In this document: in pieces, positions 1 to 64,000 of the stretch
How the letters are laid out: the number at the start of each line of letters is the position of its first letter
How positions within the stretch are numbered: position 1 is the stretch's first letter
NCBI GenBank assembly: GCA_040901445.1
Contig: JBBDYQ010000009.1
Location: 62,001 to 126,000 of the forward strand
Source of the DNA: Thermoleophilaceae bacterium
GTDB taxonomy: Bacteria > Actinomycetota > Thermoleophilia > Solirubrobacterales > Thermoleophilaceae
DNA length: 64,000 nt
Direction: 5' to 3'
The notes under the pieces: model-generated
Seen by the model: the letters and a program-made list of their open reading frames with translations, nothing else
Told to the model about the DNA's origin: nothing
The model's database searches: none
Program-made: the position numbers and the translations under genes

Positions 1-797
1 AGGTCGAACGCCCGCTGCGCCTGCCCGAGCCAGCGCATGCAGTGGTAGATGCGCCCGGGGCCCAGCCGCGCCTGGGCGATCTTGAACGCCTGGCCGCGCG
101 GGCCGAGCAGGCTGTCGGCAGGCACGCGGACGCCGTCGAGCCGCACCTCGCAGTGGGCGCCGCCGGTCTCGCCCATGACGGGGATCACCCGCTCGATCTC
201 GTACCCGGGCGAGTCGGTGGGCACCATGATCAGGGAGCAGCGGCCGTGCGCGGGCGCGTCGGGGTCGGTGACGGCGAAGACCGTTGTGAAGGCGGCCACG
301 TTCGCGCCGGTGGTGAACCACTTGCGGCCGTCGATAACCCACTCGCCGTCGTCGAGCACCGCCGTCGTGGCCACCTGTGTCGGGTCCGAGCCGGGCGCGT
401 CGGGCTCTGTCATCCCGATCGAGGGGTAGATGTCCCCGGCCACCAGCGGCAGCAGCCAGCGCTCCTTCTGCTCGGGCGTGCCGAAGAGGTGGAGCATGGT
501 GGCGTCCTGGGCGGAGTGGGTGCCCAGGGCGACCATCGCGTGCTCGGAGCGGCCCACCTCCTCGTTCACGTGGCAGTAGGGGAGGAAGTCGAGCCCGCCG
601 CCGCCGATCTCCTCCGGCAGCCCCAGCGCCCACAGCCCGGCGTCCTTCGCCTGGCCCTGGAGATCGCGCATGGCCGCGGCTGCTTCGTCGTCGTGGCGGT
701 CGAGCACGGGCTCGGCGGCGATCACGCGCTCGTCCACGAAGGCCCGCACGCGGCTGCGCAGCTCCACGACCTCGGGCGACGGATCGAGCCCGCTCAC
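1..797 (-). CDS. Acyl-CoA dehydrogenase, N-terminal part (cut by window edge)
   Basis: This is a FAD-dependent acyl-CoA dehydrogenase, which oxidises an acyl-CoA thioester at the alpha-beta bond. About 265 codons are visible and the frame runs off the left edge, so the C-terminal helical domain with the catalytic Glu is outside. The visible part has the all-helical N-terminal domain (residues 1-120) and the start of the beta domain with the family signature GMTEPDAPGSDP near residue 128. The GTG start at 797 lies 10 bases after the stop of the GGDEF gene, so the two are probably co-transcribed. The chain-length class cannot be told from this half. Confidence 0.88.
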   Translation of the reverse strand, partial: MSGLDPSPEVVELRSRVRAFVDERVIAAEPVLDRHDDEAAAAMRDLQGQAKDAGLWALGLPEEIGGGGLDFLPYCHVNEEVGRSEHAMVALGTHSAQDATMLHLFGTPEQKERWLLPLVAGDIYPSIGMTEPDAPGSDPTQVATTAVLDDGEWVIDGRKWFTTGANVAAFTTVFAVTDPDAPAHGRCSLIMVPTDSPGYEIERVIPVMGETGGAHCEVRLDGVRVPADSLLGPRGQAFKIAQARLGPGRIYHCMRWLGQAQRAFD

Positions 798-807
798 CCG
801 GGGGAGG

Positions 808-1446
808 CTAACCGGCGGCCAGCTCTGCGAGTTGCGCGGCGGTCTCGTCGCTGTACACGACGGCGCGGTTGCGGCCCAGCTCCTTGGCGAGGAAGAGCGC
901 CGACGCCGCAGCCTGCATGAGCGCGGCCGGCTGCTCGGCGTCCTTCGGGTAGGTGGCCACGCCGAAGCTCGCCGTGAGCTCGGCCATGCCTCCGGCGAAC
1001 GCCTCCCGGATCTCCACCCGCAGCCTCTCGGCCAGCGCGAGCGCGCCGCGCTCGTCGGTGTCGGGGAGGAGCACCGCGTACTCGCCGCCGTCGACCCGTG
1101 CCACGGAGTCCACGCGGCGCGCGGCGTCGCGCAGGATGCACCCCACCTGCTCGAGCGCCACGTCGCCCGCCCGGTTGCCCAGCAGCGCGTTGAGGTCGCG
1201 CAGCCCGTCCACGTCGGCCACCACGAGGGCGAGCCTGCGGCCGTGGCGGCGCGCTCGCTCCACCTCCTCGCCGAGGCGCTCCTCGAATCCCCGGCGCCCG
1301 AGCACCCCGGTCAGCGGGTCCAGCACGGCGCCGCGCTGCAGCGCCCTGGCCAGCTCGGCCTCGCGGCGGCGCAGCCTCAGCACGAGGAAGACGACGGCCG
1401 CGAGCGCGGCCGCGGTGACGATCCACGGGGCCATCGCCCACAGCAT
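808..1446 (-). CDS. Membrane-anchored degenerate GGDEF-domain protein
   Basis: The protein is about 212 residues: one membrane helix (about residues 8-23), a short basic linker and one GGDEF domain. GGDEF domains normally make cyclic di-GMP from two GTP. Here the signature reads DGGEY (residues 119-123) where GGDEF or GGEEF is expected, so the first Gly and the metal-binding Asp position are changed. The N-lobe is normal (DVDGLRDLN, then NRAGD). It may be inactive and serve as a GTP or c-di-GMP sensor; this is inference. I chose the ATG at 1446 because it leads straight into the membrane helix. A GTG at 1518 would add 24 residues of low-complexity sequence. Confidence 0.8.
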   Translation of the reverse strand: MLWAMAPWIVTAAALAAVVFLVLRLRRREAELARALQRGAVLDPLTGVLGRRGFEERLGEEVERARRHGRRLALVVADVDGLRDLNALLGNRAGDVALEQVGCILRDAARRVDSVARVDGGEYAVLLPDTDERGALALAERLRVEIREAFAGGMAELTASFGVATYPKDAEQPAALMQAAASALFLAKELGRNRAVVYSDETAAQLAELAAG

Positions 1447-1535
1447 CGGCACGTGGGGCCCGGACCCTGAGCCGGGCAAGTGTGCGGGATCATCCAGCCC
1501 ACGCCGGGGCAGATTCACACGCCTGGGTCGCGTGG

Positions 1536-2249
1536 CTAGGAGCGCAGCGTCCGGCGTGCCCGCACTGACGTGCCGTTGCCGGCCGCGTCCACGGCCCGCA
1601 CCTCCACCGTGACCACCGCGCGGCGCACGGACCCCAGCGTCCGCCGCGCCCGCCGCGACAGCCGCAGCGTCACGCGGCCGCGACCGTCGCCCAGGCGCAC
1701 TCCGGCCCGCCGCGCCAGGCGGACGGTGCGGCCGCGGATCCTCGTGGTCGCGCGGAGCGTGACGCGGGCGGCCTCGTCCAGGCGCACGTTCACGGTCAGG
1801 CGCCCGGACCGCGCCACGCGCGCGAGGGTGGTGCGCCGAACCGCGGCCGCCACCGACGGCGCCGTCGTGTCCGCCGCCGGACGCTGAAGCGGCGTCCCCG
1901 CGGAGCTCACGTTCAAGGTGCCCGTCATCGACGGGTGGATCGTGCAGAGGAAGGCGTACGAGCCGGTGGTGAGGAAGCGAACACCGTCCACCTCGGAGCT
2001 GCGGCCATCGCCGATCGTCTGCGAGGCGAACAGCGGCCGCCCGTCCTCGCCCCGGTCCCGCGCCGTCACGTTGTGGTCGGCGCCGTCGGTGTTGCGGAAG
2101 GTCAGCTTCTCGCCCTGGTCGATGGTCACGGCGGCGGCCGTGAAGCGGTTGAAGGGCGCGGCGGTGACCTCCTCGTCCGCGCGCGCCGCCGAGGCGGGCC
2201 CGAGCACGACGAGCCCGGCAACCAGAACGGCAAGCCGGCGAATCCTCAC
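1536..2249 (-). CDS. Secreted cupredoxin with Arg-rich C-terminal domain
   Basis: A 237-residue exported blue-copper-like protein. The GTG start at 2249 gives a signal peptide (MRIRRLAVLVAGLVVLG, then an Ala-rich cleavage region). The cupredoxin domain spans roughly residues 24-115. The probable type-1 copper ligands are His59 (in ADHNVTARD), Cys102, His105 and Met108 in the loop CTIHPSM, which has the C-x2-H-x2-M spacing of amicyanin. After a DTTAPS linker comes a very Arg-rich beta domain with an AVDAAGN motif, of a kind common on secreted proteins of this lineage. The gene starts 12 bases after the flavin monooxygenase gene, so it is probably in the same operon. An electron-transfer role is likely, but the partner is unknown. 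Confidence 0.8.
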   Translation of the reverse strand: MRIRRLAVLVAGLVVLGPASAARADEEVTAAPFNRFTAAAVTIDQGEKLTFRNTDGADHNVTARDRGEDGRPLFASQTIGDGRSSEVDGVRFLTTGSYAFLCTIHPSMTGTLNVSSAGTPLQRPAADTTAPSVAAAVRRTTLARVARSGRLTVNVRLDEAARVTLRATTRIRGRTVRLARRAGVRLGDGRGRVTLRLSRRARRTLGSVRRAVVTVEVRAVDAAGNGTSVRARRTLRS

Positions 2250-2260
2250 ACGGTGATCAT

Positions 2261-3604
2261 CTACGCAGGCGTGCCCACGCGCAACTCGTGCGAGCGGTCC
2301 GCTGCCAGCGCGGCCACCGGATGCCCGCGCCGGCGCCTGCGCTCGCGCGCGAGCGTGCGCAGGTAGTCGTAGAAGTCCACCTGGATGGTGTGGCGCGCGG
2401 ATGTCACGTAGCGCTTGGACATCCGCTCGTCCTCTCGCCGTATGGCGGCGCGCATCCGATCCGCCGAGGGCAGCAGCGCGCGGCCCTGCAGCAGGTCCGC
2501 GACCCATTCCGACTGCGCCTCGGCCAGCGGCATGATCGCGCCCAGCGGCTGGAGCAGTCCGATGAAGTAGAGCCCGGGCAGCCGGGGCGGGACGACGCGC
2601 CGGAAGAGGTCAACGTGGTTCTCGGGCGCATCCAGCAGGTCGGGGTCGAAGAACGGGAACGTGATCCTGTAGCCGGTGCAGTACACGATCCGGTCGATCG
2701 GCTCGACCGAGCCGTCCACGAAGCGCACGCGGTCGCCCTCGAGCCGCTCGACGTCGGGCTTGGGCTTCACGCGCCCGTGCACGATGCGGTTGAGCACCTC
2801 GGCCGAGATGGTGGGGTGGGCCTCGGCCAGCTTGTGGTCGGGCTCGGGCAGCCCGTAGTCGGTCATGCGGCCCTGGAGCTTGCGCAGCATCCGCGAATAC
2901 ACGGCCCGCTGGAAACCCAGGGGCAGCCGGCTCGTGAACGGCGTGTTGAGCTCGTCCACCGGACGGCCCTTGAGGTACTTGGGCAGCACGTGCGCGCCCC
3001 GGCGCACCGACAGATAGGTCATCTTCGAGACGCGCGAGGTCTCGCACGCGATGTCCATCGCCGAGTTGCCGAAGCCCACCACGAGCACGTTCCGGTCCTC
3101 GTAGCCCTCGGCGGCCTTGTAGTCGTGCGAGTGGACCACGGGACCGTCGAGCTCGCCGGGGAAGCCCGGCCAGCGCGCGTCCCAGTGATGGCCGTTGGCC
3201 ACCATCACCGCGCCGTAGCGGCGCGTCTCGCCGTCCGAGGTCGTCACGTCCCAGCCACCGCCGGCGTGCTGCTCCACCCGCGTGACCTCGGTGCGGAAGC
3301 GGATGTGCTCACGGAAGCCGAAATGGTCCACGTAGGCGTCGAAGTAGTGGGCGATCTGCGTGTGGTGGGGGAAGTCCGGATACTCCGACGGCATCGGGAA
3401 GGTCGAGTACGCCATGAGGTCGCGCGAGGTGTTGATGAACAGCGACCAGTACGCCGACGACATGCCGTTGTCGTTCATGTAGCGCCAGTTGCCGCCCACC
3501 TCCGAGCCCTTCTCGAAGCAGTCGAAGGGAATTCCCCGGGCATTGAGCACCTGGCAGGAGGCGATGCCCGACGAGCCGGCCCCGATCACGCAGACACGTT
3601 CCAT
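2261..3604 (-). CDS. Flavin-containing monooxygenase (FMO / Baeyer-Villiger type)
   Basis: A 447-residue class B flavoprotein monooxygenase, which uses NADPH, FAD and O2 to oxygenate small organic or heteroatom substrates. The N-terminal FAD site is GAGSSG (residues 8-13) and the EVGGNW motif follows. The fingerprint around FPGELDGPVVHSHDYK matches FxGxxxHxxxY in relaxed form. The NADPH site is GFGNSAMD and the late motif YCTGY corresponds to the FATGY element. Length is typical of bacterial FMOs. It is the first gene of a minus-strand run with the cupredoxin and diverges from the iron-box lipoprotein. The substrate cannot be assigned. Confidence 0.88.
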   Translation of the reverse strand: MERVCVIGAGSSGIASCQVLNARGIPFDCFEKGSEVGGNWRYMNDNGMSSAYWSLFINTSRDLMAYSTFPMPSEYPDFPHHTQIAHYFDAYVDHFGFREHIRFRTEVTRVEQHAGGGWDVTTSDGETRRYGAVMVANGHHWDARWPGFPGELDGPVVHSHDYKAAEGYEDRNVLVVGFGNSAMDIACETSRVSKMTYLSVRRGAHVLPKYLKGRPVDELNTPFTSRLPLGFQRAVYSRMLRKLQGRMTDYGLPEPDHKLAEAHPTISAEVLNRIVHGRVKPKPDVERLEGDRVRFVDGSVEPIDRIVYCTGYRITFPFFDPDLLDAPENHVDLFRRVVPPRLPGLYFIGLLQPLGAIMPLAEAQSEWVADLLQGRALLPSADRMRAAIRREDERMSKRYVTSARHTIQVDFYDYLRTLARERRRRRGHPVAALAADRSHELRVGTPA

Positions 3605-3654
3605 GCCGGGGACCCTACAAGGAAGATGACGCAGGCGTCAACTTCACATCGCAG

Positions 3655-3687
3655 CTAGGTTAGGGGACCCTAATTAGGCTCACCTAA
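3655..3687 (+). promoter_or_regulatory. Two overlapping DtxR/IdeR-type iron boxes
   Basis: CTAGGTTAGGGGACCCTAA (3655-3673) matches 15 of 19 positions of the DtxR/IdeR consensus TTAGGTTAGGCTAACCTAA. The 19-mer ending at 3687, containing TTAGGCTCACCTAA, matches 13 of 19. The two are offset by 14 bases, which would suit two repressor dimers. They lie directly before the AAGGAG ribosome site (3690) and GTG start (3701) of the lipoprotein gene. Iron-loaded repressor would be expected to shut off that gene. Counts were made by hand. Confidence 0.72.
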
Positions 3688-3700
3688 CAAGGAGACGACA

Positions 3701-4645
3701 GTGAAGCGATACCTGGCGCTGTCCCTCGCGGCCGCCGTCCTCGTGGGCGCAGGCTGCGGCGAGGACGACGACGGCGGCGAGCAGGCGGCAACCGCCGCGC
3801 CCGCCGAGGCGGCGGCCGGCTACACGCCGGTGTCCGACATCGAGGAGCACGCCGCGATCGGCGAGGACGTGGCCGAGATCAAGGCGCTGCTCGAGCCCGC
3901 CGCCGAGGGAGGCGAGGCGGACTTCGAGCAGGCCGGCGAGATCTGGTCCGAGGGCCGCAACTCCGAGAAGGGCGACGGCAGCGCGCGCACGCTGGCAGGG
4001 TTCGCCGAGGACAGCGACGTGGCGGCCCTGGTGGAGGACGCGATCACCGGAGAGGGCGAGGCGGCAGGCCTCGATCCGGCGCAGCGCAGGCAGTGGATCG
4101 ACAAGGGGATGTCCGCCGCGCTCGCGCTGAAGGTGCTCGGCGAGCTCGACGCCGCGGCCGAGAAGGTCGAGGCCGGCGAGACCGACCCCGCCGAGGGCGC
4201 TCCGCACAACGTGGACGAGGCGTGGGCGTTCTACGACGCGGGCGGCGAGGGGCTCGCGACCACCGCGGACAAGCGCGCCGCCGACTTCGGCCTCGAGGGC
4301 GAGGTCGCCGAGCCGGTGCTGTCCGGGTTCACGGCGGCGCAGGATGCCGCGGGGGCGGGCGACGCGGAGGCGCTGGCGCAGGCGCGCGAGCAGGTGCGAG
4401 CGGGCCTCAACCGCATCTTCTCCCTGGCGGTGAAGAAGTACCTGGTCGAGGGCGCGGAGGACGAGGTGGCAGCGGCCGAAGGCCTGGCCTTCTCCTGGGG
4501 TCTGCAGGGCCTGCCCGGCGACGCGCGCACCGCGATCGAGGGCGGCTTCGGCGAGGACGGCGACGCGCAGGCGGCGGTAGACGTGCTGGACGCCGCGGCC
4601 GGCGACCTCGGGCTGGACGCCCCGGTGCCGGCCTACGAGGGCTGA
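3701..4645 (+). CDS. FEA1-like (iron-assimilation type) lipoprotein
   Basis: A 314-residue lipoprotein with a clear lipobox (LVGAGC, Cys19). After an acidic, Ala-rich spacer comes a helical domain rich in Glu and Asp. The segment HNVDEAWAFYDAGGEG followed by ADKRAADFG resembles the algal FEA1 / low-iron-inducible periplasmic protein family as I remember it. That family is tied to iron uptake in green algae and has bacterial members. Expression from two iron boxes fits an extracytoplasmic iron-binding or uptake role. The gene has a good AAGGAG site before its GTG start and a strong hairpin after its stop, so it is probably a single-gene unit. The family assignment is from memory, and the role is inference supported by the promoter. 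Confidence 0.62.
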   Translation: MKRYLALSLAAAVLVGAGCGEDDDGGEQAATAAPAEAAAGYTPVSDIEEHAAIGEDVAEIKALLEPAAEGGEADFEQAGEIWSEGRNSEKGDGSARTLAGFAEDSDVAALVEDAITGEGEAAGLDPAQRRQWIDKGMSAALALKVLGELDAAAEKVEAGETDPAEGAPHNVDEAWAFYDAGGEGLATTADKRAADFGLEGEVAEPVLSGFTAAQDAAGAGDAEALAQAREQVRAGLNRIFSLAVKKYLVEGAEDEVAAAEGLAFSWGLQGLPGDARTAIEGGFGEDGDAQAAVDVLDAAAGDLGLDAPVPAYEG

Positions 4646-4650
4646 CCGCG

Positions 4651-4685
4651 ACGGCGGCTCCCGCTGACACGGCGGGAGCCGCCGT
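4651..4685 (+). terminator. Hairpin terminator after the FEA1-like gene
   Basis: A perfect 14-base-pair stem (ACGGCGGCTCCCGC paired with GCGGGAGCCGCCGT) encloses a 7-base loop and begins six bases after the stop codon. There is no T-run, as is usual in this GC-rich group. The -10 element of the next gene (TATCCT, 4686-4691) follows immediately. Confidence 0.75.
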
Positions 4686-4698
4686 TATCCTCTTGCGG

Positions 4699-5802
4699 AT
4701 GCAGGAGCGCGCTCTCCTCGAGCGCCTCGTCACCTACGACACGTCCACCCTCGACGGCATCCGCAGCTGTGCGGGGTTCATCAAGGGGTGGATCGAGGCG
4801 CGCGACCTTGACGTGACCGGCGCCACGCACAACGGGCGTCCGGTGCTGGCTGCCACGACCGGCGGGGGGGAGGGCAAGCCCACCGTGATCCTCCACGGCC
4901 ATCTCGACGTGGTGCCCGCGCACCCGGAGCAGTTCTCCCCGCACGTGGAGGACGACAAGCTGTTCGCCCGCGGCGCCTACGACATGAAGGGCGGCCTCGC
5001 GGCGATGATGATCGCCACCTGCGAGCTGGCCGCGCAGGAGGACGTGCGCGTGCACTTCCTCTGCGTTGCCGATGAGGAGTCCGACGTGCCCGACCAGCGC
5101 GGCTCCGACTTCCTCGTGGAGCAGGGCTACCTCGGCGACTTCGCGATCACCGGCGAGCCCACCGACCTCCACATCGGCGTCCAGGCCAAGGGCGTGCTCG
5201 CGCTGCGGCTCGAGGTGGCCGGCCGCTCGGCGCACGGGTCCACCCCGTGGGAGGGGGACAACGCCGTGCTCAAGGCGGTGGAGATCTTCCGGCGGATCGA
5301 GTCGCTGCCTTTCACGCGCGAGTCCTCCGAGCTGTTCGACCGGCCCTCGATCAACCTCGGCCGCATCATCGGCGGCGACGTCATCAACAAGGTGCCCGAC
5401 ATCTGCACGATCGACGTCGACATCCGCTACCTCCCCGGCCAGGACGCCGAGCAGATCCTGGCCGCGGTGCGCGGGCTCCCCGACTGCGAGGTCAACCCCG
5501 TCTTCCACCGCGACCCGGCCATCGTGGAGCGCGACAACCCGTTCGTCCAGACGCTCGCCGAGGCCGTCAAGGAGGGCGCCAGCGCGGATCGCATCTCCGT
5601 GGGACGCGACGGCGCCTCCGATGCCGTCAGCTTCCTCGACGTCGGGGTGCCCGCCGTGGAGTTCGGGCCCGTGGGCGGCGGCCACCACGGCCCGGAGGAA
5701 TGGGTTTCCGTCTCCTCGCTCGAGCGCTACCGTCGTGCGCTCGTGGACTTCGTGCACCTCGTCCCCCAGCGCCTCGGGAAGGGCCACCTCCGTGTCGCCT
5801 GA
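4699..5802 (+). CDS. M20 family metallopeptidase (ArgE/DapE-like)
   Basis: A 367-residue cytosolic di-zinc hydrolase of the M20 family (acetylornithine deacetylase / succinyl-diaminopimelate desuccinylase group), which removes acyl groups from amino acids or cleaves small peptides. Metal ligands and catalytic residues are visible: HGHLD (His68, Asp70), the bridging Asp95 in GAYDMKGG, Glu127-Glu128 in ADEES, Glu153 in TGEP, and a late His in GGGHHG. The dimerisation domain begins near GRSAHGSTPWEGDN. The ATG at 4699 follows TATCCT by seven bases, which suggests a leaderless transcript. Its end overlaps the LCP gene by 11 bases. Substrate is uncertain; ArgE- or DapE-like use is possible. Confidence 0.85.
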   Translation: MQERALLERLVTYDTSTLDGIRSCAGFIKGWIEARDLDVTGATHNGRPVLAATTGGGEGKPTVILHGHLDVVPAHPEQFSPHVEDDKLFARGAYDMKGGLAAMMIATCELAAQEDVRVHFLCVADEESDVPDQRGSDFLVEQGYLGDFAITGEPTDLHIGVQAKGVLALRLEVAGRSAHGSTPWEGDNAVLKAVEIFRRIESLPFTRESSELFDRPSINLGRIIGGDVINKVPDICTIDVDIRYLPGQDAEQILAAVRGLPDCEVNPVFHRDPAIVERDNPFVQTLAEAVKEGASADRISVGRDGASDAVSFLDVGVPAVEFGPVGGGHHGPEEWVSVSSLERYRRALVDFVHLVPQRLGKGHLRVA

Positions 5803-7264
5803 CCAGGAGTACAAGGGCCCGCGGCTGTTCCGCAAGCTGGCCATCGGCGCCGCGCTGATCATCGTGGCCGCGGCGTCCGCCACCGCCGTGGCCGCCTTCC
5901 GGGAGGTCGACCGCGTGGGAGACGCCTTCCGCGCCGGCGGCACGCTGGACCTCGGCAACGAGCTGGCCGAGGCCGACACCGGCAAGCCGCAGACGATCAT
6001 GCTCATCGGCTCCGACAAGCGGGCCGACAGCTCGAGAGACGTGCGCAACGGCGTAACCGGCGGGGCCCGCTCGGACACCGTGATCCTCGTGCGCCTCGAC
6101 CCGTCGAAGGAGGCCACCGCGCTGCTGTCGCTGCCGCGCGACCTCAAGGTGCGCATCCCCGGCCATGGCACGGACAAGCTCAACGCGGCCTTCTCGATCG
6201 GCGGCGCCGAGCTCACACTCAAGACCGTCAAAGAGGTCACGGGCCTGCGCATCAACCACGTGATCAACGTGGACTTCGGCGGGTTCCGCGAGGTCGTCAA
6301 CGAGATCGGCTGCGTCTACGTGGACATCGACCGCCGCTACTTCAACGACAACACGGGCCCGGGGCCCGACTACGCCACGATCGACGTCAAGCAGGGCTAC
6401 CAGGAGCTGTGCGGGCAGAGCTCGCTCGACTACGTGCGCTATCGCCACGAGGACACCGACCTCGTCCGCGCCGCGCGCCAGCAGGAGTTCCTGCGCCAGG
6501 CCAAGCAGCAGGTGGGAGTCGGCGAGCTGATCTCAGACCGCGACGAGCTGCTCAACATCTTCAGCGACTACGTCTCCTCCGACATCCGCTCGGACCGCTC
6601 CGTGCTGCGGCTTCTCGCGCTCGCCGCCGCCTCCGCCAAGTACCCCATCCGCGAGGTCCACTTCAAGGGCGACATCGGCACGAGCTTCGTCACGGCCAGC
6701 TCCAAGCAGATGAAGCGCATCACCGACGAGTTCCTCGGCGTGCGCGCCACGGAGGGCCCGCGCGGCACGGCCCGCCGCGTGCGGGGCGCCAAGCGCAAGC
6801 GGCGCCCCTCGGGCAGCGACGGGCTCGAGGAGGCCGGGGAGCTCGGCAAGGACCAGGCGCTGAAGGCGTTCGCGGCCGGCGCGCGGATCCCGATCTTCTA
6901 CCCGGAGCGGCGCATCCGCCGATCCGCGTTCGCCGGCACCGAGCCGCGCGTGTACGGCATCCGCGCGCCCGACGATCGCGTCTACAACAGCTACCGGATG
7001 GTGGTGGCCACGGGTGAGCTGGGCCAGTACTACGGGATCCAGGGCAGCGCCTGGAAGGACCCTCCGATCCTGGCCGACCCCAGCGAGAAGCGCACCATCG
7101 ACGGGCGCGAGTACGAGCTGCACTACGACGGCGATCGCCTCCGCCTCGTGGCCTGGCGCACCGAGGACGCCGTGTACTGGGTGTCCAACACGCTGCTCCT
7201 GTCGCTGACGGAAAGCCAGATGCTCGGCATCGCCCGCTCGGCCAAGCAGCTCGGCAAGGGCTGA
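5792..7264 (+). CDS. LytR-CpsA-Psr (LCP) family glycopolymer ligase
   Basis: A 490-residue membrane protein of the LCP family, which attaches anionic or arabinogalactan-like glycopolymers from lipid carriers to peptidoglycan outside the membrane. There is a cytosolic N-terminus, one membrane helix (about residues 17-37), then the LCP domain starting at TIMLIGSDKR, with RSDTVILVRLDP, LSLPRDLKV and the later DYVRYRH segment. A basic, low-complexity linker precedes a C-terminal extracytoplasmic domain of about 130 residues that I do not recognise. The GTG start at 5792 lies inside the end of the M20 gene. The next three genes make nucleotide sugars, which fits a cell-wall polymer role. Confidence 0.85.
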   Translation: MSPDQEYKGPRLFRKLAIGAALIIVAAASATAVAAFREVDRVGDAFRAGGTLDLGNELAEADTGKPQTIMLIGSDKRADSSRDVRNGVTGGARSDTVILVRLDPSKEATALLSLPRDLKVRIPGHGTDKLNAAFSIGGAELTLKTVKEVTGLRINHVINVDFGGFREVVNEIGCVYVDIDRRYFNDNTGPGPDYATIDVKQGYQELCGQSSLDYVRYRHEDTDLVRAARQQEFLRQAKQQVGVGELISDRDELLNIFSDYVSSDIRSDRSVLRLLALAAASAKYPIREVHFKGDIGTSFVTASSKQMKRITDEFLGVRATEGPRGTARRVRGAKRKRRPSGSDGLEEAGELGKDQALKAFAAGARIPIFYPERRIRRSAFAGTEPRVYGIRAPDDRVYNSYRMVVATGELGQYYGIQGSAWKDPPILADPSEKRTIDGREYELHYDGDRLRLVAWRTEDAVYWVSNTLLLSLTESQMLGIARSAKQLGKG

Positions 7265-7285
7265 CTCGCTAGGCTGCCCGGCCGC

Positions 7286-8569
7286 ATGAGCGCGTCTGAG
7301 CGAGAGCCCATCGGGGTCATCGGCGTCGGCTGGGTCGGCCTCGTCACCGCCGCCTGCTTCGCCGATCTCGGCCACCGGGTGGTGGCCCGCGACATCCTGT
7401 CGGAGAAGGTCGATTCACTCTCCCGCGGTGAGGTCCCCATCTACGAGCCCGGGCTCATGGAGCTGCTCGAGAAGAATCGCGAGCGCCTGACCTTCACCAC
7501 CGACATGGGCCAGGTCCTCGACCACGCCGAGCTGCTGTTCTGCTGCGTCGACACGCCGCCCACCTACTCCGGCGACGCGGACCTCTCTCGCGTGGAGACG
7601 GTGGTGCGCGAGCTGGGCGACTCGACCGACCACGCCATCGTCATGAAGAGCACGGTGCCGGTGGGCACGGGGCGGTCGATCTCCCGGAACAAGGACGACC
7701 TGGGCTACGTCTCCAACCCGGAGTTCCTCAAGGAGGGCACGGCGGTCTCGGACTTCATGAAGCCCGATCGCGTGGTGATCGGCGCGAACAGCGGGTCGGA
7801 GGGCTTCGCTGACCGCGTGGCGGCGCTGTACGAGCCGCTCGACGGCCCCATCGTGCGCACCGACGTGGCCAGCGCCGAGATGATCAAGCTGGCCTCCAAC
7901 GCCTTCCTGGCCACCAAGATCTCCTTCATCAACGAGATCGCCAACGTGTCCGAGGAGTTGGGCGCGGACGTGACCGAGGTGGCGCGCGGGATGGGGCTCG
8001 ACGCGCGCATCGGCTCGCAGTTCCTGCGCGCGGGGATTGGATTCGGTGGGAGTTGTTTTCCAAAAGATGTCTCCGCCCTCAAGCAGCTCGCCGGCAACTC
8101 GGGCTACCACTTCCAGCTGCTCACCTCGGTCATCGAGGTCAACGAGCTGCAGAAGCGCCGCACCATCGGCAAGCTCCAGAAGCACCTGGGCTCGCTGGCC
8201 GGCAAGACCATCGCGCTGCTCGGCATCTCGTTCAAGCCGGAGACCGACGACATCCGCGAGGCCACGAGCATCGTGCTCGCCGGGCGTCTCAACGCCGAGG
8301 GGGCGCACGTCCGTGCCTATGACCCGGTTGCGATGGCGCGGGCCGACGAGGTTCTGGTGGGCGCGCACCTCACCGAGTCGGCGCTCGAGGCGCTCGACGG
8401 CGCCGACGGCGTGGTGCTGGTCACGGAGTGGCCGGAGTTCGCCGAGCTCGACTGGGCCGGCGAGGTCAAGGCTCGGATGAAGACGCCGCTCGTGGTCGAC
8501 GGCCGCAACTTCCTCGACCGCGACGCACTCCGGGCGGCAGGCTTCACCTACGAGGGCGTCGGGAGGTAA
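7286..8569 (+). CDS. ugd: UDP-glucose / UDP-sugar 6-dehydrogenase
   Basis: A 427-residue NAD-dependent nucleotide-sugar dehydrogenase that oxidises the C6 alcohol to a carboxylate, for example UDP-glucose to UDP-glucuronate. The N-terminal Rossmann motif is GVGWVG, KSTVPVGTG is present, and the catalytic Cys257 sits in GIGFGGSCFPKD. The C-terminal domain has ISFKPETDDIREATS. A relative acting on UDP-N-acetylmannosamine cannot be excluded. TAGGCT (7270-7275) ends 10 bases before the ATG, so the message may be leaderless. Oddly, codons 250-261 over the active-site motif are AT-ending rare codons (see findings). It is followed after eight bases by a nucleotidyltransferase gene. Confidence 0.88.
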   Translation: MSASEREPIGVIGVGWVGLVTAACFADLGHRVVARDILSEKVDSLSRGEVPIYEPGLMELLEKNRERLTFTTDMGQVLDHAELLFCCVDTPPTYSGDADLSRVETVVRELGDSTDHAIVMKSTVPVGTGRSISRNKDDLGYVSNPEFLKEGTAVSDFMKPDRVVIGANSGSEGFADRVAALYEPLDGPIVRTDVASAEMIKLASNAFLATKISFINEIANVSEELGADVTEVARGMGLDARIGSQFLRAGIGFGGSCFPKDVSALKQLAGNSGYHFQLLTSVIEVNELQKRRTIGKLQKHLGSLAGKTIALLGISFKPETDDIREATSIVLAGRLNAEGAHVRAYDPVAMARADEVLVGAHLTESALEALDGADGVVLVTEWPEFAELDWAGEVKARMKTPLVVDGRNFLDRDALRAAGFTYEGVGR

Positions 8570-8577
8570 CGCGGCCC

Positions 8578-9606
8578 ATGCAGGCCCTCGTCCTCGCGGG
8601 CGGTGAGGGCACGAGGCTGCGCCCCCTCACGCTCGACGTCCCCAAGCCGGTCCTCCCGCTGGCCGGCCGGCCGTTCCTGGGCTTCATGCTCGACTGGCTC
8701 GGGCGCCACGGGGTGGACGACGTCCTGCTCTCCTGCGGCTTCCTGTCGGACGCGGTGGAGGACGCGCTCGGCCACGACTGGCGCGGCATGCGCCTGCGCT
8801 ACGTGCACGAGCACGAGCCGCTCGGCACGGCGGGCCCGCTGCGCCTCGCGCTGGACGAGGGCCTGCTGGCCGAACGCCTGTACGTGCTCAACGGGGACGT
8901 GCTCTGCGACTTCGACCTCACCGAGCAGCGCTGCCGCCACGAGGCCACAGGCGCGCTCGCCACGATCGCGCTGGCGGAGGTCGGGGACACCGCCGGCTAC
9001 GGGGTCGTGCCCACGGCGGACGACGGCCAGGTCGAGGCCTTCATCGAGAAGCAGCCGGGGCCGGCGCCCACCAACCGCATCAACGCCGGCTGCTACCTGC
9101 TGGGCCGCGAGGTGGCCGAGGGCATCGACGCCGGCCGGGCGGTGTCGATGGAGCGAGACGTGTTCCCGCGGCTCTGCATGAACGGCCTCTACGGCTTCCA
9201 CGCGGAGGGCTACTGGATGGACATCGGGACACCCGAGCGCTACCTCGAGGCCACCTGGGACCTGCTCGCCGGGCGCGTGGCCAGCGACCTGCCCCCGCGT
9301 GACGAGACCGGCTCGCTCGTTGCGGCCGGCAGCCTCACGAGCGGTGCCCGGATCGGCCCGCAGGCGGTGGTGGGGTCTCACTGCAGCGTGGGAGCGGGCT
9401 CGGTGGTCGAACGCGCCGTGCTCCACGACAGCGTGACCGTGGGCGCCGATTGCATGCTCGCCGGCTGCATCCTGGCCGGTGGGGTGAGGGTGGGGAACGG
9501 CGCGCGGGTGGAGGACGGCGCGATCGTCGGCTCCCGCGCGGTGATCGAGGCCGGCCGCCTGGTGCACGCCGGCGCCCGCGTGCAGCCAGGGGAGCGGGTG
9601 GTGTGA
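8578..9606 (+). CDS. Sugar-1-phosphate nucleotidyltransferase (mannose-1-phosphate guanylyltransferase-like)
   Basis: A 342-residue pyrophosphorylase that joins a sugar-1-phosphate to an NTP. The N-terminal catalytic domain begins with LVLAGGEGTRLRPLT, then PKPVLP, NGDVLCD and EKQPGP; the tail from about residue 245 is a left-handed beta-helix of hexapeptide repeats (SGARIGPQAVVGSHC and following). This two-domain form is typical of GDP-mannose pyrophosphorylases. Its GTGTGA end overlaps the GTG start of the isomerase gene by four bases, so translation is probably coupled. With the neighbouring isomerase it could carry fructose-6-phosphate carbon to GDP-mannose if a phosphomannomutase is encoded elsewhere. 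Nucleotide and sugar specificity are inferred. Confidence 0.83.
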   Translation: MQALVLAGGEGTRLRPLTLDVPKPVLPLAGRPFLGFMLDWLGRHGVDDVLLSCGFLSDAVEDALGHDWRGMRLRYVHEHEPLGTAGPLRLALDEGLLAERLYVLNGDVLCDFDLTEQRCRHEATGALATIALAEVGDTAGYGVVPTADDGQVEAFIEKQPGPAPTNRINAGCYLLGREVAEGIDAGRAVSMERDVFPRLCMNGLYGFHAEGYWMDIGTPERYLEATWDLLAGRVASDLPPRDETGSLVAAGSLTSGARIGPQAVVGSHCSVGAGSVVERAVLHDSVTVGADCMLAGCILAGGVRVGNGARVEDGAIVGSRAVIEAGRLVHAGARVQPGERVV

Positions 9607-10562
9607 TCGACCTCGTGCGGGAGCAGCCGCATCAGTTCGCCGACGCGCTCTGGCGCGTGGAGTCCGCGGGCATCCCGGCGATCGACGCCCCCGGCGGGCT
9701 CACGGTATGCGGGATGGGCGGTTCGGCCATCGGCGCGGATCTCGCGGCAGCGGCCATCGGCGACCGTGCCACCAGGCCGCTGGGGACGGTGCGCGGCTAC
9801 AGGCTCGACCCCTGGCTCGGCGAGGACACCCTCGTTCTCTGCGCGAGCTACTCCGGCGACACCGAGGAGACGCTGGCGTGCTTCGAGGCCGCCGGCGCGG
9901 CCGGCGCGCCACGGGTGGCGTTGACCACGGGCGGCCGGCTGGCCGAGCTCGCCCGCTCGGAGGGGGTGCCGGTGATCGGCGTGCCCGGCGGCATGCAGCC
10001 GCGTGCCGCGGTCGTCTACATGACGGTCGGCGCGCTCGAGTGCGCCGCCCTCTGCGGGGCCGCCCCGTCGCTGCGCGGCGAGATAGAGGCCACCGGTGCG
10101 CTGCTCGCGGGGCTCCTCGACGATCCCGAGCCCGCCGCCGTGGCGCAGGCACTCGAGGGCCGCGTGCCGATCGTCTACGGGGCGGAGGCCACCGACCCCG
10201 TCGCCGCCCGCTGGAAGACCCAGATCAACGAGAACGCCAAGCGTCCCGCGTTCCGGTCCACGCTCCCGGAGGCCGACCACAACGAGATCTGCGGCTTCGC
10301 CGCGGGCGGCGACTTCACGCTGGTGTTCCTCGAGGACGCCGGCCAGCACGAGCGGGTGCGGCGCCGCATCGAGCTCACCGCGCAGGTGGCCGAAGCCGCC
10401 GGCCTGCCGGTCGTGCGGCTGCAATCGCGCGGCCAGACGCCGCTGGAGCGCGTCATGTCGCTCGTCCTGCTCGGGGACCTGGTCTCCGTGCAACTCGCGG
10501 CGCTGGACGGCACGGACCCCATGCCCGTCGACGTGCTCGAGCGCTTCAAGCAGGCGCTCTAA
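9603..10562 (+). CDS. Bifunctional phosphoglucose/phosphomannose isomerase (SIS domain)
   Basis: A 319-residue member of the SIS-domain PGI/PMI family, which interconverts fructose-6-phosphate with glucose-6-phosphate or mannose-6-phosphate. Two SIS folds are visible: GMGGSAIGADL and ASYSGDTEET near residues 37-90, and the C-terminal half with NENAKRPAFRSTLPEADHNE, the family's conserved active-site stretch. The GTG start at 9603 is fixed by the four-base overlap with the preceding gene. Length is normal for the family. It supplies precursors for the nucleotide sugars made by its neighbours. Confidence 0.85.
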   Translation: MIDLVREQPHQFADALWRVESAGIPAIDAPGGLTVCGMGGSAIGADLAAAAIGDRATRPLGTVRGYRLDPWLGEDTLVLCASYSGDTEETLACFEAAGAAGAPRVALTTGGRLAELARSEGVPVIGVPGGMQPRAAVVYMTVGALECAALCGAAPSLRGEIEATGALLAGLLDDPEPAAVAQALEGRVPIVYGAEATDPVAARWKTQINENAKRPAFRSTLPEADHNEICGFAAGGDFTLVFLEDAGQHERVRRRIELTAQVAEAAGLPVVRLQSRGQTPLERVMSLVLLGDLVSVQLAALDGTDPMPVDVLERFKQAL

Positions 10563-10564
10563 CC

Positions 10565-10585
10565 TTGACACAATCGTGTTAAGCT
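10565..10585 (+). promoter_or_regulatory. Inverted repeat and -10 element before merR-ahcY
   Basis: TTGACACAATCGTGTTAA (10565-10582) is an imperfect palindrome (TTGACAC and GTGTTAA arms around AATC). It overlaps a TAnnnT -10 element, TAAGCT (10580-10585), which ends nine bases before the merR ATG. The position suits an operator for the MerR protein, perhaps autoregulation of merR-ahcY. The TTGACA string is not at a normal -35 distance from this -10. Confidence 0.5.
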
Positions 10586-10594
10586 TGGCCCGCG

Positions 10595-12384
<1,790 letters not shown>

Positions 12385-12420
12385 TCGCGACCGGGGCCAG
12401 GGACGCGCCTGGCGGCGTCC

Positions 12421-12458
12421 CCGGGGGTCGGCCGTGCGGAGCACTGTCCGACCCCCGG
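12421..12458 (+). terminator. Hairpin between the two AhcY-family genes
   Basis: An 11-base-pair perfect stem (CCGGGGGTCGG paired with CCGACCCCCGG) encloses a 16-base loop, 37 bases after the ahcY stop. It probably ends or attenuates the merR-ahcY transcript before the paralogue. Confidence 0.6.
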
Positions 12459-12477
12459 CTCCTGGCCGGTCACGCCC

Positions 12478-13704
12478 GTGACCTCCGCTCGGGACAGTAG
12501 CCAGCCTGGCAGCGCCCGGATCGAGTGGGCGGACGGGCAGATGCCCGTCCTCCGGTCGATCCGGGAGCGCTTCGAGCGGGAGCGGCCGCTCGCCGGGATC
12601 AAGGTCGCGGCCTGTCTGCACGTGACCGCCGAGACCGCGGTCCTCGTGCGCACGTTGATTGCCGGCGGCGCGGAGGCCGGTCTGTGCGCGGCCAATCCCC
12701 TCAGCACCCAGGATGAGGTGGCCGCGGCGCTCGCGGAGGACGGCGCCACCGTGCGCGCCGTGCGCGGCGAGGACGCGGCCGCCTACGCCGCGAACGTGCA
12801 GGCGCTGATCGCAGCTGGGCCCCACATCACGCTTGACGACGGCGCGGACCTGCTCGCGGCCGCCCACGCGGCCGGGGCGCCCCTGCGCGGCGCCACCGAG
12901 GAGACCAACACGGGCCTGCTGCGCGTGCGCGCGCTCGAGGCGGACGCCCGGCTCACCTGCCCCGTGATCGACGTGAACGGCGCGCAGACCGAGCGCGCCT
13001 TCAACGACCGCTGGGGCACCGGCCAGTCCACCATCGACGGCATCCTGCGCGCCACCAACCTGCTGCTGGCCGGGCGCACGGTGGTGGTCATCGGCTACGG
13101 CTGGACTGGCCGCGGGGTGGCCGCCCGCGCCCGTGGGGCCGGCGCCTCGGTCGTGGTCTGCGAGGTGGATCCGATGCGCGCGCTGGAGGCGCGCATGGAG
13201 GGCTATGAGGTCATGCCGGCGCTCGACGCCGCCGAGCGCGGGGACGTCTTCATCACGGTGACCGGCAGCCGCGCCGTGCTGGGGCGCTCTCACTTCGAGC
13301 GCATGAAGGACGGCGCCGTCCTGGCCAACGCCGGGCATTTCGACGTGGAGATCGACCTCGAGGCGCTCGCCTCCGTCGCGAGCGGCGAGCCGCGCGAGGT
13401 GCTGCCCCTGGTGGACCGCTACGAGCTCGGCGACCGCCGGCTCAACCTGCTCGCCAAGGGCCGGGTCGTGAATCTCGCCGCCGCCGAGGGCCATCCCGCG
13501 GCCGTCATGGACATGTCGTTCGCGAATCAGGCGCTCGCGGCCGAGCACCTCGTGCGCGAGGGCGCGAACCTCGAGCCAGGGGTGCACCCCGTGCCGGAGG
13601 CCATCGACCGCGAGGTGGCGCGTCTCAAGCTCGCCTCGCTCGGCGTGGAGATCGACGAGCTGAGCGACGAGCAGCGGCGCTATCTGAACGCCTGGGAGGC
13701 CTGA
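12478..13704 (+). CDS. AhcY-family paralogue with substituted catalytic residues
   Basis: A 408-residue protein of the short, archaeal-like branch of the S-adenosylhomocysteinase family. It lacks the insertion of the long form and ends YLNAWEA with no KPDHYRY tail. Retained are His48 (CLHVT), Asp120-Asp121, Glu141 (GATEET), the NAD motif GYGWTGRG (residues 206-213), His287 (NAGHFDVE) and His339 (GHPAAVM). At the site where AhcY has TKSKFDN, this protein has TERAFND: Glu172 replaces the catalytic Lys, and Asn176-Asp177 replace Asp-Asn. Those residues act directly in 3'-hydroxyl oxidation in the known enzymes. So it may use another nucleoside thioether, such as S-inosylhomocysteine, or may not be an enzyme. 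The GTG start at 12478 is the first reasonable one. Confidence 0.8.
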   Translation: MTSARDSSQPGSARIEWADGQMPVLRSIRERFERERPLAGIKVAACLHVTAETAVLVRTLIAGGAEAGLCAANPLSTQDEVAAALAEDGATVRAVRGEDAAAYAANVQALIAAGPHITLDDGADLLAAAHAAGAPLRGATEETNTGLLRVRALEADARLTCPVIDVNGAQTERAFNDRWGTGQSTIDGILRATNLLLAGRTVVVIGYGWTGRGVAARARGAGASVVVCEVDPMRALEARMEGYEVMPALDAAERGDVFITVTGSRAVLGRSHFERMKDGAVLANAGHFDVEIDLEALASVASGEPREVLPLVDRYELGDRRLNLLAKGRVVNLAAAEGHPAAVMDMSFANQALAAEHLVREGANLEPGVHPVPEAIDREVARLKLASLGVEIDELSDEQRRYLNAWEA

Positions 13705-13744
13705 TCTCCTTTCAGGAAAGCCGATCCGCTACCGTGGCCCGCCG

Positions 13745-14728
13745 ATGAAGGCCATGGTCCTCGCAGCAGGTCTCGGGACCCGGCTCAAGCCGATCACGTT
13801 CGAGATCCCCAAGCCGATGGTGCCTGTGCTCGACCGCCCCGTGATGGCGCACATCGTGGGGATGCTCGAGCGCCAGGGCTTCGACGAGCTGATCGCCAAC
13901 CTCCACTACTACCCGGACACCATCCGCGGCTACTTCGGAGACCGGCTGAGCTATCGCTTCGAGGAGGAGCTGCTGGGCACCGCCGGGGGAGTGCGCAACG
14001 TGGCCGACTTCTTCGGCGACGACCCGGTCGTCGTGGTCTCGGGCGACGCCCTCACCGACCTCGACCTCAACACCCTGGTCGATCGCCACCGCCAGGCGGG
14101 CGGCATCGCCACGCTCACCGTCAAGAAGGTGGTCGACACGCGCGAGTACGGCGTGGTCCTGCACGACCGCGAGGGCCGCATAACCGGCTTCCAGGAGAAG
14201 CCCGAGCCCGCCGAGGCGCTGTCGGACCTGGGCAACTGCGGCATCTACTGCTTCAGCCCCGAGATCTTCGACTACTTCCCCCAGGGCCCGTTCGCGGACT
14301 GGGCCAATGACGTGTTCCCCGCGCTGCTCGAGAACGACGTCCCCTTCTTCATCCACGAGATCGACGCGTACTGGAACGACGTCGGCTCGCTCGACGAGCT
14401 GCGCCAGGGCACCTTCGACGTGCTCGAGGGCCAGCTCGGCCTGCCCGTCAGCGGCGGCCCGCCCGGCGAGGGCGTGAAGCTGGTGGACGAGCCGCTCACC
14501 TGGATAGGCGAGGGCTGCGAGCTGGGGGAGGGAGTGAAGCTCATGGGGCGGGTCGTGCTCGGCGACGGCTGCCGGGTGGGCGCCGGGGCGGCGCTGCGCG
14601 ACACGATCGTGTTCCCGGGCACCGAGGTGGCGGAGAAGGCCATCCTCATCGGTGCTGTCGCCGGGCACCAGGGGATCGTGGAGAGCATGCGGCCGCTCGA
14701 GGCGCTGGAAGGCGTCGCGGGCCGGTAG
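13745..14728 (+). CDS. NDP-sugar pyrophosphorylase (second nucleotidyltransferase)
   Basis: A 327-residue sugar-1-phosphate nucleotidyltransferase: LAAGLGTRLKPIT at the N-terminus, PKPMVPV, the metal-binding VSGDALTDLDL, QEKPEPAEAL and a short C-terminal left-handed beta-helix from about residue 255. It resembles mannose-1-phosphate guanylyltransferase and glucose-1-phosphate thymidylyltransferase-like proteins and is only distantly like the enzyme at 8578. TACCGT (13730-13735) ends nine bases before the ATG, consistent with a leaderless start. It may supply a different activated sugar for the same surface polymer. Specificity is not determined. Confidence 0.82.
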   Translation: MKAMVLAAGLGTRLKPITFEIPKPMVPVLDRPVMAHIVGMLERQGFDELIANLHYYPDTIRGYFGDRLSYRFEEELLGTAGGVRNVADFFGDDPVVVVSGDALTDLDLNTLVDRHRQAGGIATLTVKKVVDTREYGVVLHDREGRITGFQEKPEPAEALSDLGNCGIYCFSPEIFDYFPQGPFADWANDVFPALLENDVPFFIHEIDAYWNDVGSLDELRQGTFDVLEGQLGLPVSGGPPGEGVKLVDEPLTWIGEGCELGEGVKLMGRVVLGDGCRVGAGAALRDTIVFPGTEVAEKAILIGAVAGHQGIVESMRPLEALEGVAGR

Positions 14729-14737
14729 CGCCGATTC

Positions 14738-15487
14738 GTGGACCGCGTCCCCGCGCCCATGGACGCCGACATGCGGGTGTTCGTCCGCTGGCTCGGAAGC
14801 GCTTCGGCCGGCGCCTCGGTGCTCGAGGCCCATGGCGTGCTCGCGGCCGTCGTGCCGGCGGCGGCGGACCGCTCGGTCTTCAACTCCGTCGTCTATCCGG
14901 ACGCTGCGGCGCTCGAGCGCGCGCTGCCCGAGCTGGCCGCGGCCTACTCCTCCGCGGGCGTGCGCGCGTGGACGGTCTGGGTGCCGCCGGGTGACCGCGG
15001 CGCCAGGGACCTGCTCGCCGGCGCCGGGCACTCGCTGGACGCCGAGCCGCTCGCGATGGTGGCGGACCTGGACGGGCTATACGCGCCGGAGCCGGGTGAC
15101 CTCGACTGGTCGGCCCGAGCGTCGGCCGCCGAGGTGGCGGACGTGAACGACGTCGCCTACGGCTATCAGGGGCGCCCGTTCGCCGCCGCGATCGAGGACC
15201 TGTCCGGTCTCACCGGCTACGTCGCGCGGGTGGACGGGAAGCCCGCCTCCGTCCTGGTCACCGCCGAAGAGGACGGCAGCGCGGGCGTCTACTTCGTGGC
15301 CACCGTGCCCGAGGCGCGCGGTCGCGGCATGGCCTCGCGGCTGCTCCGCCAGGCGCTCGTCGAGGCCCGCGACCGGGGCTGCGCCACGGCCACCCTCCAG
15401 GCCACCCGGATGGGGGCGCCGGTGTACGAGCGGCTCGGCTTCCGCTCGCACGGGCCGCTCGAGATGTGGGAGCGGCGCGCGGCCTAG
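14738..15487 (+). CDS. GNAT family N-acetyltransferase
   Basis: A 249-residue protein. The C-terminal half is a GNAT acetyl-CoA-binding domain (YFVATVPEARGRGMASRLLR, then APVYERLGFR). The N-terminal half looks like a degenerate or partner GNAT fold that I cannot assign. The GTG start at 14738 follows the nucleotidyltransferase stop by nine bases, suggesting co-transcription. Acetylation of a sugar nucleotide or small metabolite is possible, but the sequence gives no substrate. Confidence 0.75.
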   Translation: MDRVPAPMDADMRVFVRWLGSASAGASVLEAHGVLAAVVPAAADRSVFNSVVYPDAAALERALPELAAAYSSAGVRAWTVWVPPGDRGARDLLAGAGHSLDAEPLAMVADLDGLYAPEPGDLDWSARASAAEVADVNDVAYGYQGRPFAAAIEDLSGLTGYVARVDGKPASVLVTAEEDGSAGVYFVATVPEARGRGMASRLLRQALVEARDRGCATATLQATRMGAPVYERLGFRSHGPLEMWERRAA

Positions 15488-15521
15488 CGACCACCCGTGG
15501 CGCGTGGACTGGCGCCGCCGC

Positions 15522-16484
15522 CTATGGCGCCAGCATCCGCACCAGCTCGGCGGCAGGGCGCACGTCGTGGATGCGGGCCGCGGTCTCGCCCGCGTAGAGC
15601 GGGCCCGCATCCAGCAGGTTGCCCGGCGCGCCGGCGCTCGGCGGCAGGGGCGAGAAGAAGGGTCGCGAGGCCCGCTGCGTGGCGGCCAGTCGCAGCTGGA
15701 GGCCGATCGGGACCCGCCGCAGGGCGGGCGCGGTCACGCGGTTGGCCGCGCGCACCCACGCCGGCCCGCGCTTGTCGCCACGCAGCCAGCGCTCGGCGGC
15801 CTCGTTCCACAGCACGCGGTGGGACCCGTGCCAACCCATGCCGAACAGGTGGGTGAGCACGGTCTCGCGGCCCTCCATCAGCCTCTGCTTGTAGGCCTGC
15901 TGGGCGCCGCTCTCATCGCTCATCACGAAGCGGGTGCCCAGCACCATGGCGTCGGCGCCGGCCGCGAGGCCCTCCGCCACGTCGCCGCGGTCGGCCACGC
16001 CGCCGGCGAGCAGCACTCCAAAGCCGGCGGGCAGGGCCGCGCGCACGCGCTCCAGCAGGTCGAGCGCGGGCGTGGTCCCCCGCACGTGGCCGCCCGCCTC
16101 GATGCCCTGGGCGATCACGGCGTCGGCGCCCGCGGCGTGCGCGGCCTGCGCCTCCTCCACCGAGCCGCACTGGTGCACCCACAGGCCGGGCGTGCGGCGG
16201 CGCGGCCGGCCCCAGAAGGTCACGACGGCGTCGGCCTCCGCGGCCGCCGCGAAGTGCGCGCGCCGGGCGAACGGCAGCAGCAGGTTCACCGCCACCGGTC
16301 GCGAGGTCCGGTCGCGGACGTCGGAGAGCTGGGCGCGCAGCACCGGCGCGTCGGCGATGCCCAGGGTCCCGAGGCCCCCCGCTTCCGACACGGCGGCGGC
16401 CAGCTCGGGCCCCGCGATCCCGCCGCCCATGCCCGCCTGCACCAGCGGCAGCTCCACCCCGAGTCGCTCGAGCAGGCTGCTCAC
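15522..16484 (-). CDS. Nitronate monooxygenase / NPD-type flavin oxidoreductase
   Basis: A 320-residue FMN-binding TIM-barrel protein of the 2-nitropropane dioxygenase family, which oxidises toxic alkyl nitronates or reduces related substrates. Visible elements are LVQAGMGGGIAGPELAAAVS at the N-terminus, VIAQGIEAGGH, and the FMN phosphate-binding segment AGGVADRGDV through GADAMVLGTRF. Its GTG start at 16484 overlaps the stop of the upstream cell-wall hydrolase gene by four bases, so the three minus-strand genes 18828-15522 form one coupled unit. Physiological substrate is unknown. Confidence 0.82.
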   Translation of the reverse strand: MSSLLERLGVELPLVQAGMGGGIAGPELAAAVSEAGGLGTLGIADAPVLRAQLSDVRDRTSRPVAVNLLLPFARRAHFAAAAEADAVVTFWGRPRRRTPGLWVHQCGSVEEAQAAHAAGADAVIAQGIEAGGHVRGTTPALDLLERVRAALPAGFGVLLAGGVADRGDVAEGLAAGADAMVLGTRFVMSDESGAQQAYKQRLMEGRETVLTHLFGMGWHGSHRVLWNEAAERWLRGDKRGPAWVRAANRVTAPALRRVPIGLQLRLAATQRASRPFFSPLPPSAGAPGNLLDAGPLYAGETAARIHDVRPAAELVRMLAP

Positions 16485-18007
16485 AATTCGCCGACCAGCG
16501 CCTCGTACAGCGGCAGGAAGCGCTCTCCGTCGGGGCCCACCGTGAGGTGGATGGCCGCCGGCTCGTACACCCAGTCGATCACCGCGAGCGCGCGCAGCCG
16601 CTCGAGCACGTGCTCCAGGGCGCGGGCCTGCGCGCGGGAGTCGTAGTCGCGCTCGATGTCGATCGCGAAGCCGGTCGTGTGGAGCGAGAAGCCGTCGGTG
16701 GCCTGGTCGTTGCGCGGCAGCAGCTCGCGCTGATAGTCCTGGTCGCGCACGCTGCTCGTGATCGTCAGCGCGCCTGGGTCGCCGCTGATGTGCCGCACCT
16801 CCTTGGCGACGTAGAGGAGGATGGCCAGGGCCTCGGGGCGCAGCCCGCGGTACAGCGCGCGCGGCTCGTCCAGGCGCCGGGCCAGCTCGCCCATGCGCCG
16901 ATCCACCCGGTAGCCCAGCCGCTCGGGGCCCACGGGCAGCGCCACCAGCTCGCCGTCGCTATAGGCGTCGCGCAGCGCGCCGGCGTCCTCGTACGGCGGG
17001 TTGTCCTCCTCGGGGCGCAGCTCCTCCTCCGAGCTCGCCTTCGCCGCGTGGAGCCCGGCCCGGCGGCGCAGCTCGTCGACGTCCTCGGCATGGAGCCGGC
17101 GGATCTCGCGCGCGGCCTCGAGCCGGAACAGGTACGTGCGCGAGTCGTCCCCGAATGACGCCAGGCGCCGGAAGGCGAGGCGGTGGTGGGTGGGGGAGGA
17201 GTCGTAGAACAGGCGGACGTAGGAGAGCTCCTCGGAGCGGGGTCCGTCGTAGGCCTCGATCACGGACTCCAGGTTGCCGATCCCCATGTGGTAGGAGACC
17301 GCCGCGAGATCCTCGCGCCCGAAGCGCTCCCCGGCGAGCGCGAGGTAGCGGGCGGCGCCGTCGAGTGCCTTCTCCGGATCGAAGCGGTCGTCGGCGCGGC
17401 GGCGGGCGCGGCGCAGCCGAGCGGCGCGCCGTTCGAACAGCTCGCGTCCCTCGCTGCTGTCCGCCCGGTCCGCACGGCGGTCGGCTGGCGCGATGCGCTC
17501 CGTGAGCTCCTTGCTGCGCTCGAGGTCCACCGACATGCCCAGCAGGTCCACCGCCGTGCCGGGCAGGATCTGCCCGAGCCCGGCGGCGCTCTCGGGATCG
17601 TCGCCCGCCATCGCCTCCGGGCGGCCGGCGCTCTCGAGGAAGACCAGCGCCCCGAGGGTCTCCGCGGACACCCCGTGGCGCTCGGCCGCCGCCTCGATCA
17701 GGTCGCCGAAGGTGTCCACCCGCTCGGCCGTGGCCTCCACGCCGCCGGGGCTCTTCGCATACAGCACGTGCGCGTAGCCGCGGCGGCCGCGCTCGAGCAG
17801 GTCGTCCTCGTCCTGGGTCTCGTAGGAGATGGGCTCGAAGCCGGCCACGTCGAAGGTCTCCTCGCCGTCGCCCGGGCCGATCAGCGGCGCCTCCAGCGGG
17901 TCCTCCGGCCCGCCGGGCACGAGCAGCGTGGCCGCCACCGCGGCGGCGGCAAGGAGCACGGCCGCCACCAGCGCGGCGGCGCGCCTCGGACCGGCGCGCA
18001 CCCTCAC
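16481..18007 (-). CDS. Lytic transglycosylase fused to an M15-like peptidase domain
   Basis: A 508-residue exported protein. The N-terminus is one membrane segment (about residues 11-30) after a basic start. Residues about 100-290 form an SLT-type transglycosylase domain with catalytic Glu125 in FLESAGRPEA, then SAAGLGQILPG and later AVSYHMGIGN. The C-terminal domain (about residues 375-508) has SLHTTGFAID (His443, Asp450) and IHLTV (His487), which match the zinc-binding SxHxxGxAxD...H pattern of M15/VanY D,D- or L,D-carboxypeptidases. One polypeptide could therefore cut both glycan and peptide. The GTG start overlaps the CtaG stop (GTGA). The region from 290 to 375 is charged and helical. 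The M15 assignment is from motif only. Confidence 0.78.
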   Translation of the reverse strand: MRVRAGPRRAAALVAAVLLAAAAVAATLLVPGGPEDPLEAPLIGPGDGEETFDVAGFEPISYETQDEDDLLERGRRGYAHVLYAKSPGGVEATAERVDTFGDLIEAAAERHGVSAETLGALVFLESAGRPEAMAGDDPESAAGLGQILPGTAVDLLGMSVDLERSKELTERIAPADRRADRADSSEGRELFERRAARLRRARRRADDRFDPEKALDGAARYLALAGERFGREDLAAVSYHMGIGNLESVIEAYDGPRSEELSYVRLFYDSSPTHHRLAFRRLASFGDDSRTYLFRLEAAREIRRLHAEDVDELRRRAGLHAAKASSEEELRPEEDNPPYEDAGALRDAYSDGELVALPVGPERLGYRVDRRMGELARRLDEPRALYRGLRPEALAILLYVAKEVRHISGDPGALTITSSVRDQDYQRELLPRNDQATDGFSLHTTGFAIDIERDYDSRAQARALEHVLERLRALAVIDWVYEPAAIHLTVGPDGERFLPLYEALVGEL

Positions 18008-18828
18008 GTGGCCGCCGCTTCCTCCAGCCGCTCGCGACGCCGCTCCTCCTCCTCGGAGCGGCCGATCATGAGCACGAACAGCGTGGCGAAGGCGATCGCA
18101 AGCACGATCGACTGCTCGGCCATCATGATCGCGCCGCCCACGTTCTGGTCGTCGAGCGCGCTCAGGCCCCAGATGCGGGGGACGGTCTCGTAGTGGGAGT
18201 AGACGACGGTGTTGGACCATGTGAGGAAGACGCCGAGCCCGGCGAGCAGCGCCTTGCCGGCCCCGATGTAGACGAACGGCTGGAGGCCGGTCATCCGGTG
18301 TCGCATGGGCACCGGCTGCACCAGCGGCCACCAGAACAGCACGCCGGCGGCGAAGAACGAGGCGTGCTCGAGAGCGTGGAGCGCCGGCGTCTGCGTGGCC
18401 GCGTCGTAGAGGGCGGGGATGTGCCAGACGTAGACGAGCCCGAGCCAGCCGGCGAGGAACACGGCGGGGTGGGCCAGCCGCCCGAGCCGCCGCTCGATCG
18501 CCACCAGGCGGCGCGTGGCGGGGCGCATGATCACGCGCGAGAGCGACAGCAGGAGCAGCACGGGCGCGATGTCGCCCAGCAGCACGTGCTGGAGCATGTG
18601 CATGGAGAAGAGGTGCTCCTCGCCGAGGGCCGCGATCGGTGAGATCAGCGCCGCTGCCAGCGCCAGCATCGCGGCGGCGAAGGCCGCCGCCCGGGCGAGG
18701 CCGGCCCCGCGCCCGCCCGCCTCGCGCCTGGCGCCGCGGAAGCGCCAGGCGTAGATGCCGGCGTACGCGGCGAGCGCGAGCAGGATCATCGGGTCGAGCG
18801 TCCAGCGGATCTCGGGATCGGCGCTCAC
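18004..18828 (-). CDS. CtaG-like (caa3-type) cytochrome oxidase assembly membrane protein
   Basis: A 274-residue protein with about seven hydrophobic segments. It contains HMLQHVLLGDIAPVLLLLS and the HALEHASFFAAGVLFWW stretch typical of the Caa3_CtaG family, which is linked to copper insertion in cytochrome c oxidase. His residues in the membrane segments fit copper handling. The GTG start at 18828 gives a short N-terminus before the first helix. No cox genes lie nearby; instead it is translationally coupled to a cell-wall hydrolase, so its role here is uncertain. Confidence 0.8.
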   Translation of the reverse strand: MSADPEIRWTLDPMILLALAAYAGIYAWRFRGARREAGGRGAGLARAAAFAAAMLALAAALISPIAALGEEHLFSMHMLQHVLLGDIAPVLLLLSLSRVIMRPATRRLVAIERRLGRLAHPAVFLAGWLGLVYVWHIPALYDAATQTPALHALEHASFFAAGVLFWWPLVQPVPMRHRMTGLQPFVYIGAGKALLAGLGVFLTWSNTVVYSHYETVPRIWGLSALDDQNVGGAIMMAEQSIVLAIAFATLFVLMIGRSEEEERRRERLEEAAAT

Positions 18829-18909
18829 ACCGGCGATTGTCGCAGCGCCGTACGGAGTCGTCACACGCGCGTGGTGTCCCGTGCACGGCCGAGGGCGACC
18901 CTGTGCGGC

Positions 18910-19533
18910 GTGATCCTGTCTGCGCTCGCCCCGCCGCTCTGCGCCGCCTGTGGCGCCTGGGCTGCGCGCACCGAGCCGCTCTGTCCCGACTGCCGCGCCG
19001 GGTTGCGCTGGCTGCCGCCCGAGCCCGTCTTCTGCGGCGCGCTGGCGCTGTGGGCGCCGGTGGCCTACGCGGGGCCCGCGCGGGCGCTCGTTCGCGGCCT
19101 GAAGTTCGGCGGCGTCACGCGGGCCGCCGTGGCCATGGCGGCGCAGATCGCGGCCAACGCGCCGCCGGCGCTGCTGGACGCCGACGTGCTCGCGCCCGTT
19201 CCCCTCCACCCGGCCCGGCTGCGCCGGCGCGGCTTCAACCAGGCGGCTCGGATCGCGGCCGAGCTCGGCCGCCGCGCGAGCCTGCCCGTGTGGGACGGCC
19301 TCGAGCGAGCGGGCCCCGCCGGCACGCAGGTGGGGCGTGGGCGGGCGGAGCGCCTCGCGGGCATCGCCGGCACGCTGGCGGTGCGCGCCGGGGCGGAGGT
19401 GCCGCGCTCCGTCGTCATCGTGGACGACGTGGTCACCACGGGCGCCACTCTGAGCGCCTGCGCGGCCGCGTTGCGCGCGGCAGGCGCCCGTCGTATGACC
19501 GCTGTCGCATACGCCCGCACGCCCGGGCGATGA
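18910..19533 (+). CDS. comF: ComF family phosphoribosyltransferase
   Basis: About 207 residues. A small N-terminal zinc-ribbon-like element (CAAC ... CPDC) precedes a type I phosphoribosyltransferase fold, with the PRPP-binding motif VVIVDDVVTTGAT near the C-terminus and PLHPARLRRRGFNQA in the hood. ComF proteins are tied to DNA uptake and to repair by analogy with B. subtilis ComFC, but no com genes surround this one. I chose GTG 18910 because the protein then begins MILSALAPPLCAAC; an in-frame GTG at 18871 would add 13 residues. Confidence 0.78.
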   Translation: MILSALAPPLCAACGAWAARTEPLCPDCRAGLRWLPPEPVFCGALALWAPVAYAGPARALVRGLKFGGVTRAAVAMAAQIAANAPPALLDADVLAPVPLHPARLRRRGFNQAARIAAELGRRASLPVWDGLERAGPAGTQVGRGRAERLAGIAGTLAVRAGAEVPRSVVIVDDVVTTGATLSACAAALRAAGARRMTAVAYARTPGR

Positions 19534-19563
19534 GCCCGGCAAGCGCTCACCCAGGCCGATGGA

Positions 19564-19686
19564 GGGTCAGGTCATGTCCTGCGACGGAACTCGAGCGAAG
19601 CTCCCGGTGCAGGGCATGACCTGACCCTGCTCGCGCGGCAACGAAACTCGAGCGAAGCTCCCGGTGCAGGGCATGACCCGACCCTG
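19564..19686. repeat. GGTCAGGTC palindrome with a duplicated right half
   Basis: GGGTCAGGTCATGTCCTGC (19564-19582) pairs with 19609-19627 with one mismatch, giving a 19-base-pair stem. The right-hand part, a 42-base unit starting AACTCGAGCGAAGCTC, is repeated at 19588-19629 and 19645-19686 with a single base difference. The outer sequence GGGTCAGGTC is also the tip of the perfect palindrome at 31447. No open frame fits here. It looks like a REP- or MITE-like intergenic element and may also act as the comF terminator. Confidence 0.75.
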
Positions 19687-19764
19687 GTCGCAGTCCGTTT
19701 GGATTCCGAGGCCGGCGCGCCTACCATGTCGAGCAGACCCTGACACGGACCGAAGGAGGAGCGG

Positions 19765-20106
19765 ATGCGCATCGAGATCAAGGGGCGCAACGTGGTGGTC
19801 GACGACGAGCTTCGCGAGCGAATCGAGAAGCGCTTCGCCAAGGTCTCCAGGCAGGTCTCCACGCTCGCCCACATGGAGGTGGAGCTGTCCGAGGAGCGCA
19901 ACCCCTCGATCCGGCACTCCCAGGTCGCCGAGGTCACGCTCCACCTCAAGGGCGTCACGCTCCGCGCGCACGACAGCGCCGAGAGCATGGTCCACGCCAT
20001 CAACCTGGTCGAGGAGGAGCTCTCGCGCCAGGTCAAGAGGCACCGCGACAAGCGCCGCAGGCGCCGCGAGCAGGCCAAGGCGCAGCCCAGGGTCGCGCCC
20101 TCCTAG
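19765..20106 (+). CDS. hpf: Ribosome hibernation promoting factor (short S30AE form)
   Basis: A 113-residue S30AE protein that binds the small ribosomal subunit at the decoding region in resting cells. It has the family beta-alpha-beta fold: MRIEIKGRNVVVDDELRERI at the start, then VEVELS-like and TLHLKGVTLRA strands and a basic tail. It is the short form, without the C-terminal dimerisation domain of long HPF. A good AAGGAGG site precedes the ATG. TACCAT near 19720 could be the -10 of a leadered transcript. It lies upstream of secA, a common arrangement. Confidence 0.9.
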   Translation: MRIEIKGRNVVVDDELRERIEKRFAKVSRQVSTLAHMEVELSEERNPSIRHSQVAEVTLHLKGVTLRAHDSAESMVHAINLVEEELSRQVKRHRDKRRRRREQAKAQPRVAPS

Positions 20107-20141
20107 GGCGCCCCGCCGCTGTTGCTACGCTCGCACGCTGT

Positions 20142-22969
<2,828 letters not shown>

Positions 22970-22973
<4 letters not shown>

Positions 22974-24059
22974 GCGCCCAGGCGTCCCTCCGCGACCAGC
23001 TCAAGCTGCTCGCGGACTACCTTTGACCCAGCTTCGCTGAGCGAGCGCCAGGCCGCGCTCGAAGAGGAGATGCAGGCGCCGGGCTTCTGGGACGACCAGG
23101 CGCGCGCGGCTGCGGTGTCGGCTGAGCACGCGCGCATCTCGCGGCGGCTGGAGTCGTTCCGCTCGCTCGAGTCCGACATCGAGGACATGGACGCGCTCGA
23201 GGAGATGGCAGCCGAGGACGAGTCGATGGCGGCCGAGCTGGAGGAGCAGCGCGAGAGCGTGCGCACCCGCCTGGAGGAGCTCGAGGAGGCGCGCCTGTTC
23301 TCCGGCTCCTATGACTCCGGCGACGCCCTCGTCACCGTGAACGCCGGCGCCGGCGGCACCGACTCCCAGGACTGGGCCGAGATGCTCCTGCGCATGGAGA
23401 TGCGCTGGGCCGAGCGCCGCGGCTTCGACGTGGAGCTCAAGGAGGCCAGCCCGGGGGAGGAGGCCGGCATCAAGTCCGCCACGTTCCTCGCCCGCGGCGA
23501 GAACGCCTACGGCCTCTACTCCGCGGAGAAGGGCGTGCACCGGCTCGTGCGCATCTCGCCCTTCGACGCCCAGTCGCGCCGCCACACCGCCTTCGCGGGC
23601 GTGGAGGTGGCGCCGCTCGTGGAGGACGCGGTGGAGATCGAGATCGAGCCCGACGACCTCCAGATCGACACCTACCGCGCGTCGGGCGCCGGCGGTCAGC
23701 ACGTGAACAAGACCGACTCGGCGGTGCGCATCACCCACCGCCCCTCGGGCGTGGTCGTCCAGTGCCAGAACGAGCGCTCGCAGTCCGCCAACAAGGACAC
23801 GGCGATGCGGATGCTGCGCGCGAAGCTGCTCGAGCGGGAGGAGCAGCGGCGGCGTGAGGAGCTGGCCAAGGAGCGAGGCGAGGCCCTGGACGTGGGCTGG
23901 GGCTCGCAGATCCGCTCCTACGTGCTGCATCCGTACACGATGGTCAAGGACCACCGCACCAACGAGGAGATGGGCGACGCCCAGCGCGTGCTCGACGGCG
24001 ACCTCGACGGCTTCGTGCGCGCCGAGCTGCTGCGCCGGTCCGGCGTGGCTGCGCAGTAG
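22970..24059 (+). CDS. prfB: Peptide chain release factor 2, expressed through a +1 frameshift
   Basis: RF2 ends translation at UGA and UAA codons. The gene begins at GTG 22970, inside the secA stop. Eighteen codons lead to an in-frame TGA at 23024 in the string CTTTGAC, the standard prfB programmed +1 site. Skipping T23024 continues as DPASLSERQAALEEE and the rest of RF2, giving about 362 residues, close to the usual 365. The second part has the SPF tripeptide (RISPFDAQ) that reads the stop codon and the GGQ loop (GAGGQHVNKTDSAVR) that triggers hydrolysis. The coordinates span both parts; true coding is 22970-23023 joined to 23025-24059. The final stop is TAG, an RF1 codon. Confidence 0.95.
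23021..23027 (+). other. Programmed +1 frameshift site CTTTGAC in prfB
   Basis: The slippery CTT codon followed by TGA-C is the classical RF2 autoregulatory site: low RF2 lets the ribosome slip to GAC. The codons before it are GCG GAC TAC CTT. The usual internal Shine-Dalgarno (AGGGGG three bases before CTT in E. coli) is absent here. Confidence 0.92.
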
Positions 24060-24093
24060 GCCGCGCCGGCCGCGCGCTGACCACAAGAGCATC

Positions 24094-24138
24094 GAACGTC
24101 CCGCACACCCCGCTGTTCGGTGGGTGCGTGGGACGTTC
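24094..24138. repeat. GAACGTCCC palindrome, copy 1
   Basis: GAACGTCCC at 24094 and GGGACGTTC ending at 24138 form the base of an imperfect 17-base-pair hairpin between prfB and nadC. Two more copies with the same 9-base tips but different interiors lie at 57547 and 59964. It probably works as a terminator, but the fixed tips suggest a repeat family. Confidence 0.75.
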
Positions 24139-24170
24139 ACCATGCCGGGGCGCGGGTATGGTGCGCGGCC

Positions 24171-24992
24171 GTGTTGGACCTGATCGATCGCGCGCTCGCG
24201 GAGGACGTCGGCGCCGGCGACCTCACGACGGCCGCCACCGTGGCGGAGGGCGCCACCGCCCGCGCCCGCATCGTGCAGAAGGCGCCCGGGGCCGTCGCCG
24301 GCCTCGACGTGGCGGGGAGGGTGTTCGAGCGTGTGGACCCCGGGCTGCGCTGGACCGCGCACGTGCGCGACGGCGAGTGGGGCGAGCCGCGCCGGCTCGT
24401 GGCGGAGGTCGCCGGCCCGGCCCGCGCGATCCTCACCGGGGAGCGGGTGGCGCTCAACTTCCTCGCCCGCCTGTCCGGCGTGGCCACGCTCACCGCCCGG
24501 TTCGTGCGCGCCGTCCAGGGGACGGGCGCGCGCATCCTCGATACGCGCAAGACCACCCCGGGCCTGCGGGCGCTGGAGAAGGCCGCGGTCGTGGCCGCGG
24601 GCGGCGGCGGCCACCGCGCCGGCCTGCACGACGCCATCCTCGTCAAGGAAAACCACTCCACGCTGGCCGGCGGAGTGGGGGAAGCGACGCGGCGGGCGCT
24701 CGCGGCGGCGCCCCCCGGGCTGAAGGTGGAGGTCGAGTGCGCCACGCTCGCCGAGCTCGATGAGGCGCTCGAGGCGGGGGCCGCGCACGTGTTGCTGGAC
24801 AACATGAGCCCGGACAAGCTGCTCGAGGCGGTGGCGCGGACGGGCGGCCGGGCGAGCCTCGAGGCGTCGGGTGGCGTCACGCTCGACACGGTGCGCCCGA
24901 TCGCGGAGACGGGGGTGGACTTCATCAGCGTCGGGGCACTCACGCACTCCGCTCCCGCCCTGGACCTGAGCCTGCTCCTCAAGCCGCTCTAA
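24171..24992 (+). CDS. nadC: Nicotinate-nucleotide pyrophosphorylase (quinolinate phosphoribosyltransferase)
   Basis: A 273-residue enzyme that converts quinolinate and PRPP to nicotinate mononucleotide, CO2 and PPi in NAD synthesis. Visible motifs are DLTTAATV at the N-terminus, ALNFLARLSGVATLT, the active-site ILDTRKTTPGLR and AVVAAGGGGHRAGLHDAILV, VKENH, EVECATLAE, and GGVTLDTVRPIAETGVDFIS. The GTG start at 24171 lies eight bases after TATGGT (24157-24162), fitting a leaderless start. nadA lies downstream beyond a secreted protease gene. No nadB is present in the window. Confidence 0.95.
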   Translation: MLDLIDRALAEDVGAGDLTTAATVAEGATARARIVQKAPGAVAGLDVAGRVFERVDPGLRWTAHVRDGEWGEPRRLVAEVAGPARAILTGERVALNFLARLSGVATLTARFVRAVQGTGARILDTRKTTPGLRALEKAAVVAAGGGGHRAGLHDAILVKENHSTLAGGVGEATRRALAAAPPGLKVEVECATLAELDEALEAGAAHVLLDNMSPDKLLEAVARTGGRASLEASGGVTLDTVRPIAETGVDFISVGALTHSAPALDLSLLLKPL

Positions 24993-25013
24993 GCCGTCAA
25001 ACTGGGTCCTGCA

Positions 25014-27770
25014 GTGCGGGAGAGAAGCGCGTCGAGCGGGAGACTCGCCGCCGCCATCGCGGCGGCGCTGGTCGTCCTGCCCGCGGCCGCGCTCGGCGCG
25101 TTCCCCGCCGGCCCGCCCGACGACCCCCTCTTCGACGCGAGCCCGCTTCCGAATGCCACCAACGAGCAGTGGGACCTGGCCAGCCCGTCCGGCGGGTTCG
25201 ACCGCGGCATCTCCGCGGACCGGGCGTGGCGCCTCACGCGCGGCGAGGGCGCCCTGATCGCGGACGTGGACGTGGGCGTGGACCTCGGCCACCCGGACCT
25301 CGCGGGACAGTGGGCCGGCGGCGGGCGCGACTTCTACGACGGCGACGACGACCCCACCGCGGACACCGGCAACACCCACGGCACCAACGTGGCCGGCGTG
25401 CTGGCCGCCGAGGCCGACAACGGGATCGGCATCGCCGGCGTGGCGCCCGGTGCGCGCATCCTGGCGCTGCGCACGGCCGACAACATCCTGCACCAGGGTG
25501 ACCGCGTGGCCCGCGCGATCGTGTACGCGGCCGACCGCGGCGCGGACGCCATCAGCATGAGCCTCGGCGCCGACTCGTTCCCCGCGTCGCTGAGGCGCGC
25601 GGTGGCGTATGCGGACCGCAAGGGCGCCGTGCCCGTGGTGGCGATGGGCAACGAGTTCCACTTCCACCATCATCAGCCCCAGATGCTGGATCAGGCCCTG
25701 GCCGTTGGCGGCCTGAACCCGGACACGGCGAACCTCGCCGCGCAGAACGAGAACCTCGCGCTGGCGGGCACGCGCTTCGACGTGCTTGCCGCCTACTCCG
25801 ATTACGGCGCCCACATCGACGTGGTCGCGCCCACGCAGGTGCCCACGACCCAGCTCGGCGGCGGCTACGTGAAGACGTGGTCGGGCACCTCGGCGGCGAC
25901 GCCGCACGTCGCCGGCGTCGTGGCCCTCGTGGCGGCGCGCGGGCGCGAGCTCGGCCTTGGCCTGTCCGCGGAGGAGATTCGCCAGATCGTGCGGATGACG
26001 GCCGACGACGTGGGCGGCCCGGGCTGGAACCGCCACACGGGCTGGGGCCGGGTGAACGCCTACGAGGCGGCACAAGCCGCCGCACCCGGATCCGTGCCGC
26101 CCGAGACCAACCTCACGGCGCCCGGCTGGTACCGGCCCGTCCGCGGCGGGATTGACGTGCGGGCGCTCGTGCGGGGGCGCTCGGCCACCACGTGGGAGCT
26201 CGAGATCGGGCGCGGTGTGGAGCCCGCGTCGTGGCGGCGGCTGGCCGCGGGCGCTGCCCGAGGAAGGCAGCGGCTGGCCCGGATCGGCGCGGGCCGGCTC
26301 GAGCCTGGGCCCTGGACCCTGCGGCTGCGGGCGCTCGACGCCGACGGCAACCGCGGCGAGGACCGGGTGCACTTCCGGGTGCTGGGCGACCCGTCGCTCG
26401 AGCCCGGCTTCCCGAGGCGGCTCGGCTCGTCGGGCGAGTCGTCGCCGCAGCCGGCCGACCTCGACGGCGATGGCGCCGCCGAGATCGTGCTGGCCACCAG
26501 CGACGGCGTCGTGCGCGTGTATCGCGGCGGGCGCCCGTGGCGCCGCTGGCGCGAGCCGGCCGCCTTCCTCGCCACCCCGGCGGTGGGCGACGTCGCGGGC
26601 GGACCGGCCCCCGAGATCGTGGCCGCCGGCCTCGACGGGCGCGTTTACGCCTGGAACGCACGCGGCCGGCGGGTGCCGGGATTCCCGGTGAGGATCGACG
26701 AGCGCGGCGACGACGACCGCCTGGACCGGGCGATCTACGCGAGCCCGGCGCTGGCCGACCTCGACGGCGACGGCCGCCTGGACATCGTGGCCGCCGGCGC
26801 GGACCAGAAGGTGTACGCATGGGACGGTCGCGGACAGCCCCTGCCCGGCTGGCCGGTGCTCGCGCGCGACCGCGCCGGCGGGGATGTGGCCAAGATCCTC
26901 TCCTCGCCCGCGATCGGAGACATCGACGGCGACGGCTCGCCCGACATCGTGCACGGCACGGGCGAGGCCTACGGCTCCACGCCTCTGGCCAGCGGTCGCG
27001 TGTACGCCTGGGACGCGGGCGGCCGGCTCCTGCCGGGGTGGCCGGTGAAGCCGGGCGCGCTGGTGGGCGAGGCCCTGCCGCTGGTGGGCGAGGGCGTGCC
27101 AATGTCGCCGCTGCTGGCGGACGTGGACGGCGACGGGCGCGACGAAGTGGCGGTGGCGGCCTTCACGGGCCGCCACGACCTCTACCGCGGCGACGGCACG
27201 ATGGTGACCAGCTACGCGACACCGGGCACAGCCGCCTTCGGCGCGAACGCGGCGTTCGGGCGCACGGCGCCGGGCGGGCCGCTGCGCCTGTTCGGCGGGC
27301 TCATCGACCTGCGCATCGCCGCCGCGCAGCTGCTGCCCGCGTCGCAGATCCCGTTCGACCACCTGTTCGGCGGCTGGGACGCCCGCAGCGGTGGCACCCT
27401 GCCCGGCTTCCCGCTGAAGGTCGAGGGCTGGCAGATCGCGAGCGCCCCGGCGATCGCGGACGTGGACGGCGACGGCCGCTCCGAGCTGTTGGCGGGGTCC
27501 AGCGGCAACCGTCTCCACGCCTTTCGCGAGGACGGAACCGAGCCCGCCGGCTGGCCGAAGGAGACCGAGGGCTGGCTGCTGGCGTCGCCGGCCGTGGGCG
27601 ACACGGACGGCGACGGCCGCCGCGAGGTCGTCGCCGTCACCCGCGACGGCTGGCTGTTCGCATGGGACACGCCGGCGCAGGCCGGAGCTCCCGCGGACTG
27701 GCCGTCTTTCCGCCACGATCCGCGCAACACCGGACGCCACGGAGGCGCGCCTCTAGAATTCGCTCCATGA
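25014..27770 (+). CDS. Secreted subtilisin-like serine protease with beta-propeller repeats
   Basis: A 918-residue exported S8 protease. A signal peptide (about residues 10-30) is followed by the subtilase domain with Asp86 (DVDVGVD), His122 (THGTNVAG), oxyanion Asn213 (AMGNEF) and Ser293 (GTSAATPHVAG). After about residue 350 there is a short beta domain and then repeated FG-GAP/VCBS-like units with DLDGDG, DVDGDG or DTDGDG loops and VYAW strands, likely a calcium-stabilised beta-propeller. The prodomain seems short or absent. The GTG start follows the nadC stop by 21 bases, and its TGA overlaps the nadA ATG. It probably degrades or processes proteins outside the cell; the link to NAD genes is unexplained. 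Confidence 0.9.
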   Translation: MRERSASSGRLAAAIAAALVVLPAAALGAFPAGPPDDPLFDASPLPNATNEQWDLASPSGGFDRGISADRAWRLTRGEGALIADVDVGVDLGHPDLAGQWAGGGRDFYDGDDDPTADTGNTHGTNVAGVLAAEADNGIGIAGVAPGARILALRTADNILHQGDRVARAIVYAADRGADAISMSLGADSFPASLRRAVAYADRKGAVPVVAMGNEFHFHHHQPQMLDQALAVGGLNPDTANLAAQNENLALAGTRFDVLAAYSDYGAHIDVVAPTQVPTTQLGGGYVKTWSGTSAATPHVAGVVALVAARGRELGLGLSAEEIRQIVRMTADDVGGPGWNRHTGWGRVNAYEAAQAAAPGSVPPETNLTAPGWYRPVRGGIDVRALVRGRSATTWELEIGRGVEPASWRRLAAGAARGRQRLARIGAGRLEPGPWTLRLRALDADGNRGEDRVHFRVLGDPSLEPGFPRRLGSSGESSPQPADLDGDGAAEIVLATSDGVVRVYRGGRPWRRWREPAAFLATPAVGDVAGGPAPEIVAAGLDGRVYAWNARGRRVPGFPVRIDERGDDDRLDRAIYASPALADLDGDGRLDIVAAGADQKVYAWDGRGQPLPGWPVLARDRAGGDVAKILSSPAIGDIDGDGSPDIVHGTGEAYGSTPLASGRVYAWDAGGRLLPGWPVKPGALVGEALPLVGEGVPMSPLLADVDGDGRDEVAVAAFTGRHDLYRGDGTMVTSYATPGTAAFGANAAFGRTAPGGPLRLFGGLIDLRIAAAQLLPASQIPFDHLFGGWDARSGGTLPGFPLKVEGWQIASAPAIADVDGDGRSELLAGSSGNRLHAFREDGTEPAGWPKETEGWLLASPAVGDTDGDGRREVVAVTRDGWLFAWDTPAQAGAPADWPSFRHDPRNTGRHGGAPLEFAP

Positions 27771-28783
27771 AGGCCCTCCCCGTGATACAGCCGGGCGCGG
27801 AGCCACAGCTCTCGCCCGCCGAGATCGCTGCGCTGGAACACGAGATCCGCGCGCTCGCCATGGATCGCAACGCGGTCATCCTGGCGCACAACTACCAGCT
27901 GCCGGAGGTCCAGGGGGTGGCCGACTACGTCGGCGACTCGCTCGGCCTCTCCCGCCAGGCGGCGGCCTCGGGGGGCGACACGATCGTCTTCTGCGGCGTC
28001 CACTTCATGGCCGAGACGGCCTCGATCCTCTCGCCCGAGAAGACCGTGCTGCTGCCGGACCTCGGCGCCGGCTGTTCGCTCGCGGACTCCATCACCGCCG
28101 AGCAGCTGCGCGCGTGGAAGGCGCAGCACCCCGGCGCGATCGTCGTGATGTACGTGAACACCACTGCGGAGGTCAAGGCCGAAACGGATTACTGCTGCAC
28201 CTCGGCCAACGCGGTGGGCGTGGTGGAGCACATCCGCCGCGAGCACGGCGAGGACACCGAGATCCTGTTCGGCCCCGACATGTGGCTGGGCGCCTATGTC
28301 GAGCGCGTCACCGGCCGCCCGCTGCGCGTCTGGGACGGCGAATGCCACGTGCACGCCGGCATCCGGCCGGCCGACATCGAGCGCACGCGCGAGGAGAACC
28401 CCGGCGCCGAGTTCATGATCCACCCGGAGTGCGGCTGCTCCACGCAGGTCATGGAATACGTGGCCGCCGGCGACGTGGACCCGGAGCGCACGCACATGCT
28501 CTCCACCGGCGGGATGCTCGCGTTCGCGCGCGAGTCCGACGCGGACACGTTCATCGTTGCGACCGAGACCGGCATGCTGCATCCGCTGGAGGAGGAGAAC
28601 CCCGGCAAGAGCTTCGTGCCGGCCAACCGCGCGGCCGTCTGCAGGTACATGAAGATGATCACGCTGCCGAAGGTGCGCGACGCGCTCCGCCACGGCGGGG
28701 CGGACTACACCGTGAAGGTCGATCCGGAGCTTGCCGAGCGGGCCCGGGTGCCGATCGAGCGGATGGTCGCCATATCCCCCTAG
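27767..28783 (+). CDS. nadA: Quinolinate synthase A
   Basis: A 338-residue [4Fe-4S] enzyme that condenses iminoaspartate with dihydroxyacetone phosphate to quinolinate. The start AVILAHNYQLPEVQ, the Cys in FCGVHFMAE, YVNTTAEVKAETDYCCTSAN, GPDMWLGAYV and the late MIHPECGCS segment give the expected iron-sulfur and substrate residues. The ATG at 27767 overlaps the protease stop. An internal TAGAAT (27754-27759) ends seven bases before the ATG, so a separate leaderless transcript is possible. The iminoaspartate source (NadB or aspartate dehydrogenase) is not in the window. Confidence 0.96.
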   Translation: MKALPVIQPGAEPQLSPAEIAALEHEIRALAMDRNAVILAHNYQLPEVQGVADYVGDSLGLSRQAAASGGDTIVFCGVHFMAETASILSPEKTVLLPDLGAGCSLADSITAEQLRAWKAQHPGAIVVMYVNTTAEVKAETDYCCTSANAVGVVEHIRREHGEDTEILFGPDMWLGAYVERVTGRPLRVWDGECHVHAGIRPADIERTREENPGAEFMIHPECGCSTQVMEYVAAGDVDPERTHMLSTGGMLAFARESDADTFIVATETGMLHPLEEENPGKSFVPANRAAVCRYMKMITLPKVRDALRHGGADYTVKVDPELAERARVPIERMVAISP

Positions 28784-28898
28784 CGCGATCGTCCGATCCG
28801 TCCTACGGTGGATGGAACCGTGGGCATGGTCTGGATGACCGGAGTTCGGATGATTGCGTCGCTGCAGTCGCTGCTCGACGCTCTAGGCTTCGCGCGCC

Positions 28899-29654
28899 GT
28901 GATGCCCACGCTCCAGCGCATCCATCCGCCGGGCGGGCGGAGCACGCCGCAGGAGATCGCGCGGGAGCTGGAGTTCGCGGCGCTCGCGCCGCCTGACCGG
29001 CCCTATCTCGTCCTCAACATGGTCTCGACGGCCGACGGCAAGGTCGTGCTCGACGGACGCTCGGGCGGCATCGGCGACGACGCCGACCGCGCGCTGTTCC
29101 ACGCGCTGCGCACGCGCGTGGACGCGGTGATGATGGGCGCGGGAACGCTGCGCGCCGAGCGCTATGGGCGGCTGGTGCGAGACGCCGGCCGGCGGGCGGA
29201 GCGCGAGCGCGCCGGCCTGGACCCGGATCCACTGGCGATCGTGGTCAGCGCCCGGCTCGCGCTCAGCCCCGACCTGCCGCTGTTCGCCGCGGAGGGGCAG
29301 CGCGTGGTCGTGCTCACCTCGGCGGAGGCCGAGCTCGAGGCGGCCGCCGACATCCACTACCTGCGCGCTCCCGACGGCAGGCTCGAGCTGGGACCGCTGC
29401 TGCGGCGCCTGCGGGAGGAGCACGGCGTGCGCTCCATCCTCTGCGAGGGCGGCCCCACGCTCAATGCGAGCCTGCTGCACGAGGGGCTCGTGGACGAGCT
29501 CTTCCTGTCGCTGGCCCCCAAGCTCGCGGGCGGCTCCCACCCGCTGACCGCCGTCGCCGGGGAGCCGCTGCCCGAGCCGGCAGGGATGGAGCTCGCCTGG
29601 TCGTACATCGGCGAGAGCTCGCTCTTTCTGCGCTACCGGCTGCCGCGCCGATAA
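28899..29654 (+). CDS. RibD C-terminal / pyrimidine reductase family protein
   Basis: A 251-residue NADPH-dependent reductase of the dihydrofolate-reductase-like RibD_C family. Visible are LNMVSTADGKVVLDGRSGG, VDAVMMGAGTLRAERYG, and LCEGGPTLNASLLHEGLVDELF, which together form the usual NADPH and substrate sites. In riboflavin synthesis such proteins reduce the ribosyl side chain, but stand-alone copies often have other or unknown substrates. TAGGCT (28884-28889) ends nine bases before GTG 28899, which favours that start over the ATG three bases later. No other rib genes are nearby. Confidence 0.82.
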   Translation: MMPTLQRIHPPGGRSTPQEIARELEFAALAPPDRPYLVLNMVSTADGKVVLDGRSGGIGDDADRALFHALRTRVDAVMMGAGTLRAERYGRLVRDAGRRAERERAGLDPDPLAIVVSARLALSPDLPLFAAEGQRVVVLTSAEAELEAAADIHYLRAPDGRLELGPLLRRLREEHGVRSILCEGGPTLNASLLHEGLVDELFLSLAPKLAGGSHPLTAVAGEPLPEPAGMELAWSYIGESSLFLRYRLPRR

Positions 29655-29742
29655 GTCGGATTCCGCGGCCCGCTGATGCCTGCACGAGGGCTTGCACCCC
29701 TGGTGCGCGCGGCGCGCGGCCTGCTACAACCGATGGCCTCGC

Positions 29743-30561
29743 ATGGCCACGCGAACCGACGAGTCAGCCCCCCGCGGGCGGCGCGCCCGGCAGAAGCCGG
29801 ACGTGCCCGTCGTGGAGCTCAAGGACGTCACGAAGGTCTACGGCGCCGGTGCGGTGGCGCTCGAGCGGGTATCGCTGCGGATAGGCCGCGGCGAGTTCGT
29901 CTTCCTCGTCGGGCCCACCGGCTGCGGCAAGTCCACGACGATGCGGCTGCTGCTCAAGGAGATGGAGCCCACGGAGGGCCAGATCTTCATCGCCGGGCGC
30001 AACCTCGGCCAGGTCCCGCGCAAGAAGGTGCCGTTCCTGCGCCGCAACATCGGCGTGGTGTTCCAGGACTACAAGCTGCTGCCCAACCGCACCGTGTACG
30101 CGAACGTGGCGTACTCGCTCGAGGTCATCGGCGAGAGCCGGCAGTCCATCCGGCGCAAGGTCCCGGACATCCTGCGCCTGGTCGGCCTCTCCACCAAGCT
30201 CCACAACTACCCGGACGAGCTGTCGGGCGGCGAGCAGCAGCGCGTGTCGATCGCGCGCGCGTTCGTCAACCACCCGCCGCTGCTGCTGTGCGACGAGCCC
30301 ACGGGCAACCTCGACCCCGAGACCTCCATCGGGATCATGCAGCTCATCTACCGCATCAACCGCACCGGCTCGACCGTGATCGTGGCCACCCACGACCACT
30401 CGATGGTGGACAAGATGCGCCGGCGCGTGGTGGAGATGCAGGAGGGCCGGGTCATCCGCGACCAGGTGTCGGGCCTCTACCGGCCGGACGAGTCCACGAG
30501 CGAGTTCGCGGTGCGCCTGCGCGGTGAGCTCGGCGTGGGTCCGGAGGGGCATCCGAATTGA
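29743..30561 (+). CDS. ftsE: Cell division ATP-binding protein FtsE
   Basis: A 272-residue ABC ATPase that, with FtsX, couples septum formation to activation of cell-wall hydrolases. Walker A is GPTGCGKST (residues 57-65), the signature LSGGEQQR is followed by [12 protein letters not shown], and the H-loop is VATHDHSM. The first 20 residues are a basic extension. ATG 29743 was chosen because the FtsE core starts soon after; in-frame codons upstream encode non-conserved sequence. The end overlaps the TTG start of ftsX. Confidence 0.95.
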
Positions 30562-31418
30562 GGTTCGGCTTCTTCCTCAAGGAGGCGCTGCGCGCGCTGT
30601 CGCGCAACGCCGCCCCGAGTCTCGCGGCCATGCTCACCGTGCTGCTCACCGCGCTCGTGCTCGGCGTGTTCATCCCCGTGGTGCAGGCCACCACGGGCAC
30701 CGCCAACGAGGTGCGCAGCCGGGTGGTGGTGGACGTCTTCGTGAAGGAGGGGGAGGACCCGCGCGCGCTGCGCGACGAGCTGGCCGCCGTGCCCAACGTC
30801 GAGCGCGTGGAGTTCATCTCCAAGGACGCCGCGCTCGAGCGTGAGCAGAGGCGCAATCCGGAGGCGTTCGAGCTGCTCGGGACCAACCCGCTGCCCGACT
30901 CCTTCCGGCTCACGCCGGGGGATCCGGACGGGGTGCAGGAGATCGTCGCGGCCATCGAGGGGCAGCAGCTCGCCGCGGTCGACGAGGTGCGCAACCGCGA
31001 GGAGGACACGGACAAGATCCTCGAGGCCACGGGCCTGGTGAAGCTGCTCACCGCCGGCATCGCGGTGCTGCTCGTGCTGGCGTCGATCGCCCTGATCGCC
31101 AACACCATCCGCCTGTCGATCTTCGCTCGCCGCCGCGAGGTGGAGGTGATGAAGCTCGTGGGTGCAACCAACTGGTTCATTCGCTGGCCGTTCGTGTTCG
31201 AGGGCGTGATCGTGGGCTTCATGGGCGGCCTGCTGGCGGTGCTCATGCTCTGGATCGCGAAGGAGACGTTCGTGGACCCGCTCGAGGACCGCTTCGCGCT
31301 GCTCGCCGCGCCGGACACGATCTCGTTCCCGCTGCTCGTGACCGTCCTGATGATCGCCTGCGTCGCGGTGTCCGCGGTCGGCAGCGGCCTCACGCTGCGC
31401 CGCTTCCTCAGGGTCTAG
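30558..31418 (+). CDS. ftsX: Cell division protein FtsX
   Basis: A 286-residue membrane partner of FtsE. One N-terminal membrane helix (about residues 20-45) is followed by an extracytoplasmic domain with ARRVEVMKLVG-type features near the second helix; three further helices form the C-terminal half (VKLLTAGIAVLLVLASIALIANTIRLSIFA and on). It begins with a TTG codon overlapping the ftsE stop (TTGA), so translation is coupled. The extracytoplasmic loop would recruit a murein hydrolase; which one is not evident here. Confidence 0.93.
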   Translation: MRFGFFLKEALRALSRNAAPSLAAMLTVLLTALVLGVFIPVVQATTGTANEVRSRVVVDVFVKEGEDPRALRDELAAVPNVERVEFISKDAALEREQRRNPEAFELLGTNPLPDSFRLTPGDPDGVQEIVAAIEGQQLAAVDEVRNREEDTDKILEATGLVKLLTAGIAVLLVLASIALIANTIRLSIFARRREVEVMKLVGATNWFIRWPFVFEGVIVGFMGGLLAVLMLWIAKETFVDPLEDRFALLAAPDTISFPLLVTVLMIACVAVSAVGSGLTLRRFLRV

Positions 31419-31446
31419 AAGGCGCGCGTGGCCGGGGGCTAACCTA

Positions 31447-31498
31447 GGGGTCAGGTCTTGCAATGCAACAGCCCTGTTGCATTGCAAGACCTGACCCC
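31447..31498. repeat. Perfect 25-base-pair palindrome with GGGGTCAGGTC tip
   Basis: The left arm (31447-31471, beginning GGGGTCAGGTCTTGC) is exactly complementary to the right arm (31474-31498) with only two bases between. The outer GGGTCAGGTC is shared with the element at 19564, while the interior differs. It fills the gap between ftsX and ctpA. It would fold as a strong hairpin on either strand and could stop transcription, but its sequence conservation suggests a REP/MITE-like repeat. Confidence 0.85.
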
Positions 31499-31514
31499 CT
31501 CAACATCGCCCCGC

Positions 31515-32687
31515 ATGCCTGCCGCCCGCACCATCTCGATCGCGCTCTCCTGCGCGCTGCTGGCCCTCGTTGCCGGCCTCTGGCTGGGCGGGCACCCGGA
31601 GAGCCTGCCGGAGCCCCTGCGCAGCGCGTTCGTGGACGAGGAGGCGGCCGCCCGCGCCGAGCTCATCGAGACGATCGAGGAGAACTTCTACGAGGAGGTG
31701 GACGAAGAGGCGCTCGAGCAGGCGTCGCTCAAGGGCATCGTCCAGTCGCTCGACGACCGCTTCTCCCAGTACTTCACGCCCGAGGAGACCGAGGCGCTCC
31801 AGCAGTCGCTCCAGGGCGAGTTCGACGGCGTGGGCATGACGGTGGACGCCGGCGACCGCGGCCTGGTGGTGGTGTCCGTCTTCGAGGACAGCCCCGCCGA
31901 GGGCGCGGGCATCCGCCCCGAGGACGTGATCACGCGCGTGAACGGCCGGTCGATAGCGGGCGTCCCGCTGGAGCTGGCGACGGCGCGCATCAAGGGCGAG
32001 GCCGGCACCGACGTCACGCTCACCGTGCTGCGTCCCGACAGCGGCGACCGGCGGACGGTGAAGGTGGAGCGCGCCCGCATCGTGGTGCCGATCACCGAGG
32101 GCGAGATCCGGCGGGTGGACGGTGTCGAGCTCGGCGTGGTGGAGCTGTCCAGCTTCAGCTCGGGGGCGCACGGCCAGCTGCGCCAGGAGATCGAGCGCCT
32201 GCTGGAGGAGGGCGCCAAGGGACTCGTGCTCGACCTGCGCGACAACGGCGGCGGGCTGCTCCAGGAGGGCGTGCTGGTGGCCAGCATCTTCATCGAGGAC
32301 GGCGAGGTCGTGAGCACGGACGGGCGCACCAAGCCCGAGCGCGTGTTCGAGGCTCGCGGCGACGCCATCGACGAGGACATACCGGTGGTCGTGCTCGTGA
32401 ACCGCGGCACTGCCAGCGCCTCGGAGATCGTCGCTGGCGCGCTGCGCGACCGCGAGCGCGCCATCGTGGCCGGCACGCGCACGTTCGGCAAGGGCGTCTT
32501 CCAGGAGATCGAGCAGCTCGACAACGGCGGTGCGCTGGACCTCACGGTGGGCCAGTACTTCCTCCCGGACGGCGACAACCTCACGGAGAACGGCATCCGG
32601 CCGGCCGTGCGGGCGCGCGACCTGCCGCGCACCGAGCGCGACGAGGCCCTGCCGATCGCGCTCGAGACGCTCCGCGACGAGCTGTGA
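31515..32687 (+). CDS. ctpA: C-terminal processing protease, S41 family
   Basis: A 390-residue exported serine protease. A signal or anchor helix (residues 5-25) precedes a helical N-terminal region, a PDZ domain (about residues 100-180, GVGMTVDAG ... SPAEGAGIRPEDVITRVNG) and the S41 core. The catalytic pair is Ser301 in GTASASEI and Lys326 in TFGKG, 25 residues apart as in CtpB. Such proteases trim envelope proteins or cell-wall hydrolases. It sits directly after ftsEX, where many actinobacteria have a peptidase gene, so a role in FtsEX-controlled hydrolysis is plausible. It overlaps the RNase gene by four bases (GTGA). Confidence 0.92.
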   Translation: MPAARTISIALSCALLALVAGLWLGGHPESLPEPLRSAFVDEEAAARAELIETIEENFYEEVDEEALEQASLKGIVQSLDDRFSQYFTPEETEALQQSLQGEFDGVGMTVDAGDRGLVVVSVFEDSPAEGAGIRPEDVITRVNGRSIAGVPLELATARIKGEAGTDVTLTVLRPDSGDRRTVKVERARIVVPITEGEIRRVDGVELGVVELSSFSSGAHGQLRQEIERLLEEGAKGLVLDLRDNGGGLLQEGVLVASIFIEDGEVVSTDGRTKPERVFEARGDAIDEDIPVVVLVNRGTASASEIVAGALRDRERAIVAGTRTFGKGVFQEIEQLDNGGALDLTVGQYFLPDGDNLTENGIRPAVRARDLPRTERDEALPIALETLRDEL

Positions 32688-34402
32688 CGAGGCCCCGGCT
32701 GGAGGAGCCGGTGGTCGCGGTCCTCGGCAAGCGCGGCCGCTTTCTCGTGGCCGAGCCGCTCTTCGAGCGCGGCGGGCAGCGGCTCACCCTCGACGGCAAG
32801 TCCGGCGCGGTTGGGGACCTCGTGCTCGTGGGCGGGGGCAAGCGCGGCCCGCGGGTGCTGCGGCGCATCGGCCGCCCCGACGTGGCGCGCCACGTGGTGG
32901 AGGGGCTCATGCTCGACCGCGGCCTGCGCCGCTCGTTCCCGCACAAGGTCGAGGGCGAGGCGGCGGACGCCGCAGGCGTCGCTCCCGGCCTCGGCCGCCG
33001 CGCAGACCTCACCGACCTCCCCACCTTCACGATCGACCCCACCGACGCGAAGGACTACGACGATGCCATCTCCGCCCGCCGCGAGGGCGAGCGTGTGCGG
33101 CTGTGGGTGCACATCGCGGACGTCTCCGCCTACGTGCGTCCCGGCACGCTGCTGGAGCGCGAGGCGTTTCGCCGCGCCACCAGCGTGTACGTTCCGGGCG
33201 CGGTGGAGCCCATGCTCCCCGAGGCGCTCTCCAACACCGCCTGCAGCCTGGTGCCCGGGCGCGAACGGCCGGCCGTGACGGTCGAGATGGAGATGGACGG
33301 CACGGACGCCGTGTCGGTGGCCTTCCAGCGTTCGCTCATCCGCTCGGACGCCCGTCTGACCTACGCGCACGTGGATCGTGTGTTCGCGGGAGAGGAGCGC
33401 GCGGAGGAGCCCTGGGCCGAGCCGCTCGAGGCCGCGCGCGCGGTGGCCTCCGCGCTGCGCGAGCGCCGCGAGTCGCGCCGCTCGCTGGAGGTGGACTCCG
33501 TCGAGCCCTCCTTCCTGTTCGACGACGAGGGCAACGTCACCGGCATCGTGCATGACGAGCAGACGGAGTCCCACCGCCTGATCGAGGAGCTCATGATCCT
33601 CGCCAACGAGCAGGTTGCCACCTACCTCTCCGGCCGCAAGCTGCCCACCCTCTACCGCGTGCACGAGCGGCCCGAGCCGCAGGCCATCGTGGCGCTCGCG
33701 GACAAGCTGGCGAGCCTCGACGTGCCCACGCCGCCGCTGCCGCGCAACATGAGCCCCCGCCAAGCCGCGGACCTGGCGGCGGACATCAGCCGGCACGTGG
33801 CCGCCCACGTGCGCCGCACCGGGCGGGGCCGGGCGGGGCTCACCTCGCTCGTCCTGCGCTCGCTCAAGCAGGCCGTCTACACGCCGAGGAACCTCGGGCA
33901 CTCAGGCCTGGCCAGCACCAGCTACTGCCACTTCACCTCGCCCATCCGCCGCTACCCCGACCTCGTGGCCCACCGGGCGCTGCTCGCCGGGCTCGGGCTC
34001 GACGATGCCGCGCCGCGCGCCGCGGAGCTCACGGACGCGGGCGTGTGGGCGTCCGAGCGCGAACGCGACGCCATGAAGGTGGAGCGCGACGCCGACGACG
34101 TCTGCCGTTGCTTCCTGCTCGAGCGGCGCCTGTTCGAGAGTGGCTGGGAGGACGCCGAGTTCGAGGGGGAGATCGTCGGCCTGATCGGCGCGGGGGCCTT
34201 CGTGCGCTTCGGAGAGGACGGCTTCGAGGGCTTCCTGCCCGCCCGGCGGCTGCCCGGAGAGTGGTGGTCGCTCAACGAGACAGAGACCGCCCTGGTGGGG
34301 GAGCGCTCGGGCCGCGCGCTGCGGTTCGGGGACAGCGTGGGGGTGCGCGTCGAGCGCGTCGAGGCGCCGCGTGGGCGCGTGGACCTCGTCCCGGCCGGCT
34401 GA
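32684..34402 (+). CDS. Short RNase R / RNase II family exoribonuclease
   Basis: A 572-residue 3'-5' exoribonuclease. The RNB catalytic domain (about residues 110-440) starts with TIDPTDAKDYDDAI, whose Asp residues bind the two metals; SYCHFTSPIRRYPDLVAHR near the end is the second conserved block. The last 80 residues are an S1 RNA-binding domain. Only one short cold-shock-like region precedes RNB, so the winged helix and one CSD of typical RNase R (about 800 residues) are missing. The GTG start at 32684 overlaps ctpA. Its position before smpB fits the known cooperation of RNase R with tmRNA. Confidence 0.88.
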   Translation: MTRPRLEEPVVAVLGKRGRFLVAEPLFERGGQRLTLDGKSGAVGDLVLVGGGKRGPRVLRRIGRPDVARHVVEGLMLDRGLRRSFPHKVEGEAADAAGVAPGLGRRADLTDLPTFTIDPTDAKDYDDAISARREGERVRLWVHIADVSAYVRPGTLLEREAFRRATSVYVPGAVEPMLPEALSNTACSLVPGRERPAVTVEMEMDGTDAVSVAFQRSLIRSDARLTYAHVDRVFAGEERAEEPWAEPLEAARAVASALRERRESRRSLEVDSVEPSFLFDDEGNVTGIVHDEQTESHRLIEELMILANEQVATYLSGRKLPTLYRVHERPEPQAIVALADKLASLDVPTPPLPRNMSPRQAADLAADISRHVAAHVRRTGRGRAGLTSLVLRSLKQAVYTPRNLGHSGLASTSYCHFTSPIRRYPDLVAHRALLAGLGLDDAAPRAAELTDAGVWASERERDAMKVERDADDVCRCFLLERRLFESGWEDAEFEGEIVGLIGAGAFVRFGEDGFEGFLPARRLPGEWWSLNETETALVGERSGRALRFGDSVGVRVERVEAPRGRVDLVPAG

Positions 34403-34449
34403 GGGGGCGGTGTTTGCCCGGTGCCCGTCGCTGGGTATGGCTTCTAGCG

Positions 34450-35220
34450 ATGGGCAGGCGGGAACAGCAGGACATGGCGCTCTTGCGTCGCTACCGCGAC
34501 GGCGATCACGCCGCGCGTGACGAGTTCGTGGAGCGCATGCTGCCGCTCGTCCGGCGGCTGGCCTCGCGCTACGGCCGCGGCTCGGAGCCGCTCGACGACC
34601 TGGTCCAGGCCGGCAGTGTCGGCCTCGTCAAGGCCATCGACCGCTTCGACCACGAGCGCGGGCTCCCGTTCATGCGATTCGCCGTGCCCACCATCCTCGG
34701 CGAGATCAAGCGCCACTGCCGCGACACCGGCTGGGCGGCGCACGTGCCGCGCGGCATGCAGGAGCGGGTCATGAAGGTGCGGTCGGCGATCGAGGAGCTC
34801 TCCGGCACCCTCGGCCGCTCGCCGAGCGCCCATGAGCTCGCCGACCACCTCGGTACCGGCGTGGAGGATGTGCTCGAGACGCTCGACGCGGCCACCGCCA
34901 GCACGGCTGTCTCCCTCGACGCCCCCATGGGCGGGGACGACGAGGAGGGTGCCACGCGCGCCGACGCGCTCGGCCTGGAGGACGCGAGCTACGGCCGCGT
35001 GGTGGATCTCGCCAGCGTGGTCCCCGCGCTGCGCGTGCTGCCCGAGCGCGAACGCGAGATCGTGCGCCTGCGCTTCGTGGAGGACCTCACCCAGACGCAG
35101 ATCGCAGAGCGCGTCGGTGTCTCGCAGATGCACGTGTCGCGCCTGCTGCGGCGCGCGCTCGAGCGCGTCCGAGCCGTGGCGGAGTCCCGCGTGCAGGGCT
35201 CCGGCCGTCACGCCGCGTAG
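34450..35220 (+). CDS. SigB/SigF-type RNA polymerase sigma factor
   Basis: A 256-residue group 3 sigma factor. Region 2 has DLVQAGSVGLVKAIDRFDHERG and FMRFAVPTILGEIKRHCRD, region 3 includes GTLGRSPSAHELADHLG, and region 4 ends with LRVLPEREREIVRLRFVEDLTQTQIAERVGVSQMHVSRLLRR. This set is characteristic of SigB/SigF/SigG factors that are held by RsbW-type anti-sigma kinases. No anti-sigma or STAS gene is adjacent; the nearest RsbW-like protein is at 52378. It probably controls stress or starvation genes. Confidence 0.88.
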   Translation: MGRREQQDMALLRRYRDGDHAARDEFVERMLPLVRRLASRYGRGSEPLDDLVQAGSVGLVKAIDRFDHERGLPFMRFAVPTILGEIKRHCRDTGWAAHVPRGMQERVMKVRSAIEELSGTLGRSPSAHELADHLGTGVEDVLETLDAATASTAVSLDAPMGGDDEEGATRADALGLEDASYGRVVDLASVVPALRVLPEREREIVRLRFVEDLTQTQIAERVGVSQMHVSRLLRRALERVRAVAESRVQGSGRHAA

Positions 35221-35236
35221 CAGCGCGCGCTTCAGC

Positions 35237-35407
35237 GGCTAGTACGCGTGTCCGGAAGTTCCGCGTGGAACCCGGCGAGGGGCTGGGCGTGACTGACGTT
35301 GGACGCGGGATGAGTCGATGCAGAGCATCGGCGATTCCCGCGGCCGGCGTCAGGCGCGTCCAGACGCCGCCGGTTCCCGCCGGAACTTGCGGATGCGTGT
35401 ACTAGCC
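35237..35407. repeat. 171-base element bounded by 41-base imperfect inverted repeats
   Basis: GGCTAGTAC at 35237 and GTACTAGCC ending at 35407 are the tips of two arms that match at 31 of 41 positions when one is reversed (30 of the first 36). Between them lie about 90 bases with no open frame of note. The element occupies almost the whole sigma-smpB gap, and the smpB -10 (TAGCCT, 35403-35408) is part of the right tip. It could be a decayed MITE or a structured leader. Confidence 0.65.
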
Positions 35408-35419
35408 TCAAACGCCGAA

Positions 35420-35896
35420 ATGGCGAAGAAGTCCAAGCGCAAGGCCGCTCCCGGCGACGTGGCCACCAACCGGCAGGCCTCCTACCGCTACCAGCTGCTC
35501 GAACGCTGGGAGTGCGGCATCGTGCTGCAGGGCAGCGAGGTCAAGTCGCTGCGCCAGGGCCAGGTACAGCTCAAGGACGCCTACGCCTCGTTGCGCGACG
35601 GCGAGGTCTGGCTCCACAACATGCACGTCTCCCCCTACGCGCCGGCCGCCGGCGAGAACCACGAGCCCGAGCGCCCGCGCAAGCTGCTCATGCACCGGCG
35701 CGAGATCGAGCGCCTGATCGGCAAGACGCAGGAGAAGGGCCTGACCCTCGTGCCCACCCGGCTGTACTTCTCGGGCCCGAATGCGAAGGTCGAGATCGCG
35801 CTCGCCAAGGGCAAGGATGTCCGCGACAAGCGCGAGGACCTCAAGCGCAAGGACCAGAAGCGCGAGATCGAGCGCGCGCTCCGCGGCGACCTCTAG
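35420..35896 (+). CDS. smpB: SsrA-binding protein SmpB
   Basis: A 158-residue partner of tmRNA in rescue of stalled ribosomes. It has the full family pattern: ATNRQASYRYQLLERWECGI, VLQGSEVKSLRQGQVQLKDAYA, NMHVSPYAPA, RPRKLLMHRREI, LTLVPTRLYFS and a Lys-rich C-terminal tail (KRKDQKREIERALRGDL) that enters the decoding site. TAGCCT ends 11 bases before the ATG, close to leaderless. tmRNA itself lies 900 bases downstream on the same strand. Confidence 0.97.
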   Translation: MAKKSKRKAAPGDVATNRQASYRYQLLERWECGIVLQGSEVKSLRQGQVQLKDAYASLRDGEVWLHNMHVSPYAPAAGENHEPERPRKLLMHRREIERLIGKTQEKGLTLVPTRLYFSGPNAKVEIALAKGKDVRDKREDLKRKDQKREIERALRGDL

Positions 35897-35899
35897 CCG

Positions 35900-36730
35900 C
35901 TAGACGTCGTCCAGGTCGCGCTCGAGGAACGTGGCATCCATGCCCACGGCGAGCAGCGCGGCCAGCCCCAGGTAGACCGCGACGACCGCCGCGCGGGTGC
36001 GCGGCCGCACCTCGTGGAAGCGGCGCCCCTCCGGCGACTTGCGTGCCTTCCAGCGGCGCCACGTCTCCAGCCCACCGAACACCAGCACGAGCAGCAGGAT
36101 CGGGTTGGGGTAGAGGAAGGTGAGCGCCACGAGCATGGCGTAGCCCACGATCCACATCGCCGGGCTGAGGGCCGCCATCGCCCTGCCGCCGTCGAGGGGC
36201 AGCACGGGCAGCAGGTTGAACAGGTTCAGGAAGAAGCCGATGAACGCCAGCGCCTGAAACAGCTCGCTGCCGGTGAGCTGCCAGATCGCCACCGGCACGA
36301 GACAGCCGATCGCGCCGAGAACAGGGCCCGCGAGGCCCACGCGCGCCTCCGCTGCCGCGTCGCGCGGAAGCTCCTTCATCGCCACCAGCGCGCCCAGGAA
36401 CGGGATGAACATGGGCGCGCTCGCCTTGATGCCCTCGCGCCGGAGCTGGATGACGTGTCCCATCTCGTGCACGAGCAGGAGCAGCACGAAGCCCACCCCG
36501 AAGCGCCAGCCCCAGATAAGCGCGTACGCGGCGATCGACACGAGCATCGACGCGGACGTGGTGAACAGCTTCAGCTTGGGCAGCAGGAGGAGGAGCGCCT
36601 TGAGCTTGGCGCCGAACTTGACCGCCAGGAAGCCGGCAGCGGCGAGCGGCCCGAGCAGCCGCTTCCAGCGCGGTCGCGGCGGCTCCCACTGCCGCGGGGC
36701 GGGCTCGACCGCTTCGGGGCTCCAGTTCAT
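35900..36730 (-). CDS. M50 family (site-2-type) intramembrane metalloprotease
   Basis: A 276-residue membrane zinc protease. HEMGH (residues 88-92) gives the zinc ligands and catalytic Glu, and NLLPVLPLDGG with Asp180 supplies the third ligand. Five to six hydrophobic segments surround these. There is no PDZ domain, so it belongs to the compact S2P group rather than RseP. I used ATG 36730 (MNWSPEAVEP); a longer frame begins at 36757. It stands alone between smpB and tmRNA on the opposite strand; its substrate is unknown. Confidence 0.88.
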   Translation of the reverse strand: MNWSPEAVEPAPRQWEPPRPRWKRLLGPLAAAGFLAVKFGAKLKALLLLLPKLKLFTTSASMLVSIAAYALIWGWRFGVGFVLLLLVHEMGHVIQLRREGIKASAPMFIPFLGALVAMKELPRDAAAEARVGLAGPVLGAIGCLVPVAIWQLTGSELFQALAFIGFFLNLFNLLPVLPLDGGRAMAALSPAMWIVGYAMLVALTFLYPNPILLLVLVFGGLETWRRWKARKSPEGRRFHEVRPRTRAAVVAVYLGLAALLAVGMDATFLERDLDDV

Positions 36731-36773
36731 CGCTCCAAGTGTGGCAGCGCCGCCCACGGTCGCCCGGCCCCTC

Positions 36774-36779
36774 TAGACT
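36774..36779 (+). promoter_or_regulatory. -10 element of the tmRNA gene
   Basis: TAGACT fits TAnnnT and ends 15 bases before the mature 5' end of tmRNA, leaving a short precursor leader for RNase P to remove. No clear -35 is visible. Confidence 0.6.
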
Positions 36780-36794
36780 GGACAGTGCTCACAT

Positions 36795-37156
36795 GGGGAC
36801 GACAGGCTTCGACGTGGACGTTCCGTGAGGGCAGTTGCGAGTCGAGGTTCCGGGCGGCCTCGTAAAACACCCGGAAAAACCATAAGTGCGGATTCACACG
36901 AGTTCGCGCTCGCTGCCTAGCTAAACCTAGCCAGTGAGCTGTTGGCCCGCCCTCGGCCCGTGGGGCGGATCGCCGGCATCAGAAACGGGCTCCGCCCGCC
37001 GCGATCGCCCCGGTAGCGGCGGGGACATTTACGGGGCTGGCTCTTCGGAACCCTGCCGGCGCGGCAACCGAGGGGCGAGACACAGAGCGCCGGATACGCT
37101 CGTAGACGCTGCCTTTCACACGCCCGCGGACGTGGGTTCGATTCCCACCGTCTCCA
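36795..37156 (+). ncRNA. ssrA: Transfer-messenger RNA (tmRNA, 10Sa RNA)
   Basis: About 362 bases. The 5' GGGGACG pairs with CGTCTCC at 37149-37155 to form the acceptor stem, and the 5' region continues GACAGGCTTCGACG as in other tmRNAs. The T arm GTGGGTTCGATTCCCAC is intact near the 3' end. The tag frame starts at GCG 36888 and ends at TAG 36918-36920, encoding ADSHEFALAA, with the usual ALAA degradation signal. After discriminator A37156 the DNA reads CTA, not CCA, so the 3' CCA is presumably added after processing. It rescues stalled ribosomes together with SmpB. Confidence 0.95.
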
Positions 37157-37225
37157 CTATTTGATCGCAAGGCCACCGTCCTCGGCCCTTCCCCTGCTCC
37201 CGCGGCGCGGACTACGCTCTTCGCC

Positions 37226-37891
37226 GTGACCCGCGGAGCCGCCCCCAGACAGCAAACGCGCCGGGCTGAGCGCGAGTTCGTCGTCAGTTCACAGCGCGAG
37301 CGGCTGATCGACGCCATGGCCGAGGCGTGCGCGGAGAAGGGCTACCGGGCCACGAGCGTGGCCGATGTCGTGGCCGGGGCGCGCGTGTCGCGCGCCACCT
37401 TCTACGAGCTCTTCCACGACAAGGAGGACTGCTTTCTCGCGGCCTACGACACCATCCTCGCGCAGTTCCTCGGCAAGGTCATAGGCGCCTACCAGCAGGA
37501 CGCCACGTGGGCGCAGCGCATCCGCTTCGGGTTGGAGACCATCCTGAGGTTCGGAGCGTCGGAGCCGGCCTTCGCGCGCATGTGCCTCATCGAGGTGCTG
37601 GCCGCCGGGCCTGCCGCGGTCGAGCGCTACCAGGGTGGCGTGCGGGTGGTGGCGGCTCTTGTGGACGAGGGGCAGGACTTCGCGGAGGCCGGCAGGCGCC
37701 TGCCGCCCAGGGTGGGGCGCGCCGTGGTGGGCGGCGGGGTGGCGCTGGTACGCGACGAGCTCATCGCCGGTCGCGCCGAGCGGCTGCCGGAGCTGCTGCC
37801 GGACCTCCTCTACACAACGCTGGTCCCTTACCTCGGCCACGAGGGGGCGCTGCTCGAGATGCGGGCCGCGCGGGACGACCTGGCGCCATGA
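37226..37891 (+). CDS. TetR family regulator, first of a tandem pair
   Basis: A 221-residue regulator with a TetR helix-turn-helix (GYRATSVADVVAGARVSRAT, then FYELFHDKEDCFLAAYD) and an all-helical ligand domain. TACGCT (37213-37218) ends seven bases before the GTG start, so the transcript is probably leaderless. It ends in ATGA overlapping the second TetR gene, to which it is clearly related in the DNA-binding part and more weakly elsewhere. A tandem duplication is likely; heterodimers are possible. Ligand unknown. Confidence 0.85.
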   Translation: MTRGAAPRQQTRRAEREFVVSSQRERLIDAMAEACAEKGYRATSVADVVAGARVSRATFYELFHDKEDCFLAAYDTILAQFLGKVIGAYQQDATWAQRIRFGLETILRFGASEPAFARMCLIEVLAAGPAAVERYQGGVRVVAALVDEGQDFAEAGRRLPPRVGRAVVGGGVALVRDELIAGRAERLPELLPDLLYTTLVPYLGHEGALLEMRAARDDLAP

Positions 37892-38568
37892 CGCCGACCG
37901 GTGACGGGAACTTCGAGCGCCTTCCCAGCGGGCGCCACGGGCTGACGCGGGAGGCCGTGGAGCGCTCACAGCGCGAGCGCATGCTGCGCTCGATCCTCGC
38001 CGCTGTCTCGGACAAGGGCTACGGCGCCACCAGCGTGGCCGACGTCATCGCCGGCGCCGGCGTCTCGCGCACCACCTTCTACGAGTTCTGGAAGGACAAG
38101 GAGGGCTGCTTCCTCGCCGCCTACGACGCGGTGATCGAGGTGCTCCTGACACGAGTCGAGGCGGCTTACGCGGAGCCCGGGCCCTGGCCCGAGCGCGTGC
38201 GCGCCGGCCTGGCCGCCTTCCTCCACTGGCTCGTGACCTACCCTGACCTGGCGCGCGTGGCGGTCATCGAGGCCATGGCCGCCGGGCCGCGCGCCACCGA
38301 GCGCTACCGCGAGGCCGTACGCCGCTTCACCCCCTTCTTCGAGGAGGGCCGCCGCCAGGCGCCGCACGCGGACGAGCTGCCCGCCGGGGTGCCCGTCGTG
38401 GTGGTGGGCGGCATCGCGGCGATCGTCTTCGACGAGGTCGTGGCGGGCCGGACGGCCGAGCTCGGCGAGGTCCTGCCCGAGCTCGTGTACTCGGCGCTTG
38501 CCCCGTTCCTGGGGCACGATCAGGCGCTCGACGAGATGGATAAGCCCGCCCTCGCCGACGCGGGTTGA
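37888..38568 (+). CDS. TetR family regulator, second of a tandem pair
   Basis: A 226-residue paralogue of the preceding protein. Its helix-turn-helix reads GYGATSVADVIAGAGVSRTT followed by FYEFWKDKEGCFLAAYD. The ATG at 37888 lies in the overlap with the first gene. Its stop (38566-38568) falls inside a -35-like TTGACT, so the next promoter begins exactly where this gene ends. Two GCGTACGC octamers downstream are candidate binding sites for one or both TetR proteins, with the secreted protein at 38705 as the target. This is inference. Confidence 0.85.
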   Translation: MTPTGDGNFERLPSGRHGLTREAVERSQRERMLRSILAAVSDKGYGATSVADVIAGAGVSRTTFYEFWKDKEGCFLAAYDAVIEVLLTRVEAAYAEPGPWPERVRAGLAAFLHWLVTYPDLARVAVIEAMAAGPRATERYREAVRRFTPFFEEGRRQAPHADELPAGVPVVVVGGIAAIVFDEVVAGRTAELGEVLPELVYSALAPFLGHDQALDEMDKPALADAG

Positions 38569-38614
38569 CTTCCGCGTACGCATGTGTTCATATGTGCCCA
38601 GGGTTCGCGTACGC
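38565..38614 (+). promoter_or_regulatory. Promoter with two GCGTACGC palindromes before the secreted-protein gene
   Basis: TTGACT (38565-38570), 17 bases, then TCATAT (38588-38593) could form a promoter in an unusually AT-rich patch. The self-complementary octamer GCGTACGC occurs at 38574-38581, in the spacer, and again at 38607-38614, just beyond the expected start; the copies are 33 bases (about three helical turns) apart. This is a typical repression layout and the tandem TetR genes lie directly upstream. Confidence 0.5.
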
Positions 38615-38704
38615 CCGTGTACTGCGGGCGGGCGTGACGCCCCACGCAGGGTAGGGGCAACGAGGGTGGGCGGAGCTCGGCCCGCCAGGGGGAGGAATGC
38701 ACGA

Positions 38705-39583
38705 ATGAGTGCTCCAGCAAGTAGGCGTGCACGTCTGCGCGTCCTTTTCGCGGTCGCGTGCGTCGCCGTCGCGGCGCCGCTGGCGTTCGCCGGCTCGGCG
38801 AACGCGGTGCAGAGCGATCTGTACGACGTGTTCACGGCATGTCCCACGGACGATCCGCTGCTGAACGACCCGGTGTTCATGGCGCAGTCCGGCGGCTGTG
38901 TAGCGTCGGTCGCCAAGCCGGGCAGCACGTTCCGGATCGGCGAGAACCTGACGACCACGAGCGAGCCGTCGGTCTCGCAGTGGGCGTTCGGGTCCTTCGA
39001 CGGGGAGAGCCTGCCGGTCGTCCCCGGCAGCACCAGTGTCACGGCGGCGCCGCAGGAGGTCGAGGGCGGACTGCTCGGCCTGGTGCCGCCCGAGCAGCTG
39101 GCGCCGCTCATCGATCCACTGGATCCGGTGCTCGGCGTGCAGTCGCAGGTTCAGTCCGCCGGTGACGTGAGCGAGTGGCTGCTCGAGCCGCCCACGACGC
39201 GGCTGAAGATCAAGCTCATCAATCCGGTGCTCGGCGACAACTGCTACATCGGCTCGGATGACGACCCGATCGTCCTTCAGCACGAGGACTGGGTGACGGA
39301 GCAGGCCGGAATGATCTCGTTCTCGCCGGATCCGAACGGGCTGCCGGTGTTCGTGATCCACTCGCTGGACGGCGTGATCAGCAACAGCGCGTTCAGCGTC
39401 CCGGAGGCGAACGGCTGCGGTCCGCTCGGGCTCGGTCTGCTCGACCCGGTCATCAACAACCAGGTCGGGCTGCCCTCGCCGGCCGGCAGCAACGAGGCCA
39501 GGTTCCTCAACGACACGCACATCGTTGGCGCTGAGAGCGGAGCCGACATCCAGGCGGCGTTCGACGCGGCGCAGGAGGAGTAG
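38705..39583 (+). CDS. Secreted protein of unknown function
   Basis: A 292-residue exported protein. The signal peptide (residues 1-34) ends near GSANAVQSD. The mature part is mostly beta, with few charged runs and several Cys residues (FTACPTDDP, GGCVASV, GDNCYIG, NGCGPLG) that could form two disulfide bonds. NCYIGSDDDPIVL and FVIHSLDGVISNSAFSVP look like conserved beta strands. I do not recognise a family. It is followed by a strong terminator, so it is a single-gene unit, probably controlled by the upstream TetR pair. A surface or matrix role is possible. Confidence 0.72.
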   Translation: MSAPASRRARLRVLFAVACVAVAAPLAFAGSANAVQSDLYDVFTACPTDDPLLNDPVFMAQSGGCVASVAKPGSTFRIGENLTTTSEPSVSQWAFGSFDGESLPVVPGSTSVTAAPQEVEGGLLGLVPPEQLAPLIDPLDPVLGVQSQVQSAGDVSEWLLEPPTTRLKIKLINPVLGDNCYIGSDDDPIVLQHEDWVTEQAGMISFSPDPNGLPVFVIHSLDGVISNSAFSVPEANGCGPLGLGLLDPVINNQVGLPSPAGSNEARFLNDTHIVGAESGADIQAAFDAAQEE

Positions 39584-39607
39584 GAGCGAGACCAGTACGA
39601 GACACGG

Positions 39608-39638
39608 ATCGGGGGCCGGCGCACTGCCGGCCCCCGAT
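39608..39638 (+). terminator. Strong hairpin terminator
   Basis: A perfect 13-base-pair stem (ATCGGGGGCCGGC with GCCGGCCCCCGAT) and a 5-base loop lie 25 bases after the stop of the secreted-protein gene. Confidence 0.75.
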
Positions 39639-39666
39639 GCGACCAGCAACACCCACCTTTGTCGCC

Positions 39667-40149
39667 ATGGAATCACCCCGAGCTCTGACGTCCGCCATCG
39701 CGCTCGCCGCGATCCTCGCCCTGGCCGCCTGTGGCGGCGACGAGGAAGCGCAGCCCGCCGAGTCCGGCGCCGCCGGCGACCGCGGCACGCAAACCGCGGA
39801 GGATGGCCAGACCGGGGGCCGCGCCGGTTCCGGCGACTCGGCGGAGGACGGCGCCCGCAGCAGTTCGGGCGAGGAACAGCCGCCGGGCTCCCGCGACGAG
39901 CGGACGGAGGAGCCCGGCGAGGAGGGCTCCCGGCCGGCGGGGCCCGGGTCCCAGCGCGACGACGACTCCGAGCGTGAGTCGCCCTCGGGTCGTGACCGCC
40001 GTGGGTCGTCCGGGCGTGGGCAGGGACTCTTCGGCAGCGACGTCGAGGTGAAGCCGGTCGAGCCCGGCAGCAACCAGTGCGAGGTCGAGCTCGGAGGCAG
40101 CACCGCCACGGTCCCCTGCGACCAGGCCGAGAAGTTCTTCGGCGGCTGA
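39667..40149 (+). CDS. Disordered, acidic lipoprotein with a small Cys-pair tail
   Basis: A 160-residue protein. The N-terminus is a lipoprotein signal with lipobox LAAC. Residues 20-120 are low-complexity Gly, Glu, Ser, Arg and Asp, likely unstructured. The last 35 residues (VEVKPVEPGSNQCEVELGG and TVPCDQAEKFF) may form a small disulfide-linked module. I do not recognise it. ATG 39667 gives the lipobox at the right distance; a frame opening at 39637 would add ten residues before it. The long spacer could reach through the cell wall. Confidence 0.65.
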   Translation: MESPRALTSAIALAAILALAACGGDEEAQPAESGAAGDRGTQTAEDGQTGGRAGSGDSAEDGARSSSGEEQPPGSRDERTEEPGEEGSRPAGPGSQRDDDSERESPSGRDRRGSSGRGQGLFGSDVEVKPVEPGSNQCEVELGGSTATVPCDQAEKFFGG

Positions 40150-40202
40150 GCGCGTCAGGCCCGGCGCGCCGGGCCAGCGGGGAGTGGTTGAATCCGTGGA
40201 TC

Positions 40203-42731
40203 GTGCGGGGGAGAGGGTGGACATGGATGGCCGCGCTCGCGCTGGCGATCGGCGCGCTCGCACCGGCGCCCGGCGCCGCAGCGCAGGAGCCCGACCCCGG
40301 CGCGCCGCAGGGCGATGACGCCCGCTACGCCCTCGCCGGCGGCTGCTACGCGCTGCGCTCGCAGTCGCTCGGCCGCTACGTGATCAAGGACGGCGGTGGC
40401 TATCGCGCCTCGGCCGAGGTGATCGGGGCCGCCGAGCCGTTCCGGATGCAGGCCACGGCCCTCGGCAGGTACCTCTTCTACGGTCGCGACCGCGACTTCA
40501 TGGCCGGCGCCGGGGAGGGGGTCGAGGTCGCGGGCGCGGCGAGCCGCGCGGCGGACTGGCGCGTGGACGGGACCGCGGGCGCGTTCACGATCGGCCTGCC
40601 GTCCGAGGACGCGGCGCTGTCGGCAGCCCCCGACGGCGACCTCGCGCTCGGAACGGAGGGCGGCCTGTTCGCCTTCGAGCCCACCGAGGGCTGCGCCGAG
40701 TTCCCGGAGATCGAGGTCAACGCCGGCGGGCGGCCCCTGGCGGGTGACACCTCCTACGGCGAGGTGCGCGGCCTGATCGACGCGCACATGCACATGATGG
40801 CCTTCGAGTTCCTCGGCGGGCGGGCCCACTGCGGGCGCCCGTGGCATCCCTACGGCGTCGAGCAGGCGCTGGTGGACTGCCCCGACCACTACGTGGCGAA
40901 CGGCGCCGCCGCCGTGCTCGAGAACGTCCTCTCCTACGGCAGCCCGGTGGGGACCCACGACCCGGTGGGCTGGCCAACGTTCGAGGACTGGCCCCACCAC
41001 GCGTCGCTCACCCACGAGCAGTCCTATTACAAGTGGCTCGAGCGGGCCTGGATGGGCGGCCTGCGGGTGTTCGTGAACCTGATGGTCGAGAACTCGGCGC
41101 TGTGCAAGCTCTATCCCTACAAGCAGAACTCGTGCAACGAGATGGACAGCGTGCGACTGCAGATCAAGCGCATACGCCAGCTCGAGGACTACATCGACGC
41201 GCAGGAGGGCGGCCCGGGCAAGGGCTGGTTCCGGATCGTCACCGACCCGTTCGAGGCCCGGCGCGTGATCAACGACGGCAAGCTCGCGGTGGTGCTCGGC
41301 ATCGAGACGTCGCAGCTCTTCGACTGCGGCGTCTACAACGACGTGCCCACCTGCGGCACCGATGACATCGATCGTCAGCTCGACGAGTTCCACGACCTCG
41401 GCATCCGCGACATGGAGATCATCAACAAGTTCGACAACGCCTTTGGCGGCGTGGCGGGCGACGCCGGCACCACGGGCGTGATCGTCAACGCGGGCAACAG
41501 GCTCGAGACCGGCAAGTTCTGGCAGATGCAGTCCTGCCCCGGGCACGTGCACGCGGACGGCCACACTCACGAGGGCGTGCACGACCGCAGCCAGTTCACG
41601 CTCCCGGGCATGTCGCGCGACAGCCTGGTGGGCAACGGCCTCCAGTCGCTGCTCCCGCCCGGCGCGCTGCCGGTCTACACGGAGGAGCCGCACTGCAACG
41701 CCCGCGGCCTGACCGCCCTCGGCGAGCACCTGGTCCGGGGCATGATCGAGAAGAAGATGATCATCGACCCCGACCACCTCGGCGTGCTCGCGCGCAACGG
41801 CGTGCTCGCGCTGGCCGAGGCCGCCCGCTACTCCGGCCTGGTGTCGAGCCACAGCTGGAGCACGCCCGATGCCTACCCGCGCATCTTCGCCCTCGGCGGC
41901 GTGGTCACGCCCTACGCCGGCTCCTCCATGGGCTTCGTCAAGCAGTGGGAGCAGCTCAAGCCCATGCGCAGCGAGCGCCATTACTTCGGCTTCGGATACG
42001 GCGCCGACATGAACGGCTTCGGCGCACAGGGCGCTCCGCGCAATGCGGAGGACACCCCGGTGAGCTATCCGTTCACCTCCTTCGACGGCGGCGTCACGCT
42101 CGACCGCCAGCGCAGCGGCGAGCGCGTGTTCGACATCAACGAGGACGGCGTCGCGCACTACGGCCTCTATCCCGACTGGGTCGAGGACCTGCGGATGCTC
42201 GCGGGCGACGAGATCGTGGAAGACATGGCGCGCGGCGCCGAGGCCTATCTGCAGATGTGGGAGCGCGCGGAGGGGATCCCGCAGCGCACGTGCCGCTCCC
42301 CCCGCGCCCGCGTGCTCAGCCGCGGAGTCGGCAACGTGCGCCTGCACGCCACGCCGCAGCAGCTGCTCGAACGGGCCGGCCAGCCCGCGGAGCGCCCGGG
42401 CCGCGCCTGGAGCTGGTGCGTGCGCGGACGTGGCAACGCCGAGGCGGACGTCACCGCTGTCTTCACGCCGCGCGGCCGGGTGGGGCTCGTCACGAGCACC
42501 GCCCGCGGCTACCGCGCGCGCCGCATCGGACCGGGCGCGAGCGCGAGCCGCCTGAGCGGCAGCGCCGAAGAGCACGGTCCGGGCCTGATGGTGCGGCCCG
42601 GCGGCCGGGGCACGAGCCTCGTCTACGGCGTGAGCGACGGTCGCGTGACCTTCGTGGCCGTGGCCGCGCGCTCGGTGGCCGAGCGTCCGGGGCGGCTGCG
42701 CCACTACCTCCACCTGGCCGGCCTGCGCTGA
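40203..42731 (+). CDS. Secreted dipeptidase-like metallohydrolase with N-terminal beta-trefoil-like domain
   Basis: About 842 residues, exported (signal MRGRGWTWMAALALAIGALA). Residues about 45-180 look like a beta-trefoil/fascin-type module (CYALRSQSLGRYVIKDGG, FRMQATALGRYLFYG, FAFEPTEGC). The central domain begins VRGLIDAHMHMM, an amidohydrolase metal site, and continues with LAVVLGIETSQLFDC, IIDPDHLGVLARNGVLALAEA and VSSHSW, a pattern like membrane dipeptidases (M19). A C-terminal region of about 130 residues is Arg-rich and beta, of unknown role. GTG 40203 gives the full signal peptide; ATG 40227 is an alternative. The substrate may be a peptide or a lactone. Confidence 0.72.
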   Translation: MRGRGWTWMAALALAIGALAPAPGAAAQEPDPGAPQGDDARYALAGGCYALRSQSLGRYVIKDGGGYRASAEVIGAAEPFRMQATALGRYLFYGRDRDFMAGAGEGVEVAGAASRAADWRVDGTAGAFTIGLPSEDAALSAAPDGDLALGTEGGLFAFEPTEGCAEFPEIEVNAGGRPLAGDTSYGEVRGLIDAHMHMMAFEFLGGRAHCGRPWHPYGVEQALVDCPDHYVANGAAAVLENVLSYGSPVGTHDPVGWPTFEDWPHHASLTHEQSYYKWLERAWMGGLRVFVNLMVENSALCKLYPYKQNSCNEMDSVRLQIKRIRQLEDYIDAQEGGPGKGWFRIVTDPFEARRVINDGKLAVVLGIETSQLFDCGVYNDVPTCGTDDIDRQLDEFHDLGIRDMEIINKFDNAFGGVAGDAGTTGVIVNAGNRLETGKFWQMQSCPGHVHADGHTHEGVHDRSQFTLPGMSRDSLVGNGLQSLLPPGALPVYTEEPHCNARGLTALGEHLVRGMIEKKMIIDPDHLGVLARNGVLALAEAARYSGLVSSHSWSTPDAYPRIFALGGVVTPYAGSSMGFVKQWEQLKPMRSERHYFGFGYGADMNGFGAQGAPRNAEDTPVSYPFTSFDGGVTLDRQRSGERVFDINEDGVAHYGLYPDWVEDLRMLAGDEIVEDMARGAEAYLQMWERAEGIPQRTCRSPRARVLSRGVGNVRLHATPQQLLERAGQPAERPGRAWSWCVRGRGNAEADVTAVFTPRGRVGLVTSTARGYRARRIGPGASASRLSGSAEEHGPGLMVRPGGRGTSLVYGVSDGRVTFVAVAARSVAERPGRLRHYLHLAGLR

Positions 42732-42750
42732 GCGCGGGATACTCGCGCGC

Positions 42751-43203
42751 GTGACCGCGTTCGTCACGACCGGCGCCGGCTTCCTGCTCGCCGTGCTGTG
42801 GTTCGACCTGATGTTCGACGTCCAGACGCTGCGCCCGCGCGGGCGCGAGCTGCCGGAAGAGATCCTGGCCTCGATCGCCGGCTACTACGGGCGGGTGACC
42901 ACGGCCGCGCGGCCGATGAACAGGCTGATCGCCGCGGTGATGCTCGCGACGGTCGCCGCAATCGCGGTACAGATCGCCGAGGGTGACGTGCGGGCCTGGG
43001 TCGGCTGGGCTTCGCTCGGGCTGGCCGGCGCGGCCGTCGCGCTCGCGGCCGCGCACACGGTGCCGGCGGCCGTGCGCCTGGGCAAGCGGCGCGACACGGC
43101 CGAGGTACAGAGCCGCCTGGCTCGGTCGATCCTGCGCGACCACCTGCTCTGCCTGGGGGCGATCGCCGCGCTGCTCACGCTTCAGCTCGCCCTCGCCTCG
43201 TGA
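42751..43203 (+). CDS. Four-helix membrane protein of unknown function
   Basis: A 150-residue protein with four hydrophobic segments (about residues 3-22, 55-75, 82-102 and 128-148). The first is followed by WFDLMFDVQTLRPRGRELPEE, reminiscent of small DUF1772-like proteins, but I cannot assign it with confidence. The GTG start lies 20 bases after the dipeptidase stop. No catalytic motif is visible. Confidence 0.65.
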   Translation: MTAFVTTGAGFLLAVLWFDLMFDVQTLRPRGRELPEEILASIAGYYGRVTTAARPMNRLIAAVMLATVAAIAVQIAEGDVRAWVGWASLGLAGAAVALAAAHTVPAAVRLGKRRDTAEVQSRLARSILRDHLLCLGAIAALLTLQLALAS

Positions 43204-43374
43204 TCGCCACGGTCAGAGCTGGGAGTCGTCCAGCTCGAGCCCGAGCAGCGCGCGCCCGGGGAGCGTGCGCGATCGCGGAGCCCATCGGGGCGAACACGCT
43301 TGCGCGCCGCGGCGACTGGCTCGAGCGGGGACATCCGTGGTTTCTACCAGCGCCGTGGGGGAAGCCGAGGGGAC

Positions 43375-43869
43375 ATGCAACTTCTACGCACCCTCATCGG
43401 CCTCCTGTTCGCGGCTCACGGCGCCCAGAAGCTGTTCGGCTGGTTCGGAGGCGGCGGTCCCGCCGGCACGGGCGAGATGTTCGAGTCCATGGGCCTGAGC
43501 CCCGGGAAGCGCAACGCGCTCGCCGCCGGCGCGGCCGAGACCGGCGGCGGGGCCCTGATCGCGGCCGACATCGGCAAGCCGCTCGCGGCGGCAGCCCTCA
43601 GCGGCAGCATGGTCACCGCCGTCCGCCATGCTCATCTCCCCAAGGGGCTCTGGAATCACGAGGGCGGCTATGAGTACAACCTCGTGCTGCTCGCCGGCAT
43701 CTTCGCGATCGTGGCCGAGGACGACGGCCTGCCGTGGGCGATCGGCGCGCTGGCGGCGGGCGCCGCGGGCTCCTTTGCCACCACCGCGCTCGCGGAGCGC
43801 GAGGCCGAGACGGTCGAGGAGGAGGCAGTGGTGCGTGAGGCGCCGCGTGTGGTGGCGCCCGTGACGTAA
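43375..43869 (+). CDS. DoxX family membrane protein
   Basis: A 164-residue protein with the DoxX start LLRTLIGLLFAAHGAQKLFGWFGGGG and about four membrane helices, then an acidic tail. DoxX-like proteins are linked to oxidative stress and electron transfer to quinones, but the biochemical role is often unclear. ATG 43375 has a purine-rich site (GAGGGG) just upstream. It is followed after ten bases by a GH31 glycosidase gene. Confidence 0.82.
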   Translation: MQLLRTLIGLLFAAHGAQKLFGWFGGGGPAGTGEMFESMGLSPGKRNALAAGAAETGGGALIAADIGKPLAAAALSGSMVTAVRHAHLPKGLWNHEGGYEYNLVLLAGIFAIVAEDDGLPWAIGALAAGAAGSFATTALAEREAETVEEEAVVREAPRVVAPVT

Positions 43870-43879
43870 CGTCCCACGC

Positions 43880-46093
43880 GTGGGACGCAGGGGACTCGCC
43901 GGGCTGATCGTGGCCGCAGCCGTGCTGGCGGCTCTCGCGCCGGGTGCGGCCGCCCAGCCGATCGTGGTGGAGGGAGTGGGGGCCCATGCGGTCATCGAGC
44001 GCTCACCGCTGCGGATCTCGTTCCAGGACGAGCACGGCCGCACCGTCCTGCGCCAGGCCCGGGGCGAGGGGCCATTGGCGGTGCCGCCCGTCCCGGAGCC
44101 GCAGCCGGGCGGCGCCGACCTGCTGGACGCCCCGGCGCTGTACGCGCCGTTCCCGTTCCTCGTGGGCGCGCGGTCGAGCGTGGAGATCCCTGCCACCCAG
44201 TGGGTGGGCAACCTGCTCACCGGGGTCGAGGGCGGCGTGGCGCACTCCGCCCGCGACGTGCTGGCGGTCGAGCGCGCCGGCGACGGTGTCCGGCTCACGG
44301 TGTCCACCACCGACCCGAGCCGGCGCCTGCTCGTTGAGGTCGCTCCCGGTGCCCCGGGCACGATGCGGGTGTCGGCGAAGGTGACGCCCGACGACGGCGT
44401 GGTGACCCTGGGCGACGCCTTCGTCAGCCGGGCCGGCGAGGCGTTCCGCGGCTTCGGCGGCCGCCACAATGCGCTCGACCAGCGCGGCGAGGACTTCGTG
44501 AACTGGGTGGCGCAGCAGAACGTGGGCGCGGGCCCGCTCGAGCCGATCGTGGCGGCGCTCCCGGGGACCGGCGGCGACCGCTACATGTTCCCCAACGGGC
44601 CGCACGGCGCCTTCCACGTCCAGTCCCAGTTCATCTCCTCGAGTGGCTACGGCTTCCTGCTCGACCGCGACGAGCTGTCGTCCTGGCGCATGGCATCGGA
44701 CCGAGACGACGCGTGGCAGGTGAGCGCGGCGGCCCCGGCCGTGGACTACCTCGTGGCGCCGGGCGAGCCCTCCGAGGCCATCGGCTCGCTCACCGCGGTG
44801 GGCGGGCGCCACCGCGTGCCGCCCTCGTGGGCGCTCGGCCCGCAACTCGACCGCCTCACCCGCTTCGGCACCGAGACCGAGGCGAGCTACAAGGCCTCCG
44901 TGGAGCAGGACCTGCGCGACATCGAGCGCTTCGACCTCCCGCTGTCTGCCTACCGGATCGAGGCGTGGCGCTACTACGAGCCCGCGCAGCTCGAGCGCGT
45001 GATCGACCGCCTGCACGCGCGCGGCATCCGCGCCCTCCTCTACTTCCGGGCGTTCGTGGGCACGGACGAGATCGGCACGGACGACCCGGCGGAGTTCGAC
45101 GAGGCGCTGTCGAAGCGGTACGTGGCCACCACCCCGGGCGGGTTGCCCTACGTCTTCATCGGCAACTTCTTCGGCCCCACGGCGCTGATCGACTTCACCG
45201 ACCCCGCCGCGCGCCGCTGGTGGACCCGCCGCGTCCAGGCCGCTCTCGACCTGGGCGCCGACGGCTTCATGCAGGACTTCGGCGAGCAGGTGCTCTCCGG
45301 CATGCGCTTCCACGACGGCTCGACCGGCGCCGAGATGCACAACCGCTACCCGGTCCTCTTCCACCGCATCACGCGCGAGGCGGTGGAGGAGTGGGAGGCC
45401 GAGCACCCCGGCCGCGACGTCTGGTTCTTCACCCGCGCCGGCTACTCGGGCACGCCCGGCAGCGCGGCGCACGAGGGCGGCAACTTCCCCGGCGACGAGA
45501 CCACGGACTGGAGCCGCTCGTCGGGGCTGGCCTCATTGGCAACCGACATGCTCAACCGCGCCGTGGGTGGCGCGTACGGCTACGGCACCGACATCGGCGG
45601 CTACTTCGACTTCCACACCCCGCCCACCACCAAGGAGCTGTTCATCCGCTGGGCCGAGTGGGCGGTGCTCTCGCCGCTCATGCGCCTGCACGGCTCGATC
45701 AACGCGGGCACCCACACGCCGTGGTCCTTCGACGCGCAGACGGTGGCGATCTACAACCGCCTCTCGCGGCTGCGGCTGGAGGCGGCCCCCTACATCGAGG
45801 AGGCGTGGCGGGAGGCGGCAGCAACGGGCGTGCCGCCCACCCGGCCGCTGTGGCTGGCGTTCCCAGGCGACCCGGAGGCGGCGCGCCAGGACCAGCAGTG
45901 GATGCTCGGCGACGACGTCCTGGTGGCGCCGGTGGTGGAGGAGGGGGCGCGCTCGCGACGCGTGTACTTCCCCGCCGGCTGCTGGGAGCACCCCGAGACC
46001 GGCGAGCGCTTCGAAGGCACCGGCTACGCGCGCGTGGCCGCGCCGCTGGGACGGCTGCCGTACTTCTTTGCCTGCGGCGAGACGCCTTTCTGA
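43880..46093 (+). CDS. Secreted glycoside hydrolase family 31 alpha-glycosidase
   Basis: A 737-residue exported enzyme with a signal peptide ending near PGAAAQP. The GH31 barrel has the nucleophile Asp466 in DGFMQDFGEQ and the likely acid/base Asp539 in GDETTDWS, 73 residues later; FTRAGYSGTPGS and GYGTDIGGYFD are further family blocks, followed by the proximal and distal C-terminal beta domains. The layout is close to alpha-glucosidases and sulfoquinovosidases (YihQ). The residues that bind the sulfonate are not evident, so alpha-glucosidase-like activity is the safer call. TAACGT ends seven bases before the GTG, which itself lies within a CGTCCCACGCGTGGGACG palindrome. Confidence 0.88.
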   Translation: MGRRGLAGLIVAAAVLAALAPGAAAQPIVVEGVGAHAVIERSPLRISFQDEHGRTVLRQARGEGPLAVPPVPEPQPGGADLLDAPALYAPFPFLVGARSSVEIPATQWVGNLLTGVEGGVAHSARDVLAVERAGDGVRLTVSTTDPSRRLLVEVAPGAPGTMRVSAKVTPDDGVVTLGDAFVSRAGEAFRGFGGRHNALDQRGEDFVNWVAQQNVGAGPLEPIVAALPGTGGDRYMFPNGPHGAFHVQSQFISSSGYGFLLDRDELSSWRMASDRDDAWQVSAAAPAVDYLVAPGEPSEAIGSLTAVGGRHRVPPSWALGPQLDRLTRFGTETEASYKASVEQDLRDIERFDLPLSAYRIEAWRYYEPAQLERVIDRLHARGIRALLYFRAFVGTDEIGTDDPAEFDEALSKRYVATTPGGLPYVFIGNFFGPTALIDFTDPAARRWWTRRVQAALDLGADGFMQDFGEQVLSGMRFHDGSTGAEMHNRYPVLFHRITREAVEEWEAEHPGRDVWFFTRAGYSGTPGSAAHEGGNFPGDETTDWSRSSGLASLATDMLNRAVGGAYGYGTDIGGYFDFHTPPTTKELFIRWAEWAVLSPLMRLHGSINAGTHTPWSFDAQTVAIYNRLSRLRLEAAPYIEEAWREAAATGVPPTRPLWLAFPGDPEAARQDQQWMLGDDVLVAPVVEEGARSRRVYFPAGCWEHPETGERFEGTGYARVAAPLGRLPYFFACGETPF

Positions 46094-46113
46094 CGCAGCT
46101 AGCCTCAACCGCG

Positions 46114-46515
46114 ATGTCTGCTCGCCTGCTCCTCGCCTGCCTGGCCCTCGTCGCCCTCGCCGCGGGCTGCGGGGGCGGGGGATCGGCGTCCGCCTCGGGC
46201 GATGCCGCACTCACAAGCTGCGCCAGCCGCTGGAACTCGGAGCGCGCCGGGGTGTTCGGCACCCACGCCTACACCGAGCACCAGTCGCAGCAGGCGCTCG
46301 TCACCAGCATCGAGTTCGAGGGCGCGGACGCCTGTGCGGTCGTCTTCTCCGTGGCCGAGCAGGACGCCGAGCACGGCACCGTGGGCGAGGTGGCCACGCT
46401 GCGCGGCTGGGTGCCGATGCAGGTCGCGGGCGGCGACCCCGAGGCACTGCAGCGCCGCGGCACCTCCGACGCGAACGCGTCCGTGGCCTCCGACGGCACC
46501 GTCGAGCTGCAGTGA
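46114..46515 (+). CDS. Small lipoprotein of unknown function
   Basis: A 133-residue protein with a clear lipobox (ALAAGC) and a Gly/Ser linker. The mature domain has two Cys residues (LTSCASRWNSE and ADACAVVFS) and a W near each end of the strand pattern. TAGCCT (46100-46105) ends eight bases before the ATG. Its TGA overlaps the GTG of the next gene, so the two are coupled. I do not recognise the family. Confidence 0.7.
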   Translation: MSARLLLACLALVALAAGCGGGGSASASGDAALTSCASRWNSERAGVFGTHAYTEHQSQQALVTSIEFEGADACAVVFSVAEQDAEHGTVGEVATLRGWVPMQVAGGDPEALQRRGTSDANASVASDGTVELQ

Positions 46516-47105
46516 GCGCCCGGCTGCTGATCTGGCGGGGGGAGGACGGATTCCGCGCGGAGAGCGCGCAGGCCGAGCTCGGCCCGCATGGCCTGCGCGC
46601 CCGCGGCGTTCAGGTGGGCGTGGACCCGGATGCCTATCGGCTCGACTACGAGCTCGAGACGGACGAGCGCCTCGTCACTCGCCGGGTGGCGCTGCACGCC
46701 GAGGGCGATGGCTGGTCGCGGACGCTCGAGCTGGTGCGCGACCGGTCGGGGCGCTGGAGCCCGGAGGTCGAGGGCCTCGATGGCGCCGAGGACGGCGACC
46801 TTCACTTCTCGCCGCTCTTCAACACCATGCCGGCGCTGCGCGCCGGGCTGCTGGAGCGTGACGACGCCGCCGACTTCACGATGGCGTTCGTGTCGCTCCC
46901 CGACCTGAGCGTCACCCCGAGCGAGCAGCGCTACGAGCACGTGTGTCGGCTTGAAGGCGGCGGCGCGGTGGTGCGCTACTCCAGCGGCGACTTCAGCTCG
47001 GAGCTCACCTACGACGCCGACGGCTTCGTCGTCGACTACCCGCAGATCGGCTCGCGCGCCTACCCGCCGAGCTCCGCGGCGAACCCCTCGCGCCAGCTCG
47101 GGTAG
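46512..47105 (+). CDS. Putative glycolipid-binding domain protein (DUF1089-like)
   Basis: A 197-residue cytosolic beta protein. The series LRARGVQVGVDPDAYRLDYELE, SRTLELVRDRSGRWS, LDGAEDGDLHFSPLFNTMPALR and FTMAFVSLPDLSVTPSEQRYE is the pattern of the putative glycolipid-binding family found beside lipoproteins in bacteria. It starts at GTG 46512 in the stop of the lipoprotein gene. Its last 46 bases overlap the end of the convergent epimerase gene. Function is not established. Confidence 0.75.
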   Translation: MSARLLIWRGEDGFRAESAQAELGPHGLRARGVQVGVDPDAYRLDYELETDERLVTRRVALHAEGDGWSRTLELVRDRSGRWSPEVEGLDGAEDGDLHFSPLFNTMPALRAGLLERDDAADFTMAFVSLPDLSVTPSEQRYEHVCRLEGGGAVVRYSSGDFSSELTYDADGFVVDYPQIGSRAYPPSSAANPSRQLG

Positions 47106-48001
47106 CGGGGCGTCCAGCCCAGCTCGCGCCGCGCCCTGGCGTTCGAGGCGCCGCGGAGCTGTGTGGACATCATCACCGCGAACGGCCCGGCGGCCAGGCG
47201 GGCCACGAAGCGCGGGACCCGGCGGGGCGGCTTGGCTCCGAGCGCCTGCGCGTACACAGGCAGCCACTGCCGGATGGGAGCAGGCTCGTCGTCCACCACG
47301 TTGTAGATGCCGGGCGCGCCCCGATCGAGGGCCGCGACCGTTGCCGCCGCCGCATCCTCGGTGTGGATGAACGAGGAGATCCCCGCCCCGGAGCCCACGA
47401 CGGGATAGCGCCGGGCGCGCACCTGCCCGCCGATGTCCCCGTCGGCGGCGTAGTAGGTGCCGGGCCCGTAGAAGAACCCGTAGCGGAGCACGACTCCCTC
47501 CAGCCCGTCCGCGCCCACCACCGCGCGCTCGACCTCGAGCACGGTGCGAATGCTCTTGTCGAGCGGGGGAGGCGCGTCGTCGTAGGTGGGGTCGGACTCC
47601 ACCTTCACGGCGCCGCCCTCCGGTGCGTAGAGGAACCCGATGCTCTGGGCCACCACCCGGCGCGCGCCACCCGCCCGCGCCGCCTCGAGCAGATGCGGCG
47701 TGGCCTCGCGGCGTACGCGGTCGTTGCCCGCGTACGCCTCGCCCAGGCGGCGCAGGTCGAGCGAGCTTGGGAGGTCGGTGAGCTGGTGCACCACCACGTC
47801 GGGGCGGGCGTCGCCGACCGCGGCGATCACGCCCTCGCGGTCGAACGCGTCGCACACCGCGGCCCGCGCGCCCGCCTGCTCCAGCGCACGCGCCTTCTCC
47901 GCTGAGCGGGTCATGCCGGTCACCTCGTGCCCGGCGGCGACGAGCTGTCGCACGAGCGGGCGGCCGATGGCGCCGGTGGCGCCCGCCACGAACACCTTCA
48001 T
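47060..48001 (-). CDS. NAD(P)-dependent epimerase/dehydratase (atypical SDR)
   Basis: A 313-residue extended short-chain dehydrogenase. The N-terminal nucleotide-binding motif is GATGAIG, then VVHQLTDLP and AQSIGFLYAPEGG; the usual YxxxK is not evident, so it is an atypical member, possibly an NADP-binding sugar or flavonoid-like reductase. FFYGPGTYYA and ISSFIHTEDAAAATVAAL are conserved in the family. The ATG at 48001 overlaps the stop of the upstream membrane-protein gene. The 3' end overlaps a convergent gene by 46 bases. Confidence 0.82.
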   Translation of the reverse strand: MKVFVAGATGAIGRPLVRQLVAAGHEVTGMTRSAEKARALEQAGARAAVCDAFDREGVIAAVGDARPDVVVHQLTDLPSSLDLRRLGEAYAGNDRVRREATPHLLEAARAGGARRVVAQSIGFLYAPEGGAVKVESDPTYDDAPPPLDKSIRTVLEVERAVVGADGLEGVVLRYGFFYGPGTYYAADGDIGGQVRARRYPVVGSGAGISSFIHTEDAAAATVAALDRGAPGIYNVVDDEPAPIRQWLPVYAQALGAKPPRRVPRFVARLAAGPFAVMMSTQLRGASNARARRELGWTPRYPSWREGFAAELGG

Positions 48002-48363
48002 CGCTGCGCCTCCGGGCGGCGCGCGAGCCAGACCAGCACGAGCGTGCCTATCGCGAGCAGCACCGCGTTCACCGGCCCGAGCCCGGCCGGGTCGGTCTCG
48101 CCGGCGTCCCAGATGTGGTTGAGCGTGTGGAGCGCGTACTGGATGGCGGCGAAGCCGAGCACGGGCATCCTCCACGACGGCCGCTCGGCCGCCACCGCGA
48201 GCGCCACGCCCAGCGCGGCGGTCCAGGTGGCGAGGTCGCCGAGGAAGTGCGGCTCCTGCGGCGGGTAGCCGGCCACGTCCTGTGCGAACGAGTCCGGGGC
48301 GAACGACATCCAGGCGGCGAGCCCGAGGTGCAGCGCCGCGAGCGCGAGCAGAAGCGGTCTCAT
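47998..48363 (-). CDS. Small four-helix membrane protein
   Basis: A 121-residue protein with about four hydrophobic segments. It has the features of small DoxX-like or DUF4345-like proteins (HFLGDLATWTAALGVALAVA and YALHTLNHIWDAGETDPAG), but I cannot name the family. Its stop overlaps the ATG of the epimerase gene, suggesting a coupled pair. No function can be inferred. Confidence 0.68.
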   Translation of the reverse strand: MRPLLLALAALHLGLAAWMSFAPDSFAQDVAGYPPQEPHFLGDLATWTAALGVALAVAAERPSWRMPVLGFAAIQYALHTLNHIWDAGETDPAGLGPVNAVLLAIGTLVLVWLARRPEAQR

Positions 48364-48436
48364 GCCCGGGAGTCTGCCAGCCGCTGGTCCCCCGATGAGG
48401 TCCAGTACCGGATGGATAGAACGATCGTCGAGATGG

Positions 48437-50545
48437 TCAGCGGCACGTCTGCCCCGACAGCGGCAGGTCGCGCGAGGAACGCCCCACGCTGAGCACGTAG
48501 CAGCCCGGCGCCAGCGCCCAGCGATCCTCGCCCGCATCCCAGTGGGAGAGGTCGCGCGCGCTCAGCTCGAAGCGCACCCGATGCGACTCCCCGGGCTCGA
48601 GGCGCAGCTTCTCGAACCCCTTGAGCCAGCGCGGCGGCTGCGGCACCCCAGGACCCGGCTCGGGCAGCCCGGCGTAGAGCTGCGCCACCTCGACCCCGGG
48701 GCGCCCGCCCACGTTCTCGACCGTGGCCTCCACCGCCGCGCCGCCGTCCGGAGCGTCCTCCAGCGACAGGTCGCGGTAGGCGAAGCGCGTGTAGGAGAGC
48801 CCGTGGCCGAACGGGAACAGCGGGGCGATGCGGTGCTCGTCGTAGTGGCGGTAGCCCATGAACACGCCCTCGGAGTACTGCGCGCGGAAGGCGATGCCCG
48901 GATAGCGCTCGAGATGCCCGGCCGTGGGCGTGTCGCTCTCGCGCTGGGGGAACGTGACGGGCAGGCGCCCGCCCGGGTCGCTGTCGCCGAACAGCACCGA
49001 GGCGATGGCGTTGCCGCCCTCCTGGCCCGGGTACCAGGCCTCTACGATCGCGGGCACGCGATCGGCCCACGGCATCAGCACCGGCCCGCCCGTCTCGAGC
49101 AGGACGACCGTGTTGGGATTGGCCGCGGCCACGGCCCGCACGAGCCCGTCCTGGTCCAGGCTGGTGGGGTCGCCGCAGAGCAGCGACAGGCACGGCTTGT
49201 CCACGAACTCCGTCTGGTTGTCGGTGACGACCACCACCGCCACGTCCGCCTCCGCGGCCGTCCGGGCGGCCAGCGGCGGGAGCAGCCCGTCGTCGTGGCG
49301 CACGGCGATCCCCTCCGCCGCGGCGCGACGGCGGATGCCGTCGAGCGGCGTGACGGCGTAGAACGGGCTGACGTTCGAGCTGCCGCCGCCATTGCGGTAC
49401 TCGTCGGAGCGGGGGCCGATGACGGCGATGGAATCCACCCGATCGGGGTCGAGCGGAAGCCGGCCGCCATCGTTCTTGAGCAGTGCGATGGCGTCCTCTT
49501 CGACCTCGCGCACCGCCTGTCCGTGCCCGGCCACGTCGATCGGCCCGGATGTCAGCTCGGCGTCGAAGAAGCCGAAGGCGAACATCGTGCGCAGGATGCG
49601 GCGCACGTTCTCGTCGATGTCGTCCTCGTCAAGCGAGCCCGCCGCGAGCGCCACCTGCAGGGCCGGCGCGCTGTACCAGCCGGCGAACGGCATCTCGAGG
49701 TCGGTGCCCGCGCGTGAGGCCGCCGAAGTGCTGTTCTGCGCGAAGCCGTAGTCGGTGAGCGTGAAGCCCTCGAAGCCCAGCTCATCGCGCAGCAGGCCGT
49801 TGAGCAGCTCGCGGTTCTCGGTCATGTTCGTGCCGTTCACGCCGTTGTAGGCCACCATCACGCTGGCCACGCCTGCCCGCACGGATGCCTCGAAGGCGGG
49901 CAGGTAGATCTCGCGCAGCGTGCGCTCGTCCACCACCGCGTCGGTCAGGAAGCGGTCGGTCTCGTGGTTGTTGGCCAGGTAGTGCTTGACGTTGGCGGCC
50001 ACGCCCTGGGCCTGCAGGCCGTCGATGAAGGGCACGGCCAGGCGCGAGGCCAGGAAGGGGTCCTCGCCGTAGTACTCGAACGTGCGCCCGCCCTGCGGCA
50101 GCCGGACCATGTTCACGGCGGGAGCGTGGATCACGTGGTTGCCCTTGCGCGCTCCCTCGTCGCCCACGATCGCGCCCAGGCGGCGCGCGGCCTGGGGGTC
50201 GAACGTGGCGGCCAGCGCGATCGGCGCCGGCAGCCCGGTGGCGTCGCCCTCGCGTATGCCCGCCGGGCCGTCGTTGAAGTAGAGGGTGGGGACGCCCAGG
50301 CGGGGCACGCCGAGGCTGGTGCCGTTGGCGGGGTCGCCCGTGAGCACTCCCGCCAGATCGTCGCCGCCCATGAGGCCGAGCTTCTCGTCGAGGGTCATCG
50401 CTTCGAGCAGCAGCTCCGCCCGCGCGTCGGGCCCGACCGAGGAGTCGCACCACGGGTGCGCGCCGCACGGCGCCGCGGCGGCCGGCGCGGTCGCGACGAG
50501 CGCGACCGCGAGCACGATGAGCGCGGTTGTCCCCCTGACAGACAC
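48437..50545 (-). CDS. Secreted glycoside hydrolase family 3 beta-glucosidase
   Basis: A 702-residue exported GH3 enzyme. The signal peptide (MSVRGTTALIVLAVALVATA) precedes the N-terminal barrel, with NDGPAGIR, VKHYLANN and the nucleophile Asp265 in LTDYGF (usually SDW). The second alpha/beta domain has IAVIGPRSDEYRNGGGSS, and a fibronectin-III-like C-terminal domain ends the protein (VENVGGRPGVEVAQLY). It most likely hydrolyses beta-glucosides or related oligosaccharides outside the cell. GTG 50545 was chosen for the signal peptide; in-frame codons upstream overlap the divergent OsmC gene. Confidence 0.9.
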   Translation of the reverse strand: MSVRGTTALIVLAVALVATAPAAAAPCGAHPWCDSSVGPDARAELLLEAMTLDEKLGLMGGDDLAGVLTGDPANGTSLGVPRLGVPTLYFNDGPAGIREGDATGLPAPIALAATFDPQAARRLGAIVGDEGARKGNHVIHAPAVNMVRLPQGGRTFEYYGEDPFLASRLAVPFIDGLQAQGVAANVKHYLANNHETDRFLTDAVVDERTLREIYLPAFEASVRAGVASVMVAYNGVNGTNMTENRELLNGLLRDELGFEGFTLTDYGFAQNSTSAASRAGTDLEMPFAGWYSAPALQVALAAGSLDEDDIDENVRRILRTMFAFGFFDAELTSGPIDVAGHGQAVREVEEDAIALLKNDGGRLPLDPDRVDSIAVIGPRSDEYRNGGGSSNVSPFYAVTPLDGIRRRAAAEGIAVRHDDGLLPPLAARTAAEADVAVVVVTDNQTEFVDKPCLSLLCGDPTSLDQDGLVRAVAAANPNTVVLLETGGPVLMPWADRVPAIVEAWYPGQEGGNAIASVLFGDSDPGGRLPVTFPQRESDTPTAGHLERYPGIAFRAQYSEGVFMGYRHYDEHRIAPLFPFGHGLSYTRFAYRDLSLEDAPDGGAAVEATVENVGGRPGVEVAQLYAGLPEPGPGVPQPPRWLKGFEKLRLEPGESHRVRFELSARDLSHWDAGEDRWALAPGCYVLSVGRSSRDLPLSGQTCR

Positions 50546-50585
50546 GGCCTCCCACGCCGACTCTACCCGGCGATAGCTTGTGGGC

Positions 50586-51023
50586 ATGGCGGTCTTCGAG
50601 GCTCGAGCCCACTGGAGCGGCTCCACCGGCGCCGGCTGGGACAGCTACGACCGCGCCCACGCGGTCAGCGCCCCGCCGGCCGAGCAGGGGCTCACCGTCA
50701 CCACCGGCGAGTCGCACGGCGACCCGTCCCTGCTCAACCCCGAGCAGCTCGTGGTGGCCGCCGCCTCCTCCTGCCAGCTGCTGTGGTTCCTGCACCTCGC
50801 GGCCAAGGCGCGGATCGACGTCGTGGAGTACGAGGACCGAGCCCGGGCCCACATGCCGGCGGGCGCGATCACCGAGATCGTGCTGCGCCCCCGCATCGTG
50901 GTGGCGGGTGACCCCTCGGAGGCGCGCGTCCGGCGCCTGTGCGAGCTCGCCCACCGCGAGTGCAACGTGGCCAAGAGCCTCAGCGGGGAGGTGCGCGTGC
51001 AGCCGGAGCTGGAGCGGCGGTGA
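50586..51023 (+). CDS. OsmC/Ohr family peroxiredoxin-like protein
   Basis: A 145-residue protein with the two OsmC cysteines: Cys63 in ASSCQLLWFLHLA and Cys126 in AHRECNVAKSL. Such proteins reduce organic hydroperoxides, though this sub-branch is not well studied. TAGCTT (50574-50579) ends six bases before ATG 50586, which favours that start over the GTG at 50580. It diverges from the GH3 gene. Confidence 0.83.
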   Translation: MAVFEARAHWSGSTGAGWDSYDRAHAVSAPPAEQGLTVTTGESHGDPSLLNPEQLVVAAASSCQLLWFLHLAAKARIDVVEYEDRARAHMPAGAITEIVLRPRIVVAGDPSEARVRRLCELAHRECNVAKSLSGEVRVQPELERR

Positions 51024-51155
51024 GCGAGGACCCCTGGACGGGCGCTCGCGAGCGCGCCCGACGACGAGTCCCGGCGCGCCGAGCGAGGGCGCTTCACCGA
51101 CGATCTACGGGTAGCCGCACAGGCGCTTCGCTGACGAGCGTCCTACCATGGTCCC

Positions 51156-51437
51156 ATGACCTCCGAGCGAGCCCAGGCATACGGACGGGTGACGAGGACC
51201 CTCGATGGCCTCTCCCTCACGCCCGAGCAGCAGGCCGTGATCCGCGAAGCCGCGGACGGACTGCTCTTCTCCGAGGATCTCGCGGCCGACGCTCCCGCGC
51301 GTGAGGCGCTCGCCGAGCTGCGCGCCCTCGCCGGGAAGCTCGTGGACGACGACGTGCTCGAGCCCGGCACCGTCGAGCGGCTCGTGGGCGAGGTCGAGGA
51401 CTGCGGTCCGGTCGCGTCGGTCGCGCCGGTCGCGTAG
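51156..51437 (+). CDS. Small conserved-looking helical protein
   Basis: A 93-residue acidic protein predicted to be mostly helical (SLTPEQQAVIREAADGLLF, AREALAELRALAGKLVDD). TACCAT (51144-51149) ends six bases before the ATG, and codon use is typical of the window, so it is probably real. No motif or family is recognised. The 130 bases before it hold nothing that I can identify except a short GC palindrome. Confidence 0.6.
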   Translation: MTSERAQAYGRVTRTLDGLSLTPEQQAVIREAADGLLFSEDLAADAPAREALAELRALAGKLVDDDVLEPGTVERLVGEVEDCGPVASVAPVA

Positions 51438-51492
51438 CCCGCGAGCGCCACCCTCCCCTCAAGCCGCCCGTGGCTCGGCCGATCACACGGGG

Positions 51493-51975
51493 ATGAGCAT
51501 CGAGAGCGCAGTGCTGCGGGTGGCCGAGCTCCAGCGGTCGCTGGGGTGGTCGCCGCCGCCCACACAGCCTCCGCCCGGAGGGTTCGCCGGCGCGCTCGGC
51601 GCTGCGGCCGCAAGCCCGGGTGCCGTGCCGGCGCAGGCGGCGGCGCCCGGTTCGTATCCGCACCTCTCCGGTGATCTCGACGCGGCGCCCGACCTGCTCG
51701 CCCGCCTCGATGCCCTCGCCGCGCGGCGGGGAGAGCGCTTCGAGATCACCAGCGGGCATCGCAGCTACGACGAGCAGGCTCGGCTATGGGCCGGACGCGG
51801 CTCCAACCCCTTCCCGGTGGCGCAGCCCGGCACGTCCCGTCACGAGACCGGCCGGGCGGCCGACGTGACGATCGGCGGGCGGCCGATCCAGGACGTGATC
51901 CCCGCCGGCGAGCTGCTGGCAGCGGGGATCCGCCCGCTGGCGGGCGACGCGGTGCACGTCGAGCTTGTCGTGTAG
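51493..51975 (+). CDS. M15/VanY-like carboxypeptidase domain protein
   Basis: A 160-residue protein. An N-terminal helix (SIESAVLRVAELQRSLGW) and a Pro/Ala linker precede an M15-type zinc peptidase domain: ITSGHRSYDEQARLW, then SRHETGRAADV (His117, Asp124) and the last ligand His155 in VHVEL. It would cut D-Ala or related peptide bonds of peptidoglycan. There is no signal peptide, so it may be exported another way or be part of a phage- or flagellum-like apparatus, as the N-terminal helix resembles such proteins. A 51-base gap separates it from the preceding gene. Confidence 0.75.
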   Translation: MSIESAVLRVAELQRSLGWSPPPTQPPPGGFAGALGAAAASPGAVPAQAAAPGSYPHLSGDLDAAPDLLARLDALAARRGERFEITSGHRSYDEQARLWAGRGSNPFPVAQPGTSRHETGRAADVTIGGRPIQDVIPAGELLAAGIRPLAGDAVHVELVV

Positions 51976-52004
51976 CGGCCCCGGCGGCCGGGTAGCCCAC
52001 CTGC

Positions 52005-52292
52005 ATGAGCGTCTCCTGGCTCATGATCGAAGAGGGGTGGGAGGTGGTGGACACCTCCGGCCGCGTGGCCGGTGAGGTCCACGAGCTCGTGGGCGACCGC
52101 GATGCCGACATCTTCGACGGCCTGCGGGTGATGACCCCGGGTGGGATCGAGAGCTACGTCCCGGCCGCGCGCGTGGGGGACATCCAGGACGGTCGCGTGG
52201 CTGTGAGCATCGACGCCGGCGCGCTCCCGGACGAGGACGCGGAGCCGCCAGGCGGGCGGGAGGTCCGGCGGGACCGCTCGCAGGGCCTCTGA
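52005..52292 (+). CDS. Small PRC-barrel-like / DUF2171-like protein
   Basis: A 95-residue protein. The pattern IEEGWEVVDTSGRVAGEVHE followed by FDGLRV and YVPAARVGDI resembles the beta-barrel of PRC-type or DUF2171 proteins, which are often expressed under stress. It ends with an acidic/basic tail. The start at ATG 52005 lies 29 bases after the previous stop. Function is unknown. Confidence 0.65.
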   Translation: MSVSWLMIEEGWEVVDTSGRVAGEVHELVGDRDADIFDGLRVMTPGGIESYVPAARVGDIQDGRVAVSIDAGALPDEDAEPPGGREVRRDRSQGL

Positions 52293-52377
52293 GCACGTCC
52301 CCTCCACGGGCCCACCGTCCCCCTATAGGGTTCCGGCCGCCACCGACCCGGAGCATCCAGGTCCGGGCACCCGGCAC

Positions 52378-52758
52378 ATGCGCGCATTCCAGTGGAACTT
52401 CGTTGCCGAGCCACAGGCGGTCCAGGCCGCCCGCCACCGCGTGGACGAGCTGGAGCTCGAGGGAGCGGCGCGGCGGCTGCTCACGCTGCTCGTCTCCGAG
52501 CTCGTCACGAACAGCGTCCGGCACGCCGCGGGCAGCTCGATCGGCCTGGCGGTGGAGATCGACGACGGCATGGCCCGGGTGGAGGTGATCGATGCCGGGG
52601 CGGGATTCGCGCCGCCTCCCGCGCCCAGGCCGGGCGAGCAGCGGCCGTCCGGCTGGGGCCTGTATCTCGTGGAGCGCTTCGCCGACCGCTGGGGCGTGTC
52701 CGCGGACGGGCCCACGTGCGTCTGGTTCGAGATCGACCGGGACCGCTCGGCCGCGTGA
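52378..52758 (+). CDS. RsbW-like ATP-binding protein (anti-sigma/serine kinase type)
   Basis: A 126-residue HATPase_c domain with the N box SELVTNSVRHA (Asn45), G1 box DAGAGF and G2 box GWGLYLVERF. Such proteins bind sigma factors of the SigB/F kind and phosphorylate STAS anti-anti-sigma proteins. No STAS gene is adjacent. A SigB/F-type sigma lies at 34450, and this gene converges on a primary-type sigma gene with a 92-base gap. TAGGGT (52326-52331) may be its -10, giving a leader of about 40 bases. Confidence 0.82.
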   Translation: MRAFQWNFVAEPQAVQAARHRVDELELEGAARRLLTLLVSELVTNSVRHAAGSSIGLAVEIDDGMARVEVIDAGAGFAPPPAPRPGEQRPSGWGLYLVERFADRWGVSADGPTCVWFEIDRDRSAA

Positions 52759-52850
52759 CGCGGCCGGCTCACCGTGTCGGGGCACCCGCCGCCGCGGCGC
52801 GCAGCAGGGCCGTCATCCACCAGCACGGCCGTGTGAACGCTTCGGTGGAC

Positions 52851-53720
52851 CTACGCGGCGTCGCGCAGCGCGGCGAGCTCGTCGCGCTCGCCGAGGCGGC
52901 GCAGTGCGCGCTCCTCGAGCGCGCGGACCCGCTCGCCCGACACACCGAGCTTGCTGCCGGCCTGTCGCAGGCTGTGCGGGGCCTCGTTGCCGGTGCCGTA
53001 GCGCAGCTCGATGACGCGCCGCTCGACGTCGGGCAGCTCGGCGATCGCCTCCTGCACGGTGCGGTTGCGGAGCACCTCCGCCACGGTCTCGTCCGGCGAC
53101 TCCTCGTCGGCCGGGATCAGGTCGCCGAGGCTGGCCTCGCCGTCCTCGCCCACGGGCCGGTCGAGGCTCGTGGGGGCCTGGTCGACGTCGCGCAGGTCCT
53201 CGACCTCCTCGATCGTCAGGCCGGCGGCCGCGGCCACCTCCAGGATCGAGGGATCGCGGCCCAGCTTGGTGGCCAGCTCGCGCTCCGCCTTGGCGACCTT
53301 GCGCGTGCGCTGCGAGACGGACACGGGCAGGCGGATGACCCGCCCGGTGTTCTCGATGCCGCGCTGGATGGCCTGGCGGATCCAGAGGGTGGCGTACGTG
53401 GAGAAGCGGAAGCCCTTGCGCCAGTCGAACTTCTCGACCGCGCGGATGAGCCCGAGCATGCCCTCCTGGACGAGGTCGCCCAGGGGCAGGCCCTGGCCCT
53501 CGTAGCGGCGGGCCTGCGAGACCACGAGGCGCAGGTTGGAGTTGATCATGCGGTCCTTCGCGGCCAGGTCGCCCTTCTCGATGCGCTTGGAGAGCTCGAC
53601 CTCCTCGGGCGCGGTGAGCAGGGGCCACCGGCGCGATTCGCGCAGGAGCTGCTGGACCGGATCGAGGACCAGGTCCTCAACGGGGACGTCTTGCATCACT
53701 TGGTCGAAATTCCTATTCAT
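52851..53720 (-). CDS. Primary-type (SigA/RpoD-like) sigma factor
   Basis: A 289-residue sigma-70 factor. Region 1.2 (DPVQQLLRESRRWPLLTAPEE), region 2 (NLRLVVSQARRYEGQGLPLG, DLVQEGMLGLIRAVEKFDW and FSTYATLWIRQAIQRGI), region 3 (RLPVSVSQRTRKVAKAERE) and region 4 (LPDVERRVIELRYGTG and GVSGERVRALEERALRRL) are present. Region 1.1 is absent, so it may be a group 2 factor or a short primary factor. ATG 53720 lies nine bases after a strong -10, so the message is probably leaderless; a second Met is at codon 9. Its first codons are unusually AT-rich. Confidence 0.9.
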   Translation of the reverse strand: MNRNFDQVMQDVPVEDLVLDPVQQLLRESRRWPLLTAPEEVELSKRIEKGDLAAKDRMINSNLRLVVSQARRYEGQGLPLGDLVQEGMLGLIRAVEKFDWRKGFRFSTYATLWIRQAIQRGIENTGRVIRLPVSVSQRTRKVAKAERELATKLGRDPSILEVAAAAGLTIEEVEDLRDVDQAPTSLDRPVGEDGEASLGDLIPADEESPDETVAEVLRNRTVQEAIAELPDVERRVIELRYGTGNEAPHSLRQAGSKLGVSGERVRALEERALRRLGERDELAALRDAA

Positions 53721-53729
53721 ACAGTCGGT

Positions 53730-53757
53730 ATTGTAGCAAAATTAGTTGCGCGAGCAA
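53730..53757 (-). promoter_or_regulatory. Promoter of the sigma factor gene
   Basis: On the minus strand TTGCTC (53757-53752), a 16-base spacer and TACAAT (53735-53730) form a good promoter, the best -10 in the window. Only nine bases separate the -10 from the ATG at 53720, so transcription would start at or within a few bases of the start codon. Confidence 0.72.
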
Positions 53758-54063
53758 GCACTTGGCGCGCAGGACAAGTTCCTACCCTCACGCGAGCGAT
53801 CGGTTACCCGGGACGGACACCTTTGAACACACGTCCCCGGCAAAAGGCGCGCTGTGAGACGTATGTCACTCTTGGAGTACCGCAGAAGGCGCCGATTTCC
53901 TGCAACGGAGCCGTCAGGCGTCGGGCGGCACGCCACTCGACTCGCCGAGCTCGAAGCACTCGTCGGCGCCGCCCCCGGACGGGTGGTCGATGCTCCGATC
54001 CGGACGCGGGTTACGATCCCTTCCCTCAATCAGCCGCCAGACCCGAGGAGTTGAACCCGCATC
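53758..54063. other. Intergenic region between divergent sigma and pckG genes
   Basis: About 305 bases without a credible gene. A hairpin with an 8-base-pair stem and one bulge (CCGGGACG at 53808 with CGTCCCCGG ending at 53840) is visible. TACGAT (54012-54017) may be the -10 for pckG, followed by a leader of about 40 bases with GAGGAG before the GTG. I see nothing else that I can name. Confidence 0.5.
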
Positions 54064-55866
54064 GTGCTTGAAACGACTGCATCGACGAAGCACCAGCGCC
54101 TGCTGGCCTGGGTGGACGAGGTGGCCGCCCTCACGCAGCCAGAGCGCATCCACTGGTGTGATGGCTCCGCCGAGGAGTACGACGACCTCTGCCGGGCGCT
54201 CGTCGACGCCGGCACCTTCGAGCGCCTGTCCGACGCCAAGCGCCCGAATTCCTACCTCGCCTTCTCCGACCCCGGCGACGTCGCCCGCGTCGAGGACCGC
54301 ACCTTCATCTGCTCCGCCACCCGGGAGCAGGCGGGCCCCACGAACAACTGGCGCGAGCCCGATGAGATGCGCGCCAGCCTCAACGACCTCTTCCAGGGCT
54401 CCATGCAGGGCCGCACGATGTACGTCGTGCCGTTCTCGATGGGCCCGCTCGGCTCGCCGATAGCGCACATCGGAGTGCAGCTCACCGACTCCGCCTACGT
54501 GGCCGCGAGCATGCGGATCATGACCCGCATGGGGCAGGGCGCGCTCGACGTGCTGGGCGAGGAGGGGGAGTTCGTGCCGTGCCTGCATTCGGTGGGCATG
54601 CCGCTGGTCGACGGCGTCGATGACGTGCCGTGGCCCTGCAACGCCGACAACAAGTACATCGTCCACTTCCCCGAGACGCGCGAGATCTGGTCATACGGCT
54701 CGGGCTACGGCGGCAACGCGCTCCTGGGCAAGAAGTGCTTCGCGCTGCGCATCGCGTCGGTCATGGCCCGCGACGAGGGCTGGATGGCCGAGCACATGCT
54801 CATCCTCAAGCTCACCTCGCCCGAGGGGGAGGTCAAGTACGTCACGGGCGCGTTCCCGTCGGCGTGCGGCAAGACCAACCTGGCCATGCTCATCCCGACG
54901 CTCGAGGGCTGGAAGGTCGAGACCGTGGGCGACGACATCGCGTGGATGAAGTTCGGCTCCGACGGCCGCCTGTACGCGGTCAACCCCGAGGCCGGCTTCT
55001 TCGGCGTGGCGCCCGGGACGGGTGAGGAGACCAATCCCAACGCCATGGAAACCCTCAGCGAGAACTCGGTCTTCACCAACTGCGCGAGGACCGACGGCGA
55101 CGACGTCTGGTGGGAGGGCATGACCAAGGAGGTCCCCGGCCATCTGATCGACTGGCACGGCAACGACTGGACGCCGAGGTCCGAGACGCCCGCCGCCCAT
55201 CCCAACGCGCGCTTCACCACGCCGGCGGCCCAGTGCCCGTCGATCGCGCCGGAGTGGGACGACCCCGCGGGAGTGCCCATCGACGCGTTCCTGTTCGGCG
55301 GCCGCCGCTCCACGGTGGTGCCGCTGGTCACCGAGGCGCGCGACTGGGAGCACGGCGTCTTCCTCGGGGCCACCATGTCGTCGGAGACCACGGCGGCCGC
55401 CGCGGGGCAGGTCGGCGCGCTGCGCTTCGACCCGTTCGCGATGCTGCCGTTCTGCGGCTACAACATGGCCGAGTACTTCGCCCACTGGCTGGAGATCGGC
55501 GAGCGGGGTGACCCCGCCAAGCTGCCGCGGATCTTCTATGTCAACTGGTTCCGCAAGGACGAGGACGGCAAGTTCCTCTGGCCGGGCTTCGGCGAGAACA
55601 GCCGTGTGCTCGAGTGGGTCTTCCGCCGCTGCGCGGGCACCGGCGAGGCGGAGGAGTCCGCACTCGGCCTCGTGCCGGTCGAGGGTGACCTCGACGTCGA
55701 GGGCCTGGACGTCTCGGCCGACGACATGCGCGAGCTGCTGAAGGCCGATCCCGGGCAGCTCAGGGCCCAGCTTCCCCAGATGAAGGAGCACCTGGCCACC
55801 TTCGGCGACCAGCTCCCGGGCGCGCTGCGCGCCCAGCTGGACACGCTCGAGCAGCGGCTGGCGTAG
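54064..55866 (+). CDS. pckG: Phosphoenolpyruvate carboxykinase (GTP)
   Basis: A 600-residue GTP-dependent PEPCK that makes PEP from oxaloacetate in gluconeogenesis or the reverse. The P-loop is AFPSACGKT (residues 263-271, Lys270). [20 protein letters not shown] binds substrate and metal, [17 protein letters not shown] and [14 protein letters not shown] contain further active-site residues, and [13 protein letters not shown] is a family block. Length matches the GTP type rather than the ATP type. The GTG start at 54064 follows a GAGGAG site. The next gene is 48 bases on. Confidence 0.96.
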
Positions 55867-55914
55867 GCCCGTAGGCTTTCCGCCCAGAGGAGCCGTTCGA
55901 GGAGAGGAGCGCCC

Positions 55915-57534
<1,620 letters not shown>

Positions 57535-57546
57535 GCATGGAAGGTT

Positions 57547-57591
57547 GAACGTCCCACGCACCCCCCTATTACGGGGGCGTGTGGGACGTTC
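57547..57591. repeat. GAACGTCCC palindrome, copy 2
   Basis: GAACGTCCCACGCACCCCC (57547-57565) and GGGGGCGTGTGGGACGTTC (57573-57591) form a 19-base-pair imperfect stem with a 7-base loop, 12 bases after the acyl-CoA synthetase stop. It probably terminates that gene. It shares its tips with copies at 24094 and 59964. Confidence 0.78.
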
Positions 57592-57675
57592 GAAATGCGG
57601 CTGGCGGCGATGCGAGGGGACCGGGCGGCGCTGCTAGGCTCTACGGCCTTACCCAAAGTAAGGAGCTTTCAGACC

Positions 57676-59949
<2,274 letters not shown>

Positions 59950-59963
59950 CCCCACACCACGAC

Positions 59964-60008
59964 GAACGTCCCGGAACCCCCCGTCGAGGGGGGTACTCCG
60001 GGACGTTC
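59964..60008. repeat. GAACGTCCC palindrome, copy 3
   Basis: GAACGTCCCGGAACCCCCC (59964-59982) and GGGGGGTACTCCGGGACGTTC (59988-60008, 21 bases by position) form a hairpin with short unpaired bases in one arm. An outer repeat, CTGACCCCACAC before it and GTGTGGTCAG after it, extends the pairing. It sits between the convergent ends of lon and the gene at 60017, so it could act as a two-way terminator. Confidence 0.78.
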
Positions 60009-60016
60009 ATGTGTGG

Positions 60017-60382
60017 TCAGGCGTGCGGCTCGAAGCCCGAGCCCGGCGGCGTGCCGGGTGCGGCGCCGGTCGCGCCCTGGTTCGGGGGCGTCGGCGCGGT
60101 GGGCCCGCCGATGTCTCGATCCGAGCGCGTGCCGGTGCCCGCGGGGTGGCCCTCCTGGGGCGTCGTGTGCACGTGCGGGCCGCCGTTGCGCGAGCGGCGG
60201 GCGAGCGCCACCGCCGCGGCGCAAGCGCCTACGACGCTGATCGCACCCGCCGCGGCCGCGCGCGGGTGGGCGGACGCCTCCCGGCGCGCCCTGCGCGAGA
60301 CGGCGCCGCTCGTCTGGCGGGCCTGCCGCTTCGCCCGCTCCGCGCGGGAGCGGTTCCCCGGCAGCATGGCTGTCACGTCCAT
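60017..60382 (-). CDS. Small basic membrane protein of unknown function
   Basis: A 121-residue protein. A very basic N-terminal part (SRAERAKRQARQTSGAVSRR) is followed by one membrane helix (AAAAGAISVVGACAAAVALA) and a Pro/Gly/Thr-rich tail, probably outside. AAGGAG lies six bases before ATG 60382, which supports that start over longer frames. No family is recognised. Confidence 0.62.
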   Translation of the reverse strand: MDVTAMLPGNRSRAERAKRQARQTSGAVSRRARREASAHPRAAAAGAISVVGACAAAVALARRSRNGGPHVHTTPQEGHPAGTGTRSDRDIGGPTAPTPPNQGATGAAPGTPPGSGFEPHA

Positions 60383-60447
60383 CTCGGCTCCTTCCGTCGG
60401 TTCATCGCTCGCCACTGCCCGGCCCCGGCGCCGGGAAACGCCCGAAA

Positions 60448-61305
60448 CTAGAGGTAAGCCGGATTCGGCAGGTAGGGGCTCATGGGACCGGGTTTCCCCC
60501 GCACGAAGGTCGGACCGCATGGCTCGAGCGACAGGCCGGCGTCCAGCATCACCGGCACCGCCCAGCCCTGCCTCTGGGTGACGAACATGACGCCGCACTC
60601 GTGGGCGGGCGGCGCCGCGGCGAGAGCGGCCCAGAGCAGGGCGCGGGCGCCATCCTCGTCGCGGGCGGCCAGCAGGGCGGGGGAGCCGTCGCGCTCGAAC
60701 ACGTAGCCGCGATCGGGCAGAACCAGCAGCCCGAACCCCGCCTCGAGCAGCTTCTCGTGGTCGGGGCCATGTGCGGCGCCGCGCTGCTCGCGGTCGACGG
60801 CGGCGGCCAGGTCCAGGTCGGCGCTCTCACCCTCGCGCACGCCGAGCCCGCCGGGGATCGCGTCGCGGCGCACCACTCCGAAGCCCTCCACCGCCGGCTG
60901 CAGCGCAAAGCCCGCACGGGCGTAGCTGCGCAGTGCGCGCGGGTCGAGCGAGGACAGGATGATCTGCGCGCGCGTGCCCTCCGCGGTGGCCAGCGCTCGC
61001 TCGAGCAGCCGCCGGCCCAGCCCGTTGGACTGCACGCTGGGCGCCACCGCGAGCAGAGACAGGCCCCACACGCCCTCGCGTACGAGCGCCATGGCCACGC
61101 CGCGGACGCCCGTGCCGTCGTCGGCCACCCAGGCGCCCTGCGGGTCGGTGTCCAGCAGATGCCGCACGCGCTCCAGCCCACGCCGCCAGCGCACGTCCGC
61201 CGGCTCCGTGGTGGCGGGCCAGCGCTCGTTGCGCGCCTCGAAGGCCGCCTGGCTCGTGGCGAAGGCGGCCTGGATGTCCGCGTCGTCCATGGGGCGCAGG
61301 TCCAC
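60448..61305 (-). CDS. GNAT family N-acetyltransferase (two-domain)
   Basis: A 285-residue protein. The first half is a GNAT domain with the acetyl-CoA loop VQSNGLGRRLLERAL and the following SSLDPRALRSYARAGFAL; the second half appears to be a degenerate GNAT-like domain with FVTQRQGWAVPVMLDAGLSL. The ATG at 61305 diverges from a cupin gene. Substrate cannot be told. Confidence 0.78.
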   Translation of the reverse strand: MDLRPMDDADIQAAFATSQAAFEARNERWPATTEPADVRWRRGLERVRHLLDTDPQGAWVADDGTGVRGVAMALVREGVWGLSLLAVAPSVQSNGLGRRLLERALATAEGTRAQIILSSLDPRALRSYARAGFALQPAVEGFGVVRRDAIPGGLGVREGESADLDLAAAVDREQRGAAHGPDHEKLLEAGFGLLVLPDRGYVFERDGSPALLAARDEDGARALLWAALAAAPPAHECGVMFVTQRQGWAVPVMLDAGLSLEPCGPTFVRGKPGPMSPYLPNPAYL

Positions 61306-61349
61306 GGCTAGAGCCTATGGTTCCCGCATCCCGTCGAGAGGAGACCGGC

Positions 61350-61781
61350 ATGGCCGATGAGGTGAAGGACGTCGTCGAGGGCGAGGGGTTCGCCGTGGCG
61401 AACATCGACGGGCTCGGGGACGGGCCCGGCTTCCGCAAGGTCCGGCGCGAGCTCGGCGTGACCGCGTTCGGCATCAACGCGATCGTGCTGCCGTCCGGCG
61501 CCGAGACCGGCCGCCACTACCACGACGAGCAGGAGGAGACGTACTTCGTCCACCGCGGGCTCGTCGAGTTCGAGTTCGGTGACGGCTCCACCCACCTGCT
61601 CGGCCCCGGCGGCCTCGCGCGCGTGGACGCCGCCACGGTGCGGAAGATGAAGAGCGTGGGGGACGAGGACGCCGTCTACGTGATCGCGGGCGGCAAGGAC
61701 GGCTACGTGGGCCGCGATGGCCGGATGCCGGAGGGCGAGGAACGTGTGCACGGGGGCCCGCCTGGCGCGCCCGCCGCATAG
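61350..61781 (+). CDS. Cupin domain protein
   Basis: A 143-residue single cupin. Metal-ligand motif 1 is GRHYHDEQEETYFVHRG (the His, His, Glu pattern G(X)5HXH(X)3,4E in relaxed form), with the second motif GGLARVDAATVR less clear, so one ligand may be missing. GAGAGGAG precedes ATG 61350. TATGGT (61315-61320) may be the -10. Function could range from sugar isomerase to sensor; none is assigned. Confidence 0.78.
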   Translation: MADEVKDVVEGEGFAVANIDGLGDGPGFRKVRRELGVTAFGINAIVLPSGAETGRHYHDEQEETYFVHRGLVEFEFGDGSTHLLGPGGLARVDAATVRKMKSVGDEDAVYVIAGGKDGYVGRDGRMPEGEERVHGGPPGAPAA

Positions 61782-61853
61782 CCCGCCCGGTTTCAGCGAG
61801 TGGGCAGTGGGCATCAGGCCTCCTGGGGCAGGAATCCCAGGAGAGGAGAACGC

Positions 61854-62228
61854 ATGTCCGCCGGAGCGATAATCGCCATCGCAATCGTCGCCGCCATCGT
61901 GCTTGTGGCCCTGTTTGTGGCCCTCCCGCGCATGCGGGGCAAGACGGCAGAGCGCAAGCGGGCGCGTGAGGAGCGCGGGCGCGAGCAGGAGCTCGGGCGC
62001 CGGCGCGAGTCCGCGACGGAGATGCACCGCGGGGCCGCCCGGGAGGAATCAGTGGAGGCCGAGCGGCTGGAGCACGAGGCTCAGGTGCGCCGCGCCGAGG
62101 CCTCCAAGCAGGGCGAGCGCGCCGAGATGCACGAGCGCGGGATGGCGGACGACCAGCTCGTGCGCGACGACGAGCGCGACCTGGCCGCCCACGCCGAGCG
62201 CGAGCGCGGGCGGGAGCCGCGCCGTTAG
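61854..62228 (+). CDS. Small membrane-anchored coiled-coil protein
   Basis: A 124-residue protein with one N-terminal membrane helix (SAGAIIAIAIVAAIVLVALF) followed by a long Arg/Glu-rich, mostly helical cytosolic stretch that should form a coiled coil. AGGAGAGGAGA precedes ATG 61854. Proteins of this shape occur widely in the phylum, but no function is known to me. It converges on the aldehyde dehydrogenase gene with a 13-base gap. Confidence 0.66.
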   Translation: MSAGAIIAIAIVAAIVLVALFVALPRMRGKTAERKRAREERGREQELGRRRESATEMHRGAAREESVEAERLEHEAQVRRAEASKQGERAEMHERGMADDQLVRDDERDLAAHAERERGREPRR

Positions 62229-62241
62229 GGGCGGCGCGCGA

Positions 62242-63735
62242 TCACGTCAGGCTGGTCCAGACCGTCTTCACCTCGAGGTAGGCGTCGAGGTTGGCGTGGC
62301 CCATCTCACGGCCGATCCCCGAGGCCTTGTAGCCCCCGAACGGGGCCGCGGGGTCGGCCGGGCCCCACACGTTGATGTACACCGACCCCGCCTGCAGCTT
62401 GGCGGCGACGTTGTGGGCGTTGGCCACGTCGCGGGTCCAGATGCCCGCGGCGAGGCCGTACTCGGTGTCGTTGGCCCGCCGCGCCACCTCGTCCAGGTCG
62501 TCGTAGGGCATGGCCACCAGCACCGGGCCGAAGATCTCCTCGCGGGCGATCTTCATGTCGTCGCTGACGCCCGTGAACAGGGTGGGGGAGACGAAATACC
62601 CGCCGTTGGCGTCGTCCGGAGCGCCGCCACCGGCCACGACCTCCGCGCCCTGCTCCCTGCCGGACTCGATGTAGCCCAGCACGCGCTCGTGCTGCTCCTT
62701 CGACACCACCGGCCCGAACTGCGTGCCCTTCTCGAGCCCGGGCCCCACCTTGGCCTTGCCGGCGGCGTCGGCCAGGCCGGAGACCACGGTGTCGAACTGG
62801 TCCTTGTGAACGTACAGGCGGGAGCCGGCGTTGCAGGCCTGCCCGGTGTTGAAGTAGATGCCCTGGAACGAGCCGGCGACGGCCGCCTCGAGGTCGGCGT
62901 CCGGGAGGATGATGTTGGGCGACTTGCCACCCAGCTCGAGCGTGACCCGCTTGAGCATCCGCCCGCAGGTCTCGCCGATGGCGCGACCGACCTCGGTGGA
63001 GCCGGTGAAGGCGATCTTCGCGATGCCGGGGTGGTCCACGACCGTCCGGCCCGTCTCGCCGTCGCCGGTGAGCACGTTGACCACGCCCGGCGGCAGGCCG
63101 GCCTCGGCCACGAGCTCGGCCAGGCGCAGCGCCGTGAGCGGCGTCTGCTCGGCAGGCTTGAGGATCACCGTGCAGCCCGCCGCCAGCGCGGGCGCGATCT
63201 TCCACGCAGCCATCAGCAGGGGGAAGTTCCAGGGGATGATCTGGCCGCAGACCCCCACCGGCTCCTTGCGCGTGTACACGAACGCGTTGGGCCACGAGAC
63301 GGGGATCGTCTCTCCCTCGATCTTCGTGGGCCAGCCGGCGTAGTACTGCAGGTGCGCCACCGACCCCGCGACGTCGACCGCCTTGGCGTACGCCACCGGC
63401 TTGCCGTTGTCGAGCGCCTCGAGCTCGGCCAGCTCGTCCGCGTTCTCCTGCATGAGATCGGCCAGGCGGTGCATGAGCAGCCCGCGCCCGTGCGCCGGCA
63501 TCTGCGCCCACGGCCCCTCGAGCGCGGCCGCGGCCGCCTTCACCGCGCGGTCGGTGTCCTCGGCGCCCGCGTGCGCCACGCTGGTGATCGGCTCGCCGGT
63601 GGCCGGGTCGGCCGTCTCGAACGTGCGCCCGTCGGCGGCCTCCACCCATTCGTTGCCGATGAAGAGCTTGCCGGGGCCGCGTTCGACGAAGGCCCGGGCG
63701 GCGTCGGAGAGCTTGGCGGCGGTGTCGGTGGTCAT
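62242..63735 (-). CDS. NAD(P)-dependent aldehyde dehydrogenase
   Basis: A 497-residue enzyme oxidising an aldehyde to the acid. The catalytic Cys301 is in FNTGQACNAGSR, the general base Glu267 in LELGGKSP, and Asn170 in IIPWNFPL; IAFTGSTEVG contacts NAD. Length and motifs are those of the common ALDH1/2-like tetrameric enzymes, with betaine- or retinal-type specificity unknown. It lies 26 bases downstream of a Zn-type alcohol dehydrogenase gene on the same strand, suggesting an alcohol-to-acid pathway. Confidence 0.92.
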   Translation of the reverse strand: MTTDTAAKLSDAARAFVERGPGKLFIGNEWVEAADGRTFETADPATGEPITSVAHAGAEDTDRAVKAAAAALEGPWAQMPAHGRGLLMHRLADLMQENADELAELEALDNGKPVAYAKAVDVAGSVAHLQYYAGWPTKIEGETIPVSWPNAFVYTRKEPVGVCGQIIPWNFPLLMAAWKIAPALAAGCTVILKPAEQTPLTALRLAELVAEAGLPPGVVNVLTGDGETGRTVVDHPGIAKIAFTGSTEVGRAIGETCGRMLKRVTLELGGKSPNIILPDADLEAAVAGSFQGIYFNTGQACNAGSRLYVHKDQFDTVVSGLADAAGKAKVGPGLEKGTQFGPVVSKEQHERVLGYIESGREQGAEVVAGGGAPDDANGGYFVSPTLFTGVSDDMKIAREEIFGPVLVAMPYDDLDEVARRANDTEYGLAAGIWTRDVANAHNVAAKLQAGSVYINVWGPADPAAPFGGYKASGIGREMGHANLDAYLEVKTVWTSLT

Positions 63736-63761
63736 TGCTCCTCCTTCGTGGGTGCGGCTGT

Positions 63762-64000
63762 TCAGGGCGACAGCACGATCTTCAGCGCCTCGCGGCGGTC
63801 GTAGACCTCGTACGCCTCAGCGGCGTCCGCGAGCGGCATGTGATGGCTGACGAGCGGGGCGGGGTCGAGCACGCCGCGCTCGAGCAGGCGCAGCACCGGG
63901 TCCACGTGCCCGATCACGTTGGCGTGTCCGGTGACGAGCGTGAGCGCCTTTATCCAGACGAGGCCCATGTGCACCTGGATGCGCTCGGCGTACACGCCGA
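63762..64000 (-). CDS. Zn-dependent alcohol dehydrogenase, C-terminal part (cut by window edge)
   Basis: The last 79 codons of a medium-chain dehydrogenase. The end of the protein, HHMPLADAAEAYEVYDRREALKIVL, is typical of the glutathione-independent formaldehyde or threonine dehydrogenase-like group, where the C-terminus returns to the catalytic domain. The zinc and NAD sites lie beyond the right edge. It is upstream of the aldehyde dehydrogenase gene and probably in the same operon. Confidence 0.75.
   Translation of the reverse strand, partial: GVYAERIQVHMGLVWIKALTLVTGHANVIGHVDPVLRLLERGVLDPAPLVSHHMPLADAAEAYEVYDRREALKIVLSP

What the first reader, a model, noticed from the sequence alone, without database searches (positions are those of the whole stretch)
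16481..18007. Transglycosylase and M15-type peptidase fused in one envelope protein
The N-terminal half has the SLT catalytic Glu125, and the C-terminal half has SLHTTGFAID plus IHLTV, the zinc-ligand pattern of M15/VanY peptidases. One enzyme could cut both glycan strands and peptide stems. It is coupled translationally to a CtaG-like gene and a nitronate monooxygenase gene, an unusual partner set.
Basis: partly seen in the sequence, partly recalled or inferred. Interest (0 to 1): 0.6.

Follow-up and report, generated by a model that had tools for sequence, protein, structure and literature searches.

The report
Two-headed cell-wall cutting enzyme
This gene encodes a membrane-anchored protein that carries two predicted cell-wall-cutting parts, one for the sugar strands and one zinc-dependent for the peptide stems; such pairings are already known in bacteria, but this one is a diverged, largely unnamed version shared by one class of soil actinobacteria.

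Summary
Window 16481-18007 (-) encodes a 508-aa protein: N-terminal membrane helix, SLT lytic-transglycosylase domain (Pfam E 5.9e-12, fold Z 14 to MltD), and a C-terminal domain that Pfam files as DUF5715 (above cut-off), not VanY (below cut-off). A confident AlphaFold model of that domain matches the Hedgehog/M15 peptidase fold, and profile comparison aligns H443, D450 and H487 with the VanY zinc ligands. These residues and the transglycosylase Glu125 are invariant across 38-39 orthologs. One genus has lost all three ligands, R421 and E482 together while keeping the transglycosylase site, which supports one functional zinc site. Best reading: a bifunctional wall hydrolase; bond specificity and activity are untested. 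The CtaG and nitronate-monooxygenase partners carry little weight: both GTGA overlaps are real, but one relative examined keeps CtaG and none keeps the monooxygenase. SLT plus M15 in one chain is also not unusual here: the same genome, and many others of the class, carry a VanY-SLT protein with the domains in reverse order. Verdict: real, mostly as described, a new variant of a known kind.

The parts
16481..18007 (-). 508-aa two-domain protein: membrane helix + SLT + helical linker + M15/Hedgehog-fold domain (DUF5715)
17918..17995 (-). N-terminal membrane helix (about residues 5-30; model helix 7-28, hydropathy peak 2.70 at residues 12-30), no Cys and so no lipobox; signal anchor or signal peptide
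17246..17740 (-). SLT lytic transglycosylase domain, about residues 90-254: E125-S126, G143-L-x-Q146, Y239-H240 (His where the VanY-SLT proteins have AYN)
17633..17635 (-). Codon of predicted catalytic Glu125
   Evidence: E in 38 of 38 orthologs covering it
16484..16915 (-). C-terminal M15/Hedgehog-fold domain (residues 365-508; the fold may begin nearer 320), Pfam DUF5715
16658..16681 (-). H443-x6-D450: first two predicted zinc ligands
16547..16564 (-). E482 (predicted general base, 37 of 39) to H487 (third predicted zinc ligand, 39 of 39)
16742..16747 (-). R421-D422: predicted substrate-side Arg, aligned with the Arg of the S-x-x-R motif of VanY proteins
   Evidence: R in 37 of 39
18004..18828 (-). 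CtaG-like gene upstream, GTGA overlap; kept next to the gene in one related genome among those examined
15522..16484 (-). Nitronate monooxygenase-family gene downstream, GTGA overlap; found next to the gene in none of the relatives examined

Best explanation
A secreted or membrane-anchored peptidoglycan hydrolase with two active sites. The SLT domain uses Glu125 to cut the MurNAc-GlcNAc glycan strand as a lytic transglycosylase. The C-terminal domain has the M15/Hedgehog fold; H443, D450 and H487 bind one zinc ion, E482 probably activates water and R421 probably holds a substrate carboxylate, so it trims or cuts stem peptides as a carboxy- or endopeptidase. Shown: the two domains, their folds by prediction, the conservation, and concerted loss of the zinc-site residues in one genus. 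Inferred: zinc binding, both activities, bond specificity, location outside the membrane, and cooperation between the sites.
For: Pfam SLT and DUF5715 above cut-off; at E <= 0.1 DUF5715 is matched by 35 of 39 orthologous C-termini and VanY by 20. Models with mean pLDDT 88.8 (full) and 93.1 (C-term). Residues 66-314 match MltD at Z 14.0, 177 residues, rmsd 3.2. The C-terminal model's 39 best VIA-align rows are all Hedgehog, VanY/LdcB, VanX, MepA, VldE or M15 endolysins (Z 8.5 down to 5.3); the first unrelated row is at Z 5.1. Profile comparison with VanY proteins of the class: Prob 95, E 3.5e-8 for one comparison, H443/D450/H487 on the VanY ligands. Invariance in 39 sequences. In L124/L125 (genus g182) R421, H443, D450, E482 and H487 are all lost while E125, GLxQ and Y239 stay.
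Against: No VanY match above cut-off. E-to-His spacing is five residues, not three as in VanY or six as in Sonic hedgehog, and the H-x-H motif of M15A/Hedgehog is H-x-T. Two orthologs (L044, L064) lack both R421 and E482. SLT motif III is YH rather than YN, and loop 134-142 is poorly modelled. Hedgehog itself shows that this fold can act without shown peptidase activity.
Confidence: 0.72

Rival explanations
1. A lytic transglycosylase whose C-terminal M15-fold domain is only a peptidoglycan- or protein-binding module (pseudo-enzyme).
For: Fold Z to Hedgehog is as high as to any enzyme (8.5, tied with BaLdcB 8.0); diverged E-x4-H motif; L044 and L064 keep the zinc ligands but lack R421 and E482; genus g182 keeps the domain without the site.
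Against: In most orthologs R421, E482 and all three ligands are kept together (37-39 of 39), which a pure binding module would not require.
Confidence: 0.2
2. A functional module with the CtaG and nitronate monooxygenase genes, linking wall remodelling to cytochrome oxidase assembly or redox chemistry.
For: GTGA overlaps on both sides; CtaG also abuts the ortholog in L003, again with a GTGA overlap.
Against: No NMO next to any other ortholog and CtaG next to one only; among 14 loci with 5 kb or more of flank mostly, no gene family shared by the window and two or more others except the gene itself.
Confidence: 0.04
3. Phage-derived lysin or tail protein domesticated by the host.
For: PHROG matches to virion lysins, through the SLT half.
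Against: One weak phage match, 26.8% identity over 33% of the protein; no viral contigs relative of the C-terminal domain; mostly one copy per genome, spread over several families of the class.
Confidence: 0.04

Closest known systems
VanY-SLT proteins of the same class (e.g. L093, in the same genome)
   Same: SLT and M15-fold domains in one envelope protein
   Different: Order reversed (VanY before SLT), with a TadE/G-like N-terminus in some; canonical WE-x-WH and AYNAG motifs; a separate protein in the same genome
CwlT bifunctional hydrolase
   Same: Glycan-cutting domain plus peptide-cutting domain in one protein (Xu et al. 2014, in the references of PMC6403190; DeWitt and Grossman 2014, in those of PMC11753425)
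   Different: The peptidase is an NlpC/P60 domain and the protein serves conjugation of ICEBs1; here it is an M15-fold zinc site and no conjugation genes were seen next to it
LdcB/DacB and VanY (peptidase M15B)
   Same: Fold (BaLdcB Z 8.0), H-x6-D plus third His, Arg in the S-x-x-R motif
   Different: E-x4-H instead of E-x2-H; below the VanY cut-off; fused to SLT
Hedgehog N-terminal domain and bacterial Hedgehog-like M15A proteins (PMC6027127, PMC8052667)
   Same: Fold (Z 8.5 alone, up to 11.9 in the full model); H-x6-D; C-terminal position, as reported for bacterial Hedgehog domains
   Different: H-x-T instead of H-x-H; below the HH_signal cut-off; calcium ligands not tested

Membership tests
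SLT lytic transglycosylase (PF01464) | Family model above curated cut-off | tested here: met
   45.6 bits against 21.3
SLT lytic transglycosylase (PF01464) | Catalytic Glu-Ser and GLxQ motifs | tested here: met
   E125, S126, G143, L144, Q146 in 38 of 38
SLT lytic transglycosylase (PF01464) | Canonical motif III (A-Y-N-A/S-G) | tested here: not met
   S-Y-H-M-G; Y239 and H240 invariant. A deviation in one motif, not in the catalytic Glu
SLT lytic transglycosylase (PF01464) | Lysozyme-like fold | tested here: met
   MltD Z 14.0, 177 residues, rmsd 3.2
SLT lytic transglycosylase (PF01464) | 1,6-anhydro product formation | not testable with these tools
   needs an enzyme assay
DUF5715 (PF18979) | Family model above curated cut-off | tested here: met
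   28.6 bits full length, 32.2 for the domain, cut-off 26.8
VanY (PF02557, peptidase M15B) | Family model above curated cut-off | tested here: not met
   11.7 and 15.1 bits against 25
VanY (PF02557, peptidase M15B) | E-x2-H base and third ligand | tested here: not met
   E482-x4-H487
Hedgehog/M15 peptidase superfamily (LAS) | Fold | tested here: met
   39 best VIA-align rows are all of this superfamily, Z 8.5 to 5.3
Hedgehog/M15 peptidase superfamily (LAS) | H-x6-D plus third His zinc ligands | tested here: met
   H443, D450, H487 in 39 of 39, aligned with VanY ligands; sequence level only
Hedgehog/M15 peptidase superfamily (LAS) | Ligands clustered in space; zinc binding; peptidase activity | not testable with these tools
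Hedgehog signalling domain (PF01085) | Family model above curated cut-off | tested here: not met
   13.8 bits against 22.1
Hedgehog signalling domain (PF01085) | Two-calcium site | not tested
   ligands not mapped

The most novel reading that the evidence does not exclude
DUF5715 is an uncharacterised branch of the Hedgehog/M15 zinc peptidases with its own E-x4-H motif, and in this class it forms a bifunctional hydrolase that reverted to a single-function transglycosylase in one genus, with the zinc site lost but the domain kept as scaffold.
Probability: 0.45. Interest if true: 0.45.

Novelty: new variant of a known kind. Interest (0 to 1): 0.33.

Why it matters
It gives a concrete function hypothesis and named residues to a domain of unknown function (no paper in the held library mentions DUF5715), and shows that the class pairs glycan- and peptide-cutting domains in two opposite orders. 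The genus that lost only the zinc site is a natural control for what the peptidase half does.

Tried and rejected
Conserved neighbourhood as a clue to function: none found. Phage origin: disfavoured. Plain VanY membership: rejected by cut-off. The sequence-only PDB search with the C-terminal profile gave only weak rows (best E 0.08, Hedgehog). The ungapped alignment there puts H487 on Hedgehog H181 rather than the ligand H183; I rejected that register because the VanY profile alignment and the invariance of H487 favour it as a ligand, but coordinates could not be read to prove it. A DUF5715 survey in Bacteroidales failed for lack of a genome handle. NCBIfam gave nothing useful for this protein.

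Full report
Observation. The minus-strand ORF 16481-18007 is real, 508 aa, with a GTG start. It overlaps the CtaG-like gene upstream and the nitronate monooxygenase-family gene downstream by GTGA on both sides.

Domains. Pfam finds SLT and DUF5715 above their cut-offs; VanY is below. A hydrophobic peak at residues 12-30 and a model helix 7-28 make an N-terminal anchor or signal; there is no cysteine. The full model has mean pLDDT 88.8 and pTM 0.85. Its residues 66-314 match MltD, MltF and MltE (Z 14.0 to 12.6), and rows spanning the C-terminal part match Hedgehog (Z up to 11.9). Folded alone, residues 365-508 reach mean pLDDT 93.1. Foldseek ranks LysECD7, BaLdcB and ChiX first, and VIA-align puts Hedgehog, LdcB, VanX, MepA, VldE and M15 endolysins in its first 39 rows, Z 8.5 to 5.3, with the first unrelated row at 5.1. 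Single Z values near 8 are modest; the argument rests on the uniformity of the list.

Active sites. In 39 orthologs H443, G446, D450, H487, Y239, H240 and N245 are invariant; E125, S126, G143, L144 and Q146 are invariant in the 38 that cover them; R421 and E482 occur in 37 of 39. Profile comparison with VanY proteins taken from the class gives Prob 95, E 3.5e-8 for a single comparison, with the three ligands superposed. A natural experiment supports a single functional site: in two genomes of genus g182 the protein is kept to its C-terminus, but R421, H443, D450, E482 and H487 are deleted or replaced together while the transglycosylase residues remain. L044 and L064 have lost R421 and E482 but kept the ligands, so not every ortholog need be an active peptidase. 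The roles of E482 and R421 follow from the M15 mechanism as summarised in PMC11667670 and PMC6027127 and are inference for this protein.

Distribution. Orthologs occur in 50 of 299 genomes of the class; in the phylum samples the hits (6 of 198 and 8 of 296 genomes) all lie in that class. The class is probably Thermoleophilia, inferred from the record title of L019, a Thermoleophilaceae genome whose contig has the same length as one of the same-family genomes. No plasmid match and one weak phage match were found.

Context. In relatives CtaG is adjacent once (L003, again with GTGA) and the monooxygenase never. Many of those loci hold only about 1.5 kb of flank; in the window plus 13 other loci with mostly 5 kb or more of flank, no gene family other than the gene itself was shared by the window and two or more others (sharing with just one locus was not listed). 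The partner set therefore looks like a local arrangement.

Precedent. The same genome encodes a VanY-SLT protein with a TadE/G-like N-terminus (L093, the Tad match just under its cut-off). Of 17 VanY loci inspected in the class, 16 show at least one SLT motif in the same open frame, and all ten of these scanned with Pfam carry both domains. CwlT is a known protein with a glycan-cutting and an NlpC/P60 domain (reference lists of PMC6403190 and PMC11753425). The Hedgehog/M15 relation and C-terminal Hedgehog-like domains in bacteria are published (PMC6027127, PMC8052667). The general idea is thus known; the DUF5715 variant, its domain order and its motif spacing are what is new here, as far as the held library shows.

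Verdict. Confirmed observation, partly supported interpretation, modest interest.

Noticed in passing
L093 (G000:C9, about 165354), same contig, outside the window: Protein with TadE/G-like N-terminus, VanY and SLT domains: an SLT-M15 fusion in reverse order, common in the class. A CpaE-like ORF (judged by eye) lies just upstream.
   Followed up: partly
L124 and L125 (genus g182): Orthologs that keep the transglycosylase site and the C-terminal domain but have lost the whole predicted zinc site.
   Followed up: yes
window 51301-51975 (+): A second, separate VanY-like domain (33.8 bits, cut-off 25) in a 224-aa ORF.
   Followed up: partly
window 19563-19691: Palindromic repeat, two copies 57 bases apart before a ribosome-hibernation-factor-like gene (judged by eye); its 30-nt core occurs 8 times in the genome with up to 2 mismatches, 0 for the reversed control.
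   Followed up: partly
L044 and L064: Orthologs that keep the three predicted zinc ligands but lack the substrate-side Arg and the general-base Glu.
   Followed up: no
window 36795-37157 (+): tmRNA gene, tag ADSHEFALAA.
   Followed up: no

What the first reader, a model, noticed from the sequence alone, without database searches (positions are those of the whole stretch)
37226..39583. Tandem TetR pair, twin GCGTACGC sites and a secreted protein of unknown function
Two related TetR genes overlap by four bases and are followed at once by a promoter with two identical palindromic octamers three helical turns apart, then one exported Cys-containing protein with a strong terminator. This looks like a self-contained regulated unit with a possible heterodimeric repressor.
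Basis: inference. Interest (0 to 1): 0.5.

Follow-up and report, generated by a model that had tools for sequence, protein, structure and literature searches.

The report
Paired TetR repressors beside lipid-linked protein
Two sister repressor genes sit directly in front of a gene for an exported protein of an unnamed family that, in other bacteria, lies beside lipid-import genes, so the unit may switch on a surface lipid-handling protein when its signal appears; no part of this has been tested at the bench.

Summary
The sequence features are real. Two TetR genes (37226-37891, 37888-38568; 49% identical) overlap by 4 bp. A 136-bp gap with two GCGTACGC octamers 33 bp apart follows, then a 292-aa exported protein (38705-39583) and a 13-bp hairpin without a T-run. 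Same-strand tandem pairs of this TetR subfamily are common in the order (33 pairs in 29 genomes among the loci I fetched). TetR1's type also stands beside a second TetR in other genera, in either gene order, and natural double-TetR fusions occur in a relative. This makes a heterodimer plausible, as in the double-TetR repressor Mce3R, but does not show it. The octamers are private to this genome: of 66 flanks of tandem pairs only the window's own has them. No other genome examined keeps the three-gene order. The exported protein belongs to an unnamed family (0 of 54 members hit Pfam or NCBIfam). In 36 of 72 named loci it lies beside MlaE/Mce-type lipid-import genes; in Xanthomonadaceae it follows a TonB receptor. 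The same TetR subfamily also flanks mce operons and, more often than expected, members of the exported family. Best reading: a TetR-pair-repressed unit for a secreted lipid-handling protein.

The parts
36795..37157 (+). ssrA (tmRNA) directly upstream; ends 68 bp before tetR1 (context, not part of the unit)
   Evidence: ARAGORN; Rfam RF00023 167 bits
37226..37891 (+). TetR1, 221 aa, GTG start; groups with the 'B' gene of tandem pairs in genus g24
   Evidence: tree support 97/80
37888..38568 (+). TetR2, 226 aa, ATGA overlap with TetR1; carries the N-terminal LPSGRHGLTRE motif seen across the subfamily
   Evidence: sequence shows motif
38565..38594 (+). candidate promoter TTGACT-N18-CATATG; -35 overlaps the TetR2 stop codon (read by eye; the scan found none)
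   Evidence: inference
38574..38581 (.). octamer GCGTACGC, site 1, in the spacer of the candidate promoter
38607..38614 (.). octamer GCGTACGC, site 2, just downstream of the candidate promoter; with site 1 part of a 15-nt direct repeat (38573-38587, 38606-38620)
38705..39583 (+). exported protein, 292 aa, N-terminal signal-like segment, Cys46/65/180/238 aligned with the family; unnamed family
39608..39638 (+). 13-bp GC-rich hairpin without T-run, candidate terminator

Best explanation
The 37226-39638 stretch is a small lipid- or steroid-responsive regulatory unit. TetR1 and TetR2 are made from one transcript as two related TetR subunits. They assemble as a dimer (heterodimer favoured over two homodimers) and sit on the two GCGTACGC repeats that bracket the -10 region of the downstream gene, keeping it off. 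A hydrophobic ligand, most likely a fatty-acid-, steroid- or terpenoid-type molecule, releases them. The exported protein is then made and acts outside the membrane as a carrier or capture protein for that class of molecule, feeding one of the genome's mce-type importers located elsewhere. Shown: gene anatomy, tandem-pair conservation, the family's neighbourhoods. Inferred: DNA binding, dimer type, ligand class, function of the exported protein.
For: Pair: 33 same-strand tandem pairs (gap 200 bp or less) of this TetR subfamily in 29 genomes among loci fetched for TetR, Sec or mce hits; 7 of 33 have the identical 4-bp overlap. TetR1 groups with the g24 'B' clade (97/80) and, with G118's gene, at 99/92. 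In G118 (L152) the same two types stand in the same order. DBD identity of TetR1/TetR2 is 65% and the C-terminal 60 residues 50%, against 35% for the middle, so HTH and dimer-helix regions stayed alike. Fusions: L225/L132 449 aa with two TetR_N stretches, 1.1 kb after a gene of the exported family; L157 454 aa. Octamer repeat at the right place. Exported family: MlaE + ABC ATPase + DUF6801 + Sec together in 36 of 72 named loci (Pfam on L208); directly after an mce operon in G088 (L288); after a TonB receptor in Xanthomonadaceae. The same TetR subfamily lies beside mce operons in 3 of 17 mce loci not chosen for TetR or Sec. TetR subfamily gene within 5 kb of 4 of 22 Sec loci, expected 0.35 (P 5e-4; 3 without the window, P 0.006). 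The genome has 36 MCE-domain matches. Model of the exported protein: pLDDT 80, mostly beta, weak barrel matches.
Against: Octamers occur at no other tandem pair and the paired-octamer pattern in relatives is no commoner than its reversed control. The three-gene order is unique to this genome among those examined. In g24 the pair sits between a UDP-sugar-dehydrogenase-like gene and a 683-aa conserved gene, not near lipid genes. TetR2's placement is weak (90/75, not starred). No mce gene in the 64-kb window. Fold matches of the exported protein are below the level that identifies a fold (best Z 7.4, Foldseek none at E 0.001 or below). The double-TetR model leaves the second ligand domain unresolved (pTM 0.48).
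Confidence: 0.45

Rival explanations
1. Two independent homodimeric TetRs from an ordinary tandem duplication; one represses the exported gene through the octamers, the other controls its own promoter or distant genes. No heterodimer.
For: Typical TetR-family regulators act as homodimers (stated in PMC11667970, passage read). The octamers are perfect palindromes, suited to a homodimer. The DNA-binding domains of the two are 65% identical, so either could bind. The subfamily is large and its genomes hold many copies.
Against: Tandem pairing with two distinct clades recurs in many genera, which independent regulators would not need; fusions into one chain occur.
Confidence: 0.35
2. The TetR pair does not regulate the exported gene at all; adjacency is the accident of insertion next to ssrA, and the octamers are a chance repeat or belong to another regulator.
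For: Gene order found nowhere else. ssrA 3' ends are common insertion points (recalled knowledge); tetR1 starts 68 bp after ssrA. The octamer repeat is only moderately rare (136 of 20,000 shuffles).
Against: The subfamily lies near Sec genes more often than expected; cases include the own-genome paralogue on C4 and, outside that count, Actinomadura fibrosa L254. The repeat overlaps the only plausible promoter. I did not test for integrase or att remnants.
Confidence: 0.2
3. The exported protein is an adhesion or envelope-structure protein; the mce neighbourhood in Streptomyces is a shared locus for another reason rather than lipid handling.
For: No enzyme or ligand-binding family is detected; paralogues occur in arrays such as four in a row in L253; the fold match is unspecific.
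Against: Two unrelated importer contexts, mce and TonB receptor, in different phyla.
Confidence: 0.3

Closest known systems
Mce3R (Mycobacterium tuberculosis double-TetR repressor of mce3; PMC11667970, PDB 9b7y)
   Same: Two TetR units act together; two operator sites near the target; lipid-import context; a fused double TetR of the present subfamily exists in a relative (L225) and hits 9b7y weakly.
   Different: Here the two units are separate overlapping genes; the sites are palindromic octamers 33 bp apart rather than two 25-bp asymmetric sites separated by 53 bp; the neighbour is one exported protein, not an mce operon.
Ordinary TetR repressor with adjacent target (genome-context rule of PMC3511530; passages read)
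   Same: TetR gene next to a target with an intergenic region under 200 bp.
   Different: That rule is for divergent neighbours; here two TetR genes are co-directional with the target.
Streptomyces mce locus with its divergent secreted genes (211 aa, DUF6801, Sec family, PucR-type regulator; e.g. L194-L212)
   Same: Member of the same exported family (about 26-33% identity).
   Different: No mce or DUF6801 gene in the window; the adjacent regulator is a TetR pair.

Membership tests
TetR family | TetR_N helix-turn-helix domain over the curated cut-off | tested here: met
   44.5 and 39.6 bits against 24
TetR family | all-helical ligand/dimerisation domain | not tested
   neither window TetR was folded; only a related double TetR was modelled
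Mce3R-type double TetR | two TetR units in one polypeptide | tested here: not met
   two separate ORFs in the window; met by relatives: L225 with two TetR_N stretches, L157 by reading its sequence
[quoted passage not shown]
   no complex prediction available; double-TetR model pTM 0.48
Mce3R-type double TetR | adjacent to an mce operon | tested here: not met
   tblastn of Mce-locus proteins against the window found none; relatives L300 and L301 have tandem TetRs beside mce
Unnamed exported family (Sec) | signal-like N-terminus, four aligned Cys, NP-LG--CYIG motif | tested here: met
   alignments A1, A3
OmpW/OmpA-like barrel or YceI/lipocalin-like lipid-binding barrel | fold | tested here: inconclusive
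   VIA-align Z 7.4 (8qxp, rmsd 4.6, 159 aligned), 6.6 (1wub, rmsd 4.4, 141 aligned), 4.3 (1aqb, rmsd 3.7, 117 aligned); Foldseek best E 4.7e-3

The most novel reading that the evidence does not exclude
Solirubrobacterales use obligate heterodimeric TetR pairs, the two-gene counterpart of Mce3R, as a general device for controlling surface lipid acquisition. The exported protein belongs to a cross-phylum family of extracellular lipid-capture proteins that serve mce importers in actinobacteria and TonB receptors in Xanthomonadaceae.
Probability: 0.2. Interest if true: 0.7.

Novelty: new variant of a known kind. Interest (0 to 1): 0.45.

Why it matters
My searches turned up no heterodimeric TetR repressor made of two genes; the solved case I found is the single-chain Mce3R. 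A lineage with dozens of two-gene pairs and a few natural fusions would make the evolution from homodimer to heterodimer to fusion directly testable. Separately, an unnamed exported family that recurs beside two different kinds of importer is a concrete candidate for an extracellular step of Mce-type lipid uptake.

Tried and rejected
Conserved operator: rejected. GCGTACGC is in 1 of 66 flanks (300 bp each side of 33 tandem pairs), the window's own; CGTACG is in 3 of 66. Octamer-N20-30-octamer occurs in 8 of 101 genomes including the own one, against 7 of 101 for the reversed control, counted from the table. The window's second octamer pair (47711/47730) is in coding sequence.

Conserved three-gene order: rejected. 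In the 20 Sec regions no TetR pair stands directly upstream, nor in the 72 named loci; the nearest are a single TetR two genes upstream in L254 and the double TetR downstream in L225.

mce link inside the window: no Mce, MlaE, DUF6801 or TonB-receptor match in the window; the single ABC-ATPase match at 29863 is to a gene I take to be FtsE-like.

Known family for the exported protein: none in Pfam or NCBIfam for any of 54 members, no PDB sequence relative at E 1 or below. Fold search inconclusive; OmpW/OmpA-type and YceI/lipocalin-type barrels are listed but below a trustworthy level.

Small partner genes upstream of Sec in different lineages (211 aa in Streptomyces, 189 aa in Lysobacter, 227 aa in Actinomadura) looked alike in place, but phmmer did not join them into one family.

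Island next to ssrA: I fetched 20 same-family smpB/ssrA regions and located ssrA in 13 of the 16 given to Rfam, but did not compare insertion points.

Literature: searches for tandem, paired or heterodimeric TetR gave nothing on point in their listings; one search returned zero papers for terms that should occur, so it may be unreliable. DUF6801: 0 papers. Searches gave nothing on point in their listings.

Rows dropped: the careful tree used 59 of the 89 rows (30 long-branch or near-duplicate rows dropped) plus 11 added rows. The quick tree joined TetR2 with the g24 'A' clade at 85; the careful tree did not keep that.

Full report
What is there. and one search give the anatomy: ssrA ends at 37157, TetR1 runs 37226-37891, TetR2 37888-38568, a 136-bp gap follows, the exported protein runs 38705-39583, and a 13-bp hairpin (39608-39638) closes the unit. 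The next gene, a lipoprotein-like ORF, starts near 39667. The promoter is my reading (TTGACT 38565-38570, N18, CATATG 38589-38594); the automatic scan reported none. Site 1 lies between the two boxes and site 2 starts 13 bp after the end of the second, places where a repressor would block initiation (inference).

Is the octamer repeat more than chance? One octamer is not special: 7 in 64 kb against 2.2 expected, five of them in coding DNA. Two in this gap is unusual but not extreme: 136 of 20,000 dinucleotide shuffles held any palindromic octamer twice. The two copies extend into a 15-nt direct repeat matching at 13 of 15 positions. The pattern octamer-N20-30-octamer occurs once in the genome. 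Over 101 genomes (the own one included) it is no commoner than its reversed control (8 against 7, counted).

The TetR pair in relatives. TetR2 homologues at E 1e-30 or better occur in 45 of 101 genomes, often next to each other. After fetching regions and calling genes with my own script, 97 subfamily genes (HMM score 150 or more) formed 33 tandem same-strand pairs in 29 genomes; 7 of the 33, the window included, have the same 4-bp overlap. These loci were fetched because they held TetR, Sec or mce hits, so 33 is not a rate. In the careful tree (70 rows) TetR1 joins the second gene ('B') of the g24 pairs at 97/80, and with G118's L152 gene at 99/92. TetR2 joins L152's second gene, L074's TetR and six others at 90/75, which is not firm. 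G118 (L152) has the two types in the window's order; G091 (L074) has a fragment at a contig edge that is TetR1-like by BLAST score only, followed by a TetR2-type gene. In g24 the B gene comes second, after a gene of its own clade. So B-type TetRs are found paired in different genera and in both orders. What lies beside the pair differs: a UDP-sugar-dehydrogenase-like gene and a 683-aa gene in g24, a methyltransferase-like gene a little further on in G118, a 422-aa gene of unknown kind in G091 (names judged by eye).

Fusions. L225/L132 (Solirubrobacterales MAG; G118 by matching contig length 38,341) encodes a 449-aa protein with two TetR_N stretches. It starts 1.1 kb after a gene of the exported family. 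L157 encodes a 454-aa fusion whose C-terminal half falls inside the clade of second genes of the g37 pairs. AlphaFold2 gave good confidence for the N-terminal half and the second helix-turn-helix of L225 but not for the second ligand domain (pLDDT 65, pTM 0.48), so it does not show how the halves pack. I rely on the published Mce3R work (PMC11667970: abstract, passages and sections 15 and 25 read). There a double TetR folds as one asymmetric unit and both HTHs are needed for binding. L225 hits Mce3R (9b7y) only weakly, E 9e-4, as it does many TetRs.

The exported protein. It is a member of a family with four aligned cysteines and an NP-LG--CYIG motif, found in 35 of 232 genomes of the order at E 1e-10 or better and in 72 named loci from one pattern scan. 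These are mostly Streptomyces, with Microtetraspora, Actinophytocola, Actinomadura, Rhodococcus/Prescottella, Patulibacter, Solirubrobacterales, and Lysobacter, Luteimonas and Pseudoxanthomonas. The scan used one peptide pattern, so the sample leans towards carriers of that motif. No Pfam or NCBIfam family matches any of 54 members. The AlphaFold2 model (54 sequences) has mean pLDDT 80.4 and pTM 0.74, mostly beta with terminal helices. Structural matches are middling: OmpW Z 7.4 (rmsd 4.6, 159 aligned), polyisoprenoid-binding protein 1wub Z 6.6 (rmsd 4.4, 141 aligned), retinol-binding protein Z 4.3 (rmsd 3.7, 117 aligned); Foldseek found nothing at E 0.001 or below. I do not claim a fold.

Neighbourhoods. 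In 36 of 72 named loci the family member shares its roughly 11-kb locus with MlaE-type permease, ABC ATPase and DUF6801 genes (Pfam assignment on L208). In ten Xanthomonadaceae loci the order is TonB receptor, 189-aa protein, Sec, two further proteins. In G088 (Patulibacter medicamentivorans by matching contig length 20,649) a Sec gene follows a run of Mce-type genes on contig C158 (MCE hits on that contig). The TetR subfamily also flanks mce operons: of 20 mce regions fetched, 5 have it. Two of those (L286, L287) were picked for it, and one of the 20 (L288) was picked for Sec, leaving 3 of 17. In L300 and L301 it is a tandem pair. Using the counts, a subfamily TetR lies within 5 kb of 4 of 22 Sec loci where 0.35 is expected (P 5e-4; 3 and P 0.006 without the window, with the observed number entered by hand from those tables). 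The window's genome holds 36 MCE-domain matches but no Mce gene was found in the window.

Reading. The most economical account is a TetR pair that represses the exported gene through the repeated octamers and is released by a hydrophobic ligand, the exported protein being an extracellular helper of lipid uptake. The regulatory link rests on position and on the modest but independent TetR-Sec association. The heterodimer rests on pairing, fusion and the Mce3R precedent. The lipid role rests on neighbourhoods. None has been tested directly, and each could fail alone.

Noticed in passing
window 38697-38708: Three-codon ORF ATG CAC GAA TGA whose stop overlaps the start codon of the exported gene; might couple translation or be chance.
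   Followed up: no
G000 contigs C2, C7, C10, C12, C14, C15: The window's genome has 36 MCE-domain matches, about six operons, while 14 of the 20 genomes searched have 6 or fewer; G088 has 88.
   Followed up: partly
L253 2604-6245; G118:C106; G197:C29: Members of the exported family occur in arrays, four in a row in Actinomadura atramentaria.
   Followed up: no
L144, L135, L075, L076; similar at L300 5007-5735: A 250-260-aa exported protein starting MRKYL/MRKHV lies beside single TetRs of the same subfamily; a similar-looking one lies beside an mce operon. Likeness judged by eye.
   Followed up: no
L159 2129-6347 (own genome C4): Cluster of TetR-like genes (one of this subfamily by BLAST, the others judged by eye) beside a second member of the exported family at a contig end.
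   Followed up: no
L274 5882-5960: c-di-GMP-I riboswitch near smpB/ssrA in one same-family genome.
   Followed up: no
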